From a virus, in the IMG/VR virus record IMGVR_UViG_3300031963_000205, positions 1 to 53,360 of that record: a stretch of DNA of 53,360 nt, one strand, 5' to 3'. How positions within the stretch are numbered: the stretch's first letter is position 1; each line of letters starts with the position of its first letter. Of the stretch, positions 1 through 53,360 are shown piece by piece. The translations under genes were made by a program, and so were the position numbers. The notes beneath the pieces were generated by a model, which was not told the origin of the DNA, did not search any database, and was given only the letters and a program-made list of their open reading frames with translations.

Positions 1-1559
1 TTAGACGGAATCATTAAGTTTAATGACTGTCCTTGATCAATATATTTTTGTCGCTGGATGGCTTGATTAACTATCTCTAGCTGAGATATCTCCTCGAATG
101 TCTTAAATACATCTTTCTCTTCTTGGGGCAAGAATGACAAATGTTGCACAGACCCACCATTGACCAGAATGGACGACCATGTATCGTCCGTGTCTTGTCC
201 AATCGATTTGAGTAACTTTTTCAGGTAAGGATTTTTATAAGTAAATTTACCTTTAGCTAGATCTTTTACAAAATAATTGCTACTGAGTGGTTCAATGCTT
301 GGAGACACTTGACCCAATATAAAACTAGAGCTTGTAGTGGGTGCTACCGCCAATGTTGTAGTATTGCGCCTAGACTCTTTTGAACCATTGTAAATGGGTG
401 CTCTGCCGAAGATCTCGGCTAAATTCTGGGTAGCAGAGTCACACCTTGTCCTAATAATTTTCCATATCTCTGCGTTCTTAAGTTTTGCCTCCATGCTCTC
501 GAATGGAGTCAAATTTAATTGCAGGTATGAATGCCAACCAAGTACTCCTATCCCAAGTGCACGCTGATTAACTGCAAATGCATGTGCATGTTGCATAAAT
601 GTGTTGCCGTTGGTTTTTAGGATAAACTCTTGCATCACCGCATCAAGAAATACTACCAGTAATTCAATAGCGTCGGTTTGAACTAATTCATCCCATCTCT
701 CAAGATTTATCGATGAGAGATTACACACGAATGATTCGTTCATTGAGCTAGATAGCATTATCTCTGAACACAAGTTACTAGCATATATTTTATGCCCAGT
801 TTCTGCATAGATATTTGGTGCATTATTATTTGCATTGTCTGAGAAGAAAATATATGGATAACCAGTTTCAAATCTCTTTTGAATTACTTTTCCCCATACC
901 TTTCTTTTCTCTTTGTCTCCGTTTATCATCTGTTCCATCCAGGCGTCACTAACGCAAACACCAAAAGACATTTGCTGAATTTCATGTCCCTCGTCTCTAA
1001 TTTGAAGGAACTCATTTATGTCTTTGTGGTCAATGGGGAGATAAGCAGCAAATGAACCACGCCGTACATTACCCTGGGAAACAACGTTCATCAGTTTATT
1101 GTACAACTCCATAAAATGCACAGAACCCGTAGATTCTCCTCCAGAGGAGATAGAATCACCCCTGCCCCTAAGATCACCAAAGAAAGCAGAGGTACCTCCA
1201 CCGTACTTGGTCATCATACCTACTTCAGCAAGTTTATACATTATACCTTCCATACTATCCGGGATGAAGCTGCCGAAGCAGCTAATAGGTAATCCCCTCT
1301 CCCTACCGAAGTTCGCCCAAATGGGCGAACTTAGTGAGTAAAAACCCCTATATAGATAGTCACTAAATTTTTCCTCAAAATTGTTTAACAAAGTTTTATC
1401 TACTTTGTCTTTGATTAATATTTTGTGATTTCTCAAGATCCCCGCAGCAGCCTTACATATATCATTTATGCGTTCCTCAGCGGATTCTCCTTCGATTAAA
1501 TAACCTCTTTCAAGGAATTTTCTAGAGTCTTTATTTAGCCAATAACAGTCTTTATTCAT
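1..1559 (-). CDS. nrdA: Ribonucleoside-diphosphate reductase large (alpha) subunit, class I, partial
   Basis: This is the catalytic subunit of class I ribonucleotide reductase, which converts ribonucleoside diphosphates to deoxynucleotides for phage DNA synthesis. The reading frame starts at the ATG at 1559 and is open to the left edge, so the C-terminus is missing. Visible hallmarks, read in my own translation, are the SCFGS motif with the first redox cysteine (near 1280), a glycine-rich YGGGTSAFFG stretch (about 1170-1210), the NLCSEI active-site motif (about 740-780) and a second cysteine in FVCNLSS. No ATP-cone is evident at the N-terminus, and the reading opens almost directly on the catalytic barrel. 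It lies just downstream of nrdB in the same direction, separated by one small gene. Family assignment is secure; the subclass is not resolved. Confidence 0.95.
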   Translation of the reverse strand, partial: MNKDCYWLNKDSRKFLERGYLIEGESAEERINDICKAAAGILRNHKILIKDKVDKTLLNNFEEKFSDYLYRGFYSLSSPIWANFGRERGLPISCFGSFIPDSMEGIMYKLAEVGMMTKYGGGTSAFFGDLRGRGDSISSGGESTGSVHFMELYNKLMNVVSQGNVRRGSFAAYLPIDHKDINEFLQIRDEGHEIQQMSFGVCVSDAWMEQMINGDKEKRKVWGKVIQKRFETGYPYIFFSDNANNNAPNIYAETGHKIYASNLCSEIMLSSSMNESFVCNLSSINLERWDELVQTDAIELLVVFLDAVMQEFILKTNGNTFMQHAHAFAVNQRALGIGVLGWHSYLQLNLTPFESMEAKLKNAEIWKIIRTRCDSATQNLAEIFGRAPIYNGSKESRRNTTTLAVAPTTSSSFILGQVSPSIEPLSSNYFVKDLAKGKFTYKNPYLKKLLKSIGQDTDDTWSSILVNGGSVQHLSFLPQEEKDVFKTFEEISQLEIVNQAIQRQKYIDQGQSLNLMIPS

Positions 1560-1574
1560 TTTAATTTTTTGTAG

Positions 1575-1805
1575 TTAATACAGCATCTTTCTGCAAAGGA
1601 AAAGAGCTTTTTGTGTACCTGCTTCGTCGTTTTCGGTTTCACAAAACTCTCCATCCCAAATTAAATAGCACTGTTGTTTATTTTTTCTTATATTTATTTC
1701 CCTGATTGATTCAAGCAAATCGTATGTAGCCTCATTTGCTTCAACTACTACAGGCAAATCAGGATCCTCTTTGGATAATTTGCTTATTAGATCTCTGACT
1801 GTCAT
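1575..1805 (-). CDS. Small conserved-looking phage protein between nrdB and nrdA
   Basis: A 76-residue protein filling the space between nrdB and nrdA with about 15 bp on each side, so it is surely part of the same transcript. The N-terminus, TVRDLISKLSKEDPDLPVVV, resembles the opening of many small phage proteins of unknown role that predict as an alpha-helix followed by a beta-strand. A second block, YLIWDGEFCETEND, is polar. There is no signal peptide, membrane segment or metal-binding motif. Its location suggests a link to nucleotide metabolism, but no function can be assigned. Confidence 0.75.
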   Translation of the reverse strand: MTVRDLISKLSKEDPDLPVVVEANEATYDLLESIREINIRKNKQQCYLIWDGEFCETENDEAGTQKALFLCRKMLY

Positions 1806-1820
1806 CTCGTGTTTGTTTGT

Positions 1821-2804
1821 TTAAAATAAATCATCCTCTGAGAATGATTGTGACTTTTTAGAATAGTCAACAGGCCTTGAATGAAAAAAGTCTGTCATGT
1901 TGTTTGCTAATAGCTGTTCGTCAAACCAAACAGTTGTAGAAATTTTTTCTTTATCTATTTCGAATACGGATTTTAAACCTATTTGATTCAAGGAATTATT
2001 AATCCTATTCTTAATAAATTCTTTTAATATGTCTGCAGACAAACCGTTTTCATTTATTCCATTAACCATCCAATCTATTATTTTTGACTCTGAAACAAAA
2101 GCTTCTTGAGCTTCTTCCAATATTTTATCCTCTAAGTCTTTGTCAAAAATTTCTGGATACTCTTTCTTTATAGTATTAATTATTTGTATGCCAACCAACG
2201 CATGAATATTTTCTTCATTTCTAGTGTACTTTACTTGCTGGTCTGTATCCTTCAACACATTTTTGAAGGTGGAAAACCAGTTTATTACATAAAACTGAGA
2301 GAATAGTGAAACGTTTTCTACAAATAATGTAAATAATATAAGAGCATATAAATATTGTTTTTTACTATCTTTATAGAATCTATGTGTATACTTTTTCAAG
2401 TATTTAACTCTTCCCTGGATCCATTCCAGTTTTAGGTTCTCCTCAAATACATCTTCAAGGCCTAACACTGAAATAAGTCTTTCATAGGCATTATTATGTA
2501 TAACCTCTACATTAGCCATTACATATCCCAAATCAGATAGTGATGGGTGTGGTAAATTTTCACCGAGTTTCGCCCAAAATGTTTTTACAGCGACCTCTAT
2601 TTGACCTATTGCAGACAGGGTACGTATTACAATCTGTTTTTCTTGCTCGGTTAATTTTACAGCAAAATCTTGAACATCAGATTTAAAATTAAATTCTTTG
2701 TCTGTCCAAAACCCATTATGCATGGCTTCTATAAATTTATCTGTCCATGGGTAAAGATTCGGTTTTCTTGAAATTTGTTCATCAAATATCTTTAATTTAT
2801 TCAT
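1821..2804 (-). CDS. nrdB: Ribonucleoside-diphosphate reductase small (beta) subunit
   Basis: This is the di-iron, radical-generating subunit of class I ribonucleotide reductase, partner of the nrdA product encoded just downstream. At 327 residues it is slightly shorter than typical NrdB (about 375). The metal ligands are all recognisable: E70 (in GQIEVAV), E100 and H103 (in VEVIHNNAY), E163 (in FVENVSLF), and E198 and H201 (in RNEENIHAL). Tyrosine 107, four residues after H103, matches the position of the radical tyrosine, so a normal tyrosyl-radical enzyme is expected. The C-terminus ends in an acidic DDLF-like tail, as in NrdB proteins that dock on the alpha subunit. Confidence 0.96.
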   Translation of the reverse strand: MNKLKIFDEQISRKPNLYPWTDKFIEAMHNGFWTDKEFNFKSDVQDFAVKLTEQEKQIVIRTLSAIGQIEVAVKTFWAKLGENLPHPSLSDLGYVMANVEVIHNNAYERLISVLGLEDVFEENLKLEWIQGRVKYLKKYTHRFYKDSKKQYLYALILFTLFVENVSLFSQFYVINWFSTFKNVLKDTDQQVKYTRNEENIHALVGIQIINTIKKEYPEIFDKDLEDKILEEAQEAFVSESKIIDWMVNGINENGLSADILKEFIKNRINNSLNQIGLKSVFEIDKEKISTTVWFDEQLLANNMTDFFHSRPVDYSKKSQSFSEDDLF

Positions 2805-2825
2805 ATATCTATTGTTTATATTTAA

Positions 2826-3269
2826 TTAAATGTCGTCCAAAAGGACTCCCTTTATTGCTTTTCTTGCCAGTTCATCGCATTGTTCATTTTCTTCGTGTCC
2901 ATTGTGTCCTTTAACCCATACAAAAGACAATTTATCAAATTGATCAATCAACTCAATAAATTGTCTCCAAAGTTCAGGGTTTTTAACTCCAGACAGTTTA
3001 CGATTTTTCCAATTTATTATCCAGCCTTGATTCACCGCATCTGTGATATATTTTGAGTCTGAGTACAATACAACTTCACTTTTTTTATGCTCAACTATAG
3101 AATTAAGGGCAGCTATTGCTGCCCTCAACTCCATTCGATTGTTTGTTGTGTTTTTGTATCCCTGACTTAATACATTTCTGGTGTTGTCTTCAAATTTTAC
3201 TATAGCTGAATATCCACCTGGGCCTGGATTACCTGAACACGCTCCATCGGTGTATATGTTAATTTTCAA
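2826..3269 (-). CDS. rnhA: Ribonuclease HI
   Basis: A type 1 RNase H of 147 residues, the usual size, which hydrolyses the RNA strand of RNA-DNA hybrids, for example when primers are removed. The catalytic acids are visible: D8 in IYTDGACSGNPGPGG, E47 in NNRMELRAA, D71 in LYSDSKYI and D132 in QCDELARKA. The basic handle (NWKNRKLSG) and the VWVKGHNGHEENE loop with its histidine are also present. The start codon lies inside the last codons of the upstream SET-domain gene (11-bp overlap), so the two are translationally coupled. Confidence 0.96.
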   Translation of the reverse strand: MKINIYTDGACSGNPGPGGYSAIVKFEDNTRNVLSQGYKNTTNNRMELRAAIAALNSIVEHKKSEVVLYSDSKYITDAVNQGWIINWKNRKLSGVKNPELWRQFIELIDQFDKLSFVWVKGHNGHEENEQCDELARKAIKGVLLDDI

Positions 3270-3786
3270 TCAAGTTTTCTTGGATTTCTTTAAATTCTTC
3301 TCCTTTTGCGGAGAAATATTCACGTTCCTTAAAGTAACTAGAACCATAAGAAACATATATTTCTTCTCCAGCTTTAATAGGTTTTATACATATTACATCT
3401 GCATAGTCTTTGTCCCATTTAAAATTCCATTCAGTATTTGGTTCGTCTTGATGGTTATATATCATTCCATACCCTAATACCATATTCATATGAGACCCAT
3501 GTATAACGCATTGCTGGCATTCGCATCTATTTGTATATAGATATCTTTTTATTTGTGGGTCATGTTGATACCTGGATCTGTTAGCTAATTGAACGGCGTA
3601 GCACCTTTCAATTAATTCTCCAGGCTCAATATCTTTTGTAGCAAAAACACCTATACCCATTTCTTTATTAAAGGAATAACCTAGTTTTATTTTTGTGGGT
3701 TGAATAAATTCAACTCTAGGTCTTTCTTGCTGTATAGGAATTTCTATTGTTTGATTTGTTATGTTTTCCTGTTGTTTGTTTTCCAT
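3259..3786 (-). CDS. SET-domain protein, putative lysine methyltransferase
   Basis: A 175-residue protein with the three signatures of a SET domain, the fold of S-adenosylmethionine-dependent protein lysine methyltransferases. These are GIGVFATKDIEPGELIE (about residues 44-60), YNHQDEPN (110-117, the NH motif in the cofactor/pseudoknot region) and IKAGEEIYVSYG (137-148, with Y147 at the catalytic tyrosine position). Three cysteines in RCECQQC (about 87-93) may form a small metal site. There is no pre-SET or post-SET extension. It sits between tRNA-Pro and rnhA. The substrate is unknown and could be a phage or host protein. Confidence 0.88.
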   Translation of the reverse strand: MENKQQENITNQTIEIPIQQERPRVEFIQPTKIKLGYSFNKEMGIGVFATKDIEPGELIERCYAVQLANRSRYQHDPQIKRYLYTNRCECQQCVIHGSHMNMVLGYGMIYNHQDEPNTEWNFKWDKDYADVICIKPIKAGEEIYVSYGSSYFKEREYFSAKGEEFKEIQENLIEN

Positions 3787-3802
3787 ATTATTATGAATTA
3801 AT

Positions 3803-3879
3803 TTCGGAGTGGCGAGATTCGAACTCGCGACCTCCTGGTCCCAAACCAGGCGCTCTAGCCAGGCTAAGCTACACTCCGA
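3803..3879 (-). tRNA. tRNA-Pro (anticodon UGG)
   Basis: A complete 77-nt cloverleaf on the minus strand. The seven-base acceptor stem pairs TCGGAGT with ACTCCGA. The anticodon stem CCTGG/CCAGG encloses the loop TTTGGGA, giving anticodon TGG. The T arm contains GAGTTCGAATCTC. The discriminator base is A, and the 3' CCA is not encoded, so host CCA-adding enzyme would be needed. It lies between the oxygenase and SET genes, within the minus-strand transcript. Confidence 0.96.
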
Positions 3880-3887
3880 TAAATTTT

Positions 3888-4526
3888 TTAAGCCTGGATA
3901 GCTATTTTACTATCTCTTGCCTCTTCGCTTGAGGAATAATCGGTGCAAAACCAAATAGGAAGCGTCATTCTTATTCCGTTCTCAACTTTTGTTACACCAT
4001 GCTCACATCTATCATCTGAGTAAAAAAATACAGCTGACCCTGTTCTTGGATCAGATATATAATCATCCCCACGCTCAGTTTTTATAAAAGTTCTACCACC
4101 TTCAAAATCATCATTTAAATATGTGATACATGTAAATTTTCTAGACCTAAGAGGACTGTCATTTACGTATCCATTATCTTTATGTCTGTTTTGAGCCTTT
4201 CCCGTCCTCCATACAACCAAGTCTGTATAATCTATGAATACTATACTTTTAAATATAACCATCGCTAAGTTTTTAGCTAGATGTCTGTATTCATTTATTT
4301 TTGCCTTTAGCTCTAAATTTTTAATATCACGAAAATTACATACATCATTATCGTTCCATGGAACCCTATCGGATTGGCTTAAACTAGTTAGGTGGTCACC
4401 CTTTGATTCAATTAAAAGGTCACAGATTTCTTTGCATATATCCGGCCTTAGGACATTGTCATATCTAAAAATTTGATTGCTTCCAGTTTCTACTCTGTAC
4501 ATAAATTGTTTGGTTAGATTATTCAA
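3888..4526 (-). CDS. 2-oxoglutarate/Fe(II)-dependent oxygenase, prolyl 4-hydroxylase-like
   Basis: A 212-residue protein with the double-stranded beta-helix signature of the prolyl 4-hydroxylase branch of 2OG-Fe(II) oxygenases. The iron triad is H115-x-D117 (in NRHKDNGY) and H176 (in CEHGVTKV). R186 (in GIRMTLPIWF) is at the 2-oxoglutarate-binding position. FEGGRTFI and GSAVFFYSDD are typical strands of the core. Such enzymes are frequent in large phages, where the substrate is usually unknown. It ends just before tRNA-Pro. Confidence 0.9.
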   Translation of the reverse strand: MNNLTKQFMYRVETGSNQIFRYDNVLRPDICKEICDLLIESKGDHLTSLSQSDRVPWNDNDVCNFRDIKNLELKAKINEYRHLAKNLAMVIFKSIVFIDYTDLVVWRTGKAQNRHKDNGYVNDSPLRSRKFTCITYLNDDFEGGRTFIKTERGDDYISDPRTGSAVFFYSDDRCEHGVTKVENGIRMTLPIWFCTDYSSSEEARDSKIAIQA

Positions 4527-4626
4527 TTAAAGGTCTATGTCAAAACATTTCTAGTGTTATTTTTTGTTTCTTTAAAATGTTGATTTGCAGTAAAAAATAA
4601 ACGTCAAAGAGGTAAGATAAAAACTT

Positions 4627-4980
4627 TTATGTTAAAAATCTTCTAACTACTCTAATGTGACATGCATTATCTCCCCATTCATTGTTTTTTTCTTCTGGAA
4701 TAGATAAACAAGCTGTAAAAACGCACATGTCGTAATAACTAGGATTATTTTTATCTTTCATCCACAGTAGCTGCATCGGCTGCATCAATGGACGAAAATG
4801 ATAATAACCAAATGTTTGGCCTTTTGATATTGCTTTTTCTTTTCTATATCTTATTAAACTAATTGCGTACCTAATGGCGTCATGCTTTGATTTGTATACT
4901 CCATAAACTAATTGCGGGTCAGGATTGCAGTATACTAAATATACGAATTCATCCCCCTTTTTCTTATTTTTTGTTTTCAT
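4627..4980 (-). CDS. Hypothetical protein, 117 aa
   Basis: A soluble, basic protein of 117 residues. The central part (VYLVYCNPDPQLVYGVYKS, followed by HDAIRYAISLIRYR and FGYYHFRP) reads as beta-strands and a helix. It resembles small phage proteins that place a strand before 'the region where an index or argument changes', but I do not recognise a family. A terminator hairpin at 4992-5018 separates it from the gene upstream, so it must start from its own promoter in the short gap or from read-through. Confidence 0.7.
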   Translation of the reverse strand: MKTKNKKKGDEFVYLVYCNPDPQLVYGVYKSKHDAIRYAISLIRYRKEKAISKGQTFGYYHFRPLMQPMQLLWMKDKNNPSYYDMCVFTACLSIPEEKNNEWGDNACHIRVVRRFLT

Positions 4981-4991
4981 AGTTAAATAAA

Positions 4992-5018
4992 AAAGCCCTC
5001 ATTTAATATGAGGGCTTT
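4992..5018 (-). terminator. Rho-independent terminator after the Pro/Thr-rich protein gene
   Basis: An 11-bp perfect stem, AAAGCCCTCAT/ATGAGGGCTTT, with a five-base loop. On the minus strand it continues into a run of Ts. It lies about 20 bp past the stop codon of the gene ending at 5040. Confidence 0.88.
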
Positions 5019-5039
5019 CGTAAAGTTTTGTTTTATTCG

Positions 5040-6329
5040 TTATCTTCTTTTGTTTTGCCAAGGCAATAAACTTGTTTGTCTTAATTGATCGCCCTTACCT
5101 AGTCTTCCACTGGCCGCGTTTTGCATTGTGTCTCCGATCCTACCAAAAACATTTGAAACAGTACCTAAAGGACCACCAAGCCTACTATTCTGCACAGTAT
5201 TCGGTTTTATAACAGATGGTTTCAATACTGGATTAGGAGTTTGAGGCTTAAAATTAACATTCTTTAATGGTGTATTTGCTTTTGGTTTAGATTGAGACTT
5301 GACCACTGCTTGTGGTTTTGCGACTGTTTGAGGAACTGTTGCAGGTGCTGCCTGCTGCGGCGTAACAGTCGTAGAGGGGGTATTGCTTATAGTAGGGGTG
5401 CTCTCTATTGTGGTCGTGGATGGCTGCACAGGCGCCGGAAGCGGGGACGGCAACGGGCTAGGAACCGGAGATGGGTATTCGTTGCTTACACTCCCAGAAG
5501 GTGTAGCAGCAGGAGTAGGAGTAGTAGGTGTAGATCCATTGTTAGTATTTACATTAGTGTTTATTGGCGGCAGAGCAGTAGCCTGGTTGGCATTAGTTAT
5601 TGCGTTTTGGGTCAAGTCTCCGGCGAATCCGACACCAGCCATATTTGCTAACTGGCCATCTGAAAGTCTTCCTCCATTGTTCGGAGCTACTGGTGGCATG
5701 GGATTTTTTCTTAGTGCATTTTGAGCGTCTAATCGTTTATTTCTTTCATCCGACTCAGCTTTATCTCTGTTTAGTTGGCTGTTAGGATTATAAAGTTCGT
5801 TTAACCCATAGCCCACTTCCATGAGCTTTCCTGCTGCATTAGTTCCAGCCCCCCATATTGCCCCAGGCAGTAAACCAGCGCCACCTGATGCAATTCCTGC
5901 ACCGGCAGCGCTAGATGCGGTATCTATCCCAAAACTTCTTAATTGGTTTCCCACTTCCGATAAATAATCCCCGCCCGAAAATTGTGGTATTGCCGCATCA
6001 GCGGCTAACCCAATGCCAGCACCAGCAAGTCCACCAGAAACTAAATTTTTGGTTGGCACTCCCTTCATCATTAACCTAGACCAATTAGATGGTGATGCCA
6101 CACTTCCAGAAACTGGGGGAACCGCAACGCCAGCTCCGTTGGGTTTTATAGACGGGGCAGTAAGGGCGTTTCGTGCAGGCGTCAGGGGGTTTTGTGTTTG
6201 CACTGCTGTTGGTGCACCAATCGATGGGTCTCCCATCGCACGCCTCTTAGGTTCCAATACTTCTGGAGAAAACTGTCTTGCAATTTTACTGAATAAGCTA
6301 TTGAAATATTCTGAAGCGTATTTATTCAT
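5040..6329 (-). CDS. Pro/Thr/Asn-rich protein with Gly/Ala-rich hydrophobic middle
   Basis: A 429-residue low-complexity protein. The N-terminus (MNKYASEYFNSLFSKIARQF) is an amphipathic helix similar to the start of the 77-residue protein upstream. Residues about 95-175 are rich in glycine and alanine (GGLAGAGIGLAADA and SAAGAGIASGGAG segments), like glycine-zipper segments that enter membranes. Residues about 200-400 are a long disordered region rich in Pro, Thr, Asn and Val, with PSPLPSPLPAPV repeats. There is no enzymatic motif. A virion internal or ejection role, or a membrane-active protein, would fit, but this is inference. The gene is followed by a strong terminator. Confidence 0.75.
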   Translation of the reverse strand: MNKYASEYFNSLFSKIARQFSPEVLEPKRRAMGDPSIGAPTAVQTQNPLTPARNALTAPSIKPNGAGVAVPPVSGSVASPSNWSRLMMKGVPTKNLVSGGLAGAGIGLAADAAIPQFSGGDYLSEVGNQLRSFGIDTASSAAGAGIASGGAGLLPGAIWGAGTNAAGKLMEVGYGLNELYNPNSQLNRDKAESDERNKRLDAQNALRKNPMPPVAPNNGGRLSDGQLANMAGVGFAGDLTQNAITNANQATALPPINTNVNTNNGSTPTTPTPAATPSGSVSNEYPSPVPSPLPSPLPAPVQPSTTTIESTPTISNTPSTTVTPQQAAPATVPQTVAKPQAVVKSQSKPKANTPLKNVNFKPQTPNPVLKPSVIKPNTVQNSRLGGPLGTVSNVFGRIGDTMQNAASGRLGKGDQLRQTSLLPWQNKRR

Positions 6330-6338
6330 AATTGACTT

Positions 6339-6572
6339 TTATTTATAACCTGCGACATCGTTTAAGTCAGCTTCACTAGGCTTCGCATTAGCAGGGAGCC
6401 CTGGAATCTTGGTTATAAGACCATCATTTTTTTTGGGAAGATTTGGCTTTAGTGGTTTTACTGGAGCTTTTTGGCTAGACAAAGACATCATACGCTCATC
6501 GATTTGAGTTGAAGTGTCTGGGGCAGCTAATTTACTTAGGCTTTCGATATATGTTTTAAGGTATTTGTTCAT
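6339..6572 (-). CDS. Small protein sharing an N-terminal motif with the downstream Pro/Thr-rich protein
   Basis: A 77-residue protein ten bases upstream of the 429-residue gene. Its first residues (MNKYLKTYIESLSKLAAP) follow the same pattern as the neighbour: MNKY, two or three residues, Tyr, then Ser-Leu and a Lys-rich turn. The rest (KPLKPNLPKKNDG, then PGLPANAKPSEADLND) is proline- and lysine-rich and probably disordered. The shared amphipathic N-terminus suggests both proteins are sorted or packaged by the same partner. Function unknown. Confidence 0.7.
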   Translation of the reverse strand: MNKYLKTYIESLSKLAAPDTSTQIDERMMSLSSQKAPVKPLKPNLPKKNDGLITKIPGLPANAKPSEADLNDVAGYK

Positions 6573-6617
6573 AATTATAATTTATTTCATTTTGTGTATT
6601 ATACAATATTTTAATTT

Positions 6618-6926
6618 TCACGGCATAGCAGTAGCACCGCTTGCTCCACTTGCCCCAGGAGTAGGTCCAGCGCCACCCTCTGATAAATACCCAATTGAAA
6701 TTGGATAAATTATCTCTTCATTAAAATCAAACTCATAAAAAGCTGGAATATTGTCCGAGATTGGAACGTTATCTTCTTCTCCATATACAACTGGAACTAG
6801 AATAAAGTCTCCAATAACGATACCTATTGTGTTAGGTTTATCGCTCCAACCTAACATTTTAAGTTCTTTGTTTGTCAAGAACCTGGCATCAATAGTCTCG
6901 CTTCCTATCAATTCTGCTATGTGCAT
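6618..6926 (-). CDS. Hypothetical protein with short collagen-like C-terminal tail
   Basis: A 102-residue protein. The body (residues 1-85) looks like a compact beta-rich domain: IGIVIGDFILVPVVYGEED is a run of strands. The last 18 residues, GAGPTPGASGASGATAMP, approximate Gly-X-Y repeats, as seen at the ends of phage fibre or structural proteins. The gene begins directly after the stop of the beta-propeller gene (3-bp gap), so the two may work together on the virion. No family recognised. Confidence 0.7.
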   Translation of the reverse strand: MHIAELIGSETIDARFLTNKELKMLGWSDKPNTIGIVIGDFILVPVVYGEEDNVPISDNIPAFYEFDFNEEIIYPISIGYLSEGGAGPTPGASGASGATAMP

Positions 6927-6929
6927 AAT

Positions 6930-8192
6930 TTATGTATTGGTTGAAACAAGTTTAACTTCATATGCATTCGACCAACTACTTGTTTTTTCAATTGGCCCAA
7001 CATTATTTCTAGCGGTAGATACTGCATATATATGACAGGGGGCTGACTCCAGCTCGCTCGAACTAACACACGAAAAACCAAATTTATCTCCCTCCTCTGC
7101 ATCGGCTGGGACCAAGGTATTAAATAAAGAAAAATTTTTGCCATTGTATACATAGACATATACACAACCCTTTGAGTTATCTTTTCCAGGGGCACCAACC
7201 GCCAATCTGTGTAAAAATGGTGGACTTCCAGACAGGCAATGCCCAAAACAATCAGTTAAAGTAGTTTTATTAGGATCCTCTAAATTACCGTGAATTTTCA
7301 GTTCTTTGTCTATTTTGTTTTTTGTACAAAAGACTACATCGATAGACTGAGACATGGCCAAAACATTAACATTTTCCTTGCCTACAAAAACAAAGGGAGT
7401 AGAACCACCAGTTGAATCCATATAAAAAATTCTGTCTGGAAGAGTTTTACCCAATTTTAATATTTTTGTTTTGTAGTTATAAAAAGTAGCAAGTTCGTTT
7501 CTTGTGGTTCTCTTTCCGGTAAAAAACCAACTAGAAAAATCTTTACCGGATTTAGTGAATGTATAAACCTTAGACAGATCATTAATTTTTTTATCGCAGA
7601 CAGATAATATATTTCCATCATCCGATATTGCTACCGACCTACCAAACTCTCTACCAGGCACTGGGTCTATTGGAGTGAGCTTAGCCATTAATGTATGGCT
7701 TGATTCCGTGATAGAAAATATATATACAGCTCCAGTTCTGTCTCCTGCCTCTGACCTCTCGCCGGGAGCACCTACTACCAACAACTTGCCATCAGAGGTC
7801 ATAGTAGTAGATGCTCCAAAGTCTATATTTGTTCCGTCTAGTGGCAATCTATCTTCGTTGCCTGTCAACGGGTATAAAAATTTATAAATCTGTTTCCAGT
7901 TCTTATCGATATTGTCATAATTACCGCCTTTATATAAGTAAATTGCACCAATTATATTACCGTCAACGTCTTTGCAGCCAGGAGCACCAATAGCTATTAA
8001 AGTCACATCGAGTAAAAATGGTCTAGCAAAGTCAAGAGTGCCTAATTGTCTATCCGCCAACATTAGCTTGTTTTGATACTCTATACCAAATTCTGGGCCA
8101 TTCTTCTGTATCGATACAAGTTTTTTTGGTGCCATTCGCCTTGCGAATGTAAATGCCTGAGTAATAGATTGAATTAAATTTTTATTCGGCAT
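6930..8192 (-). CDS. FG-GAP repeat beta-propeller protein
   Basis: A 420-residue protein made of integrin-alpha-like FG-GAP repeats, which fold as blades of a beta-propeller. Repeats are visible as LIAIGAPGCKDVDGNIIGAIYLY, LLVVGAPGERSEAG with GAVYIFS, FGRSVAISDDGNILSVCD, LAVGAPGKDNSKGCVYVYVY and a final GDKFGFSCVSSSE. Several blades carry Asp/Gly-rich loops that could bind calcium. No signal peptide is evident. The fold mediates protein or carbohydrate binding, so a surface-exposed virion or host-interaction role is plausible. It overlaps the start of the upstream phosphoesterase stop region by 11 bp. Confidence 0.82.
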   Translation of the reverse strand: MPNKNLIQSITQAFTFARRMAPKKLVSIQKNGPEFGIEYQNKLMLADRQLGTLDFARPFLLDVTLIAIGAPGCKDVDGNIIGAIYLYKGGNYDNIDKNWKQIYKFLYPLTGNEDRLPLDGTNIDFGASTTMTSDGKLLVVGAPGERSEAGDRTGAVYIFSITESSHTLMAKLTPIDPVPGREFGRSVAISDDGNILSVCDKKINDLSKVYTFTKSGKDFSSWFFTGKRTTRNELATFYNYKTKILKLGKTLPDRIFYMDSTGGSTPFVFVGKENVNVLAMSQSIDVVFCTKNKIDKELKIHGNLEDPNKTTLTDCFGHCLSGSPPFLHRLAVGAPGKDNSKGCVYVYVYNGKNFSLFNTLVPADAEEGDKFGFSCVSSSELESAPCHIYAVSTARNNVGPIEKTSSWSNAYEVKLVSTNT

Positions 8193-8955
8193 ACTTTTTA
8201 ATGCTTAATACTTCATCCTCTATGATGCCATAGTGAAATATAGTGTCAAGGTTCCAGCTCTCATGGTCTGTATCTTTTGCAATACTTACTGGTTCTTTAA
8301 CAGTTGTGTGTCCACATATTTGCTTGCCAACATGACTACAAGGATAAAACTCATTGTGCCAGTCACACCAAGTAAGACCACCAACTGCTTGTCTTCCGCC
8401 CCTACATGCACCTACTGAAGACACTAGGTGGTTACAATTATAAGACAAGTTCCTAAAATTTTTCCAAGCATCATTAGCTTTTTCAATTAAATTATCTATG
8501 TTAGATCCATACGAAAAATGTTCCATTATTATCCCTGCATGTGAAAATGACCACCCCTGAGACCTATGAGCCAATTTAAAGTTTTTTATAAAAAAATCAT
8601 CTTTCAATCCTTTATCAAAAAATATTTTTCTAAACTTTTTTATTTTATTACCAGTAACTCCCGAACAATAGTATGGCAAAAGCTTTGGACAAGCTTTCGT
8701 AGAGGAATTGTTGTTACAATAAATATAGTTGGTATCATGGTTACCAACCAGAAAAACAAATTTATGTTTATCTTTGTGTTTTGTAATTAGATCCCTAAGG
8801 TATACACACGTATCTTCGAAGCTTGCAACAAATGGAGGCTCATAAAACGAGTCAAACCAGTCACCAAGAAAAACTACTTCGTCGTATTCATTTCTTAATG
8901 CTATGTCTACATTATTTATTCTTTGGTGTATATCTGGTATAATTAAAGTTTTCAT
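8182..8955 (-). CDS. Calcineurin-like metallophosphoesterase
   Basis: A 257-residue phosphoesterase of the calcineurin superfamily. Metal-binding motifs are in the canonical order: D8-x-H10 (IIPDIHQR), GDxxD at 31-35 (FLGDWFDSF) and GNHD at 71-74 (LVGNHDTNY). Later histidines occur in FSHAG and CGHTTVKEP, as in the family's GHT/H motif. Substrates in this family range from phosphoproteins and cyclic nucleotides to dinucleoside polyphosphates, and the sequence does not decide between them. The stop and start codons overlap those of neighbours, so it belongs to the operon. Confidence 0.92.
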   Translation of the reverse strand: MKTLIIPDIHQRINNVDIALRNEYDEVVFLGDWFDSFYEPPFVASFEDTCVYLRDLITKHKDKHKFVFLVGNHDTNYIYCNNNSSTKACPKLLPYYCSGVTGNKIKKFRKIFFDKGLKDDFFIKNFKLAHRSQGWSFSHAGIIMEHFSYGSNIDNLIEKANDAWKNFRNLSYNCNHLVSSVGACRGGRQAVGGLTWCDWHNEFYPCSHVGKQICGHTTVKEPVSIAKDTDHESWNLDTIFHYGIIEDEVLSIKKYAE

Positions 8956-9224
8956 TCATCTTTATCTACCCCTCTTTTGATTATATCTTCGAAAACCTCG
9001 TTTACTGATATATCCCTATCACAAGATTCCATGATAAGAAACTGAAGCACCTCATTAGACATTTCTGAAAGATCTATCTCAATGCTTCCATATTTCTGAA
9101 GCAGAATACCATCATCAACTACTTTGACTGAAAATTTATCTCCTGGAGTGATATTTAACTCGTTTGATTCTTCTTCGCTAAATCTTACAAATAATTGTTG
9201 TTCTGTCTCTATTTTCTTTTTCAT
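8952..9224 (-). CDS. Small protein, possible AbrB/MazE-like swapped-hairpin domain
   Basis: I place the start at 9224 (MKKKIETEQQ), giving 90 residues. An upstream in-frame ATG at 9323 lies inside tRNA-Leu and can be dismissed. The central stretch FVRFSEEESNELNITPGDKFSVKVVDDGILLQKYG matches the hydrophobic pattern of AbrB/MazE-type DNA-binding beta-hairpins, in which 'leucine near a Gly-Asp turn, then alternating strands' recurs. I cut this motif description at the family level because identity is low. It overlaps the phosphoesterase start by 4 bp, so expression is coupled. Confidence 0.72.
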   Translation of the reverse strand: MKKKIETEQQLFVRFSEEESNELNITPGDKFSVKVVDDGILLQKYGSIEIDLSEMSNEVLQFLIMESCDRDISVNEVFEDIIKRGVDKDE

Positions 9225-9253
9225 AAATAATATAGTTTGTTGTTTTGTATAAA

Positions 9254-9337
9254 TAGCGCGGGTGGGACTCGAACCCACACGGTCATTATAACCAAAGGAT
9301 TTTAAGTCCTTTGCGTCTGCCATTTCGCCACCGCGCC
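9254..9337 (-). tRNA. tRNA-Leu (anticodon UAA)
   Basis: An 84-nt class II tRNA on the minus strand. The acceptor arm begins GGCGCGG, followed by U8. The D arm includes TGGCGAAATGGCAGACGC, typical of bacterial tRNA-Leu. The anticodon stem AAGGA/TCCTT encloses CTTAAAA, giving TAA. The variable arm is long, and the T arm carries GGTTCGAGTCC. The first acceptor pair is a G-U wobble. The 3' CCA is not encoded. Confidence 0.95.
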
Positions 9338-9345
9338 AAAATTAC

Positions 9346-9477
9346 TTAAGCCTGAGACCCCAATCTCTTGAGTCTCTGTTTTTCTGCATATTTACTTCCA
9401 CTGGCTAAAGTTTTCTTTAGCTGAACTAACCTTTTTTGTTTTTCTTGCTGTATTTTTTTTCTTTTATCTGAAGCCAT
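9346..9477 (-). CDS. Tiny basic protein, 43 aa
   Basis: A 43-residue reading frame starting at 9477 with a preceding A-rich leader and ending just before tRNA-Leu. The sequence is almost entirely charged and helical (MASDKRKKIQQEKQKRLVQL, then KKTLASGSKYAEKQRLKRLG). About a third of the residues are Lys or Arg. This suggests nucleic-acid or ribosome binding. It is transcribed in line with its neighbours, 25 bp after the 357-residue gene. No family recognised. Confidence 0.62.
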   Translation of the reverse strand: MASDKRKKIQQEKQKRLVQLKKTLASGSKYAEKQRLKRLGSQA

Positions 9478-9502
9478 TTTTGCTTGTGGTTATTTGTTCT
9501 AC

Positions 9503-10576
9503 TTAATCGTTGAGTTTTGTAAAGTAAAAAGAAGCCATTGGAGATCTTACTTCTCTGCCGGATTCATTTACGTATTCGTTGTAATACATTTGAACATCAT
9601 GAACATATAATTGAATACCTTGTTTATAGGCCATCTTCCAAGTAAATGCACCTATTCCACGAATTAAATCATATAATTGAATTACACTATCTTTCTGTAA
9701 ATCTCTCAACATATAATTTGAGTCATGAACATTAAAATTATTTAGCCCAAGATTCATTTCTCTATTTATGTTTCTTCCGGCTTCTATTGTATCAAGTCTA
9801 ATGTTTTTGTCTTTGCTTCCTCTAGCTAGGTAAATAGTCATAAAGAAGCATCCATTTTTCTTTATTTTTCTGGGGCCATTGAATATAGATAGAATAATAT
9901 TTATAATTGGACTAGCCCAATACCCCATAAAGTCTGCATATATAAAATCAACTGGATAGAACCGTTTACTTGCTAAGCAGTTAAGTTTTATCGATCCCTT
10001 TGAATTTATCTCATTCAATAGATTTGACATAGGACCAACATAACATCTCGTTTTAAAGTTATTGTTAAGTCCTTGATTTAATTTGTATGATTTTGTTAAA
10101 AATCTTTTTAACAAATCCATATTGCTAGACCCCTCAACTCCTATAAAATCGAACTTAGCTTTCATTTTTTTAAAGTTTTTAGCTAATTCTTGTTCCCAGA
10201 CCCAACCATCTGAAGGCAGACTTATGCCAATTGTTGTAATCTTGTTTTTCGCATTATACCTAATTAGGGGGTATAGATATCTATAATGAAACTGGTCAAT
10301 GATTCTTTTCTCTGTTCTATTTTCCTGCCAGGAACTTGGCAAATCGTATGTCAATGAGCTTTTATATATATGATCAATTATTCCCGGCAAATCTTGGTTT
10401 TCCTCTCGTAGAATTCTTCCGGCTTTTTTCTGTGGGGATTTTTTCTTAGGGATATAACTGTTCTTGAGTCTATCAAGTAGGTTTTTATTTTTATCGAGTT
10501 TTATGGGTTGTTGAACTATTTTTGGCCTTTTCTTAGGAGCATAACTATTTCTAAGTTTATCGAGCAATGAGTTCAT
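9503..10576 (-). CDS. Hypothetical protein with duplicated N-terminal motif, possibly Rossmann-like
   Basis: A 357-residue protein coupled by a 4-bp overlap to the macro-domain gene upstream. The N-terminus holds two copies of one short motif: LLDKLRNSYAPKKRP (residues 4-18) and LLDRLKNSYIPKKKS (33-47). The motif is a helix with a basic tail and could bind a partner or DNA. The rest is globular. TTIGISLPSDGWVWEQEL, FDFIGVEGSS and VDFIYADFMGYW resemble strand-loop units of a Rossmann-type fold, such as a SAM-dependent methyltransferase, but no glycine-rich cofactor loop is clear. It is the last large gene of the ubiquitin-like operon. Function unknown. Confidence 0.75.
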   Translation of the reverse strand: MNSLLDKLRNSYAPKKRPKIVQQPIKLDKNKNLLDRLKNSYIPKKKSPQKKAGRILREENQDLPGIIDHIYKSSLTYDLPSSWQENRTEKRIIDQFHYRYLYPLIRYNAKNKITTIGISLPSDGWVWEQELAKNFKKMKAKFDFIGVEGSSNMDLLKRFLTKSYKLNQGLNNNFKTRCYVGPMSNLLNEINSKGSIKLNCLASKRFYPVDFIYADFMGYWASPIINIILSIFNGPRKIKKNGCFFMTIYLARGSKDKNIRLDTIEAGRNINREMNLGLNNFNVHDSNYMLRDLQKDSVIQLYDLIRGIGAFTWKMAYKQGIQLYVHDVQMYYNEYVNESGREVRSPMASFYFTKLND

Positions 10577-11082
10577 GACCTAGGCAAGATACAAATTTTA
10601 CAATTCTTTATTTTAGAATTTATCTCTTCCTCTATCATATTCCAACTTCCCCCATAAATCCCTGATGCCATTTTGTATGGAAAATACACAAAAAAATCTT
10701 TAAATTTTTTAGCAGCTATTTGGCTGAGTTTATCAATACAAATAGATACCGCCATTGAATTTGTATAATTTTTGTTATCTGCGTTTTCCATGCAAAATAA
10801 ATGAGCAATAAATACATTACTATTGGTTGGAGTTGGGTCCACGACTACACTGCCAAGCGCATTCCTAAGTAATACAGACTTATTCTCTTTTTGAGCGTTT
10901 TTGTAGTTTTTGCATGTGGCTTCGTACCCGCTAAAAGCTTCGTTACCGAATCTCTTTCGTAGCGTAGATGAATATCCACCGATATATTTACCTTCAGTAT
11001 TCAAAGAAACCGGATGTGCTATAACTCCCTGTTTAATTTGTGTGATATCTGCGACAATTCTATTTCCTTTTGTTTTTGTCAT
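10573..11082 (-). CDS. Macro-domain protein (ADP-ribose-binding or -processing)
   Basis: A 169-residue protein with the pattern of a single macro domain, a fold that binds or hydrolyses ADP-ribose and related metabolites. Visible features are VIAHPVSLNTEGKYIGGYSS at 20-39 (the adenine-ribose loop, where Asn-Cys-x-Gly is normally seen), SGYEATCKNY with the recurring Tyr, the strand NVFIAHLFCMEN at 89-100, and the phosphate-binding loop FPYKMASGIYGGSWNMIEEE at 134-153. This loop has the Gly-x-x-Gly-Gly-x-Trp pattern seen in Poa1-like macro domains. It is coupled by 4-bp overlaps to the phosphatase-like gene upstream and the 357-residue gene downstream. Confidence 0.78.
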   Translation of the reverse strand: MTKTKGNRIVADITQIKQGVIAHPVSLNTEGKYIGGYSSTLRKRFGNEAFSGYEATCKNYKNAQKENKSVLLRNALGSVVVDPTPTNSNVFIAHLFCMENADNKNYTNSMAVSICIDKLSQIAAKKFKDFFVYFPYKMASGIYGGSWNMIEEEINSKIKNCKICILPRS

Positions 11083-11516
11083 AGTTCCGAAAACATTAAG
11101 TTTTGTATTCTTTTAACTATAGTGTTTTTGCCGTAAAACATAACCCTACAGTTGTTGTATTTTTGATTTATCCCGAGTGAAACACTTGAGGATATTTTGC
11201 CCATTGGGCAAGCTACAATTAAATTACAGTTCTCATTTATAAATGGATCTAAAAACGCCTTAATTTTATTTGCTGTTTGTTTTGTAAACGGTCTACATAG
11301 AGGGTGAAATGGGTCATCACACTCGAAGCACTCCAGACATAAAAGCTGCTCTTTATTCAGTGAAAAAATATTGCTCATGCTGACAGGAGAGAATATTGAG
11401 CCACCAGCTTCCTCTGGAGAATAGAAAAACACCACCCACGGTTTTACATGAGTGGTGTTAATAACATTCTTAACCGTATTACTCAAACTTGCATAACAAG
11501 TTGAGTATATATTCAT
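11079..11516 (-). CDS. Dual-specificity-phosphatase-like protein with altered catalytic loop
   Basis: A 145-residue protein with the outline of the small dual-specificity/tyrosine phosphatases seen in phages. It has a strand VVFFYSPEE, a DD-containing turn (LECFECDDPFHPL at 61-73, where the general acid loop would lie), an amphipathic helix (TKQTANKIKAFLDPF), and then LIVACPMGKISSSVSLGI at 99-116. The last element aligns with the P-loop HC(x5)R(S/T). Cys103 is kept, but the arginine position is Ser109, so normal phosphate binding is doubtful. It may be a pseudo-enzyme or have another chemistry. The gene is one base after the 341-residue gene and overlaps the macro-domain gene by 4 bp. Confidence 0.62.
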   Translation of the reverse strand: MNIYSTCYASLSNTVKNVINTTHVKPWVVFFYSPEEAGGSIFSPVSMSNIFSLNKEQLLCLECFECDDPFHPLCRPFTKQTANKIKAFLDPFINENCNLIVACPMGKISSSVSLGINQKYNNCRVMFYGKNTIVKRIQNLMFSEL

Positions 11517-11517
11517 T

Positions 11518-12543
11518 TTACAGTCTTTTCTTTGTTATTGGATCATTAAACAGAATAATTCCTGTAGAATTGTGGTCCTTAGGCCATTTGACTACATAGC
11601 AAATTTTGTTTATCGGGCTATTACATGTCTCTGTCTTTTGAGTAGAAAATACATAAGCAATTAGACCTGAATCGGTATGTGTCATGACATCTTCCATGTC
11701 TACATACCCAGAAACAAACCTAATTGATTCATTATATTTTTGGCATGAATTTTGACTACTATAACTGCATTCATTACTTATGCAACAATCGTCGTCATCT
11801 TCCTCGCATTCTTCTTCAACATTATTTTTACAATTAGTGTCGTGTTTGTATGACGAAATATCTTCTTCTTCGTCATTATACTCATCAGATTCTCCAACAT
11901 ATGGATAGTCGTACCCAATAGAATCAAACAACTCGGAGAGTATTTGATCTCTATCGATACATGAATCTCCCTGTATCTCATTTACCCAATAATCACTTAT
12001 AGCATCAGCCAAAGCTTTCTTTGGATCTTCGAAATGCTCGTTTAGCAATTTTTGCCAGGCTGGAAGCATTGACTCGTGTAAGTCGTTTGCTGCGCTACTA
12101 CATCCTAAAATTACAGCGTGTGGATATTTGTTAGCAAGACTTGCGATATCTGCTTCAAAGTCACCCGTATAAATAGGATGTGCTGAACTGACGTTTTGAG
12201 GTGTTGGTCCACAACTAATAACATCAATAGAGCTAGAAGAATCAATGTTGAATGATCTATACTCTGCTGGTGGAACATACATATCATCAGGAGAATACAT
12301 TCCAATATTAAACACGCTATTTAATATTGTGTCCTCCCAAAGCAAATCTTGATTGATCAAGATTTGCTTGCGTGCCAAGTCGTTTACAATGCGTTTCATG
12401 TCATTGTCGTCAAGGAGGTAAAAAATATCCTTAAACTTCTTATTACATATAGACTCCATAGACAAAATAACTTTGTCATACTTTGTTTCTGTTACAGAAT
12501 CTAAGATTTGATCAATGATCCAGTGTTTTATGTTTGTTTTCAT
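11518..12543 (-). CDS. Hypothetical protein with Asp/Glu/Cys-rich linker, downstream of JAB peptidase
   Basis: A 341-residue protein whose start codon shares a base with the stop of the JAB gene, so it belongs to the ubiquitin-like operon. The first 90 residues are helical and polar. Residues about 105-170 read as a mixed alpha/beta segment (SIDVISCGPTPQNVSS, DIASLANKYPHAVILGCSSA). Residues about 215-265 are an extremely acidic, cysteine-rich linker (EEECEEDDDDCCISNEC). The C-terminal part (GLIAYVFSTQ, KICYVVKWPKDHNSTGIIL) is beta-rich. No family is recognised. A substrate adaptor or regulator of the cassette is possible but unproven. Confidence 0.7.
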   Translation of the reverse strand: MKTNIKHWIIDQILDSVTETKYDKVILSMESICNKKFKDIFYLLDDNDMKRIVNDLARKQILINQDLLWEDTILNSVFNIGMYSPDDMYVPPAEYRSFNIDSSSSIDVISCGPTPQNVSSAHPIYTGDFEADIASLANKYPHAVILGCSSAANDLHESMLPAWQKLLNEHFEDPKKALADAISDYWVNEIQGDSCIDRDQILSELFDSIGYDYPYVGESDEYNDEEEDISSYKHDTNCKNNVEEECEEDDDDCCISNECSYSSQNSCQKYNESIRFVSGYVDMEDVMTHTDSGLIAYVFSTQKTETCNSPINKICYVVKWPKDHNSTGIILFNDPITKKRL

Positions 12544-13742
12544 TATAGTGTTTGTAATATGTGTGATATTTGACTGTTTTTCGCTGCTTTTGCCATTCTC
12601 TCTTGTACCCAGTCTTGTATTTCTAATCCAAGAGAATATCCGTATAAGTTATATACGGATAAAATATTTATATCTATGTCGTTAAATAAATTTATATAAT
12701 TGTCTGACATAATTTGTTCTGATTTATTTAACAATATCTCAGATAATTCAAGTTGAGACACTTTATGCAGTAAACAAATTTTGTTTACCGACCTTTCAAG
12801 GTCTTCTCTGTCACCAACCTTGTAAGTCGAAGAGCTTGGTATATAGTCTTGAATCTTCGATCTGTTGTTTTTTTTTGAACCTTTTTTGTAGTTCTTGGTT
12901 GATGAATCAAACATCATCAACTGTTTAGAGTGAAAATTAGAGTAGTCATAATTGTCAGCATCTTTAAGAAAATCGACTCTAGTGCTGATTACTTTCTCCT
13001 CCTCAATTCTATTTTTCATCCATTTATTTACAAGATCTTGATCGACCAGTTCCTCGGAGTTTTCAGATACAACAAAATTGAATATAATTTTTCTCAATTC
13101 TATTGATTTTGTTGATCCATACATATCCTCTGGAATCTCAATGAAGTCATGCATATCAACTGGCATAAAAAACTTTTTTGCTTTTGATACCACCACTTCA
13201 TTTCCTTGCTCATCAGTTGAGATGACACCTGGAACAATAACTGTAAACCTTTGGCTAATGTCAATGTTTGCTTGGTCAAGTTTGCCTATAGTTATGTGAA
13301 CTCCAGGGCAGCCAGCTTCGTCATTTTTATCTACGCCAGACTGAAAGGCGGATGCATAAACATGGCTATGAATGGTACCATATTGATAGTATTTCCCATT
13401 TTCAACCATTTCGTTCATCTGCTCCTGAAAGCTTGCATGTTCGCACAACTCTTTTGTTGTCATGCCGGTTTTAGCTTTTTGAGGAAAAGCATGAGCCTTC
13501 CATTGATTGTCTACGTCAGAATAAAATAAACGAAGCTGTGCTTCGGAATTTTCTTTTTTAGCTACTGTCTTGAAAAAGAAGTTTATCGTTCTCCACAGAG
13601 AAAGACTAATCTTATTCACGTTAACCTTAGCTTTTGGTTCGTCCTTTAATTCAGTGAACTCTACGGGGAAAAACCCAGTTACTTTGTCACTTACCTGCTT
13701 TTCTATCAAGGGTGCCCCCTTGTGTATATATAATTTGTTCAT
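12543..13742 (-). CDS. JAB/JAMM-domain metallopeptidase of a ubiquitin-like system
   Basis: A 399-residue protein with a complete JAMM zinc-binding motif: H125-S-H127, seven residues, then S135-x-x-D138 (TIHSHVYASAFQSGVD), plus E67 in SEAQLRLF as the likely upstream glutamate. JAMM enzymes remove ubiquitin-like modifiers or process their C-termini. About 40 residues precede the domain, and about 200 residues follow it (strand-rich RFTVIVPGVIS, then a helical, lysine-rich stretch). This extension is not typical of stand-alone deconjugases and may recognise substrate. The 4-bp overlap with the 576-residue gene and the one-base overlap with the 341-residue gene indicate strict co-expression with the E1-like gene. 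Confidence 0.87.
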   Translation of the reverse strand: MNKLYIHKGAPLIEKQVSDKVTGFFPVEFTELKDEPKAKVNVNKISLSLWRTINFFFKTVAKKENSEAQLRLFYSDVDNQWKAHAFPQKAKTGMTTKELCEHASFQEQMNEMVENGKYYQYGTIHSHVYASAFQSGVDKNDEAGCPGVHITIGKLDQANIDISQRFTVIVPGVISTDEQGNEVVVSKAKKFFMPVDMHDFIEIPEDMYGSTKSIELRKIIFNFVVSENSEELVDQDLVNKWMKNRIEEEKVISTRVDFLKDADNYDYSNFHSKQLMMFDSSTKNYKKGSKKNNRSKIQDYIPSSSTYKVGDREDLERSVNKICLLHKVSQLELSEILLNKSEQIMSDNYINLFNDIDINILSVYNLYGYSLGLEIQDWVQERMAKAAKNSQISHILQTL

Positions 13743-15469
13743 ATTTCTAATACTTTTATTTCACTTACTTGTGCTTCTACTTCTTCTTCATTATTTAATG
13801 TCTTTGCATTAACTACTTTGACTGACTGTTTTTCTTTTTCTATCTCTTTAGCCCAATCATTATTTTCGTTTTTGCTTCTAAACTTAATATACCTAGATAT
13901 AGCTTTTTCCCCGAGGTTTTTAACCTCGATTGGAATATCGTAAGTTGTGTTCAACTCAACGTTATATCTACATATTTCTGTTTTAGTTACACTTAAATTT
14001 ACGCTTACATTAACGGTAGTATTATTAATTTTTACCTGCTTAGGGTTAATCTTCAAATAAGAATACATGTTCTGAGCTACCCATATGTCATCGTTATCTC
14101 TCCTGAGTAGATTGCTTTGAATGCTTCGAGCAACCCTATTAGAACGACTAATAGATGGCGATGAATAACCAAGCTCAGCAAGACAGACCCTCTCTTCTGA
14201 GAGGTTAAAATAATCTAGATTGAGATCATAGAAAGTACTGCTCTCGCTACCGAGCCCTGACTTGTGTATTGCATTTTGTATATAGTCTACTTTTTTGCCA
14301 ATCTCCCAGAAGATCGGTGTATTATTCTTGCATGCTTTAAATGCCTCTTTTCTTGCAAGCAGCATACTGTCTTTAGAGTATTGCATTGCATTAAGATGTA
14401 CCCTTCTTTTTTTGGTGACTGTATCAACTAAATCATTAAACGTTTTTAAGGGTTTTATGTTAGTGTTTTGAAGAATTTTTACCTTTAGCTGATTAAAAAT
14501 TGCTGAATCGAAATTTTTGATAAGCATTGCCATAGTTGACGAGCTTATCTGGTGATTTGATACGGCATTTTCATACTTAATTGATTTTATATTACTTACC
14601 GCAATTCTTATTACATCCTCTTTGATCATTTTGGCGATAGTTTTATGTAGATATTGCTCCCTTTGAGAGCAGCAAAAAATTACTTCATCTTTTGCTATTC
14701 CGTCCTCATCAATCTCCCTAAAATTGATTTTGACGTTACCCTTCGGGAATGATTTAGGTATCTCATATTCGCAAATACATGGTGTCCATGTATTATTATT
14801 GCGCTTAAGCCAAAATATGGATCCACTGGGCAATATAAACAATCCAATATTGTTTGAAACTATGTAAGAAGATATAAAAATATCATTTAAGTCGAAATGA
14901 TTAAAAACAAAATTGTTGTTATTTGAGTAAGAAATTTGACGACAATTTTTTGTTTCAACTGCACAATGATTGTGACCACTTCTATTATCCTCTGTGCTAT
15001 TTACGCTAATATATTGCCCTTTTTTAATTCTACAAGATTTAAAATTTATCTGCCTGGTCTCAGATAATACAGTATATCTAATAAAAGAAAAATTGCGTAT
15101 TAATGACCACAAAGATTCTATTGCAATCTTATGGTAAAACCCGCAAGGCTTTAGTGTATCATAAAAATTATAATGAATCTGGTGGTCAAATGGATCTCCG
15201 AAAAAATCTGGCATAAGCCATGTCTTCGAGGACGTAAGTTCTCTTGGATTAGACTGCAAACCTATTCCTCCGTATACCATTGGAGTAATTAAGTTTTTTG
15301 TAAGTCTTGTGCTATAATCCATATAACCAGATATAGATGATCTATCTGTTGTTTTGTGTTTGTATACCTGATGTGTCGTGCAATTATATAATTGATTTCT
15401 CCACATCTGACCCCCTGCATAGGGTCCACACGCTAACCACTCACTTGAGACATTTTCTGTTATGTTCAT
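13739..15469 (-). CDS. Large unknown protein encoded between E1-like and JAB genes
   Basis: A 576-residue protein placed one base after the E1-like gene and overlapping the JAB gene by 4 bp. I do not recognise a domain. The N-terminal third has several Cys and His residues (CGPYAGGQMW, YNCTTHQVYKHKT, SGHNHCAVETKNC) that could hold metal. The middle is helical with a basic patch (VTKKRRVHLNAMQYSKDSML). The C-terminal 130 residues are rich in short beta-strands (VNVSVNLSVTKTEICRYNVE) and end in an acidic tail. Its central location suggests a substrate, scaffold or ligase-like component of the ubiquitin-like system; that is inference from position only. Confidence 0.75.
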   Translation of the reverse strand: MNITENVSSEWLACGPYAGGQMWRNQLYNCTTHQVYKHKTTDRSSISGYMDYSTRLTKNLITPMVYGGIGLQSNPRELTSSKTWLMPDFFGDPFDHQIHYNFYDTLKPCGFYHKIAIESLWSLIRNFSFIRYTVLSETRQINFKSCRIKKGQYISVNSTEDNRSGHNHCAVETKNCRQISYSNNNNFVFNHFDLNDIFISSYIVSNNIGLFILPSGSIFWLKRNNNTWTPCICEYEIPKSFPKGNVKINFREIDEDGIAKDEVIFCCSQREQYLHKTIAKMIKEDVIRIAVSNIKSIKYENAVSNHQISSSTMAMLIKNFDSAIFNQLKVKILQNTNIKPLKTFNDLVDTVTKKRRVHLNAMQYSKDSMLLARKEAFKACKNNTPIFWEIGKKVDYIQNAIHKSGLGSESSTFYDLNLDYFNLSEERVCLAELGYSSPSISRSNRVARSIQSNLLRRDNDDIWVAQNMYSYLKINPKQVKINNTTVNVSVNLSVTKTEICRYNVELNTTYDIPIEVKNLGEKAISRYIKFRSKNENNDWAKEIEKEKQSVKVVNAKTLNNEEEVEAQVSEIKVLEI

Positions 15470-15470
15470 T

Positions 15471-16190
15471 TTATTTTAGATTCTCTACCGCAATTGTTGT
15501 ATATCTGCATGAATTATTCATAAACTCAATTGGCCAAACCTCATAAGTTTCCTCTTTTGACATTTTTTTACTTTCTGTTGCCCAAAAATTCCACATAAAC
15601 AAAGCATGAGTAGCCGCCATTTGGTTAGCTATAGCTGTTTGAGGGACATCATTGAGTTTAGCTTCTGTGTCACATCCAGCAGCCCTAATAGGGCTACCAG
15701 TATCTATGGTCAATATTTCTGGAAACCTGGTTCTAGGGTCCATGCTCCCACCACTCATTTTGCTGTTGTAATAATAAGCATGACTGCTTATTGAAGAGTT
15801 TGCGGCAAAAATAGCCTCACAAGAATATATATCTACTACAGATAAAATATCTTTTCTGGCTGGGTGGTTATCTACAAAGCAAAAAATAAAAGATTTTTCC
15901 TCAACAGGAAATGAATCAGTAATATAATCTGTTTTTGCTTCAATATTTAAGCCTGGATATTGGTTCACGTAGTGCATTGCTAGAACCTCCGATTTATAAG
16001 CATTTATGATAGAGCCGCCTTGATTTGTATAAAAGTTCTGCCTTAACAGATTTTTTTGCTCCACAGTGTCTCCATCTATTAGCGTTACGGCGCTACCGGA
16101 AAAACGCTTGTCGTGATTTATTGTTTTAAAAAATGCGGGCAAAAAGTAAGTGCATACTCCGCCGCATCCAATTATATAGAAGTTTTTCAT
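15471..16190 (-). CDS. ThiF/E1-like adenylyltransferase of a ubiquitin-like system
   Basis: A 239-residue Rossmann-fold protein of the ThiF/MoeB/E1 superfamily, which activates the C-terminus of a ubiquitin-like protein with ATP. The signature elements are the nucleotide loop G8-C-G-G-V (YIIGCGGVCTYF), the strand ending in D39-G-D41 (VTLIDGDTVEQ), N48-L-L-R50 (KNLLRQNF, the conserved Arg) and FCFVDNHPARKDIL at 103-116 with D107 and R112. C173 in RAAGCDTEA, ahead of DVPQTAIANQ, is a candidate thioester cysteine. It is about the size of PRTRC-type ThiF proteins. A terminator precedes it, so a promoter in the short upstream gap or read-through must drive it. Confidence 0.87.
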   Translation of the reverse strand: MKNFYIIGCGGVCTYFLPAFFKTINHDKRFSGSAVTLIDGDTVEQKNLLRQNFYTNQGGSIINAYKSEVLAMHYVNQYPGLNIEAKTDYITDSFPVEEKSFIFCFVDNHPARKDILSVVDIYSCEAIFAANSSISSHAYYYNSKMSGGSMDPRTRFPEILTIDTGSPIRAAGCDTEAKLNDVPQTAIANQMAATHALFMWNFWATESKKMSKEETYEVWPIEFMNNSCRYTTIAVENLK

Positions 16191-16201
16191 CTTATAGAAA
16201 A

Positions 16202-16226
16202 AGGGGGACTAATAAATAGTCCCCCT
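16202..16226 (-). terminator. Terminator between the 115-aa gene and the E1-like gene
   Basis: A hairpin AGGGGGACT/AGTCCCCCT with a seven-base loop. On the minus strand it leads into a run of five Ts. It splits the ubiquitin-like region into an upstream E2 unit and the downstream E1-JAB operon. Confidence 0.85.
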
Positions 16227-16244
16227 ATTTTGTTTGTTGTTTGT

Positions 16245-16592
16245 TTATTTTATTTTTTTGAACAAAGAGTTTAATTGCTCATCTGTTGTATCAGATATAT
16301 CAACTTTCTTGTTCTGATTATAAAACTCAAGAGACTCACTTTTTAGTTGTCCAGATAAAATCCGGCTAAAAAATAACTCCCTTGTTGCTTCCTCTGGGAT
16401 TGTCTTTCTTTTTGTATCGTCCTCGTCCTCTTCAGTGTCTCCATGGTACTGAACAGGGAACCAGCAATACACCTTTCTGTAAATAGAAAGACTGTCGTTT
16501 AGTGAATGAACCCTTGACTCCATGTCTCCATGTATTGCTTTTTGAGCAACTTTAAGCGTGGGGGCTCTCAACAATTGTTGATATAAGTTCAT
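16245..16592 (-). CDS. Hypothetical protein, 115 aa, downstream of the E2-like gene
   Basis: A 115-residue, mostly helical, charged protein nine bases after the E2-like gene. It has an acidic linker in the middle (GDTEEDEDDTKRKT) flanked by helices (LKVAQKAIHGDMESRVHSL, EEATRELFFSRILSGQLK). Its C-terminus (TTDEQLNSLFKKIK) is another amphipathic helix. No family is recognised. Because it shares a transcript with the E2-like gene and is followed by a terminator, it is probably a partner of that protein. Confidence 0.7.
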   Translation of the reverse strand: MNLYQQLLRAPTLKVAQKAIHGDMESRVHSLNDSLSIYRKVYCWFPVQYHGDTEEDEDDTKRKTIPEEATRELFFSRILSGQLKSESLEFYNQNKKVDISDTTDEQLNSLFKKIK

Positions 16593-16601
16593 ATTTATGA
16601 A

Positions 16602-17465
16602 TTAAATATAGAAAATTTTGCAAGATGTGTTTTCATCGCAAACATTTTTATCATCAAGGGGGAGACCATCTATATAATAGTTTCCAACTCTAGAGTTAAC
16701 TATTGTTTGCACCGGCCTAGCAGACGGTAAGCACGCCTTGTGTTCGTCCCACCTAAACAGAGAATTTGCTATTGTCTGTCTATCAATAGTATCTTGCGCA
16801 AGATCTCCATTCATCCTGGTCTCAAAAAACCACGTAATTTCTTTTTGCACAATATTGTGTAAGTTTAGATCTTCTTCCGCAAATGATGGGTTATGTCTTT
16901 GGCCCATACAGACACGACAGTCCTTGTATATATTAGTAATTGGAGGCAAGAAGTTTCCCAGTGTAACCTTGTTCTTGCGGTCATAAATATTAAAAACAAG
17001 AAACATAATAGATTGCTTACTTACGTGATCTATATTTATTGCGAGTAATGGTCGCAACTCAAAATCATTGTTAAGGCAATTTGTGCTATCTGTGTCCCAC
17101 CACAATTTATCGGTTACTACGTCACTTGCTGGTTCCCCGTAGTATCTTTCATAACATGGGATAAAACCCAGTTTTCCAGGAAAAACCTCAGAGATCTTAA
17201 AAAATGAATCAAATGGAAGCCCCGGTAAAAAGCTCCAGAAAACGCATGAATTTTTAGAAGTAATAGAAAGATTAAATGCTACCTTTTTATATTGATCCAA
17301 TTTATAACTTGAAGAACTTACCGGCATTGAAAAACTATCATACCTAAAAATAGTTCTAAAATCCCTGTTGTTCATTTTAGCCAGAACCTCGTCTGGATTG
17401 ATGATTACATGAGGTTCATACCTCACTATCATTCCTTCTTCTGTAACACCAAAAAATGGTTTCAT
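16602..17465 (-). CDS. E2-like protein, PRTRC protein B/Prok-E2 type
   Basis: A 287-residue protein that matches the pattern of the E2-like 'protein B' of PRTRC (ParB-related, ThiF-related cassette) systems. Key features are a hydrophobic strand pair (IMFLVFNIYDRKN at 153-165), then NFLPPITNIYKD (171-182), followed by C183-R-V-C186-M-G-Q. In the family the sequence 'Pro, Asn-x-Tyr/Trp, Gly, Val-Cys-x-Gly' marks the E2 active-site flap, and C186 would be the transthiolation cysteine. A following aromatic segment (EITWFFETRMNGD) matches the family's trailing Trp/Phe block. The first 130 residues are an extra beta-rich region. Identity is low, so structure comparison is needed to be certain. Confidence 0.68.
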   Translation of the reverse strand: MKPFFGVTEEGMIVRYEPHVIINPDEVLAKMNNRDFRTIFRYDSFSMPVSSSSYKLDQYKKVAFNLSITSKNSCVFWSFLPGLPFDSFFKISEVFPGKLGFIPCYERYYGEPASDVVTDKLWWDTDSTNCLNNDFELRPLLAINIDHVSKQSIMFLVFNIYDRKNKVTLGNFLPPITNIYKDCRVCMGQRHNPSFAEEDLNLHNIVQKEITWFFETRMNGDLAQDTIDRQTIANSLFRWDEHKACLPSARPVQTIVNSRVGNYYIDGLPLDDKNVCDENTSCKIFYI

Positions 17466-17494
17466 ATTTTTTTGTTTTTAAGTTTTAACAAGAA

Positions 17495-17528
17495 AAGCAC
17501 TAGCCCCCAATAAAGAGGGCTAGTGCTT
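17495..17528 (-). terminator. Terminator after the ubiquitin-like gene
   Basis: A perfect 12-bp stem AAGCACTAGCCC/GGGCTAGTGCTT followed on the minus strand by a T-rich stretch. It lies between the ubiquitin-like gene and the E2-like gene. Confidence 0.88.
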
Positions 17529-17585
17529 AACAACTAACGATCAAAGCGTTATGGGAGAAAAATAAATAAAATAAAAATAAATATA

Positions 17586-17813
17586 TTAAGCGGCTTTTTC
17601 GTGAGCCTTATGTTGGATCGAAATCCAATCCCCATCATTGAGAACAGTAGTGTCACTGACGTTTACTCCATTGACGATGAAGCTGATTGAGCCGCCCTCG
17701 TCCCAACCCATGCGAGCAGCCAACACCTTGTTGTTCTTGATACAGGCAAGATTCGACCCAGTTGGGAGTTCTGCCATATTATCTCTTCCACCGAAGCTAA
17801 CTTTGACTTTCAT
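17586..17813 (-). CDS. Ubiquitin-like beta-grasp protein
   Basis: A 75-residue protein with the secondary-structure rhythm of a ubiquitin/ThiS-type beta-grasp fold. An opening hairpin (KVKVSFGGRDNMAELPTGS) is followed by a helix (NLACIKNNKVLAARMGW), a strand with the classic Val-Asn-Gly turn (ISFIVNGVNVS), and VLNDGDWISIQHKA, the 'Leu-x-Asp-Gly-Asp-x-Ile' ending found in MoaD/ThiS/Ubl proteins. The C-terminus is HEKAA and not Gly-Gly, as in some phage and PRTRC Ubls that end in other small residues. It sits alone between terminators at 17495-17528 and 17904-17938, so it has its own transcription unit, which would suit a protein needed in excess over its enzymes. Confidence 0.72.
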   Translation of the reverse strand: MKVKVSFGGRDNMAELPTGSNLACIKNNKVLAARMGWDEGGSISFIVNGVNVSDTTVLNDGDWISIQHKAHEKAA

Positions 17814-17903
17814 GTTATTTTATTTTTTTTGTTTGTTTGTCGAAACAAACTAATCGAGGCATTTTACTTTGGTACACCTAAACCAATCGTATCATTAGTG
17901 AAA
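17814..17903 (-). promoter_or_regulatory. Probable promoter and leader of the ubiquitin-like gene
   Basis: This gap between an upstream terminator and the start codon at 17813 must contain the promoter. On the minus strand it includes a TTAGTTTG box close to the Bacteroidota -7 element, an inverted pair of GTTTGTTT/AAACAAAC repeats (about 17831-17850), and an A-rich leader next to the ATG. I cannot fix the transcription start. Confidence 0.45.
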
Positions 17904-17938
17904 ACGAAAAACGCCCCAACTTTTGGGGCGCATTTCGT
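17904..17938 (-). terminator. GC-rich terminator hairpin upstream of the ubiquitin-like gene
   Basis: A core CGCCCCA/TGGGGCG stem extended by ACGAAA/TTTCGT outer pairs. The hairpin is rich enough to stop transcription in both directions. It insulates the ubiquitin-like gene from the operon starting at 20556. Confidence 0.75.
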
Positions 17939-17957
17939 TCTACTAACTCTAACATAA

Positions 17958-17977
17958 GGGGGCAGTTTCCTGCCCCC
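17958..17977 (-). terminator. Hairpin after the 90-aa gene
   Basis: GGGGGCA/TGCCCCC with a six-base loop, 7 bp past the stop codon of the gene ending at 17984. The minus-strand continuation is only moderately T-rich. The hairpin at 17904-17938 follows it in tandem. Confidence 0.65.
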
Positions 17978-17983
17978 TACTTG

Positions 17984-18256
17984 TTAACCAAATTTTATAT
18001 TTTGAGAAAACTTCGCTAATATTTTATTTTTTGTGTAATGTTTAATTTCTTCATCTTTCAATTCGGTCCTATGCGTAGCAAAAAAACCTATCATTTTTCT
18101 TTGCTTTTTCGGGTAACTAAGTATCAGTGATTCTGTTCCGTGAATACCTACAACTATGCCTACTGGCAAATAGGTAACGGATTTCCCCCCAATATGTCTT
18201 TGATAAACTAGGTAATAAAGTTTATCCCTGACCATTATCTTGATGTGAAATGGCAA
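17984..18256 (-). CDS. Hypothetical protein, 90 aa, beta-rich and basic
   Basis: A 90-residue basic protein. Short strands dominate (DKLYYLVYQRHIGG, VTYLPVGIVVGIHGTESLIL), followed by a helix with lysines (KDEEIKHYTKNKILAKF). It resembles small beta-barrel phage proteins but shows no family signature. The start overlaps the end of the 155-residue gene by 35 bp; a later start (MVRDKLYYLV) would still overlap slightly. It is the last gene of the 18-20.5 kb operon. Confidence 0.65.
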   Translation of the reverse strand: MPFHIKIMVRDKLYYLVYQRHIGGKSVTYLPVGIVVGIHGTESLILSYPKKQRKMIGFFATHRTELKDEEIKHYTKNKILAKFSQNIKFG

Positions 18257-18689
18257 AATTGCTCGTTTTAAGCAAAATCGCCGGTTCCTTAGTCAATATT
18301 CTAAGGGGATTCTGATCAAGGTGACTAGTTTTCAATCTCTCAAAACAATCAGTAAATCTATATATCTTACTTTTTTTGCGTTTTTTCTCTGTGTTATATA
18401 AAACGGCTGTTTTTCTCAGCTCATTAATTGTTTCATTATGGTTTTCTGTTTCTGCAACCAAAACCGTATATGCATACAATTGATCAGAATTTACTTGATC
18501 TAACACTTCTTGAGAACCCACCAATATGGTAACTGGATATTTCTGTGGCTTTGGAGGAGTCTCCTCGGTTCCCTGATTCTGCTGCTCTCTAACATACTCA
18601 TTTATATTCTGCATGATAGAGTTTTTGGTGTTATCGTCTACCGGAGAGGTAGAGATAATTCTAGTTATTTGCTGTAGAGACAATTTCAT
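18222..18689 (-). CDS. Hypothetical protein, 155 aa
   Basis: A 155-residue protein. The N-terminus (MKLSLQQITRIISTSPVDDN) and a helix (NSIMQNINEYVREQQNQG) precede a Pro/Glu linker (TEETPPKPQKYP). Then comes a small alpha/beta unit (VTILVGSQEVLDQVNSDQL, YAYTVLVAETENHNETINEL). The last third is basic and may be disordered. Nothing diagnostic is visible. It follows the 64-residue gene directly. Confidence 0.65.
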   Translation of the reverse strand: MKLSLQQITRIISTSPVDDNTKNSIMQNINEYVREQQNQGTEETPPKPQKYPVTILVGSQEVLDQVNSDQLYAYTVLVAETENHNETINELRKTAVLYNTEKKRKKSKIYRFTDCFERLKTSHLDQNPLRILTKEPAILLKTSNFAISHQDNGQG

Positions 18690-18690
18690 T

Positions 18691-18885
18691 TTATTGTTTG
18701 TATATTATTTCTTCTGATTTATTTATGGCCTTTAAAGCCATTATCCTGCAAGACTCTCTGTCATTATTGTAAGTGCCATCTGGGCGCATTGGACAAGATA
18801 TTATTCTTAATGTATCCATGCATATGTGAATCCCTTCAGTCAAGTTTTTAACTTCTTGAATTAGTTCTTCCCTGGATTTTTCCAT
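18691..18885 (-). CDS. Hypothetical protein, 64 aa
   Basis: A 64-residue helical protein (EELIQEVKNLTEGIHICMDT and RIMALKAINKSEEIIYKQ) with a central Cys-Pro turn (RIISCPMRPDGTYNND). It lies one base from the next gene and five from the previous one, which supports it being real. No family recognised. Confidence 0.62.
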   Translation of the reverse strand: MEKSREELIQEVKNLTEGIHICMDTLRIISCPMRPDGTYNNDRESCRIMALKAINKSEEIIYKQ

Positions 18886-18890
18886 TTTAT

Positions 18891-19103
18891 TTAAAACGTG
18901 GGGTCGCCTTCTTCATTGGTAAAATTATCATTAGACCAAATTGGTATTCCTGTATTTGAGAGGGCAGGAAAATGTTTTAGGCAACTAGACGCTTCTTTCT
19001 TAAGTTTTTCTAGTTTCTTTGATTTTGTTTGCATGAGAGAAACATCAATCAAAAATTTTTTTGTTCTGCTCAGACTTGAATATTGCTCATACCTTAGGCT
19101 CAT
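18891..19103 (-). CDS. Hypothetical protein, 70 aa
   Basis: A 70-residue protein whose start overlaps the stop of the upstream gene by 4 bp. The first half is a basic helix (KKFLIDVSLMQTKSKKLEKL); the second half is polar with a Trp (GIPIWSNDNFTNEEGDP). No motif or membrane segment. Supported by coupling and codon use only. Confidence 0.6.
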   Translation of the reverse strand: MSLRYEQYSSLSRTKKFLIDVSLMQTKSKKLEKLKKEASSCLKHFPALSNTGIPIWSNDNFTNEEGDPTF

Positions 19104-19345
19104 AGCTTGGCGTCAATGCGTGTTTCCAAGACGTCTCGAATCTCGTATAGAACGGCACCAAGTGCCGTAGAATTAAAATCCATTGTCTGGGAGCGTACGC
19201 ACTCCGCAACAAGCTCGGGATGTTTCTCAGCGTAACCCTCTCCTAGTTGTTTATCGATCTCAGTAATAGCCTGTGATAGATATGTTCCGATTGTTGTTCC
19301 AGCTTGGAACACTGCATTTGTGTTGTTTATTGTTGGTCTTTCCAT
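19100..19345 (-). CDS. Hypothetical protein, 81 aa
   Basis: An 81-residue soluble protein, helical throughout, with TIGTYLSQAITEIDKQLGEG and ELVAECVRSQTMDFNSTALG segments. It ends in an acidic-basic helix (VLYEIRDVLETRIDAKL). Base composition is a little higher in G+C than in the neighbours. No family recognised. Part of the operon 17984-20556. Confidence 0.65.
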   Translation of the reverse strand: MERPTINNTNAVFQAGTTIGTYLSQAITEIDKQLGEGYAEKHPELVAECVRSQTMDFNSTALGAVLYEIRDVLETRIDAKL

Positions 19346-19360
19346 AAAATATTTAACTAC

Positions 19361-19606
19361 TTAGTGATAATACTCCCATTCAGAGAAGTAAGATTCCAGT
19401 TCATATAGCTCTTGATCGCATTTAACAAGTGGCTTGTCTAACTTAAATAACTTGTCTGGATCATTTGTTTTGTCCATAAATTTTGCAACTTTTTTAGATA
19501 ATTTTTTGTATCTTTGTCTAAAGTCTTTGGTTTCTAGTTTTACTTTTTTAAAATATAAATTTAAATCTTTCTGTAGTTTGTTTAATTCCTTTATTGTTTC
19601 ATTCAT
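19361..19606 (-). CDS. Hypothetical coiled-coil protein, 81 aa
   Basis: An 81-residue, highly charged protein that reads as one long coiled coil with lysine and glutamate alternating (ELNKLQKDLNLYFKKVKLE, RQRYKKLSKKVAKFMDKTND), then a short acidic end. The start overlaps the preceding stop by 4 bp. It might dimerise or bind a partner; no function is recognised. Confidence 0.65.
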   Translation of the reverse strand: MNETIKELNKLQKDLNLYFKKVKLETKDFRQRYKKLSKKVAKFMDKTNDPDKLFKLDKPLVKCDQELYELESYFSEWEYYH

Positions 19607-20556
19607 AGTAGGTCGTCTCCTTCAAATTCTTCTATGTAAAACGTGCTATTTATTTTGGGGATAGTTTTTCCAACTGTTGACTTATCATAAACAGTTATCT
19701 TCCATGTCCCGCCGCGATAACAAAGGTCCCATGCTTTATCAAAAGCATCTTTACCGACAAAGGCATTGACAAGTTTCTCTGCTACCAATTCCAGTTCTGA
19801 GTCAAATCCTTTAACTAATATTCTACTTGACCCTGCGCAAGAATTTCTACCTATCCAAACCCTAGGACTATTAGGCAGCCTATTTTTACCTAACCTGATA
19901 ATTCCTATCCTAGATCGCAATTCATTGTTTATACACCTAATTGCTTTTCTCCACTTATACATCAGGTATTCCTGCCCCTGTTCTGTATTAAAAAATTCGC
20001 CGACAAATCTTTCTGCTTCTTTTTCTGTAAAGAAATCTGTATTGTTTTCGTCACTTATCTGGTCTTTGTATAGAAGACTGTACAAATCATCTTTAGACAA
20101 CCATAACCTTAATTCTTCAAGAGTAAGATATTCTTCTTCAATTAAATCATTGAATTTTATCTGTGAGGGAATCCAAGACACTATATTTTCAAAACGGCGA
20201 ATATTTATAATAGGTTCTTCCGTCATGATAGGGGAAACCAATGAAACACTTTGTTCAGGAACTTTACCCTTATTAATTTCTGTTTCAGAAACCATTACCT
20301 CCTCACAATTTAAATCGTCTATGGCTTCTTTGCCGTGTACATTTACATCAACATACTGATCTACTGATACAAATAACTCTAATTGCTCAAACTTTGGTAA
20401 AGTTTTTCCAATTTTAGAGGCATGCTTCTTTCTTTTTTTACCTTTTAATAATTTCTGTTCACGTTCAACAGAGCATAAATGTGATTCACAAATAACGCTA
20501 CTAAGTTGATCCATGTATTTTTTTCTTAAAAGAGCAATTTCTTTTTTTGTTTTCAT
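19603..20556 (-). CDS. Hypothetical protein, 317 aa
   Basis: A 317-residue protein and the first gene after the structured element at 20598-20706. The N-terminus is basic (LRKKYMDQLSSVICESHLCS, KLLKGKKRKKHASKIGK). The middle (about 70-120) is acidic and probably disordered. The C-terminal half contains a helical block (LTLEELRLWLSKDDLYSLLY) and a Gly/Arg-rich segment (RVWIGRNSCAGSSRILVKG), then a globular end (YRGGTWKITVYDKS). No family is recognised; a DNA- or RNA-related role is possible from the basic regions. Confidence 0.7.
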   Translation of the reverse strand: MKTKKEIALLRKKYMDQLSSVICESHLCSVEREQKLLKGKKRKKHASKIGKTLPKFEQLELFVSVDQYVDVNVHGKEAIDDLNCEEVMVSETEINKGKVPEQSVSLVSPIMTEEPIINIRRFENIVSWIPSQIKFNDLIEEEYLTLEELRLWLSKDDLYSLLYKDQISDENNTDFFTEKEAERFVGEFFNTEQGQEYLMYKWRKAIRCINNELRSRIGIIRLGKNRLPNSPRVWIGRNSCAGSSRILVKGFDSELELVAEKLVNAFVGKDAFDKAWDLCYRGGTWKITVYDKSTVGKTIPKINSTFYIEEFEGDDLL

Positions 20557-20597
20557 GTTTGTTTTAATTGTTGTTCCAAACTTTCCAGTATTATAAG

Positions 20598-20706
20598 CCC
20601 GAAACGCTGTTGCCTACCGATTTTGACTCAAGCTTGCGCTTGTCCGTTGATCTCCGCTACGCGGATCTAAACGGAGCGTAAAAATAGGAGGCATACGCGT
20701 TTCGGG
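20598..20706. ncRNA. Structured three-way-junction element (candidate ncRNA or leader RNA)
   Basis: A GC-rich 109-nt element in AT-rich DNA, 41 bp upstream of the 317-residue gene. The outer helix is a perfect 10-bp pairing of CCCGAAACGC (20598-20607) with GCGTTTCGGG (20697-20706), extended by GT/AC and TGCCT/AGGCA. Two hairpins lie inside: CAAGC/GCTTG (20629-20642), and TCCGTT/AACGGA continuing into GATC-CCGC/GCGG-ATC (20643-20675). No reading frame explains it. It could be a small RNA, a leader regulating the downstream operon, or a DNA protein-binding site. Strand cannot be decided. Confidence 0.6.
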
Positions 20707-20791
20707 AAAAGAACAAGTTCGGATGATACACAAAAAAATTTTTTAAGTCAATACTATTTTTAAAAATTATTTTTTTGACTGAATATCATAC

Positions 20792-21439
20792 TCAACAACA
20801 AACACCTACGGGAACAAATTTTTGTACCGATTCAGTAATTTTGTTGCACACGGCTGTATGTTTTACAGACGATGTCAAGTGAGGTGGAACCAGACCAGTC
20901 TTATATTTGATGATCACTTCAACCCCTTTATCAAAAGGTTCAAACAGCACAAAAGTAATTTTGTCTCCTTTGGTTACAAAGATAGGTAGAATAACTATAT
21001 TTACTGTAGAACTGTCTACCACCTTATTTACGATTTCTTGGAGTGAATTTATTTGCTTTATTTGTTTTTCGAAGTCTGTCTGAGCCACAGCTTCATTGTA
21101 TTTTACCAGCCAATTAGAATATTCATCTATTTGTTTACTAGACGGTTTTTGGTTTATGAAAAGTTTTGCTTCAAATTCGTTTTCATATTTGATAATAGGT
21201 TTTTTGGGTTCCAGTTTTTTGATTGGTTTCTCCACCTCTTTATTTAATTTTGGTGGTCTTCCCCTTCTCTTTGCTGGAATATCCTTTTTTACTAGCTTTG
21301 CTTTGGGGGGTCTTCCTCTCCTCTTTTTAGTCTCTACTATTTTTGTAGCTACTTTATTTTTTGGCGGTCTTCCCCTTTTCTTCGGTGCTTCGGTTTTAGT
21401 TTTCGCTATTTTATTTTTTTTGATTTTTGCGTTCCGCAT
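20792..21439 (-). CDS. AT-hook protein
   Basis: A protein of about 215 residues (from the ATG at 21439; another in-frame ATG is at 21466) carrying three AT-hook motifs, each a Lys/Arg-Arg-Gly-Arg-Pro-Pro-Lys core, within the first 75 residues. AT-hooks bind the minor groove of AT-rich DNA and are common in proteins that organise or regulate it. The spacing is about 18-20 residues. The C-terminal half is globular and beta-rich (STVNIVILPIFVTKGDKITF, VEVIIKYKTGLVPPH). It may organise the AT-rich phage genome or act as a regulator; this is inferred from the motif alone. It overlaps the end of the upstream gene by 29 bp. Confidence 0.82.
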   Translation of the reverse strand: MRNAKIKKNKIAKTKTEAPKKRGRPPKNKVATKIVETKKRRGRPPKAKLVKKDIPAKRRGRPPKLNKEVEKPIKKLEPKKPIIKYENEFEAKLFINQKPSSKQIDEYSNWLVKYNEAVAQTDFEKQIKQINSLQEIVNKVVDSSTVNIVILPIFVTKGDKITFVLFEPFDKGVEVIIKYKTGLVPPHLTSSVKHTAVCNKITESVQKFVPVGVCC

Positions 21440-22073
21440 ATGCGTCAAATTCTCCCGTAGAAACAAGAGATAACTCTATCGTCTCTTTAAGTAGGTCTGC
21501 TGTAATTGACACCATTTCTTCTGTTATCTTTGGGTCATTGTTGTTTTTCTGCCTTATCAGATCAAAGAACATGTCAAACATCAAAGAAAAATTATTTATA
21601 GATTCATTTAAAAACTGTCCTTGAATATCTATGTGGCATAGATTTTTCTTTTTCTTTGACTCAAGTATATCAAATTCTTTTAACGTGTCTGACAACATCA
21701 TTGGCACAAAAAAAGTCCCAACTACAAATCCAGTATCGTCATCTATTAGTTTATCTATTTGCCCTGTTTCAATAGGGTATTCTTTTTTTATTTCATCTGA
21801 TGAGTTTTCTATTTTTTTATTTGGTGATTTGTTTTTTATAGATTTTATTACGGTCTTTACCTGGTCTAGCAAATGCTGAACTACGAATGGTCGAGGTTCA
21901 TCACTTTCATACACTTTATCAAACCTTTTTATTATTTCGCCTACCATGTAGGCATGAAGAAGGTCATATTTGTCCAGCCCCTTGATAGGAGAGACAGTTG
22001 TTTCAAAAGAAAAGACGGCGCTAAAAAAACTATTTTTATAGTCAGTAGCTAAAATAAAGTTGTCTTTTTTCAT
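21411..22073 (-). CDS. Hypothetical protein, 220 aa
   Basis: A 220-residue protein first in its operon and coupled to the AT-hook gene. It opens with a compact hydrophobic segment (FILATDYKNSFFSAVFSFET), followed by helices and a lysine-rich polar linker (about 90-115). A second helical block includes FNESINNFSLMFDMFFDLIR written as LNESINNFSLMFDM. No catalytic motif or transmembrane helix. A long inverted repeat sits just upstream of its start (22088-22136). No family recognised. Confidence 0.68.
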   Translation of the reverse strand: MKKDNFILATDYKNSFFSAVFSFETTVSPIKGLDKYDLLHAYMVGEIIKRFDKVYESDEPRPFVVQHLLDQVKTVIKSIKNKSPNKKIENSSDEIKKEYPIETGQIDKLIDDDTGFVVGTFFVPMMLSDTLKEFDILESKKKKNLCHIDIQGQFLNESINNFSLMFDMFFDLIRQKNNNDPKITEEMVSITADLLKETIELSLVSTGEFDAYAERKNQKK

Positions 22074-22087
22074 AATGTTTTGTTTTA

Positions 22088-22136
22088 ACCTTTGTAATTA
22101 AATTATTTGTCAAAATAAATAATTAATCACAAAGGT
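22088..22136. repeat. Imperfect inverted repeat upstream of the 220-aa gene, likely operator
   Basis: ACCTTTGT (22088-22095) pairs with ACAAAGGT (22129-22136), and the AT-rich interior (AATTAA-ATTATTT against AAATAAATAATTAAT) continues the pairing almost to the centre. It lies 15 bp upstream of a start codon, as an operator or mRNA hairpin would. Confidence 0.55.
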
Positions 22137-22217
22137 ATATATATCTTACACATTTTTTTAATTTTTCAAAAAAAATAGCATTTTGCTGTTTTTATTGAGT
22201 TATCTTAACGCCCCATA

Positions 22218-22254
22218 CGTATATACTATAAGGACAAACCTTATAGTATATACG
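22218..22254. repeat. Perfect 16-bp hairpin in the 22.1-22.3 kb gap
   Basis: CGTATATACTATAAGG (22218-22233) and CCTTATAGTATATACG (22239-22254) are perfectly complementary with a five-base loop. Outer CGCC/GGCG bases can add more pairs. There is no T tract on either side, so it is not a standard terminator. It lies about 55 bp past the stop of the 123-residue membrane gene. Confidence 0.6.
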
Positions 22255-22309
22255 CATAAATATGGCGGTTATTGAGACTCTGCTGTCTTAATGACAACTG
22301 GCGTCTTCA

Positions 22310-22681
22310 TCAGTTTAACTGATGAAGCTTCGTCAGTTTCGCAAAGATCGATTTGACATCAGCGACATTGAATTTCGATTCTTTTACAGTGTCCTCAGAA
22401 ATAGTTTCACTGATCACAGTGTCTGTTCCTGAAGCCGTAAACGATTTCAATTCCTCCAGCTCCCGATTGCGCCGTTTTTCTTCGAATAGCTCACTGAGTT
22501 TGCTGGCTTTATTTTTAACTTTCTCTGCTATGCAGATTCCTGCGCCAACGGCCCACAAGGTGGTAGCCACCCCGATTGCCGTTTTAGCTGTGGACACCCC
22601 TACTTGTAAGGCATACTTACCTACAATTGGAGCATTTTTAACCGCGAATTTTGTTGCTGTATTCGTTACCTGACTAAGCAT
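22310..22681 (-). CDS. Small protein with a hydrophobic glycine/alanine-rich segment
   Basis: A 123-residue protein. Residues about 14-52 are hydrophobic and rich in Gly, Ala and Val (VGKYALQVGVSTAKTAIGV, ATTLWAVGAGICIA), giving at least one probable transmembrane helix. The rest is charged: a basic-acidic helix (KVKNKASKLSELFEEKRRNR) and a Ser/Thr-rich tail. The stop codon sits in the loop of an 11-bp palindrome (CTTCATCAGTT/AACTGATGAAG, 22305-22327). Membrane association is likely; function is unknown. Confidence 0.68.
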   Translation of the reverse strand: MLSQVTNTATKFAVKNAPIVGKYALQVGVSTAKTAIGVATTLWAVGAGICIAEKVKNKASKLSELFEEKRRNRELEELKSFTASGTDTVISETISEDTVKESKFNVADVKSIFAKLTKLHQLN

Positions 22682-22720
22682 AATATTTATTGTTTATGTG
22701 TTTTAGTTGTTTTCGGTATT

Positions 22721-23680
22721 TTAAAAGGTATCCGATTCACCTTTTTGACTCACCTCAAACGGGGACTTTGTCCACGTCGAAGGGAAGCAAAAGTTTTCGC
22801 CGACATTATCTGCTTTACTGACTGACATAGGGAAGTTAATTTCCACAACACTGATCAGTGGAATTTGTTCCCTTGTGTTTTTAACCTTATAAAGGTCAAT
22901 TTGTGACTGGTCATCCAGGCCCGCAAGCTCGGGCAGGAATGACACAATCTTTAGTAGTTTATCTCTCTGTCTACCGAAGTTAAAGTTTTTCGATCTAACC
23001 AACGAAGTCGAAGAACTTACTCCTTTCTCTACGTGTTGCTCTACACAGTTGTAGAGCTTTAGTAGATTCATTTTCATTGTCTGGTTATCCATGACCCTCA
23101 ATGAGTTCATGATGTTTTTAAACAACATCGCCGTTTCTGGGGATGGACCGTATAGAGTCGTCAGAAACCGAGTGAATATACAAGCCTTCAGCTTGCCTAG
23201 TCTCAAGGTTACTTTTTCGCACCCATCGGTTTTTTCCTGAGCTGAGCTATCAAGACCAAACAAGTTTAGTCTATCTTCTCCGGGTTGTCTAAACAGCTCT
23301 TGCGTTAATGTCACAAGACTTTTTATTGGGACGGTTGCTTTGCTCACGACACCTTTTGGAGTCTGAACGCAACTACCTCCATTGGGAGCCACATAATTTC
23401 CATGCGGCAATGGCAAGGCAGCAGTAGCCCAGTTTACACTGGCCTGCTCTGTCTTGTTCACAATAAAAGGAGGTGTGCCGCAAGACGCTCCCATGAGTCT
23501 TGCAACACCATTTCTTACTTTGTAAGAAGCCACCTTTACTGTGTTCCCTTGTTTTAGAGCAAATCCTATTTGGGTTTGCTCCTCAGGCAAAATGGTTACC
23601 TGATTTTTGTTGTATGTATTTACATTAATTAATGACCCAGTTTTTCCGTGGGTCACGGATCTTGTAAGTGTTTGTTGCAC
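22721..23680 (-). CDS. Hypothetical protein, 319 aa
   Basis: A 319-residue protein with its own upstream intergenic region. The N-terminus is beta-rich (RSVTHGKTGSLINVNTY, VTILPEEQTQIGFALKQG, NTVKVASYKVRNG). A Gly/Asn-rich stretch (PLPHGNYVAPNGGS) follows, then a long helical region (TLYGPSPETAMLFKNIMNSL) with basic patches (RSKNFNFGRQRDKLLK). Codon use is somewhat more GC-rich than in the surroundings, suggesting high expression. It could be structural, but nothing identifies it. Confidence 0.68.
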   Translation of the reverse strand: MQQTLTRSVTHGKTGSLINVNTYNKNQVTILPEEQTQIGFALKQGNTVKVASYKVRNGVARLMGASCGTPPFIVNKTEQASVNWATAALPLPHGNYVAPNGGSCVQTPKGVVSKATVPIKSLVTLTQELFRQPGEDRLNLFGLDSSAQEKTDGCEKVTLRLGKLKACIFTRFLTTLYGPSPETAMLFKNIMNSLRVMDNQTMKMNLLKLYNCVEQHVEKGVSSSTSLVRSKNFNFGRQRDKLLKIVSFLPELAGLDDQSQIDLYKVKNTREQIPLISVVEINFPMSVSKADNVGENFCFPSTWTKSPFEVSQKGESDTF

Positions 23681-23705
23681 TTTATTTTTTTATTTATTGT
23701 TGTAT

Positions 23706-23775
23706 GTTGGTTGTTAACAGATTCATTAACAACCAGCAATGTTGGTTGTTAACAAATGTAAGTAAATTACTTACA
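23706..23775. promoter_or_regulatory. Repeat cluster in the promoter region of the 319-aa gene
   Basis: GTTGGTTGTTAACA occurs directly repeated at 23706-23719 and 23741-23754, with an inverted copy (TTAACAACC) between. GTAAGTAA/TTACTTAC forms a palindrome at 23759-23775. A terminator ends just upstream, so this gap must hold the promoter, and the repeats look like operator sites. Confidence 0.5.
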
Positions 23776-23823
23776 TATTATTATGGCTCATTATAGCCAA
23801 TAATTTGATACCCATCTAAAAGC

Positions 23824-23850
23824 AAAAGGGGCACTCAACGTGCCCCTTTT
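23824..23850 (-). terminator. Terminator after the 177-aa gene
   Basis: An 11-bp perfect stem AAAAGGGGCAC/GTGCCCCTTTT with a five-base loop, about 28 bp past the stop codon of the gene ending at 23878. It can act in both directions. Confidence 0.88.
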
Positions 23851-23877
23851 AAAATAACCTTTATAGTATCTAAACTA

Positions 23878-24411
23878 TTACAGGTGGCCAGATGGATTAA
23901 AGAACTGTCTCTTTGAGTCAGGCACTCCAGCATCCTTCAAGATTTTTACCAATTTTGTGTGAACCTGAGCAGGAACATTGGTTAAAAATTCTGCCTCCCA
24001 TATTTGACCGTTTTGATTTCTGCTTCTTGGCACCACACGACAGAAACAATAAACTCCACCAGCTTGTTTAATCAAAAGGGATTCCGACCCCCTATTTAAG
24101 CTAAAGAAACTGGTAGCAAATGTTGGATCAGTTTTTGTAACAAATTTAGCGATAGACTCAAGAGTAGAGAAATCAGATTCCACTGTTTTGTTTTCAGTAG
24201 ACGCCTCTTTAATTTTTGGGACATCCTCTTGAACCTTAACTTCTTCTTTTGTTTCTTCTGGTTGTAACGATGGCTCTTGCTGTGCCTCAACTACAACAGG
24301 GGTTTCTGAGCTTTCCTGTACAGTGTCAGTTGCGCTTGTATCTTCTGTAGAGGTAGACTCTACCGAGTCTACTTCTAATTCATCTTGTGGTTTGTTTTTC
24401 TTTTTAGCCAT
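23878..24411 (-). CDS. Hypothetical protein with acidic disordered N-terminus, 177 aa
   Basis: A 177-residue protein. After a short basic start (MAKKKNKPQDE), residues about 10-80 are a disordered acidic Ser/Thr/Glu/Val linker (STSTEDTSATDTVQESSETP). Residues 85-177 form a small globular domain (TLESIAKFVTKTDPTFATSF, LIKQAGGVYCFCRVVPRSRN, WEAEFLTNVPAQVHTKLVK) with mixed alpha and beta content and a Cys-x-Cys. No family recognised. Last gene of the replication-linked operon before a strong terminator. Confidence 0.68.
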   Translation of the reverse strand: MAKKKNKPQDELEVDSVESTSTEDTSATDTVQESSETPVVVEAQQEPSLQPEETKEEVKVQEDVPKIKEASTENKTVESDFSTLESIAKFVTKTDPTFATSFFSLNRGSESLLIKQAGGVYCFCRVVPRSRNQNGQIWEAEFLTNVPAQVHTKLVKILKDAGVPDSKRQFFNPSGHL

Positions 24412-24422
24412 ATTTTTATATA

Positions 24423-24794
24423 TTAATCTTCTTGCTCTTGTTGTGCAATATAATAATCGATGGATCTTCCTATTAAATCTTTTACGGATTTTAAAGATCT
24501 TTCCCTCCCCATTGGCTTTAGCCCAAGTTCAGTAATTTTAAAAACTTCTACGTCAAAAACAAATGAGTCTTTAGATTGTTGATTTTTGTATTTATCGATT
24601 ACTTCTAATCCACCGTAATCATCATCGTCTTCTTCATCGTCTTCTTCGTCAGTGGCTATTCCATTTATTCTAACTAGACAGGGATAAGCCCCAGAATGCA
24701 AAACATACTCTGTGTCATTCTCGTCTATGCACATTAAAAAATTGGGAATTTTTTCTGATTCCGAAAAGTTATTTAATAAGTTTACATCTTTCAT
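24423..24794 (-). CDS. Hypothetical acidic protein, 123 aa
   Basis: A 123-residue acidic protein eleven bases before the 177-residue gene. The N-terminal half reads as a small beta-rich unit (IPNFLMCIDENDTEYVLHSG, YPCLVRINGIATDEE). An acidic loop (EEDDEEDDDDYGG) and strands (SFVFDVEVFKITELGLKP) follow, then a basic helix. No motif is diagnostic. Its position after the resolvase-like gene suggests a role in DNA metabolism. Confidence 0.65.
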   Translation of the reverse strand: MKDVNLLNNFSESEKIPNFLMCIDENDTEYVLHSGAYPCLVRINGIATDEEDDEEDDDDYGGLEVIDKYKNQQSKDSFVFDVEVFKITELGLKPMGRERSLKSVKDLIGRSIDYYIAQQEQED

Positions 24795-24797
24795 AAA

Positions 24798-25286
24798 TTA
24801 AAAATTTTTTCTTCTCATGTATTCAGCTATTAAAAGTGAGTCTGCATCATTTTTGAATTTTTCGGATAGGTGGGGGAAAAGTCTCTTACCTACAGCCAAA
24901 GAAGCAGTTTTTGTTTCTGGTCCTTTAATATTTTCTGGTAACATAACTTTCTGCCATTCTTTAGAGTCTATAAATCTATATGGCAAGCATAAATCCTCCA
25001 TTAGACACTCCTGTGCTTCAAGAACTCTTAATCCTGATGCGGTGGCCTTAAATCTGCCAGGATTTACCATCGGCCTTTCTATACAAATAACAGGCATATA
25101 TCCATCTATCCAGGATAAGATTAATTCCTTGGACTTATTTCTATCGAGCCTATTTATGTATGAAACTTTTTTGGTGTAATTTAAGCACTTTTTTACAGGA
25201 GTTATTCTATAGTCTGCAAGTTTGTCCTCCCAGACAGCGCTTATATTTCCAATGCCGTTATCCCAACCTATCCATATTTTATTCAT
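24798..25286 (-). CDS. RuvC-like Holliday-junction resolvase (RNase H fold)
   Basis: A 162-residue protein with the acidic signature of RuvC-type nucleases. D9 lies in the first strand (WIGWDNGIGNISAV), E70 in VICIERPMVNPGR, and D147/D149 in FKNDADSLLIAEYMRR. The stretch ATASGLRVLEAQECLMEDL corresponds to the helix that follows the second strand in phage RuvC-like enzymes. Such enzymes cut branched DNA to clear recombination and replication intermediates before packaging. The gene lies beside the RecA-like recombinase. Confidence 0.85.
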   Translation of the reverse strand: MNKIWIGWDNGIGNISAVWEDKLADYRITPVKKCLNYTKKVSYINRLDRNKSKELILSWIDGYMPVICIERPMVNPGRFKATASGLRVLEAQECLMEDLCLPYRFIDSKEWQKVMLPENIKGPETKTASLAVGKRLFPHLSEKFKNDADSLLIAEYMRRKNF

Positions 25287-25687
25287 GAGTTAAAATTATC
25301 TAAAAAGTTCTTAAATGGAAATATTATCAATCCATCTCTACCTCCGTTAATACTGCTTGGAATTTTAATATGTGGCACAAACACGTTTTCGCTAAATTCA
25401 TCGCTTACGCATATGTATAAAGAGTCGTGTGTAGAGTTCATATGTACAAGGGCAATTTGAGATACACTAGAGATATGACTTACATATTTTTCTAACACCT
25501 CTTCGCTTCTATGTAAAAACAAATCTCTAAAAGAAGGATGATCAGGTGTCGATTTGCAGCTTTTATAAAAGATATCTGATATTTTATTTATTTCAAATGA
25601 TCTTTCGTCAGAGCAGTCAAATATGAATTTAAATCTTCCGTATAGTGTCTGATAATTTTCTATTACATACTCATTAGAGAATAGCAT
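25283..25687 (-). CDS. Hypothetical protein, about 134 aa
   Basis: I start this at the ATG at 25687, just after the RecA stop. The frame is open further upstream (ATGs at 25753 and 25924), but that part overlaps recA and is probably a shadow. The protein is soluble and mixed alpha/beta (NEYVIENYQTLYGRFKFIF, VSQIALVHMNSTHDSLYIC, GRDGLIIFPFKNFL). It overlaps the resolvase gene start by 4 bp. No family recognised. Confidence 0.62.
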   Translation of the reverse strand: MLFSNEYVIENYQTLYGRFKFIFDCSDERSFEINKISDIFYKSCKSTPDHPSFRDLFLHRSEEVLEKYVSHISSVSQIALVHMNSTHDSLYICVSDEFSENVFVPHIKIPSSINGGRDGLIIFPFKNFLDNFNS

Positions 25688-25712
25688 CGAGTTTAACTCA
25701 AGGAAGGCATCT

Positions 25713-27083
25713 TCACTGCTCGACAAGAGCTTCGATGGGATCCCCAGCTTCATCTTGGATGAAATCATTGTCGCTGCCTTTTTCCTCAATTTCATCATTT
25801 TGTTGCTTCCCGTCATCTGATCCGATTGGTGAAGATACTGATGATGGGGAGAGTTCAGTGCTAAGTCTTGATTCATTTGTTGCCTTTTTAAATGCTTTGT
25901 GTTTATTTTGCAGTGCAGCCTCATAGTTAAAAGTGGCTACCGTGTCTTCGGTTGGCACCCCTAGCTCTTCTTGGCATCTCTTATAGTATTCTTCGCTATG
26001 AGCTAGTTCGTAAATATCTTCAGCTTTCATTGCCTCAGTTTTATCTATATTTAGCTCTTCGCTGAAAAATGTGCCACCTTTAGCAGCCTGCAATCCAAGT
26101 ATTCCGCCTTTCTTGACTGGTTCGTTTGGGTCGGCTCCTTCAGGAAGAGCAGGCACTGCAGCAGCCAAAAGATTTGTAGTGGATTCAATAAAATCAAAAG
26201 ATTCTCCCCATTTTACATTAAAGTAAAAAATTCTACCTGGCTGTGCTAATTTATTCTTCTTGAAAACACCTTTAACTTTAAAACCGGAGGTGGCTCCGTC
26301 TTCTTTTGTTGCGGCGTTTCTTTTTAAAATAAGCCAATATGTTGCCGCGAAGGGAATAGCTTTTCCTCCTGAACCGATCATCTTATCAATGTCGGGGATT
26401 AATCCACCCCCAAAGGCTGTTTGAATTAACTCTCTGCCCTGATTTAAAACTATCCATAAAGTATTTGTTTCTTTTAATTTACATTTAATTAAATTTGTGG
26501 CGTCTTTAATTATCTTTGCCGAACCACCTACCCTTGCTTGAATAAAGTTGTCTTCATCATTTTGCGTTCTTGCTTCTGAGGAACCAGCAATACTATCAAA
26601 AATTAAAACTTTAGGTATTACTCCTTGTGGATCTATGCGAAGAAATAGATTCAATTGGTCAATAGTCATCTTAAGGCCATCTTCAATAGTGTCTGCGTGG
26701 AAAATCCTGAATCTCGCTGGATCACTAAGATAGTTTTTCATGTGCCTTGTGGAAGAAGCCATTTCGGTCTCGATCATGGCAGCTATCCCCCCAGACTTCA
26801 TGCAAATATTGGCAACCCATAATGCAAAACTAGTTTTACTAGATCCCTCAGATCCCATTACTTGCATGACCCTGCCCAAAGCAAATCCCTTTCTTCCAAG
26901 GCTCCATTGTAGTCCTAGATCTGGAACCTCTAAATACTTTAGGTTTGCGTCCTCCTCTAAGGCAGAGCTAACCCTGTCTAGGCCGTATTTCTCTTCAATT
27001 GAACTAGCAGATTCCATAAAATATTGATCAATGGGGTTGATTAATGCTAATTCGTCTGTTTTTATTTTCTTTGGTCTTGGCAT
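25713..27083 (-). CDS. RecA/UvsX-like recombinase
   Basis: A 456-residue RecA-superfamily recombinase that would pair homologous DNA strands in replication-linked recombination. The P-loop G77-S-E-G-S-S-K-T84 follows RVMQVM; E105/E107 in MIETEMASS are at the catalytic glutamate; and the Walker B strand VLIFDS ends at D163. LNQGRELIQTAFGGG resembles the DNA-binding L1/L2 region. The last 65 residues are an acidic, disordered tail (EEKGSDNDFIQDEAGD). About 50 residues precede the core. It is longer than host RecA (about 350), mainly because of the tail. It follows the candidate ssDNA-binding protein gene. Confidence 0.93.
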   Translation of the reverse strand: MPRPKKIKTDELALINPIDQYFMESASSIEEKYGLDRVSSALEEDANLKYLEVPDLGLQWSLGRKGFALGRVMQVMGSEGSSKTSFALWVANICMKSGGIAAMIETEMASSTRHMKNYLSDPARFRIFHADTIEDGLKMTIDQLNLFLRIDPQGVIPKVLIFDSIAGSSEARTQNDEDNFIQARVGGSAKIIKDATNLIKCKLKETNTLWIVLNQGRELIQTAFGGGLIPDIDKMIGSGGKAIPFAATYWLILKRNAATKEDGATSGFKVKGVFKKNKLAQPGRIFYFNVKWGESFDFIESTTNLLAAAVPALPEGADPNEPVKKGGILGLQAAKGGTFFSEELNIDKTEAMKAEDIYELAHSEEYYKRCQEELGVPTEDTVATFNYEAALQNKHKAFKKATNESRLSTELSPSSVSSPIGSDDGKQQNDEIEEKGSDNDFIQDEAGDPIEALVEQ

Positions 27084-27125
27084 ATTTAAATTATTGATTG
27101 TGTTATTATTATGTAAAAGTTAAAG

Positions 27126-27159
27126 AAAATACGCCATAGTGGGGGCTATGGCGTATTTT
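27126..27159 (-). terminator. Terminator after the candidate ssDNA-binding protein gene
   Basis: A 14-bp perfect stem AAAATACGCCATAG/CTATGGCGTATTTT with a six-base loop, placed 10 bp after the stop codon. It would limit read-through into recA. Confidence 0.9.
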
Positions 27160-27168
27160 GATTATAAA

Positions 27169-28419
27169 TTAATCCATTAGATCTCTAATGCTTACTTTTT
27201 TGGACTCTGAAGCCGAAGAAGTTTTGGATACCTTTCTTGTGGGCACTGATATTTCTTTGTCTTCTGACATATCTATATCTTCATCTTCGTCTTCGTCAAC
27301 TACTATATTTTTTGATTTTTTGGAAGGAGCTGGAAGATCATCCTCTTCTGGGGCGAAACTTCTTGTATTCTCGTTTCCAATTTCCTCTTCATCTTCGATA
27401 GATTTTGATGATGATTTTGACTCAACTTTATTGTTCTTTTTACTAGAAGCAACAAAAGACTCTTCAATTGTGTCATTATCCTCGTCTTGATCCTCTACTG
27501 TTACTCTGACCGCTTTTGCGCTAGTAATAAGTCTATCAATGTTTGGAACCCTAGATGCATAAGCTCTCTTTAGAAGCTTGGGCACATCAGAGAAATAATA
27601 AACCATTCTGTCTATCATTTCTGATTCAGTGATTTCATATAAAACATTGTCTAGGTCATACCTACTTTCAAGGGTAGTCCTTGAGATTTTGACTGGATCT
27701 TCATCGTCAATAGGCACCATATTGTATATGGCTATACCCCCAGCGGGGTTCGGTGTCAGTTTAAGACTACATGGAATCAGAGCTTTGGGGTCTGTTATAT
27801 CCCCCCAATAATAACTATCAGCAGACCCAGAATCTGCTTTTCTATTTTTTCTGTTTAGCTCCGATAATAGTCCCCATTGCTGACCTCCATCTTTTGCTGA
27901 GCCAGAGCGCCTAAATGCTGTGTTTGGTATTTGCAATAGAATCGATTTTTCAGAATCTTGATCACGATCATAAAGAATGATTGAATTTACAATATATCCA
28001 GACCATTTAGTGCTAAGCCTAACATCTGGGTTTTTATACGCATTCGGCATTCTTTTTCCGTCAGCGCCAAATCCAGCGAGCTCACAATATTCTGGATCTG
28101 CTTTTGCAACTCTAATGAACTCATCAATTGGGTCGTAAGCGGTATGATCGAACGATGTAGGACTGATGATATTTTGATCTCTGTTCACAAATGGATGAAA
28201 CTTTAATCCAACCGCCCATTTTGTAAACATTTGAGGATCATCTTCCTGCCTGTATGAAAGATAACTAGCTTTGTCATTTATATCTGCAATTGCAGGTAAA
28301 ATACATGCAGTTATATTTTTATCTTTTTTGGTGTATTGAACTCTTACTCCCTCTCTGTAGACTAAGTGTTTTGATGTTTTTGTTTCGCCTTGTATTGTTT
28401 CGTTTATTCCTAGTGCCAT
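27169..28419 (-). CDS. Candidate phage single-stranded DNA-binding protein (gp32-like role)
   Basis: A 416-residue protein located between DNA polymerase and recA. The N-terminal 300 residues are a globular core containing AYDPIDEFIRVAKADPEYCE and WSGYIVNSIILYDRDQDSEK. The last 110 residues are a long Ser/Lys/Asp/Glu tail (EDEDEDIDMSEDKE) ending in RKVS...IRDLMD. A globular core with an acidic tail, next to a recombinase, polymerase, primase and helicase, is the arrangement of T4 gp32-like proteins, whose tail binds replication partners. No OB-fold or zinc motif can be confirmed by eye, so the call rests on context and tail. Confidence 0.5.
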   Translation of the reverse strand: MALGINETIQGETKTSKHLVYREGVRVQYTKKDKNITACILPAIADINDKASYLSYRQEDDPQMFTKWAVGLKFHPFVNRDQNIISPTSFDHTAYDPIDEFIRVAKADPEYCELAGFGADGKRMPNAYKNPDVRLSTKWSGYIVNSIILYDRDQDSEKSILLQIPNTAFRRSGSAKDGGQQWGLLSELNRKNRKADSGSADSYYWGDITDPKALIPCSLKLTPNPAGGIAIYNMVPIDDEDPVKISRTTLESRYDLDNVLYEITESEMIDRMVYYFSDVPKLLKRAYASRVPNIDRLITSAKAVRVTVEDQDEDNDTIEESFVASSKKNNKVESKSSSKSIEDEEEIGNENTRSFAPEEDDLPAPSKKSKNIVVDEDEDEDIDMSEDKEISVPTRKVSKTSSASESKKVSIRDLMD

Positions 28420-28453
28420 ATTTTTGTTGTGTTTGTTGTTTGTTTTTATCTAA

Positions 28454-28630
28454 TTATTCCTCTACACAGCCGAGATATTTCTGTAGATCATCGCGAAGAT
28501 CAATAAGTTCATCGTCTGATATATCAAGTTGTTCAGCTATGTAGTCGAATATATCTGCATCGGCTAACGCTAATCGCGCAGCCTCTAAATATATAATGAT
28601 ATTTTCTTCTATATTTTGGGGCAATTTCAT
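28454..28630 (-). CDS. Small acidic protein, 58 aa
   Basis: A 58-residue reading frame (MKLPQNIEENIIIYLEAARL to ...CVEE) between the polymerase and the ssDNA-binding candidate. It starts 20 bp after the polymerase stop. It is rich in Asp/Glu and Leu/Ile and predicts as two or three helices (DIFDYIAEQLDISDDELIDL). The spacing and composition look genuine. It may bind a replication protein; function unknown. Confidence 0.68.
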   Translation of the reverse strand: MKLPQNIEENIIIYLEAARLALADADIFDYIAEQLDISDDELIDLRDDLQKYLGCVEE

Positions 28631-28650
28631 TAATTTATTTATTTTTTGTC

Positions 28651-31410
28651 TTAGTTTATTTCGTCTATGTTGTATACTCTTACTGAATCGGCTATAATTG
28701 ATTTTCTGTCGTTATATACATTAATTTTACCTGTTACCAATATTACTTTGTCGATATTGATATTGTCTTTTACCTGTTCATACATCTCGGGAAAGCATGT
28801 AATGCTAACCTGAAACTCTTTGTTCCCAATGTCAATGAAACACATGTCCTGACCTTTTTTAGTCTTTATTTTTTTGACTGCCAGGATTATTCCAGCTGTT
28901 TTTACTGTATATCCTTCGTGTGTTAGCATTACCTCTGGTATGTCTATGCATGAGTTCATTCCTTTGCTAATGAAATAATCAACAACGTCGGGACTCCCTA
29001 TGCATAAGCTCTTGCTCTCTAAAATATCAATTTCGCCTTTAGATAGCACCTTACTAGTTTTCTCTCCCCTGAGAATGTTATACTCATGGATTAAGTTATT
29101 TCTTGTCTCAACCTTATCTTTCGATTTTACAGTGGCCAATTTATCTAAAGCACCAGCAAAGATCAATGCGTTAACAACTCTCTTATTTACTACTTTTTTG
29201 TCAACTCTGTCAAAAAAGTCTTTGAGGCTAGAATACGGGGCTTTCTCAAAAACTTCTTGGGAGGCATTTTTTACCCCCTTCACCATAGTCAATGGATACA
29301 CTATTTTTTTATCTGAATCATCTATGATGTAGAAATCTACCTGGCTGATGTTTACATCGGGTAACTTTACTATTTCAGAAAAGTATTTAGCGTTTTGAGC
29401 TAGGTCTTCGTGATTTGAGTTTTGAAGAATAGCCGTCCACCACTCTAGCGGGTAATGAGACTTTAGCCACATACAAACATATGCCATATACGAATAAGCA
29501 ACGCTATGGCTTAAGTTGAACGCGTAATTACTACTAGACCTACATAAACTGACAAAAGCGGATATTTGCGTGGCATCCCACCCTCTATCTTGGAGCCTCT
29601 TCCTAATGTCTGGAAGAATCTCGTTCATTTTATCGAGTTTTTTCTTTCCTATTATCTCTCTAATCTCGTCGGCTTGCTCTGGGGAGTACTGACAAGATTT
29701 TTGAAACATCGCAGATATTTGCTCTTGGAACAAAACAATGCCATGTGTATTAGAAAGTATATCTTTTAGGTCTTCGTGTAGATAAGAGACTTCTTTTTTA
29801 CCCTGCCTTCTCTTTACCCATAGATCTATAAGTGTTGTTGTTTCGTCTTCTTGTTCGTCATACATCAACGCATACATTGTGCCTGGTCTGCAAGCAGCCG
29901 TAATTGCGGCTAAATCAATTATACTGCTAGGCTTTATCTGTCTGCACACCTTGGTTGGTACGGGACCATTAAATTGGAATACCGTTTCTGTTTTACCTTT
30001 GCAGAATTCTTTAAACACAATTGGTTCTTCTGGAACGTTGTATATATCGATTTCTCTGTTGTGTCTTTCTTTAATCAGTCGTATGCAGTTACCGATGTCT
30101 TTAAGTGTATTTAATCCAAGTAGATCAAATTTAATCAACCCCATCGATTCCACAGCCTCCATTGTAAACTGCGTGCATTCTTCCTCTCCAATTCTACATA
30201 CTGGTACAATTTCATTAATCGGTACGTCAGATAGGCAATAAGCACTAGCGTGACGACCAAGTGATTTTGGAATACCAATAATCTGTTCCACCAAGGATTG
30301 AACGGAGGGATGCTCATCAAAGAAGTTATATAGAGATTTATTTATTTCTAATTCTCCAGCGTGGTGACCTTCTTCGTCATCCCATCCATGCAGCCATTTT
30401 AAGAGATCGCTAAATCCTTGTGGAACATTGTTTATGGTCTTGCAAACCTTGTCCACCATCAATTTATTGGCCTCATTAAATTTGGTGTCTAGTATCACCC
30501 TGCTTACGTCTCTAATTGCGCTCTTTACTTTATTTGTACCGGTAGTGCAAATTCTTACAAATTTATCTCCATACTTGGATTTTAGTGCCTCAGCTATTTT
30601 ATCTGGTTCACTAAAGTCTATGTCTATGTCGGGAAGCTTTCCTCTGTTTATTCGACCAGAAGACAAGAATCTCTCAAACGATAAGTTATATTTAACTGGG
30701 TCGATGTGAGTAATTTTAAGTAAGTAAGCCAAAAGGCATCCACCAGCGCTGCCTCTTCCAGCACCAATCCATATTCCTAGTTGTCTAGCCTGTTCACAGA
30801 TTTCATAGAGAGATAGAAAATACGGAAGTAGATTTATCTTTCCATTATTAGAAATAACTTGGATCTCTTTGTCCAATCTATTTCTATATTCTTCCGTATT
30901 TTTCATTCTTCCATTGCTATCTATCAAGCAATAAATTAAATTTTTTAATTTATCTTCATAGGAGGTAGAAATTTCTATCACCTCTCTTGGGAAAGAAACT
31001 TCTGGTAAGTGATATTTCTTCTCTAGGGATATTTGTTCGCACAAACCAGCAAGATTGTGGTTGCTTTCTACTCCTTCCTGGAAGTGGCTTGAAAAGCTTG
31101 TTCCATGAAGTGATAGCCACTTTTCCCATGCCTGGTTTGAACTCATTTGATAGTACTTAGTGCTAAACCTAAGTCCACTATCTTCATCTCTGCCATTTTG
31201 CAATAAAAGATCTTGCACCATTTTTTGATCTTTGTTCACAAAGTGTGCGTCAAGAGTTAACAATATTGGAATATTGTGAGCTCTTGCTATTTTCATAATT
31301 AATTCATTGCCTGATTTCTGGAAGTCGCCAGTCGGTGCAGTCTCTGTGCATTCTTTTCTCAGAAATATCGGAGAACTTGTGTTTCTCCACGTAGATTGTT
31401 TTACTCTCAT
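28651..31410 (-). CDS. dnaE: DNA polymerase III alpha-like subunit, polymerase part
   Basis: A 919-residue C-family DNA polymerase lacking the N-terminal PHP domain, which is encoded by the gene just upstream. Residues 21-60 (TETAPTGDFQKSGNELIMKI, LLTLDAHF) resume the end of the PHP region. Then come the palm motifs GAGRGSAGGCLLAYL at 216-230 and PDIDIDF at 260-266 with catalytic D263 and D265, followed by the fingers and the (HhH)2-like region. A C-terminal OB-fold (AGIILAVKKIKTKKGQDMCF, VILVTGKINVYNDRKSII) ends the protein. It would replicate the phage genome together with the separately encoded PHP fragment. Confidence 0.93.
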   Translation of the reverse strand: MRVKQSTWRNTSSPIFLRKECTETAPTGDFQKSGNELIMKIARAHNIPILLTLDAHFVNKDQKMVQDLLLQNGRDEDSGLRFSTKYYQMSSNQAWEKWLSLHGTSFSSHFQEGVESNHNLAGLCEQISLEKKYHLPEVSFPREVIEISTSYEDKLKNLIYCLIDSNGRMKNTEEYRNRLDKEIQVISNNGKINLLPYFLSLYEICEQARQLGIWIGAGRGSAGGCLLAYLLKITHIDPVKYNLSFERFLSSGRINRGKLPDIDIDFSEPDKIAEALKSKYGDKFVRICTTGTNKVKSAIRDVSRVILDTKFNEANKLMVDKVCKTINNVPQGFSDLLKWLHGWDDEEGHHAGELEINKSLYNFFDEHPSVQSLVEQIIGIPKSLGRHASAYCLSDVPINEIVPVCRIGEEECTQFTMEAVESMGLIKFDLLGLNTLKDIGNCIRLIKERHNREIDIYNVPEEPIVFKEFCKGKTETVFQFNGPVPTKVCRQIKPSSIIDLAAITAACRPGTMYALMYDEQEDETTTLIDLWVKRRQGKKEVSYLHEDLKDILSNTHGIVLFQEQISAMFQKSCQYSPEQADEIREIIGKKKLDKMNEILPDIRKRLQDRGWDATQISAFVSLCRSSSNYAFNLSHSVAYSYMAYVCMWLKSHYPLEWWTAILQNSNHEDLAQNAKYFSEIVKLPDVNISQVDFYIIDDSDKKIVYPLTMVKGVKNASQEVFEKAPYSSLKDFFDRVDKKVVNKRVVNALIFAGALDKLATVKSKDKVETRNNLIHEYNILRGEKTSKVLSKGEIDILESKSLCIGSPDVVDYFISKGMNSCIDIPEVMLTHEGYTVKTAGIILAVKKIKTKKGQDMCFIDIGNKEFQVSITCFPEMYEQVKDNINIDKVILVTGKINVYNDRKSIIADSVRVYNIDEIN

Positions 31411-31435
31411 ATTTATATAAATTCTATATCAATGC

Positions 31436-32287
31436 TTAATCTATTACTATTTTTCTTGGCATTATCTTTTGACAGCCTTGATCATCTTCTGAGTCAATAG
31501 ATTCATCTTCGATAGTTATTATCCTATCTGAAAGCGGCATATCTTGAGGTCTGTTTGTAATTGCTGAATAGATTTGAGACACTTTTTTTTCAAACGCCTC
31601 TTTTACAGTTATGGAACCAATCTCAGTTTCGATTATATCTGATCCAGAGAATGTATAGGTTATGCCATTTTCGTTGTCAACTTGGTAAATGTTTTTAGTT
31701 GTCCAATCTCTATCTACAGAGTGCGGCATAACTTCTGCAAACAATTTATCTCCAAATATGTCCATCAGTCTACACGCATTATAAGTGGCCATATCTTTTT
31801 CCATTCTTAGGAATGGTTTAACTATTGGCCCCTCGATGCATCCAGTTCCACATATAATACCATCTCTATATGACTCAAGGTCTTCCCATATTGCCCTTGG
31901 CTTTGGTTGACCAAATTTTTTTACAACTCTTCCGTGCCCCCATGAGCAATTAGAAATTGATAATAAATTATCATATCCAGTTTTATTTGCTGCCCACAGG
32001 GTCAAATGAAAATAATCAAATTTCTTTAAGTTTTGGTTATATATATATTCTGAATGTGGAGCTAGATAAATCTCAATTCCTGGAATACCCTTAATTCCAG
32101 ATTCTTTAGTTTTTGTTATTAGATCGTATAGACCTAGTACATATCCATGGTCAGTGCAACTACATGCATCAATATTGTTTTGTTTGCAGTATTTTATGTA
32201 CTGATCTATGTCAGACACCCCATCCATAAGACTGTATGTCGTATGTGTATGGAGTGGCAGTATATTTAATTTCGTTGGATTATTCAT
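31436..32287 (-). CDS. dnaE: DNA polymerase III alpha-like subunit, PHP-domain part
   Basis: The N-terminal half of the same polymerase, 283 residues from the ATG at 32287 (MNNPTKLNILPLHTHTTYSL). An upstream in-frame extension reads into structured non-coding DNA and is rejected. The PHP motifs are intact: H13-x-H15 (LHTHTTYS), CTDHGYVLG and PGIEIYLAP, then FAEVMPHSVDRDW. The last 90 residues (NGITYTFSGSDIIETEIGSI, then VKEAFEKK) do not match DnaE and end in a stop codon. The partner gene starts 25 bp further on. The tail has a faint resemblance to Hint/intein strands, but without a catalytic cysteine. Confidence 0.85.
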   Translation of the reverse strand: MNNPTKLNILPLHTHTTYSLMDGVSDIDQYIKYCKQNNIDACSCTDHGYVLGLYDLITKTKESGIKGIPGIEIYLAPHSEYIYNQNLKKFDYFHLTLWAANKTGYDNLLSISNCSWGHGRVVKKFGQPKPRAIWEDLESYRDGIICGTGCIEGPIVKPFLRMEKDMATYNACRLMDIFGDKLFAEVMPHSVDRDWTTKNIYQVDNENGITYTFSGSDIIETEIGSITVKEAFEKKVSQIYSAITNRPQDMPLSDRIITIEDESIDSEDDQGCQKIMPRKIVID

Positions 32288-32291
32288 TTTA

Positions 32292-32648
32292 AAAATTTCT
32301 GCGTAGAAAGGAGCGAATTGCCGGTTGCGCACTGCGGGCGCTCCGGCTCCACGGGCGTGCGGTCTGAGGTGACCGTAGGTCACCTCAGTTAGCAACCCGT
32401 GGATAGCCGGATGGGGCCCGATGGTGTGGAACCGGCGAGAGATCCGCTTACGGCCTGTACTTACAGGCGTCCAAGACCTGATCGCAGCCGCTCCAGACGG
32501 GGACCTTCAGACCTACCGGGGGTAGGTCTGAAGACCCGCTGTGAGGGGCGTAGATCGTGATTTTCTATGACGCCACAGTGCAGGCCTTACATTGACTAAA
32601 CTGCAATGATGAAAGTTGCACAACCGTGCAACAAAAGCCAGAAATTTT
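32292..32648. ncRNA. Structured tandem unit 1 of 3 (357 nt), novel RNA or DNA element
   Basis: A GC-rich, non-coding unit closed by a perfect 10-bp terminal helix: AAAATTTCTG (32292-32301) with CAGAAATTTT (32639-32648). Inside are an 11-bp hairpin CTGAGGTGACC/GGTCACCTCAG (32364-32388) and a 13-bp hairpin CTTCAGACCTACC/GGTAGGTCTGAAG (32505-32533). Longer-range pairs include CCACGGG/CCCGTGG and GCCGGTT/AACCGGC. Near the 3' side is a 7-bp hairpin GTTGCAC/GTGCAAC (32615-32632), then AAAAGC before the closing strand. This plan is shared with units 2 and 3. No reading frame in it is convincing. Strand is undecided. Confidence 0.62.
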
Positions 32649-32662
32649 CTTATATTTTATTC

Positions 32663-33055
32663 AAGTTCTGCGTAAAACTCGTAAGAGTTTGTAACTGGTG
32701 GCCGTACACCGTGCCATACTGTGAGGGCCCTGGAGCAGAAGCTCCCCGGTGAACGCCGTGACCCAGACACGTAGAGAACCGGGGCGCGAGGCTCCAGGGC
32801 CCTACAGTGTTGGCACGGTTGGAAGGCCGCGCACGCACGAGTAGGACGTGCCCAAAGGAAGGTCGTCTGGGGAGGCTCCTCCACCTCGGCAGGGCCTAAT
32901 GGGCCTGCCGGGTGGAGTGAGCTCCCCTGACGAATTCCGTGGGCACGATCCAGCTCGTGTCGTGGCGGACCAGTTACTCTGGTGCCTCAGGACACCACTT
33001 ATATGTACGTGACATAATAAAATGACAGAAACCTTCTGTCTAATAGCCAGAACTT
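32663..33055. ncRNA. Structured tandem unit 2 of 3 (393 nt), novel RNA or DNA element
   Basis: Closed by AAGTTCTG (32663-32670) and CAGAACTT (33048-33055), an 8-bp helix differing from unit 1 by a compensated pair. Inside are AAACTC-GTAA-GAGTTT (32675-32690), a hairpin with a GNRA-type loop on the plus strand, and a long arm CCGTGCCA/TGGCACGG (32709-32818) containing AGGGCCCTGGAGC/GCTCCAGGGCCCT (13 bp). A further arm is CGGCAGG/CCTGCCG within CCACC/GGTGG and GGGGAG/CTCCCC. The conserved terminal hairpin is GACAGAA/TTCTGTC (33024-33040), followed by TAATAGC and the closing strand. Confidence 0.62.
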
Positions 33056-33063
33056 TTTATAGT

Positions 33064-33361
33064 AATAAATTTTTGCGAATGAGTCCTGAACTGGCCCGGT
33101 TGGGCTGCCTGGTGCAACCAGGCTGCCCACCGGGTGGTTCAGGACGGTTTCCTCCCCTCGCGGCGGAGTACAATTCTTCAGTAATGCGCCGCTGCCTGCA
33201 AATTCCGGGTTAAGGCTGCACTTGTGCAGCCGGTACCCGGTAATTTGCAGGTCTGCAAGCGTTTACTGAAGAATTACATGACGCCTGCTATCTGCGAGCG
33301 TCGAGTTGCTATAAGCATTTTAAAAAGATGGCAATCTGCCATCAAAAGCCAAAAATTTATT
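33064..33361. ncRNA. Structured tandem unit 3 of 3 (298 nt), novel RNA or DNA element
   Basis: Closed by a perfect 12-bp helix AATAAATTTTTG (33064-33075) with CAAAAATTTATT (33350-33361), sharing the unit 1 layout but with U-A in place of C-G pairs. The first arm is GTCCTGAAC/GTTCAGGAC (33083-33145) enclosing CCCGGT/ACCGGG and GCCTGG/CCAGGC. The second is AATTCTTCAGTAA/TTACTGAAGAATT (13 bp, 33172-33275) enclosing CCTGCAAAT/ATTTGCAGG, CCGGGT/ACCCGG and GGCTGCAC/GTGCAGCC. The conserved terminal hairpin is GATGGCA/TGCCATC (33327-33343), followed by AAAAGC. It ends 7 bp before the stop of the next gene. Confidence 0.62.
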
Positions 33362-33367
33362 TATTCT

Positions 33368-33619
33368 TTAAATGGGGAACTCAGGATCAAACTTAATACC
33401 TTTATATAAGTTTTCATTTATCTTCTCTGCCATACCTTCTTTACACATTCTCTGTATAAATTGATAAACTGCTTCAGGTTTAATATCTATTTTTCTTGTC
33501 TGTATAATGACTTGAAAAATATCTGAAATACTTATGCCATTTGAGTCCTCCGGGACACTTGCAAGTATTTCATAAATAATATTTTCTATGTCATCAGGAT
33601 ATTTTTGCACTGTAGTCAT
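33368..33619 (-). CDS. Small winged-helix-like protein, 83 aa
   Basis: I start this at the ATG at 33619 (MTTVQKYPDDIENIIYEILA); a longer frame to 33682 lies inside the primase gene. The sequence reads as helix, helix, recognition helix and wing (NGISISDIFQVIIQTRKIDI, KPEAVYQFIQRMCKEGMAEK, INENLYKGIKF). That is a winged helix-turn-helix outline, so DNA binding is likely. It overlaps the primase end by 26 bp and is the last protein gene before the tandem structured elements; it might bind them. Confidence 0.62.
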   Translation of the reverse strand: MTTVQKYPDDIENIIYEILASVPEDSNGISISDIFQVIIQTRKIDIKPEAVYQFIQRMCKEGMAEKINENLYKGIKFDPEFPI

Positions 33620-34652
33620 TTTTTGTCTTTTGTTTAATTTGTTTCCATATTTCTTCTCTTGGAGCAGAACCAGGGTCTTCAAAATCGGACAACTTCATCC
33701 ATAAAAAATATACCCCTTCGAATGAGTTTTCAAGCTCCTTAAACCATGGCTCATTAGTATCTACCTCTTCATCTAATATCATCAATACTTTAGACCAATT
33801 AGATTTTAATATACGTATTTGATCTTTTGTTATCTTTTTGCCGAACGTTGCAACAGACCTTTCCCCAACCTTTATACAGTCTATCGGTCCCTCAACTACA
33901 ACAACCATGTCACTGTCTTTTATAGCATAATCAAAGTTTAATAAAGACCTTGATCTATGCATTCCAGGGCATGTGTAATACTTAGGGACTTCGTAATCAC
34001 TATACGTTATTTTACCGTCAGATAGTTTAACCTTCTTGGGTTTCCACCATCCAACTTCCTCTCCATGCCAAACTTCTCTCTCTGGGTTGTTTCTGTCTAC
34101 TTGTCTTGCCTGCCACCCAACAAGCTTGTTTGACATATATATTGGAAAAATAATCCTTCCAGAAGTAGTACCTAATCTTGAGCAAAAGTAATAGTAACCA
34201 TGAGTACAATATTGTATATCATATGCATGGCAATCACTATCTGTGACACCTCTTTCTCTTAGGTAATTTACAGCTGGATGTTTGGGGTCCAGGCAAGATA
34301 TTGATTTTAGTTTTCCTGGAGAAGGTATACCATCTCTCCATTCCACGTGGTTATACGACCTAAAAGAGCTGGTCGATTCAGGTACATCATATCTGCGATG
34401 TATTTTCATACTCGCAAAAAATTGAGAACCTTCGTCAAAGAACTCTTGAAGAGCATTTCCCTTCCAGCCGCAGTCATTACACATGAATGCGCCTGTTTCT
34501 GAGTTTATAGATAGTTTATATTTTCCACCCTTTTTGTGGAACTTTCTGCAGTGTACAACATATTCTATGTGTCCACTAGCATTTGAGATTTTAGCTTCTG
34601 GAAACTGCTTAATGACCTGTTCTTTATCTATTAGCATTTGCGCCTCTTTCAT
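33594..34652 (-). CDS. DnaG-like primase (zinc finger plus TOPRIM)
   Basis: A 352-residue primase. The zinc-binding module uses C35, H39, C58 and C61 (VHCRKFHKKGG ... CNDCGWKG). The central region holds GTTSGRIIFPIYM, a strand-turn common in DnaG/bacteriophage primases. The TOPRIM metal site is E254 (VVVVEGPIDCIKVG) with D294 and D298 (LMILDEEVD). It would synthesise RNA primers for lagging-strand replication with the DnaB-like helicase, whose gene it overlaps by 29 bp (14 bp if the Met at 34637 is used). Confidence 0.92.
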   Translation of the reverse strand: MKEAQMLIDKEQVIKQFPEAKISNASGHIEYVVHCRKFHKKGGKYKLSINSETGAFMCNDCGWKGNALQEFFDEGSQFFASMKIHRRYDVPESTSSFRSYNHVEWRDGIPSPGKLKSISCLDPKHPAVNYLRERGVTDSDCHAYDIQYCTHGYYYFCSRLGTTSGRIIFPIYMSNKLVGWQARQVDRNNPEREVWHGEEVGWWKPKKVKLSDGKITYSDYEVPKYYTCPGMHRSRSLLNFDYAIKDSDMVVVVEGPIDCIKVGERSVATFGKKITKDQIRILKSNWSKVLMILDEEVDTNEPWFKELENSFEGVYFLWMKLSDFEDPGSAPREEIWKQIKQKTKNDYSAKIS

Positions 34653-36027
34653 TTATTGGAGTAAAATTGGCAGCTTCTGGTGGTGCAAAATCTAAGTCTG
34701 GTGGTACATCCTCAAAGGTTTGTTTATCGAGCCTGGCCTGTATTTGTGTCTCAAATATTCGACCATCCCTCATCTTTCCGGCTTTAACTGTAAGCCTTCC
34801 AGTTTCTCGGTCAGCGTCAGTAGCTCCTATACCTAAGAACACTGAACACCTGTGAGATTTGCCAAATCCCTCGGAGGCGTTAGTCATTCTAATGTTTCTG
34901 TTGTTGTCTCCACTGGCATTAGATTGTGTCGTAGCCCAAAAAGCTACATTATATTCCTTGGCCAATTCAGAGCATTTATTTGAATACTCTCTCAATTCAT
35001 GTCGTAATTCTCTTTTTACTGTTCCCTTTATTCTATCCTCTGGGTCTGTTTCTAAGGCGTCTAGCCAATCTAAAAATACAACATCTGGCAAATCGTTTTG
35101 TGCTCTCATCTTAGAGAGCCTTTTTCCGATTTCTTTGATAGAGCAAGAATCCTTAGAAAAATCCAGTATCCTGAAGTTTTGTCTTATACGATCTGGGACC
35201 TGGCTGACTATACCCCATACCTCTCTATTTACATTTTCCATGTCGCCATTGTCACCAGAACGAATCCTAGAATAATCTATTTGAGTTATTCTTGAATACA
35301 AACGTTCTGATATTTTTTTGGCTGGAATCTCCAGTGTAATCAATAGAGCTTTGTATGTGGCAGATGCAGCCCCCCAACAAAAATTAACGGCTAGGGTTGT
35401 CTTTCCTAAACCTGTCATACCGCAAATTATACCAAGCTCCCCCTTACCAAGTCCACCAGTCATTCTGGAGTCTATGGAGCTTATTCCACTTGGCACAGTT
35501 ATTACTGGAGTGTGAGACAGCAAGGGGGTTATTAATGGGGACACCTCAACATCTTCTTCTTCCTTACCTATCGACATTGTATCATCGATTGTAAGTTCAA
35601 GCCTTCTTGCAAGGTCTACAGCTTCTCCTGGCTTATATCCTTTTATTAATCGTTTTATTCTTACTTCAGACAAATAACTTGGAAGTATAGAAAGAAAATA
35701 CTCTGGATGAATGCTCATGGAGTACATTCTATCTACCTCGCTTATTAAGCCAGGCTTTTCCTCTTCCATTATTACACCAATTTTTATCATGGAATTAAGC
35801 TGCAAAGCTAAAAGCTCCATGTGTATGCAGTTAACAACTTCTTGGTTCTGATGTTTTAGTATTTCAATACATGCTTGTATTACAGCTCTATGTATTGGAA
35901 GGTCTACGTCTAATTGGGACATCCTCCCGTCTCTGAGAACCTGAAGAAGGCTCGGGGATCTCATTATATTCGCTATTAATGCTCTTTGAAATTCTTTGTG
36001 GAAATAATCTGATATATCTTGAGACAT
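34624..36027 (-). CDS. dnaB: DnaB-like replicative helicase
   Basis: A 467-residue hexameric-type replicative helicase. An N-terminal helical domain (about 1-150, DYFHKEFQRALIANIMRSPS) precedes the RecA-like motor. The P-loop is G203-M-T-G-L-G-K-T210 (IICGMTGLGKTTLAVNF), Walker B is VVFLDWLDAL with D310, and motif H3/H4-like stretches include FWATTQSNASGDNNRN and ASEGFGKSHRC. It unwinds DNA at the fork and recruits primase. Its start overlaps the upstream 223-residue gene by 140 bp, an unusually long overlap. Confidence 0.93.
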   Translation of the reverse strand: MSQDISDYFHKEFQRALIANIMRSPSLLQVLRDGRMSQLDVDLPIHRAVIQACIEILKHQNQEVVNCIHMELLALQLNSMIKIGVIMEEEKPGLISEVDRMYSMSIHPEYFLSILPSYLSEVRIKRLIKGYKPGEAVDLARRLELTIDDTMSIGKEEEDVEVSPLITPLLSHTPVITVPSGISSIDSRMTGGLGKGELGIICGMTGLGKTTLAVNFCWGAASATYKALLITLEIPAKKISERLYSRITQIDYSRIRSGDNGDMENVNREVWGIVSQVPDRIRQNFRILDFSKDSCSIKEIGKRLSKMRAQNDLPDVVFLDWLDALETDPEDRIKGTVKRELRHELREYSNKCSELAKEYNVAFWATTQSNASGDNNRNIRMTNASEGFGKSHRCSVFLGIGATDADRETGRLTVKAGKMRDGRIFETQIQARLDKQTFEDVPPDLDFAPPEAANFTPINERGANANR

Positions 36028-36559
36028 AGTTTTCTTTTATGTATTTATTTGTTGAGGGGTTTGACTTTAATTCTGCAATTGCAGTGCCTGTATATTTTTT
36101 TAGTTTATCGAAGATGTTATCAGAACAAAGCAATACTCTTGTGTATGATTTTATTGGTAAAAAATCTAACAATAAAACATCGTCCAATTCTTTTTCCTTA
36201 TTATTTGGGTTATTTAAATAATTATTTAGTATTCTTATTTCATTCTCGAACTCCATTTGACCAACTGTTTCACCTTTTTCTAGGTATTGACTGAAGATTG
36301 TCATAGAGCGCTCGCCACATAGCTGAGATGGAAATGGAATACCTCCCCATTTCTCGAACAAACTCTCCAAATAGAGAACGGGGCATATGTTTTTTTGTTT
36401 AAGTGTGTTTGCTAGTTTTATCCAGCAATCATCAAATTTTGTTCCAGATTTATATCCTGGTGTCGATCTTCTTCTAAAAATTTCGTATATTTTTTTTATG
36501 TTCCATGGTGTTATGTTTTCTTGCTGGCTTTCGTTTGTTGCCATTTTAGCTCCTTTCAA
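35888..36559 (-). CDS. Hypothetical protein, 223 aa, extending over the helicase start
   Basis: A 223-residue protein directly upstream of the helicase. The N-terminal part is basic (NIKKIYEIFRRRSTPGYKSG), followed by a helical core (DCWIKLANTLKQKNICPVLY, ERSMTIFSQYLEKGETV) and a conserved-looking stretch (FLPIKSYTRVLLCSDNIFDK). The last 45 residues overlap the helicase coding sequence in another frame and are Arg/Ser/Glu-rich (GSQRREDVPIRRRPS). A helicase-loader role fits the position (T4 gp59 and DnaC lie close to helicases), but no motif proves it. Confidence 0.65.
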   Translation of the reverse strand: MKGAKMATNESQQENITPWNIKKIYEIFRRRSTPGYKSGTKFDDCWIKLANTLKQKNICPVLYLESLFEKWGGIPFPSQLCGERSMTIFSQYLEKGETVGQMEFENEIRILNNYLNNPNNKEKELDDVLLLDFLPIKSYTRVLLCSDNIFDKLKKYTGTAIAELKSNPSTNKYIKENYVSRYIRLFPQRISKSINSEYNEIPEPSSGSQRREDVPIRRRPSNT

Positions 36560-36812
36560 AGCAAATGAAGGCTGGGGTGTTTTTTCCTACATAAGCTCCT
36601 TCGACATTAAACTGAAAGTATTCCTCGGCTTCGTCGTGAGACATGTCTTTCATAAGGGTCTCTACGCACTTGGCACGATCATAAACAGCAAATGTCCTAT
36701 CAAATTGAGTAGCAATACCCACAAAGGCATCTTCATACCCATCGGCTAATTGAATTTCTTGATCCTCGCACAGGCAGGAATCAATAGTGTTTTGAATTTT
36801 TGTATTACTCAT
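36546..36812 (-). CDS. Hypothetical protein, 88 aa
   Basis: An 88-residue acidic protein that overlaps the UvsW-like gene's stop by 4 bp and the 223-residue gene's start by 14 bp. Segments such as DGYEDAFVGIATQFDRTFAV, YDRAKCVETLMKDMSHDEAE and YFQFNVEGAYVGKNTPAF suggest a compact alpha/beta fold. Small proteins with this 'AFVGIATQF..AVYD..K' pattern occur in many phages without known function. Confidence 0.72.
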   Translation of the reverse strand: MSNTKIQNTIDSCLCEDQEIQLADGYEDAFVGIATQFDRTFAVYDRAKCVETLMKDMSHDEAEEYFQFNVEGAYVGKNTPAFICFERS

Positions 36813-38239
36813 TTTACAAACTCTATTTTAGAGGGAGATGACGATTCAAATATTTTATAACCTTTTGTTGAATAATGTTTTAATCTATTTTTTGATTTCC
36901 TGGTCATGCGTTCATCCCAACAATCATTAAAGTCTATCACAACCCCAAACTCCTTGCCATCGGTTAATCTTCTATTTCTCCCAGCTTTTTGTAGAACAGA
37001 TATATCCGATTGCATCCAATTTGCGTTTATGATCACATAAAGATTTTTGGGGTCCACACCCTCAGCCAAACAATCAGTGGAAACCATTCTTTTTATTTCT
37101 CCACTATTGAATCCGTCTAATAACTTTTTCTTTTCCTTGGCTGGAAGTTTTCCGTGAAAAACCTTAAATGAATCGTCCAGGTACCTATACATCAATTCCT
37201 CTAAATGAGTATAAGTTCTTACATATATAACTAATTGTTGGTCTGGTGGGCATATATCCACGCATTCTTTTATCAGCTTATTTCTCTGTCGATTGAACCA
37301 TACTCCGTTTCTCTCCATCGTCAATGATTGTGTTCCACTAGAGAATGCTGGCCCTGTGGTTATATCCATGACATGTACATGGAGCGGTGTAGCTCTATTC
37401 ATTGCTTCAAGTTGTTGGTCTGTAAGACTAAATACTATTGGACCAAATATTGACTCCAGATATTTATCTATTCCTTTGAACCCGCCTCCAAGAGTCGCAG
37501 ACAAACCATACCTAACTGCACCCTTGAAGTTTAATAAATTCTGTGAACGAACTTCACTACCCGCTCCATGCGCTTCGTCATAAATTATATAATCTATTGA
37601 CTCTGGATTAAATTTATCTAAAGAAGAAGATGTGATTACCATTGTGTCTCCACTCTTTTTAGCCGTAGATAAATAAACTCCAGGATTAGACTCTGGCGAC
37701 AATTCTATTAAATCTTTGTAAAGTTTTATTGCAACTGACTGTCTATTAGTAACAACTATTCCTTTTTTGCCTTTATATGCTCTACAGATAGAGGCAATAA
37801 TTCTAGTTTTACCAGTATTTGTAGCCGCTTCGATCATACATCCACCGTCCTGCGACAGCATAAGCTCAACTGCACATTTTTGATCTGGATACAACCCTTC
37901 ATACACTCTATCGGTAATTACGGGTTTTGCAAAGCCGTCTCCAATGTTCTCCACCTCGTATTCATGTGAATTAAGATCTAGGTAGTTCTTAACTCTAGGT
38001 AAAAGCCCATCGTGTGTAATGATACCTGTTTGATCCTTTGTGAAGGAATACAGATTCTTCTTTATCACCTTCAATGGACCATCAACTAATATTTCTCTTA
38101 TTTTTCCTATTCTTTTGTCAAAAAAACTTTTTTTTATCTTTGCTCTATATTTATAGAAAAAACTAAGCTCTTCGAGTATTTCGGTGTTGAATGGCTGTAT
38201 TTTTATAAGTCCATTAGATCTAATTATATTAAATTTCAT
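36809..38239 (-). CDS. UvsW-like superfamily 2 DNA helicase
   Basis: A 476-residue helicase with all main SF2 motifs. Motif I is AATNTGKT at 138-145; motif II DEAH is at 221-224 (YIIYDEAHGAG); motif III is SAT at 247-249 (RYGLSATLGG); and motifs IV-VI lie in VIYVRTYTHLEELM, STDCLAEGVDPKNLYVIINA and QKAGRNRRL. The layout matches phage UvsW, which rewinds and branch-migrates recombination and stalled-fork intermediates. A short N-terminal domain precedes the motor, as in UvsW. It is encoded with SbcCD and upstream of the primosome genes. Confidence 0.92.
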   Translation of the reverse strand: MKFNIIRSNGLIKIQPFNTEILEELSFFYKYRAKIKKSFFDKRIGKIREILVDGPLKVIKKNLYSFTKDQTGIITHDGLLPRVKNYLDLNSHEYEVENIGDGFAKPVITDRVYEGLYPDQKCAVELMLSQDGGCMIEAATNTGKTRIIASICRAYKGKKGIVVTNRQSVAIKLYKDLIELSPESNPGVYLSTAKKSGDTMVITSSSLDKFNPESIDYIIYDEAHGAGSEVRSQNLLNFKGAVRYGLSATLGGGFKGIDKYLESIFGPIVFSLTDQQLEAMNRATPLHVHVMDITTGPAFSSGTQSLTMERNGVWFNRQRNKLIKECVDICPPDQQLVIYVRTYTHLEELMYRYLDDSFKVFHGKLPAKEKKKLLDGFNSGEIKRMVSTDCLAEGVDPKNLYVIINANWMQSDISVLQKAGRNRRLTDGKEFGVVIDFNDCWDERMTRKSKNRLKHYSTKGYKIFESSSPSKIEFVK

Positions 38240-38251
38240 TTAAAGTTTCAG

Positions 38252-38614
38252 TTAAGCGGGTTTCAGGATTTTGATCCACTCAGATACATACCATTTTTTT
38301 CCCTGTGCATCTGGTCTTTCAAATTCCTTGTAGTTACATATTTCTACATGAAACCATTTTCTATTTTTCTCTGTCAGGTGTGGAGCATTCGGCGTCATGC
38401 ACGAATGCCAACCACTCCTAAGCCTAAAACCATCGGTTGGCAAGCTTTTTGCTTTTATCCATTCACCAATTGGTATGCTGTTCTTTTTGTCAATAAAAAG
38501 TGGGTAAACCTTATCGTCAACTTTTTTTATCGACAGCAATTTGTATGCCTTCTTAGTTTTTGATATTGATATACCAAGATCTTTTTTTTTGTTTACCATA
38601 TAATTAAAATTCAA
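38252..38614 (-). CDS. Conserved phage protein, 120 aa
   Basis: A 120-residue basic protein resembling a family often found in phage genomes: a Tyr-Lys-Leu-rich start (KAYKLLSIKKVDDKVYPLFI), then PIGEWIKAK, a central RLRSGWHSCMTPNAPHL with a Gly-Trp-His core, WFHVEICNYKEF and GKKWYVSEWIKIL. The aromatic-rich, His-containing core suggests a compact ligand- or metal-binding fold. No biochemical role is established to my knowledge. It overlaps the SbcC-like gene by 11 bp. Confidence 0.78.
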   Translation of the reverse strand: MNFNYMVNKKKDLGISISKTKKAYKLLSIKKVDDKVYPLFIDKKNSIPIGEWIKAKSLPTDGFRLRSGWHSCMTPNAPHLTEKNRKWFHVEICNYKEFERPDAQGKKWYVSEWIKILKPA

Positions 38615-40397
38615 TGGTTTGTTTAAAATAAGGCATTAATGATCTCTCGTGAGTAACAATCAATGTTTGTAAATTGTTAGTGTCAGAAAGCTCAGAAATA
38701 CTTTCTATTATATTTTTGAAGTTCAATATAGTTTCTCTGTCTAACCATGTAGTCGGTTCATCAAGAACTATTAAATTTACTCCAGTTGTGAATATCTCTC
38801 TTGCAGCAAACCTAAATGCTAGAGATAGTACGACTTTTTGACCGCAAGACAAATCACTTGATGGTCTAACTTTGTTTCCAAAATCGCATATAAATTCATT
38901 GTCTTGACCAAGCTTTACATTATAAGCAGCACCAAATCTATTAAGGTATTCATTAATTGATTGAGACATCTTATTCATTTGATGATTTATATAAACTCCA
39001 CTCAAGCCGTCATGCCTGAATATATCTCTTATTCTGGAGATTCTTGAGTGATGCGTCTTTGTACCAGAGTATAAAAGCTTACTATTATTGGCTTTTTTAA
39101 GGTCTAATACGTGTGCATGTAGCTGTGTCTCTAATTTTTTATTTGTAGATTGAATTAAATATATTTCAGACTCAAGTTTTTGGATACTTGAGGTAACATT
39201 ATTATAAAAGTTTATACCGTCTTGATATTTATCTGGAGAATGAGATGGAAACGATTTGCTATCAAATTCTTTTTTTTTGCTATCAAGTAGCTCATTACTA
39301 TTAGAAATAGTTTTAAGTAGTTGCTTTTTTTCTACTTCATAAGTAGATACAATACGATCAAGTTGCCTTAATTCTTTTTTGTATTCATTTGATTTAAAAA
39401 TATTTTTGTCTATGTCTTGTCTGAGCTTTCTCTCTCTCTCCCTAAAATCATCTAGGTTCTCTGATCCTACGGTAGAGTTGCACAAAGGGCATTCTGTAAT
39501 TGACCCACCATCGTGCTTTAAGAATACTTGTAATATTTCTAGTTCGTTTTTTTGAGCGCCAATCAGTAGATCTATGCCTTCTGAAGACTCTTTTATTCTT
39601 TGAATTTTATCTATATCAATTGTAGGTTTAACTAGCAAGCTGAGTTCTTTCTCTGAATCTGCCAATTGATTTATTATTCTGGATATTTCTTCAGATAATC
39701 TGTCTTTCTTCAGTGAATCAGAGTAATTCTTAGTTATTTTATTGAAATCTATTCCATCTATAGATTCCTTTAGTTCTATTATCTCGGACATCTTTGATTG
39801 TACAGAATTATTATTCTCATCAATCATTGACCTTATGCTTGATATAGCGTTTTTTGCTTGGTCTTCATCTATAAGGGCTGGGTACGATATATTTCTGTGC
39901 CATGACGTCAATGCATCGTCCAAACCCTCTAACCTTTGTAGACCAAAAAACTTCCTAAGTGTTTTATTTCTCTCTGCAACACTTCCAAACAAAACCCCTA
40001 GAATATCTGTCTGGCTAACAAAAACCATATTTGATAAAAAAGATTTTTCGCATCCAAGTAATTCTAGAACCCTTTCATTTACTGAATCAGCTCCCTCAAT
40101 TTCTTCATTATTATATTTTAATGTGCACTGGTTACCGTGAAGAGATCTACTTATGGAAAAATTGTTTCCATTTATATCTCCCTCAACGAATATATCGCCA
40201 GTCTTTTCTCCAAACGTTATAAGATCCTTCTTCTTCTTTTTGCCGAACTCGCCAGTCATAGCGATTGAAATGGCGTTTGCAAAATTACTTTTGCCTGAAC
40301 CATTTTTGCCAACTATTCCTATTATATTTTCTTCAAATGAATGCTCCACTCTCTTGTGTTGAGCAAAGTTATTCAGAATCACTTTTGATACTTTCAT
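38604..40397 (-). CDS. SbcC/Rad50-like (gp46-type) exonuclease ATPase subunit
   Basis: A 597-residue ABC-type ATPase that partners the SbcD-like nuclease. The P-loop G30-K-N-G-S-G-K-S37 lies near the N-terminus (IIGIVGKNGSGKSNF). Two coiled-coil arms surround a Rad50 zinc hook, ECPLCNST, at about residues 301-308. The C-terminal lobe has the signature DLSCGQKVVLSLAFR and Walker B LIVLDEPTTWLD (about 540-551). In T4, gp46/gp47 resect DNA ends for recombination-dependent replication and host-DNA breakdown. The overlap of 29 bp with the SbcD-like gene supports a stoichiometric complex. Confidence 0.94.
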   Translation of the reverse strand: MKVSKVILNNFAQHKRVEHSFEENIIGIVGKNGSGKSNFANAISIAMTGEFGKKKKKDLITFGEKTGDIFVEGDINGNNFSISRSLHGNQCTLKYNNEEIEGADSVNERVLELLGCEKSFLSNMVFVSQTDILGVLFGSVAERNKTLRKFFGLQRLEGLDDALTSWHRNISYPALIDEDQAKNAISSIRSMIDENNNSVQSKMSEIIELKESIDGIDFNKITKNYSDSLKKDRLSEEISRIINQLADSEKELSLLVKPTIDIDKIQRIKESSEGIDLLIGAQKNELEILQVFLKHDGGSITECPLCNSTVGSENLDDFRERERKLRQDIDKNIFKSNEYKKELRQLDRIVSTYEVEKKQLLKTISNSNELLDSKKKEFDSKSFPSHSPDKYQDGINFYNNVTSSIQKLESEIYLIQSTNKKLETQLHAHVLDLKKANNSKLLYSGTKTHHSRISRIRDIFRHDGLSGVYINHQMNKMSQSINEYLNRFGAAYNVKLGQDNEFICDFGNKVRPSSDLSCGQKVVLSLAFRFAAREIFTTGVNLIVLDEPTTWLDRETILNFKNIIESISELSDTNNLQTLIVTHERSLMPYFKQTIEF

Positions 40398-41523
40398 CTA
40401 GTTCCTTTTTTAAATCACTCATTAATATTTGTTTTACAAATTCTGGTGTAGAATTTGTCCATATATCTTCAACTATTTTGAAGTCCCTCAAATCTAGTGT
40501 TTTTTCTTTTTTCGCAAGATTTAGAAACTGTGCGTCATTATTGAAACAACTTGTTTCGTTAATGTCCGTCTCACCTGACTCTACCTTTTCTTTCTTGAAT
40601 ACGTTTTTATGGAAGTAGTAAACGCTGTCAGCGAGCAATTCATTTGATTTTATTTTATCTATAACCGTCATTACGTCTGACGACTTATCTGGGTCATATC
40701 TAAATATGTTAAAATCACTTGAACCCATTATTTTTTCTATACAATCTGTACTCGACTCAAAGTTAAAAATGTTTGTACTCTGATGCGGTGTATAAGGAAC
40801 AGATGTAATAGACTCAATTGATGATTTTTCGGAGTCATATATAAGTGATATGTATCTAAAATTATTATACATATCACATAACCTCAAGAAATCCACATTT
40901 CCTGGATAGCATACCGTACATTCACCAATCTGCATTTTTTTATGAATATGTAAATCACCAAGAGCTAAATATTTACATTTTTTAGACAATAATGACATAT
41001 CATCCTCATCTAGTTCTGGCCTCATGATAGATGCCAAAAAATGACCAGCTGATTGATGCATCATTATTATATCCAGTCCATCTGGAATCTTGTCTATCTT
41101 TGTTTTTAGCTCAGACTTTTTTGTATGGCTAAGCCATACAATTTTAAGTGGAGACAGTTTTTCGTTTATAATGTATTTGGAGCCGGACTCATCTAGTTCT
41201 GATTCAGAGCTAAAACCCTCTTCATTTCCTAGATCAACCCACTGATGTTGACCTACCACCTTGTCATGATTTCCCGAGCAAGCAATAACCTTGCAATTAC
41301 TGTCCCACCAGATTTTACACATATCTATCCAGCATTTTACGTCATCTGGAGAGGGTTCGACAGAGTCGAACACGTCTCCAGCGACAATAACAAGATTATG
41401 TTTTAATGAAATTTCTTTTGCTATTTTTAAATTATTTTTGTAAGTATTTAATTTTCTTTTTGTTATTCCGTATTGGTAACTTCCTATGTGTAGATCCGCT
41501 AAGTGTGCGATTTTAATTTTCAC
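40369..41523 (-). CDS. SbcD/Mre11-like (gp47-type) nuclease subunit
   Basis: A 384-residue phosphoesterase-fold nuclease. Metal motifs are D10-x-H12 (HLADLHIGSY), G49-D50 (VIVAGDVFDS), G84-N85-H86-D87 (CSGNHDKV), MMHQSAGHF and ALGDLHIHKK. The C-terminal 150 residues form a capping region and a helical end that would contact the Rad50-like coiled-coil base. It is encoded immediately upstream of its partner and downstream of the collagen-tailed 180-residue gene. Confidence 0.94.
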   Translation of the reverse strand: MKIKIAHLADLHIGSYQYGITKRKLNTYKNNLKIAKEISLKHNLVIVAGDVFDSVEPSPDDVKCWIDMCKIWWDSNCKVIACSGNHDKVVGQHQWVDLGNEEGFSSESELDESGSKYIINEKLSPLKIVWLSHTKKSELKTKIDKIPDGLDIIMMHQSAGHFLASIMRPELDEDDMSLLSKKCKYLALGDLHIHKKMQIGECTVCYPGNVDFLRLCDMYNNFRYISLIYDSEKSSIESITSVPYTPHQSTNIFNFESSTDCIEKIMGSSDFNIFRYDPDKSSDVMTVIDKIKSNELLADSVYYFHKNVFKKEKVESGETDINETSCFNNDAQFLNLAKKEKTLDLRDFKIVEDIWTNSTPEFVKQILMSDLKKELDESIKSDSE

Positions 41524-41561
41524 TATATTTTAGGTTATTGTATTTTATTTATGACTTATAA

Positions 41562-42104
41562 TTATGGTATTCCAGGCGGCCCTATCGGACCAGGATCCCC
41601 AGTTACTCCTATGTAGCCTTCATTATTTAATTCTTCTGATGAAAAAATATTGGGAAGATCATTTTGTTCATTTATTACCTTAGTTATTAATGGTGCAGAC
41701 ACGGCATCAACCCTGAATACTTGATCAGACTCATAGTCGGTGTCAATCACTCTAACATTTATTGGTTCTATCTCGCCATCCGTCCTGTATATTGCGGAAA
41801 TACAACCATTTGAGACGTCAATTGTCAAAAAGGTTTTTTCTCCGTTTAACATAGATGAATGTGCCGATACTATTTTGGATTTAGGCAATTCTAATATTTT
41901 TCCAGGAACAAAATCTTTGTTTGAGTAATCCATTGAAACTATCTCAATTACTTGTCCAATGAATTTGTCGGGTGATTCACATTTTCTGTTTAGCACACGA
42001 ACAGAGCAGCAAACATTTCTTCCTGGTTGGTTTTTGGGTAATTGCAGCAACACATTGTCGCCAGGATTTATTTGTATTTCATTTTTCTTACTTTTCTTAG
42101 ACAT
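41562..42104 (-). CDS. Hypothetical protein with collagen-like C-terminus, 180 aa
   Basis: A 180-residue protein. It opens with a basic stretch (MSKKSKKNEIQINPGDNVLL) and continues as a beta-rich domain (NVCCSVRVLNRKCESPDKFI, TFLTIDVSNGCISAIYRTDG). The last residues, GVTGDPGPIGPPGIP, are true Gly-X-Y collagen-like repeats, cut off after five triplets. Such tails are typical of phage virion proteins, so a virion role is possible despite its place between recombination genes and the reverse transcriptase. No family recognised. Confidence 0.7.
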   Translation of the reverse strand: MSKKSKKNEIQINPGDNVLLQLPKNQPGRNVCCSVRVLNRKCESPDKFIGQVIEIVSMDYSNKDFVPGKILELPKSKIVSAHSSMLNGEKTFLTIDVSNGCISAIYRTDGEIEPINVRVIDTDYESDQVFRVDAVSAPLITKVINEQNDLPNIFSSEELNNEGYIGVTGDPGPIGPPGIP

Positions 42105-42119
42105 TAATATTTCTTATTT

Positions 42120-43751
42120 CTAATCCGCCGATATCTTCCTTCTATTGGAGATTGGAGGATTAATTATTGACAGCAAGCTAGACAATTTGTCTGCCTTGTG
42201 AGGATTTGCAGATGCGATAAAATTTATTTTACCTTTTATCTTTGAACATTCTGACAAAAACCTTAGTTCGTTTTGAATTAATCCATCTTTTATTTTGTCC
42301 TTTAGTTTTAATATTTCTGTCCTTACTGCCTCTACATACGCAGGGGCAATGGTTGGCTTACCGCTGTTCATTACGTACCCAAGTATCTCCATTCTACCGC
42401 CAGTACCAATTACTTTGCTTTTCTTTTTATTTAGTTCAAAACCATTCATGGATAAAATTTTTCCAACTTTATACATAAAAATATTTATGAATTTTTTACC
42501 GTGCCTGGTTGGCCAAGTAAAAGAAAGATCATCAGCATATCTAGAATAAACAGCTCCCTTTTCTTCGGATAATCTAGTTAAGCGATAGTCTAATAACTTA
42601 AAAGCTATATTTGTTATAACTGGACTAGCTGGAGATCCTTGAGGCAAAAAATAATCATCAAATTTTATTGATGGTCCTATGTTAAATAGATCCTTTATTA
42701 TTTTAAGTATTGTATCTTTGTTTACCCATTTCATTTCAAATGCATTGTATACGCATTTTTCAATGAACTCCGACATAAACAGTTTGAATATCTCGCGGTC
42801 CTTTTTTATGGCTTCTGTTATATTATATTGATTTAATTGCCCATGAATCGGAAATAAAACGCAAAAGTCCTGAAACGTACTTGGCCTTTCAGCTGCTGAA
42901 AGGCCAAGTCTTGGCCTTTCAGCTCCAAACACTTGGTGTTGTCTTTCTGTGCATACATAAGAACTTCTGGGATACAAATATGAATTTATTTCTTTTGATC
43001 CAATTGACTTTTCAATCAAAGATACTCTTAAATGATTAAAGTCAACAACAGAGCAGCAAATCAAGCTTATTAACTTCGATATATTTCGTTTATTTAATTT
43101 TATGCTGCAAACATCTATTATATTAGATACATCTTCTTCTATTATTTGATGTGCAAGCAATGAACTCTTTATTTGTTTTTCCGTAAAACTTCCGAAAAAG
43201 TTTTTCACATCAACATTGATTAATAATTCAGGTTTTTCATTCTTGAATAAATGAAGATTCACTGAATCCAAAGCAGACTTGTTTTTTGCGAATCCAAATG
43301 CATTTATATGTGGCTTAAACCTATTTAATTGTTCCGCAATTCCTGATTGAACCTGCTTTAGTTCGTCTTGTGGAGCTAAAATTACCCGGTGGTCTTCTTT
43401 TCTGGGTATAATGCACTCCTCTAGAAATGTGATTAACTCTGAAAAATATCTCATATGTTCAGCAGAGTTACTATCATATCCATAGAAAACATCCTTTAGC
43501 GTTTTACAGAATTTCTTAGAATAATTAGAAATATTAAACTCACTTAATATTTCTCGTCTAGTATCTTGTGACAAGCAATTAGTGAATTTTGCTAATTTGT
43601 GTATAAACTTGTTAGAGTTATTTGAATTAACATCTAAAAAGTTTGCCGCAAATTTCTTTTCAATACATATATTATTTTTTTTATTAAATTTTTTTGTTTT
43701 TTTAGGAATCAAAAATACTTTGTATTGTATTGCTTTATTCTGTGTCTTCAT
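42120..43751 (-). CDS. Reverse transcriptase, retron/abortive-infection-like
   Basis: A 543-residue RNA-directed DNA polymerase. A retron-like lead-in (RVILAPQDELKQVQSGIAEQ, then AFGFAKNKSALDS) precedes motif A, INVDVKNFFGSF with D171. Motif B is LPQGSPASPVITN (359-371), and motif C is the catalytic YADD at 395-398. Motif D/E regions include KKKSKVIGTGGRMEILGYVM. About 180 residues separate motifs A and B, roughly 100 more than in compact retron RTs; this insert contains a triplicated 13-bp repeat. At 543 residues it is longer than most retron RTs (about 320). No msr/msd-type element lies next to it. It is co-transcribed with the DUF3150-like gene, whose stop it overlaps by 17 bp. Confidence 0.9.
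   Translation of the reverse strand: MKTQNKAIQYKVFLIPKKTKKFNKKNNICIEKKFAANFLDVNSNNSNKFIHKLAKFTNCLSQDTRREILSEFNISNYSKKFCKTLKDVFYGYDSNSAEHMRYFSELITFLEECIIPRKEDHRVILAPQDELKQVQSGIAEQLNRFKPHINAFGFAKNKSALDSVNLHLFKNEKPELLINVDVKNFFGSFTEKQIKSSLLAHQIIEEDVSNIIDVCSIKLNKRNISKLISLICCSVVDFNHLRVSLIEKSIGSKEINSYLYPRSSYVCTERQHQVFGAERPRLGLSAAERPSTFQDFCVLFPIHGQLNQYNITEAIKKDREIFKLFMSEFIEKCVYNAFEMKWVNKDTILKIIKDLFNIGPSIKFDDYFLPQGSPASPVITNIAFKLLDYRLTRLSEEKGAVYSRYADDLSFTWPTRHGKKFINIFMYKVGKILSMNGFELNKKKSKVIGTGGRMEILGYVMNSGKPTIAPAYVEAVRTEILKLKDKIKDGLIQNELRFLSECSKIKGKINFIASANPHKADKLSSLLSIINPPISNRRKISAD
42880..42924. repeat. Triplicated 13-bp palindromic repeat inside the reverse transcriptase gene
   Basis: CTTGGCCTTTCAG at 42880-42892, its exact inverse at 42896-42908, and a direct copy again at 42910-42922. 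The frame stays open and encodes GAERPRLGLSAAERP. It lies in the motif A-B insert. Confidence 0.85.
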
Positions 43752-44796
43752 TAGAAATGTAAATATTTCTTCTCACTGAGGATACATTAACCTCTTGCTC
43801 GTTTTCATCAGTTTCTGACTCCTCAATCGCTTTTCTTATTACTGTCATGCGTTCTGGATTTTCTTGAATTTCTTCGACCTCTTTTTTAAGTGTACCAACT
43901 ATCCTAGTTAGACTTGCTTCAAGGTCCAGTGCATCCGAATCATTTTTATTCCAATTAGATACACGAGAAACAGCTTCACATGCATTATTGATGGTTTTCT
44001 CTACGTCTGGATCGTTAAACAAATTTATCTGTTTAAGCTCGTTAAGCCTTTTTGTAAAATTCGTTATAGAGTGCATCCTTACGTTTTGACCGCGAGTATG
44101 TTTTCTACCGCTTTGTATAACAGCTACAACATCTTCAGTTGCCTTTACAATATGCTCTCTTATTTGCATACCAGCCTGATATACAAGTTGCGCAGCTTTC
44201 TCTGATAAGTCATTTTTAGCATCTATAGCTATTTCAGTTATTTCTGTTTGTGCCCATGAATAAATAGTCCAAGAATAATTAAATTTTCTAGCTATTTCGT
44301 TTTCTGATGGGTAAAACTGATCCATATATCCAGAGTATTCTGGATATTTTTCATTGAATTTATTTATTTGTTTTTCCTTGAGTCCTGGATACTCTTCTCT
44401 AAAGATTTCTACTTCCTTATTGAATCTCTGTTTCTCGGAGTTTAAAAAGTTCTTTAAAGTAGGGTAATAATCTTTTGGTACAAACCTAGACCCCTTTAGT
44501 CCTGGTACCCTATAGCAAGACCTATCAAGTAAATTATTTAATTTTGTTCTATATACAGAAAACTTAGACATTTTTTTTACTGGGATCAAATACTTGAAAC
44601 CAGGAGTATAAATTGTATTATCTGTATCTATTCCAAGAACCTGTTGATCGTCTTCTGTTTGAGTTAATTTAGCCTCCCATCTGCTAATTGTAACGTTTAT
44701 CAAGACACCATGTTTAAAGATGTCAGAAGACAGTTTTTGGGCCCAAGATATTTCGTTGTTAGATTCCTTTATTTGTTCTGCTGTTATTACGCTCAT
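43735..44796 (-). CDS. DUF3150-like protein, 353 aa
   Basis: A 353-residue helical protein whose layout matches DUF3150, a family seen next to MoxR/AAA ATPases. The lead segment HGVLINVTISRWEAKLTQTE is typical, followed by a 'Leu-Gly-Asp' region, a Lys-Pro turn (KGSRFVPKDYYPTLKNFLNS) and long helices (QRFNKEVEIFREEYPGLKEK, AQLVYQAGMQIREHIVKATE). The C-terminal 80 residues are acidic. Identity to the family is my recollection of its pattern. It lies 3.6 kb downstream of the AAA ATPase operon start and directly upstream of the RT gene. Confidence 0.6.
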   Translation of the reverse strand: MSVITAEQIKESNNEISWAQKLSSDIFKHGVLINVTISRWEAKLTQTEDDQQVLGIDTDNTIYTPGFKYLIPVKKMSKFSVYRTKLNNLLDRSCYRVPGLKGSRFVPKDYYPTLKNFLNSEKQRFNKEVEIFREEYPGLKEKQINKFNEKYPEYSGYMDQFYPSENEIARKFNYSWTIYSWAQTEITEIAIDAKNDLSEKAAQLVYQAGMQIREHIVKATEDVVAVIQSGRKHTRGQNVRMHSITNFTKRLNELKQINLFNDPDVEKTINNACEAVSRVSNWNKNDSDALDLEASLTRIVGTLKKEVEEIQENPERMTVIRKAIEESETDENEQEVNVSSVRRNIYISNEDTE

Positions 44797-44805
44797 AATA
44801 AAAAA

Positions 44806-44835
44806 GCGGGATAGTATATTTAAATACTATCCCGC
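44806..44835 (-). terminator. Terminator after the 162-aa gene
   Basis: A perfect 12-bp stem GCGGGATAGTAT/ATACTATCCCGC with a six-base loop, followed on the minus strand by six Ts. It separates the Ycf46-like cassette from the DUF3150-like and RT genes. Confidence 0.9.
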
Positions 44836-44856
44836 AATTAAGTTGTTTTTGTTGTG

Positions 44857-45345
44857 TTAGCCAGCCATCGAAGGAAGTTTAATGTTTTTCATGAAAGACA
44901 TTATTTCCCCGATTATTACATTGATTTCATCCTGGTTAATTAACCTAGTTTTGGTTTGATTATTATTTTCGGGATTAATTTTGCACTCATTGTTTTTGCA
45001 AGATTTATTAGAAGAATAATACTCAGTATATACTGGAGCATTGTTCTCAATATTATTGTCAACAGAACTCAGTGCTTCATTAAACTTTGATTTTTCTCCT
45101 ATCACTTTTTTTCTATAGCAAGTGTTAGATCTTTTTATTCCTCTAAGTTTATCATGACTTAGAAGAACATTAGCAAGTTCAGATATTTCTTTGTTTTTTG
45201 TAATTCCGTATGAACCCAAATAATCAACTATATTACATAGTAATATATATCTTTGATCTTCATTTAGATTTACTTTTTGTGGTTTTACAATTGTAGAGTT
45301 TGATCTTTGAGCTAACTTTGCTTTTTTTTGTTTTTTTGCTTTCAT
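44857..45345 (-). CDS. Hypothetical protein, 162 aa
   Basis: A 162-residue protein with a basic start (MKAKKQKKAKLAQRSNSTIV), a helical middle (EDQRYILLCNIVDYLGSYGI, NKEISELANVLLSHDKLRG), and an Asn/Glu/Cys-rich disordered part (EYYSSNKSCKNNECKINPEN). Its end is hydrophobic (INVIIGEIMSFMKNIKLPSM). The first 28 residues overlap the end of the 128-residue gene in a second frame. No family recognised; last gene of the cassette. Confidence 0.62.
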   Translation of the reverse strand: MKAKKQKKAKLAQRSNSTIVKPQKVNLNEDQRYILLCNIVDYLGSYGITKNKEISELANVLLSHDKLRGIKRSNTCYRKKVIGEKSKFNEALSSVDNNIENNAPVYTEYYSSNKSCKNNECKINPENNNQTKTRLINQDEINVIIGEIMSFMKNIKLPSMAG

Positions 45346-45646
45346 TTCTTTTGATTTTGCTTGGCTGTATTTCTATACCGTTGAACAACATTTTACTTGC
45401 TGCCTTTACCTCATCAGCCAAAACTTTATTTCTTAATTTATGCGTTGATATTATTTCCCCTGTAGAAATCAATCTTGCTACCCATTTCTGGGTAGCATTA
45501 TCGAACTCTACATCAGTTATTCTTTCGACTTTAAGATTGTTTGAATCATTAATGCCAAAAAATTCATCGTAATATATACTTTTTACAGATCCGTCATCCA
45601 AGAAGTTTATAGAAATATCATTAACTTTCTTTTCCTTAGATGGCAT
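45260..45646 (-). CDS. Hypothetical protein, 128 aa
   Basis: A 128-residue protein between the DUF2997 gene and the 162-residue gene. The first two-thirds are beta-rich (INFLDDGSVKSIYYDEFFGI, VEFDNATQKWVARLISTGEI) and end in a helix (RNKVLADEVKAASKML). The rest is a basic tail (KKTKKSKVSSKIKLYNCKTT). The 'VEFD..TQKWV' pattern recalls small phage proteins that place a strand pair before a helix. The start is one base from the DUF2997 stop. Confidence 0.65.
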   Translation of the reverse strand: MPSKEKKVNDISINFLDDGSVKSIYYDEFFGINDSNNLKVERITDVEFDNATQKWVARLISTGEIISTHKLRNKVLADEVKAASKMLFNGIEIQPSKIKRNESKKTKKSKVSSKIKLYNCKTTKSKSK

Positions 45647-45647
45647 A

Positions 45648-45848
45648 TTATTGATTTACATTCACAGATTGAGACGCGCAACTAGCTCCTTGATACAGCT
45701 CTGGCTTATCTGCATAATCAAGTTTATTTGAATACAAATTTTCAAATATCTTTGTTGCGTCTTTGCATGATCCACCAGTGAATCCTTGTGCGTCTATTTT
45801 AGCTTCTCCCTCTGGAGTTATCGTAATTTTAACTATTTTATCGCTCAT
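45648..45848 (-). CDS. DUF2997 domain protein
   Basis: A 66-residue protein whose pattern fits DUF2997 closely: a strand (KIVKITITPEGEAKIDAQGF), then the invariant-looking Gly-x-x-Gly-x-Ser-Cys (TGGSCKDATKIFENL) and a helix. Cysteine in this SC motif is the most conserved residue of the family as I recall it. The tail (QGASCASQSVNVNQ) has one more cysteine. It overlaps the DUF1257 gene by one base. In bacteria DUF2997 and DUF1257 genes are usually neighbours; their function is not settled. Confidence 0.85.
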   Translation of the reverse strand: MSDKIVKITITPEGEAKIDAQGFTGGSCKDATKIFENLYSNKLDYADKPELYQGASCASQSVNVNQ

Positions 45849-46234
45849 TACATTCTGACCCTCAGTTCAATATTTCCGTTAGTTGGGTTTATTTTTTCAC
45901 CAAGCACTTGATAACCTTTCAGCTTGGCAGTCTTTTTATGCTGCTCAATTTGATAAGCTTGACTAAGCTTTCCAGCTTTTGGCCCAACTATTTCTTTGAG
46001 TCTAGCGTCAAATAAATCAGCCTGAATCTCATACCCATTCCCCTTTTTGATAACAGCTATTTCATATGTGCTTTTATCGCTAGAAATTACGGCATCACAT
46101 TTCATGTTTTGTCCTGCGTAATATTTAGCGCTCTTTTTGTTTAGATCTAATTTAAGCCCGAGTCTGTTGCAGGCTTTTTTAAGTACCTCCAAGTCTTTGA
46201 TTTCGGGCATCGACATAACGACCATGTGTGACAT
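45848..46234 (-). CDS. DUF1257 (Ycf35-like) protein
   Basis: A 128-residue protein matching DUF1257/Ycf35. It starts with the family hallmark MSHMVV... then EIKDLEVLKKACNRLGLKLD, a YYAGQ turn, DAVISSDKSTYEIAVIKKGN, the QADLFDARLKEIVG segment, and SQAYQIEQHKKTAKLKGYQV near the end. In cyanobacteria and chloroplast genomes Ycf35 is a conserved protein of unknown biochemical role, encoded near Ycf46-type AAA ATPases and DUF2997. The same trio is present here. Confidence 0.86.
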   Translation of the reverse strand: MSHMVVMSMPEIKDLEVLKKACNRLGLKLDLNKKSAKYYAGQNMKCDAVISSDKSTYEIAVIKKGNGYEIQADLFDARLKEIVGPKAGKLSQAYQIEQHKKTAKLKGYQVLGEKINPTNGNIELRVRM

Positions 46235-46235
46235 A

Positions 46236-46436
46236 TTATATTATCTCCTCTAGTTCTTTTTTTATTTGTTCTTCTGTTTTGATATAGTATTTACCGTTTG
46301 ATTTTTCGCCAGCTATACCTTCTGCGACTAGATACTCACAATAATTTTGTATCCAGTTTTCAAGGTCTTCTTGGCTTGTTATTTTATAATGTTCAAGTTC
46401 TTCCATTAATTGCTTCTGCTCAGATGTCATCTTCAT
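46236..46436 (-). CDS. Hypothetical protein, 66 aa
   Basis: A 66-residue acidic helical protein (EQKQLMEELEHYKITSQEDL, ENWIQNYCEYLVAEGIAGEK, then YYIKTEEQIKKELEEII). It overlaps the AAA ATPase stop by 17 bp and ends one base before DUF1257. The tight packing indicates a role in the same complex. No family recognised. Confidence 0.68.
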   Translation of the reverse strand: MKMTSEQKQLMEELEHYKITSQEDLENWIQNYCEYLVAEGIAGEKSNGKYYIKTEEQIKKELEEII

Positions 46437-48195
46437 TTAATTCAATCTTTCTTTGTTCGGTGCTTGCTCCAACTCCAGACATTCTATTGAATGTGTTTTG
46501 ACCAACTCCTATTATCTTATTAGAAACAGGCTCATCATCTTCTTTATTAGCCATTAAAACTTTATGGCTTTTTGCCCAATCTAAAAGGTTTTTGGATTCT
46601 TCTGGATTTAGCTCTGCCATAATCTTTACATCATTTATGGACTCCATAAGAAGGTCTGTTGTAATTGGGTTTTCTTTACCAAATCCAACTCTCTTCACTT
46701 TTTTAATTAATCCCTCTATCACAATTTGCTCGATTTCAGATCCAGTTCTATTTGGAGTATTTATAGCTAATTTATCTATATCTATATTGTATTGAGATGG
46801 TTCCCATCCTCTTTTTCTTAGATGAATTGAAAATATTTCTTTTCTTTGTTTTAACCCTGGCAGTCCAACATACATAACTTCATCAAATCTGCCCTTTCGT
46901 AAAGCTGGAGCTGGGATATTTGTAATACTATTTGTAGTGGCAACAACAAATACATCACTTTTTCTTGATTGAGTCCAAGTCAACCATGTACCATACATGC
47001 GCTGAAAAGTACCTCCGTCTAAATTTCCTCCACCCCCTGCTCCGGCGAACAATTTCTCAAACTCGTCCACAAAAAGAATGCAGGGAGCTTGCGCCTCAGC
47101 GTCTGTTAAAGCTTTGATTAATCTACTCTCAGACTCGCCCAAAAGACTACCCATACAGGCTCCAATATCGAGCCTAAGTACAGATCTGTCCCACTCAACT
47201 CCTAACGCTTGAGCGACCCAGCTCTTGCCAGTACCACCAGGGCCTACGACACATAAACCCTTGGGCAGATCTATTCCATCTTCTCTGGCCTCATGGTTGA
47301 AAATCAATGTCCTGTCTTTTGCCCATTGCTTTAGGTTTTCCATTCCTCCAACCTGATCCATGCCCCAATCACTTTCAATGATTTTTAGCACCCCAGATTT
47401 AGAGAACAATCTAGATTTCTCCTTCTTTATTACATCCGTTTTAAAGTTGCGATGCTGAGTCTTATTTTGTCTATACTCAATAGAGTTAGCTCTATTTGCA
47501 AGAGACAAAACATTTTCAGCTTGCCACTGAGTTAAACCAGTCAAAGATTGAGCAATATTAATTGTTTCATCTTCACTCAGGCTAATAGACGGTATACCGG
47601 CAATAGACATAGAGTTCTGACTACTCCTGACCAAGGACTTCATCCTACCAACGTCTGGCAATTTATGCTCAACGTATGTTACGATATTTTCAAGCTCAAT
47701 TGGTATGTCTTTGTGGTGATTTACTATTACAATACCTTTATTTTGCATCAACAAATTTGGTAATGCATTTTTTATTTTTCTAGTTAGGTATGCATTAGTG
47801 TGTTTAGTCTTGTTTGCGTCAGTCATGTAAAAAGCTACGTCAAACATTATCATTAATGATTTTTCAGGAAAAAGTTTTTTCTGGGTAATATCCCAAACAT
47901 TTGTCCCGTCAATCTCACACGCTTCGTATGGAGCATCTGCAACCGAACTGAATATCTCAATTGCATGAGCTGCTCCTCCATTATCAGATGTATCTATTAT
48001 TTGAGGATTTGGTTGAATTTGGCTTCTCTCTATATCCCTAATAGTGTCGGAAGCATCATATATATATAATCTATTAATTGTTTTCTTTCCTAGTAACGCG
48101 CTAGATTCGTCGCTTAAGAACCTGTCTTCTTCCTGTGTGTATACCCATATCAATGGAATATTAGAGGATACAAAGTCTTTGATAATTGAACTCAT
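46420..48195 (-). CDS. Ycf46-like AAA+ ATPase
   Basis: A 591-residue protein. Residues 1-260 form a degenerate NTPase-like region starting with the Ycf46-style FVSSNIPLIWVYTQEEDRFL, in which 'Pro-Leu-Ile-x-Val-x-Thr-x-Glu-Glu' recurs. Residues 280-520 are an active AAA+ module: Walker A G318-P-G-G-T-G-K-S325, Walker B ILFVDE at 373-378, sensor VVATTN and an arginine-finger region (APALRKGRFDEVMYVGLPG). A C-terminal helical extension follows. Ycf46-type proteins are conserved in cyanobacteria with Ycf35 and DUF2997. It is the first gene of this cassette, downstream of a terminator. Confidence 0.88.
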   Translation of the reverse strand: MSSIIKDFVSSNIPLIWVYTQEEDRFLSDESSALLGKKTINRLYIYDASDTIRDIERSQIQPNPQIIDTSDNGGAAHAIEIFSSVADAPYEACEIDGTNVWDITQKKLFPEKSLMIMFDVAFYMTDANKTKHTNAYLTRKIKNALPNLLMQNKGIVIVNHHKDIPIELENIVTYVEHKLPDVGRMKSLVRSSQNSMSIAGIPSISLSEDETINIAQSLTGLTQWQAENVLSLANRANSIEYRQNKTQHRNFKTDVIKKEKSRLFSKSGVLKIIESDWGMDQVGGMENLKQWAKDRTLIFNHEAREDGIDLPKGLCVVGPGGTGKSWVAQALGVEWDRSVLRLDIGACMGSLLGESESRLIKALTDAEAQAPCILFVDEFEKLFAGAGGGGNLDGGTFQRMYGTWLTWTQSRKSDVFVVATTNSITNIPAPALRKGRFDEVMYVGLPGLKQRKEIFSIHLRKRGWEPSQYNIDIDKLAINTPNRTGSEIEQIVIEGLIKKVKRVGFGKENPITTDLLMESINDVKIMAELNPEESKNLLDWAKSHKVLMANKEDDEPVSNKIIGVGQNTFNRMSGVGASTEQRKIELNEDDI

Positions 48196-48216
48196 TTTTT
48201 AGTTTGTTAAATAAAA

Positions 48217-48241
48217 AAGGGGCACACATTGTGTGCCCCTT
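48217..48241 (-). terminator. Terminator before the Ycf46-like operon
   Basis: An 11-bp perfect stem AAGGGGCACAC/GTGTGCCCCTT with a three-base loop, followed on the minus strand by six Ts. It closes the upstream group of small genes (48263-50504). Confidence 0.9.
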
Positions 48242-48262
48242 GCTTTAAAGTTGTTTATTTTT

Positions 48263-48670
48263 TTATACACCTGAATCAAAAAAACCTTCTTCAAAAGATC
48301 TAAGTGATTTATTTTTAAATACACCAGCAGTTCTAGAAAATTCTATTGCTGCAAGCATATTATTTTTTGCGGTATTGAGTCGATGATCTTGTTTTTCCTG
48401 TTCCGTAGCTTCGTCTGATATGACGTGCTGAAATGGAAAGGTGCCGCTATATTTATTATCTACAATTACCGTAAGAGCAGCAAAAGATATTTTACCGCTA
48501 AGTATTTCTCTCGCTATAACTGGAGAAATGGACGCCGCAAGCCTTGCGGCTATCTTTGCTTGATCACCAATTTGTTGGTCTACCTCTGCTGACGTCGTTG
48601 GCTTGCTTTCAGTGGATTGATCCACGTTATTGTCTTCCTGTGTCGTATTTTTTGTTTTTGTTGTGCTCAT
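48263..48670 (-). CDS. Hypothetical protein, 135 aa
   Basis: A 135-residue protein with a Thr/Ser/Gln-rich disordered start (TKNTTQEDNNVDQSTESKPT) and a helical domain (AKIAARLAASISPVIAREIL, SGKISFAALTVIVDNKY). The end contains a basic segment and FEEGFFDSGV. It overlaps the 152-residue gene by 44 bp and ends before the terminator. No family recognised. Confidence 0.65.
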   Translation of the reverse strand: MSTTKTKNTTQEDNNVDQSTESKPTTSAEVDQQIGDQAKIAARLAASISPVIAREILSGKISFAALTVIVDNKYSGTFPFQHVISDEATEQEKQDHRLNTAKNNMLAAIEFSRTAGVFKNKSLRSFEEGFFDSGV

Positions 48671-49085
48671 ATACTTTGGTGAAGATTTTAGAACATTTAG
48701 ATAGAAAATTAAATTTTATATCCTCTATGTCATCTTCTATATCTAAATTTAATTCTTTCAAGAAATGCCCTACGCCCTCTTTTATAGAAGTATCAAATGG
48801 AGTATAAACTACATCTTTATTGACTATACTTTTTTCTACTCTTGAGGATTCATCGAGAGCTGTAAATAGATCTTTTAAAATATTTTTTGTTTCGTCATTA
48901 GACTCATGCCCAATGATTTGCGCGCATTCGGTAAGTATAAAGTCTCCAGAGACTGGGCAGCGTATTGTAACTTTTTTAATAGACATGTCATCACTAGAGT
49001 AAATATAGGTATCAAACTCTACGTTTGCTCCCTTTTCAATTACGTCGGTAACGTAACTACACTCCATTAATGATTTTATATCCAT
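48627..49085 (-). CDS. Hypothetical protein, 152 aa
   Basis: A 152-residue acidic protein starting MDIKSLMECSYVTDVIEKGA. It looks mixed alpha/beta, with KVTIRCPVSGDFILTECAQI in one half and LNLDIEDDIEDIKFNFLSKC in the other. The last residues are basic. No metal or nucleotide motif. Two bases separate it from the membrane protein upstream. Confidence 0.65.
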   Translation of the reverse strand: MDIKSLMECSYVTDVIEKGANVEFDTYIYSSDDMSIKKVTIRCPVSGDFILTECAQIIGHESNDETKNILKDLFTALDESSRVEKSIVNKDVVYTPFDTSIKEGVGHFLKELNLDIEDDIEDIKFNFLSKCSKIFTKVYEHNKNKKYDTGRQ

Positions 49086-49087
49086 TA

Positions 49088-49426
49088 CTATTTATTATCT
49101 CTATCTTTTAATCCTTTAACTGAGACACCACTTGCGGTTATCCACAGTAAAAAACATAAAGATATATATGATATAATGTTATCGTATGTAAAGCACGTAA
49201 ATAGAAACAAGCAGGCAAGAAGTAACCCTGCCCAATAAGACAGACAATATGGACAGTTAATTAGATACTCTAATTTCGATCCGCTATATTTTACTTCAAT
49301 ATAACCTCTTACGTAGCTAAATATATCTGACTCCTGTATTAAATAGACTATAGCCAAAATAAAATATTTAGCAAAGTATGCAAAAATTAAAAACAAAAAT
49401 AAAGTTTCGATAAAATTAATTTTCAT
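49088..49426 (-). CDS. Membrane protein with CPYC motif, DUF1360-like
   Basis: A 112-residue integral membrane protein with three likely transmembrane helices (residues about 5-30, 63-80 and 86-103). Between the first two is YLINCPYCLSYWAGLLLACL: a Cys-x-x-Cys followed by Tyr-Trp, the arrangement of DUF1360 proteins. It faces a small cluster of other membrane-protein genes. Function of the family is unknown. Six bases separate it from the 85-residue membrane gene. Confidence 0.72.
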   Translation of the reverse strand: MKINFIETLFLFLIFAYFAKYFILAIVYLIQESDIFSYVRGYIEVKYSGSKLEYLINCPYCLSYWAGLLLACLFLFTCFTYDNIISYISLCFLLWITASGVSVKGLKDRDNK

Positions 49427-49432
49427 AATAAC

Positions 49433-49690
49433 TTATATGAATCTCAAAAACGAAATTGCAGATAGTCCAGAAAGATATATAGCAGCACATGCTGATGTTT
49501 TAGCTACATCACTTCCCACTACGAACATATCTGAAAGAAACCTAGATATACCCCATCCAATAAAAAGCCATAAAAAGAAGGCGATTGGTGTAAGTATTTT
49601 GCCCATAATAAGCCCACATAGGACAACATATGATACAAAATAAACTCCAATAAATTGTGAATTATTTTTTGATACCTGTACTTTTTTCAT
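49433..49690 (-). CDS. Small membrane protein, 85 aa
   Basis: An 85-residue protein with three hydrophobic helices (FIGVYFVSYVVLCGLIMG, LTPIAFFLWLFIGWGISRF, and ACAAIYLSGLSAISFLRF). The size and topology resemble class I holins, but many phage membrane proteins look alike. It is preceded within 3 bp by another small membrane gene. Confidence 0.7.
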   Translation of the reverse strand: MKKVQVSKNNSQFIGVYFVSYVVLCGLIMGKILTPIAFFLWLFIGWGISRFLSDMFVVGSDVAKTSACAAIYLSGLSAISFLRFI

Positions 49691-49692
49691 CT

Positions 49693-49827
49693 TCAGTAGT
49701 TGAGTAGAATTAATTCGTTTTCTTCTTTTATCTTTTGTATGGCTTTAGTTTTTTCTATTTTTTTGGTCACCAAGCAAATACATAAAGATAAAATAGAGGC
49801 TCCAATCAAAAATATAGGCTCTGTCAT
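49693..49827 (-). CDS. Tiny single-pass membrane protein, 44 aa
   Basis: A 44-residue protein (MTEPIFLIGASILSLCICLV, then TKKIEKTKAIQKIKEENEL) with one N-terminal transmembrane helix and a basic/acidic tail. Its ATG overlaps the TGA stop of the upstream gene (ATGA), a classic sign of translational coupling. I found it by reading the minus strand; an open frame on the plus strand over the same region is its shadow. Confidence 0.68.
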   Translation of the reverse strand: MTEPIFLIGASILSLCICLVTKKIEKTKAIQKIKEENELILLNY

Positions 49828-49967
49828 ATTGAAGAGCTTTTATGAAGATGTGGCATTAAATCAATCTCAACATTTTTACCGCTTATGGTTATTTTTAATT
49901 TACTCAACAATATACTGCTAAGAATTAAGCAAGTTATTGAGAGAACAAGATTAGTTGTCGTCGTCAT
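49824..49967 (-). CDS. Tiny membrane protein, 47 aa
   Basis: A 47-residue protein with a hydrophobic N-terminus (TNLVLSITCLILSSILLSKL) and a short polar C-terminus (KITISGKNVEIDLMPHLHKS). It overlaps the previous gene by 17 bp and the next by 4 bp. The hydrophobic helix with a polar tail fits a small membrane anchor or a spanin- or holin-like role; not proven. Confidence 0.66.
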   Translation of the reverse strand: MTTTTNLVLSITCLILSSILLSKLKITISGKNVEIDLMPHLHKSSSI

Positions 49968-50109
49968 TTTTTGTTTTGCGTTGTTGTTTTGTCTTTTCTT
50001 CTATGGTTGGTAGTTTAGCAAATATTAAAGATCTAGATGGTTGAAACTTGGAAAGACTAGAGTCTTGTAAATCTTTTTCCATGTATTTTTTAGGATTTCT
50101 AGATTTCAT
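49951..50109 (-). CDS. Small basic protein, 52 aa
   Basis: A 52-residue protein (MKSRNPKKYMEKDLQDSSLS, then KFQPSRSLIFAKLPTIEEKT) ending in a basic-then-acidic tail (KQQRKTKNDDDN). It shares its first base with the stop of the upstream gene. No membrane segment. Found from the sequence because of the overlapping start/stop pattern; no family recognised. Confidence 0.66.
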   Translation of the reverse strand: MKSRNPKKYMEKDLQDSSLSKFQPSRSLIFAKLPTIEEKTKQQRKTKNDDDN

Positions 50110-50504
50110 TATGTCTCGTCTTCTCCTTCTTCGTCTTCTTCTTTTACTATGGTTACCCCTTCTACCGAGGACACAGAAGTTTCCTCAATCTTTTTATTTT
50201 TCTTTTCTTCGATATCGTCTAGATAATTTGTGTCCTCAGGGGGAGCATCGCCAAATCTTTCGTGGGCCCATGCCCTAGTATTATCTATCTTGTCGCAGAA
50301 AAAATGAGTACCCTCATCATCCACTACAATAATTTTTCTTGGTTTGTAGGTCAGCTCTGCCCCTCGAAGACTAGTTAGCATATCCTCTGAAACCCCTTCG
50401 CTCAATAAATATTCTACTCGGTCAGGAGCAATAATCTCATTCGTTATACAACAATAAAATTTTTTGCTTTTTGAGTATTTTTTAAGTTCTTTTTTATTTA
50501 ACAT
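50109..50504 (-). CDS. Hypothetical protein with acidic tail, 131 aa
   Basis: A 131-residue protein with a basic start (LNKKELKKYSKSKKFYCCIT) and a compact middle (EIIAPDRVEYLLSEGVSEDM, YKPRKIIVVDDEGTHFFCDK). A long acidic tail (VTIVKEEDEEGEDET) ends it. Paired cysteines in FYCCIT and FFCDK may bind metal. No family recognised. First gene of the small-gene group on this strand. Confidence 0.66.
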   Translation of the reverse strand: MLNKKELKKYSKSKKFYCCITNEIIAPDRVEYLLSEGVSEDMLTSLRGAELTYKPRKIIVVDDEGTHFFCDKIDNTRAWAHERFGDAPPEDTNYLDDIEEKKNKKIEETSVSSVEGVTIVKEEDEEGEDET

Positions 50505-50548
50505 TTCTTTCTTTATTGCCCTGACTTAAATCATATTTATTAGAGACC

Positions 50549-50692
50549 CTAGAAAAATATCTTTCCTTTATACTTATCAGGTCTACTATATAAATCGTAA
50601 TACGTTGGAGCTCTTAATTCTTGTTTAACCCTTTCGCGATTTATTGCAAGTATTATTTTTTCTCCAATGCTCTCGATTTGTTTGTAGAACAT
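50549..50692 (-). CDS. Hypothetical protein, about 47 aa
   Basis: Read from the ATG at 50692 (MFYKQIESIGEKIILAINRE, then RVKQELRAPTYYDLYSRPDK). An alternative in-frame start at 50734 would leave only 15 bp to the divergent terminase gene, so I prefer the internal start. The protein is basic and helical at first, then Tyr-rich. It would share a divergent promoter region with the terminase. Confidence 0.5.
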   Translation of the reverse strand: MFYKQIESIGEKIILAINRERVKQELRAPTYYDLYSRPDKYKGKIFF

Positions 50693-50749
50693 TTTAATTG
50701 CTAGATTGTACATATATATTAGTATCCATTTCAATATTTATTATCATTA

Positions 50750-52465
50750 ATGAGCAATACAACAACTTCCATCTCCAAAGAGGAGCTTCAGCAATTGTAC
50801 GCTAAATTGGCACCAAGACTAGATCTAGTAAACATGGTGCCGTCTTCTATAAGCTTTCAAGGAAAGCCTCTAGACATCCTTCACAGAAGACCGATGTTTT
50901 CTCCAATGTTTAGAAAAACACGAAAGGCTTTGAAGGATGTTTACATGTGCGGCAGACAGATCGGCAAAACCGTATCTATAAGCAGCTCTATTTTAATGCA
51001 CTGTTGGTGGAGAGAGTTTTTTAGACTTCTCTATGTTGCTCCTATGTCTATTTATACACAGAGATTGCATAGTATGTTTATGCAACCAATGATACATGGA
51101 AAATTATTACCATGGGCTGTTTCAGACAGCAGCTGCATGAACAATGTGCACGAAAAAAGTTTTATGACTGGCAGTAGATATGTTGGAATCTCCTGCTTTA
51201 ACAATGCCCAAAACGCACTTGGCTTAAGTGTGGATTGGGTAATGTTTGATGAAACCCAAGATTTAAACTCGGATTTTATACCTCAAATTCGAGAAGTAGT
51301 TGGTACATCTGAATATAGATATGAAAGTTATTTTGGAACAGCACGAGGAGTAGATAATACGCTTACAACTTTGTTCGATTCATCTACACAGAATACATGG
51401 TTTATGAAGTGTCAGTACTGTAAGCATGAAAATACACCAACACTAGCTGGTAATGTATTAGACATGATACAAATAAATGGCATAAGCTGTGTTAAATGTA
51501 AAAAATTACTGGATGTGGAGATGGGGGAATGGAGGCCATTATTTCAATACGATCCGATTAAAAGAGATAAAGAAGGTTACCATATTCCACAAATAATAAT
51601 AAAAGATAGAATAACTCCACACTCTAGATATATAGATACGGTATACAATAAGTTGCATGGATCGTCCGCTTATTCAGAGGCACGATTCCTTCAGGAAATA
51701 TTGGGGATACCAACTTCTCAAGGCGGTGTACCAATTACACAACAAGACATTATTGAGGCAAGTACATTGCCAATTGAGAAAGACACTATATGGAACTCAC
51801 AGCAATATCAAAGAGTTACTGGCGGTGTAGACTGGGGTGGTGCAGAAATAGTTAGTTTTACTGTTGGGACGGCAGTGGGGTACAGAAACGGGGTTTTTGA
51901 TTGTTTTGCTGCTATTAGGCCCACAGGAATTCCTGACGAGCAACGACACTATATCGTTGGAGAATACCTGACTAGAGCAACTGGAAGCAGGATTGACTTA
52001 GTGGGGGCTGATGCAGGCTTTGTAGGAAGTGTGCAAAATCCTAACCTTAGTCAACACATGAATACCCCCGTTGCATCCATCGCTTACGGCACAACAAAAA
52101 GATTTTTCATACCGCAAACAAATAACTGCTTTACGGTTGATAGGACAACAATAATATATATTGTATTTTCTTTAATCAAATCTAAGAGAATTAGGTTCCC
52201 TAGCGGAAGCTGGTTTGAGCAATACACTAGAGATTTATTAGCTATCTTTACAGAAGATATCTCTAATACACATGGAATAACTGTCAGAAGGTACAGCAGA
52301 TATAAAGATAGACCAGACGACTTTGTACATGCACTGGGATATGCAATATTTACTGCTGCACTTGGAATAACTGATTTACCTGCTATGGCTGGTATGCCAT
52401 CAAATATGTCCGTCAATGCACCATACATCAGAGACATAGGAGAAGAGGTTGCACCATTTTATTGA
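50750..52465 (+). CDS. terL: Terminase large subunit
   Basis: A 571-residue packaging motor, the only clear plus-strand gene in the window. The ATPase domain has Walker A GRQIGKT at 68-74 and Walker B VMFDE at 164-168. The region around 215-255 carries a zinc-ribbon-like Cys cluster (KCQYCKHENTP ... SCVKCKK). The C-terminal nuclease domain begins with GGVDWGGAEIVSFT (an acidic strand) and continues through GADAGFVGS and DDFVHALGYA, the acidic motifs of RNase H-like terminase nucleases. It pumps DNA into proheads and cuts the concatemer. A small terminase subunit was not seen nearby. Confidence 0.95.
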   Translation: MSNTTTSISKEELQQLYAKLAPRLDLVNMVPSSISFQGKPLDILHRRPMFSPMFRKTRKALKDVYMCGRQIGKTVSISSSILMHCWWREFFRLLYVAPMSIYTQRLHSMFMQPMIHGKLLPWAVSDSSCMNNVHEKSFMTGSRYVGISCFNNAQNALGLSVDWVMFDETQDLNSDFIPQIREVVGTSEYRYESYFGTARGVDNTLTTLFDSSTQNTWFMKCQYCKHENTPTLAGNVLDMIQINGISCVKCKKLLDVEMGEWRPLFQYDPIKRDKEGYHIPQIIIKDRITPHSRYIDTVYNKLHGSSAYSEARFLQEILGIPTSQGGVPITQQDIIEASTLPIEKDTIWNSQQYQRVTGGVDWGGAEIVSFTVGTAVGYRNGVFDCFAAIRPTGIPDEQRHYIVGEYLTRATGSRIDLVGADAGFVGSVQNPNLSQHMNTPVASIAYGTTKRFFIPQTNNCFTVDRTTIIYIVFSLIKSKRIRFPSGSWFEQYTRDLLAIFTEDISNTHGITVRRYSRYKDRPDDFVHALGYAIFTAALGITDLPAMAGMPSNMSVNAPYIRDIGEEVAPFY

Positions 52466-52653
52466 AGAATTGCAGATGTTTTATCAAGAAATCTGATCAA
52501 TGGATGTAATGCTCTCTTCCCCTTATGAATAGTGTGTATATGGACATTTTTATTCTTGTGTATTAACTGTAGTCCATTTTTACATTTTCTTATCTTGAAT
52601 CCCATTCTTTGGGAGTCTTGAATTAATCTTACGACTTTATGTTCGTCACTCAT
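52459..52653 (-). CDS. Small HicA-like protein, 64 aa
   Basis: Start taken at 52653 (MSDEHKVVRLIQDSQRMGFK), giving 64 residues; a longer frame to 52683 lies inside the neighbouring gene. The pattern (helix, 'Gly-Phe-x-Ile-Arg' strand, NGLQLIHKNKNVHIHTIHKG, then a helix) resembles the HicA double-stranded-RNA-binding-like fold of small phage proteins. The catalytic histidine of HicA is not clearly placed. It converges on the terminase stop with a 7-bp overlap. Confidence 0.6.
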   Translation of the reverse strand: MSDEHKVVRLIQDSQRMGFKIRKCKNGLQLIHKNKNVHIHTIHKGKRALHPLIRFLDKTSAILQ

Positions 52654-52987
52654 AATCAAATTTAGTCCAGTCGAGGCCACCATGCATAGGCCAAACAGTA
52701 ACCCCCTCTTTTTTTGACCTTTCTATAATTTGTTCAAGTTCGCCACTGCAGTATAGACTTAATCCATAATTTCCTGGATTACATATGTACACAGACCCAG
52801 AAAACCCTTTAAATATCCAATTTTCTCCCACTTTTTCAGCGCTCTGTATTCCGCTGTTCATTTGCCAAGAATCGCTGCCTGTGTACCCCCCGTACCAGCA
52901 GCCAAAAACCTTATAAGTGGTTTTTATGTTTTCTCCATATATTTTAACTATAACCCATTTATGGGGGGTATACTCATTATTGCTCAT
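52646..52987 (-). CDS. Conserved phage protein, 113 aa
   Basis: A 113-residue protein with a pattern I know from many phages: HKWVIVKIYGENIKTTYKVF, then GCWYGGYTGSDSWQMNSGI, an ESxKxGxxWxFxGFSGSVYICNP-like block and NYGLSLYCSGELEQI. It is rich in Tyr, Trp and Gly and is probably a compact beta-rich domain. No function is known to me. It overlaps the HicA-like gene by 8 bp. Confidence 0.82.
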   Translation of the reverse strand: MSNNEYTPHKWVIVKIYGENIKTTYKVFGCWYGGYTGSDSWQMNSGIQSAEKVGENWIFKGFSGSVYICNPGNYGLSLYCSGELEQIIERSKKEGVTVWPMHGGLDWTKFDYE

Positions 52988-52988
52988 T

Positions 52989-53267
52989 TTATTTTTTTAT
53001 TAATTTATTGTAATCTTTATTAATTGTTTCTAGATAATGTGAAAAATCTTCAAAATCATGATTCCGGCAAGAATTTATGTATTCTTGAAGTATTTTAATT
53101 CCTTGGTGATTCATATTTAAACTTTTATATAATCTTGAAAACTCTAAATTCATTAATTCATTTAATTTTATAAAAAACGACACCACCTCATATATAGCGT
53201 CTTCTGGGTGCCTTCCGTCAGTTGTCCGCACCATATCTATACATCTTTTTTTAGTTCCCATATTCAA
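52989..53267 (-). CDS. Hypothetical protein, 92 aa
   Basis: A 92-residue helical protein (VSFFIKLNELMNLEFSRLYK, SLNMNHQGIKILQEYINSCR) with a polar C-terminus (HDFEDFSHYLETINKDYNKL). Its start overlaps the end of the next gene by 17 bp, and it is one base from the 113-residue gene. No family recognised. Confidence 0.68.
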   Translation of the reverse strand: MNMGTKKRCIDMVRTTDGRHPEDAIYEVVSFFIKLNELMNLEFSRLYKSLNMNHQGIKILQEYINSCRNHDFEDFSHYLETINKDYNKLIKK

Positions 53268-53360
53268 GTATTCCGTGTTCGCATAATAAATTATTTAATC
53301 GTATGTTGGACATTTGCAAATTACTATTATGCAGCTTTAATTCTGACAATTCTGTCTGTA
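53251..53360 (-). CDS. C-terminal end of a protein cut by the right edge
   Basis: The minus-strand frame is open from the right edge to a stop at 53251. The visible 36 residues (TELSELKLHNSNLQMSNIRL, then NNLLCEHGILEYGN) are helical, with Leu at regular spacing, and end within the start of the 92-residue gene. The N-terminus is outside the window, so identity is unknown. Confidence 0.6.
   Translation of the reverse strand, partial: QTELSELKLHNSNLQMSNIRLNNLLCEHGILEYGN

Follow-up and report, generated by a model that had tools for sequence, protein, structure and literature searches.

Retrons are the described systems closest to the locus reported here. As set out in PMC6868368, a retron RNA is closed by an end helix of ~8-30 bases whose inner end holds the priming G within UAGC or variants of it, and its msr carries one to three hairpins of 7-10 bp with 3-10-nt loops, located 5' of the long msd hairpin. 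Among the validated retron reverse transcriptases (RTs) covered there, 14 of 16 carry NAXXH in region X, the other two being substituted at N, and 14 of 16 carry VTG at the start of region Y, with two single-letter variants (PMC6868368). Retron-Nex1 (Ne160) of Nannocystis features several apparently duplicated msr-msd sequences and has no RT within a kilobase (PMC6868368). Retrons have also been described in phage genomes: they lie in anti-phage gene hotspots of P2-like phages and P4-like satellites (PMC9122126), in phiR73 (PMC6868368), and in further phage genomes and prophages (PMC8867640). Here we analyze a virus record of 53,360 bases from IMG/VR (IMGVR_UViG_3300031963_000205), the whole of which is referred to as the window, and describe three tandem structured units that share much, and not all, of this anatomy.

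Tandem structured units among replication genes

According to the ORF list, the long ORFs of the window lie mostly on the minus strand, and genes for a DnaB helicase, a DnaG-like primase, a PHP-domain protein, and the Pol III alpha subunit stand in a row. The units occupy the interval between a gene for a 104-aa protein and the PHP gene (31436-32287). A preliminary description of this DNA, made from the letters alone, had named a PHP gene and a winged-helix gene as the flanks; the PHP neighbor stands, but profile searches returned no HTH family match for the 104-aa protein, which leaves the winged-helix label unconfirmed. The Pol III alpha gene is separate from that of the PHP domain (28651-32287 for both), as it is in the related contigs G002-G005.

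Unit 1 (357 nt, 32292..32648), a proposed retron-like RNA template (msr-msd), adjoins the PHP gene and is followed by unit 2 (393 nt, 32663..33055) and unit 3 (298 nt, 33064..33361), all assigned to the minus strand. When both strands of the 53,360 bases were scanned for the motif (stem)TGCG...AGCCA(stem') with at least four further complementary bases, exactly three matches were obtained, which are units 1-3, and the lengths first proposed for them were confirmed to the base. The closing helices are perfect and have the sequences originally given. On the minus strand, the helix of unit 1 comprises 10 bp (5' arm 32639..32648, 3' arm 32292-32301), with an a1-like 5' arm followed by GC on the gene strand, that of unit 2 comprises 8 bp (33048..33055 and 32663-32670), and that of unit 3 comprises 12 bp (33350..33361 and 33064-33075). 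An msr-like 7-bp hairpin (P2), likewise on the minus strand, is present at 32615..32632 in unit 1 (loop GGTT), 33024..33040 in unit 2 (loop GGT), and 33327..33343 in unit 3 (loop GAT). The preliminary description had read this frame on the plus strand, with CG next to the helix on its inner side, a 7-bp hairpin toward the opposite end, and a linker ending in AGC, and these elements are seen in all three units; we instead take the gene (minus) strand as the RNA strand.

Each unit was also folded separately, with a few flanking bases, on the plus strand. The resulting z-scores of -12.2, -15.3, and -11.7 for units 1, 2, and 3 were equaled by none of the 100 shuffles generated for each, and the minus strand of unit 3 gave a z-score of -12.9. 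The unit region ranks first in a 250-nt fold scan of the window and in the same scan of the relatives G001, G003, and G004; the second rank in G001 is an AT-rich repeat region. As the preliminary description had it, the interval is GC-rich (51-58% in the units vs 30-45% in the other 1-kb windows of the stretch) and holds no credible gene, with ORFs of at least 60 aa within the region reaching 75 aa at most. In each of the eight units that were drawn, the predicted body contains more than one long rod; based on the unit lengths, the bodies measure ~180-450 nt from the 7-bp hairpin to the end helix.

Large folded RNAs, some of which occur in phages, include ROOL, GOLLD, OLE, HEARO, and group I and II introns. 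At the gathering threshold, Rfam matched just two tRNAs in the window, and no retron, ROOL, GOLLD, OLE, HEARO, or group I/II family. Searching the unit region up to an E-value of 5 gave 12 matches, none of them to ROOL, GOLLD, OLE, HEARO, or group I/II introns; the permissive searches returned no retron RNA family and weak, mostly microRNA-like matches, which we read as a reflection of the long hairpins. A known Rfam class was accordingly set aside for the units, given that none appeared at gathering level in the window and that permissive matches were weak. The preliminary description, which did not consider retrons, had stated that the elements could not be matched to a known class; this holds for Rfam, but orientation, architecture, and the RT of the operon favor a retron-like template, such that the earlier interpretation is partly supported overall.

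Shared frame and divergent bodies

Relatives of the window were collected from IMG/VR by protein and motif searches. Two contigs belong to the window's own phage and do not count as separate lineages: G001 (L006), a 131-kb contig near-identical to the window, and G007 (L012), a further contig of nearly the same phage. The other unit-bearing lineages are G002 (L007), with flanks ~83% identical to the window at the DNA level, G004 (L017/L018), with a polymerase 75% identical to that of the window, and G003 (L009), with a polymerase 68% identical. At the same gene junction, G002 and G004 each carry three units and G003 carries two. Unit 1 has counterparts in L006, L007, and L018 and, by position, also in L009; unit 2 has one in L007 and, by position, L018; and unit 3 has one in L007 and, by position, L009 and L018. 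The set comprises 11 units from four lineages, with nine distinct end sequences; two L007 ends equal those of the window over the stretch used.

The junction in G005 and G008 (polymerase 63-68% identical, best segment) contains no units and has in their place ~100 nt with short hairpin structure, and the motif scan found no units in L021. Scanning more distant relatives, including three prokaryote-genome loci that are distant polymerase relatives, revealed no convincing unit, and elsewhere in the scanned pieces of G001-G005, G007, and other loci there were just isolated weak pairings with 3-7 extra bases. A DNA similarity search of named phages gave no match. The G007 contig starts within the long rod of unit 1 (L012:1), which suggests that assemblies may break at these hairpins, leaving similar units hidden in other data sets.

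All 11 units display the same order on the gene strand: an a1 arm ending in TG, GCT plus 3-5 bases, the 7-bp hairpin, the body, CG, and an a2 arm led by CA. The hairpin lies 6-8 nt after the end helix and has a first pair of G-C in every unit, with a loop of 3-4 nt (GAT in six units, GAA and GGTT in two each, and GGT in one). Nine units have an end helix of 8-13 bp and two have one of 7 bp. The inner end of the helix reads UGGC in all 11 units, a motif that the search required. This frame resembles that of retrons such as Ec86, Ec67, and Eco8, in which a G followed by C likewise stands at the inner end of the end helix; the end helix falls within the ~8-30-base range in nine of the 11 units, and in all 11 the short-looped 7-bp hairpin, which precedes the long hairpins on the 5' side, agrees with the description of the msr. 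However, retrons usually have UAGC, and the UGGC seen here lies outside the variants listed in PMC6868368.

We evaluated covariation across the nine distinct end sequences, using 14 pairs from the closing helix and the 7-bp hairpin (126 cells) and 500 shuffles. Pairing is retained in 125 of 126 cells, and the sole exception is a loop-length shift in the alignment. Both sides have changed in 11 of the 14 pairs (39 cells), one-sided changes number zero, and sliding the partner by 1-3 columns lowers pairing to 29-53%. Four of five covariation measures lie beyond all 500 shuffles, and the fifth, which concerns further pair types, was reached by 115 of them. The end helix was selected for, because units were found through the motif together with end-helix complementarity; the 7-bp hairpin played no part in that step. 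Among 2,101 TGGC sites in the sequence pieces counted, 14 have a 7-bp hairpin this close after them, three of which are the units of the window and some of which are copies of one place. These homologues back the original proposal of a family of large structured elements that combines a fixed frame with divergent bodies.

Few of the predicted base pairs within the units are G-U: 38 of 1315 for the gene strand and 61 of 1361 for the opposite one, vs 12.0% in shuffled units and 10.7% in other stretches of the window. Such rarity is expected if pairing in the body helices has to hold in the RNA and also in its complementary DNA. The two frame helices, which contain zero G-U pairs, fall outside this argument because they should stay RNA. 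In 10 of 11 units the plus strand has the more stable fold, unpaired bases on that strand are 60% purine, and isolated 1x1 mismatches on the gene strand are A-C in eight cases and G-T in two. Read alone, the strand test says that a plus-strand nucleic acid does the folding. The better fold of the plus strand fits an opposite-strand RNA equally well; this RNA, which the test first favored, is kept as a rival because a cDNA made from the proposed RNA would be of that strand too. Both the few wobbles and the better plus-strand loops would be accounted for by a template that has to fold as RNA and again as its DNA copy.

The bodies diverge beneath this frame. A comparison of the window with L007 gives 85-100% identity for the end pieces and 63%, 53%, and 68% for the bodies of units 1, 2, and 3, vs 50-52% for shuffled bodies (54% for the top single shuffle). 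At this level of identity, the body of unit 2 is nearly unalignable, and those of units 1 and 3 retain some similarity. The window and G001 differ at 12 positions, seven of which lie within the 1,080 bases of the unit region, all in unit 1, and five in the other 52,280 bases. Between the window and G007, one of 11 differences falls in the units, over 840 unit bases, such that the excess of unit changes rests on one comparison. The seven changes relative to G001 include an A-U pair that became G-C via both sides, and the others affect loops, mismatches, and wobble positions. Across them, the plus-strand energy shifts from -201.8 to -207.9 kcal/mol, whereas 300 random mutants with seven changes in the same segment average -187.0 kcal/mol and reach -203.3 kcal/mol at best; the gene-strand energy shifts from -181.6 to -185.6 kcal/mol, with the mutant control covering the plus strand.

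The operon reverse transcriptase and its neighbors

On the minus strand, the window encodes a 543-aa RT with YADD (42120..43751; RVT_1, 6.6e-16) that is nearest to retron RTs. A gene for a 353-aa DUF3150-domain protein (43735..44796, minus strand; PF11348, 5.5e-11) overlaps the start of the RT gene, and a gene for a 180-aa protein with no significant family match (41562..42104, minus strand) lies downstream. Both proteins are proposed partners of the RT, and neighboring candidate partner genes constitute a further likeness to retrons. The best PADLOC models are RT_XIII (161 bits) and RT_III-A (156 bits); the best 25 of 46 matches are all to RT_ or RT- models, labels that we take to denote retron types, and two say 'retron'. 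Among the first 14 of 24 PDB matches, 12 are named retron, with Ec67 (7.5e-18), Ec86, and Eco8 among them, and two are named just 'RNA-directed DNA polymerase'. NCBIfam models all scored below their curated cut-offs, with retron_St85 at 116.5 bits (cut-off 235), group II at 57, and Drt2 at 37. A group II maturase-type RT, at 57 bits vs a cut-off of 300, thus ranks under the retron models, and the NCBIfam matches to the RT include no model for a diversity-generating retroelement.

All three RTs that we aligned contain YADD. At the position of NAXXH they read SVNLH, CANYH, and CANFH, with N lost and H kept in all three and A kept in two, and at the position of VTG they read ILG, ILG, and IVG. 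Whereas most validated retron RTs have VTG and NAXXH, the RT described here is without VTG and without the N of NAXXH. Predicted structures were of low confidence (mean pLDDT 46 for the RT and 49 for the 180-aa protein). At ~42879-42909, the RT gene contains, in frame, an inverted repeat of 15 perfect bp around a single-base spacer (ACTTGGCCTTTCAGC..GCTGAAAGGCCAAGT); the G003 RT lacks the segment in which it lies, and that of G004 can be aligned to this segment just poorly. Near the RT cassette, at 38604-41523, are genes for SbcC/SMC-like and SbcD-like (metallophosphoesterase) proteins. Nucleases of the SbcC/SbcD type act on DNA hairpins, which makes a link to the proposed DNA products possible.

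The distance between RT and units is 8.8 kb in the window and, as determined from locus ranges, ~8.6 kb in G003 and ~8.4 kb in G004. The window and each of the four contigs with both parts carry RT and units on one strand. RVT_1 matches are present in G001, G003, G004, and G007; G002 and G005 gave none. The RT is therefore present in three of the four unit-bearing lineages, and the contig of the fourth (G002) is cut upstream in the helicase region. In three lineages, the RT, DUF3150, and 180-aa genes occur together with units, and they are jointly missing from G005, which is largely syntenic and retains genes for an ATPase, SbcD, SbcC, a DEAD helicase, DnaB, primase, the 104-aa protein, PHP, polymerase, and RecA. 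A 120-aa gene at 38252 is absent from G005 too, and no counterpart of an 88-aa ORF at 36546 was detected in G003-G005. DUF3150 occurs in 4 of 17 contigs, with the RT in 4 of 4; G017, the further RT contig, which is of another phage, is without DUF3150. Among 11 further contigs, an RT is present in one (L067), which was fetched for its RT, and in none of the 10 that were found through polymerase or PHP. The polymerase tree gives the branching of G003, G005/G008, and G004 plus the window without resolution (support 81/88), which leaves room for either a gain in a single ancestor or a loss of the parts together, and the co-presence may rest on one evolutionary event. L067, a 204-kb phage contig, encodes a 284-aa RT of a more ordinary retron type (L067:9974-10828), in which NALPH, YADD, and VTG are present and whose gene directly follows a putative ThiF/E1-like gene and a putative JAB-like gene.

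Proposed retron-like templates and competing explanations

Based on the orientation and architecture of the units and the retron-type RT in the operon, a retron-like RNA template is the best reading. We assign a probability of roughly 0.6 to the units being such templates, located on the minus strand and used by the divergent retron-type RT of the operon. The locus also departs from retrons in several respects. Retrons form one compact contiguous cassette, whereas here the RT lies 8.8 kb off in a phage replication operon; the msd of retrons is a single long hairpin, whereas these bodies of ~180-450 nt are predicted to form several rods; and retrons have one template per RT, whereas here there are two or three non-identical ones. 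Because a single cassette, a single msd hairpin, and VTG are missing, we propose that the locus works like a retron and do not claim membership. Ne160 is alike in having several msr-msd sequences, but these are described as duplicated repeats and not as a phage case, whereas the units reported here are non-identical and have an RT in the same operon. The retrons of P2-like phages and P4-like satellites generally have single templates. Those retrons sit in anti-phage hotspots, whereas the parts described here have DnaB, DnaG, PHP, and Pol III genes around them and include templates in tandem. A literature search on phage-encoded retrons, retrons with multiple non-coding RNAs, and DUF3150 found no paper in the collection covered, which is no proof of absence from print.

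The analysis shows the architecture, the covariation, the RT family, the co-presence, and the divergence of the bodies; transcription, use of the units by this RT, the priming site, the DNA products, and the role are inferred. If the units are retron-like templates, the replication operon and all three of them would be transcribed together on the minus strand. The RT, whose gene lies 8.8 kb upstream, would probably recognize each one by the common frame, which consists of the end helix, UGGCU, and the 7-bp hairpin with its GAT, GAA, or GGT(T) loop. The G located at the helix's inner end would serve as the priming site, and the rod-bearing body would be copied into hairpin-rich single-stranded DNA of at most ~310, 350, and 250 nt for units 1, 2, and 3, such that a single RT would make two or three different branched DNAs in trans. 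As a weak guess, these DNAs could serve as decoys or effectors during the phage's own replication phase, working with the DUF3150 and 180-aa proteins in phage replication and diverting host DNA-end or hairpin sensors or competing phages; we lean toward such a role because the parts sit among replication genes. More broadly, and tentatively, the locus might represent a phage-specific class of retroelement in which one RT acts in trans on several standing templates to yield a set of different, unusually large hairpin DNAs. The bodies of this class would turn over rapidly by pair-preserving change, and the system would form part of the phage's replication-phase program instead of a stand-alone defense cassette.

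Strong folding and covariation would also characterize a large structured RNA of a new class with no relation to the RT, which could be transcribed with the operon or from the opposite strand and could serve as a decoy, a scaffold, or an mRNA processing element between the primase and polymerase genes. Consistent with an antisense RNA, the plus strand is the better-folding one in 10 of 11 units and its loops are rich in purines, and the units have no Rfam match to a retron. We nevertheless consider this explanation unlikely, because the frame fits retron anatomy in its order, its size, and the position of the G, a retron-kind RT occurs in three of four unit-bearing lineages with the fourth contig cut, and G-U pairs fall far under the 10.7-12.0% of controls. 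That scarcity of G-U pairs on either strand, together with the lack of one-sided changes in the frame helices, is what would be seen if the hairpins function as DNA, for instance as an origin, a primosome site, or a recombination signal, or are merely maintained, with template switching or inter-arm repair keeping the arms complementary and RNA being irrelevant. The location among DnaB, DnaG, and Pol III genes, with SbcC- and SbcD-like genes nearby, is consistent with DNA hairpins, as is the finding that 7 of 12 differences between the window and G001 fall in 1,080 of 53,360 bases, two of them forming one compensated pair. However, DNA hairpins fail to predict the invariant UGGC, a 7-bp hairpin invariably at the same end with a GAT, GAA, or GGT loop, or the co-presence of the RT, and the single unit difference among 11 from G007 indicates that fast change is not found in every comparison, which makes this explanation decidedly unlikely.

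The terminal inverted repeats, the tandem arrangement, and the break of the G007 contig within unit 1 could also point to functionless remnants of repeated insertion or of a hairpin-rich mobile element, or to an assembly artefact. We find this scarcely credible, because units occur at the same junction in four lineages and different IMG/VR records with their frame helices kept by covariation, the seven changes between the window and G001 keep or improve the plus-strand fold relative to 300 random mutants, and the scanned contig pieces contain no convincing unit elsewhere.

If the units do act as retron-like templates, the picture of a retron as one template and one RT in a compact cassette would be broken, and a retron-like system would be placed among the core replication genes of a virus. 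The locus would also offer natural cases of one RT accepting several templates with a small common frame, which would assist in working out which RNA features a retron RT requires. Since the bodies diverge under a fixed frame, in one comparison even between near-identical phages, what the DNA hairpins do could be tested directly. Elsewhere in the window, at 22040-22320, an AT-rich stretch has strong inverted repeats, including a perfect one of 16 bp (CGTATATACTATAAGG...CCTTATAGTATATACG), and a DNA fold z-score of -7.6; this stretch is possibly an origin or terminator region.
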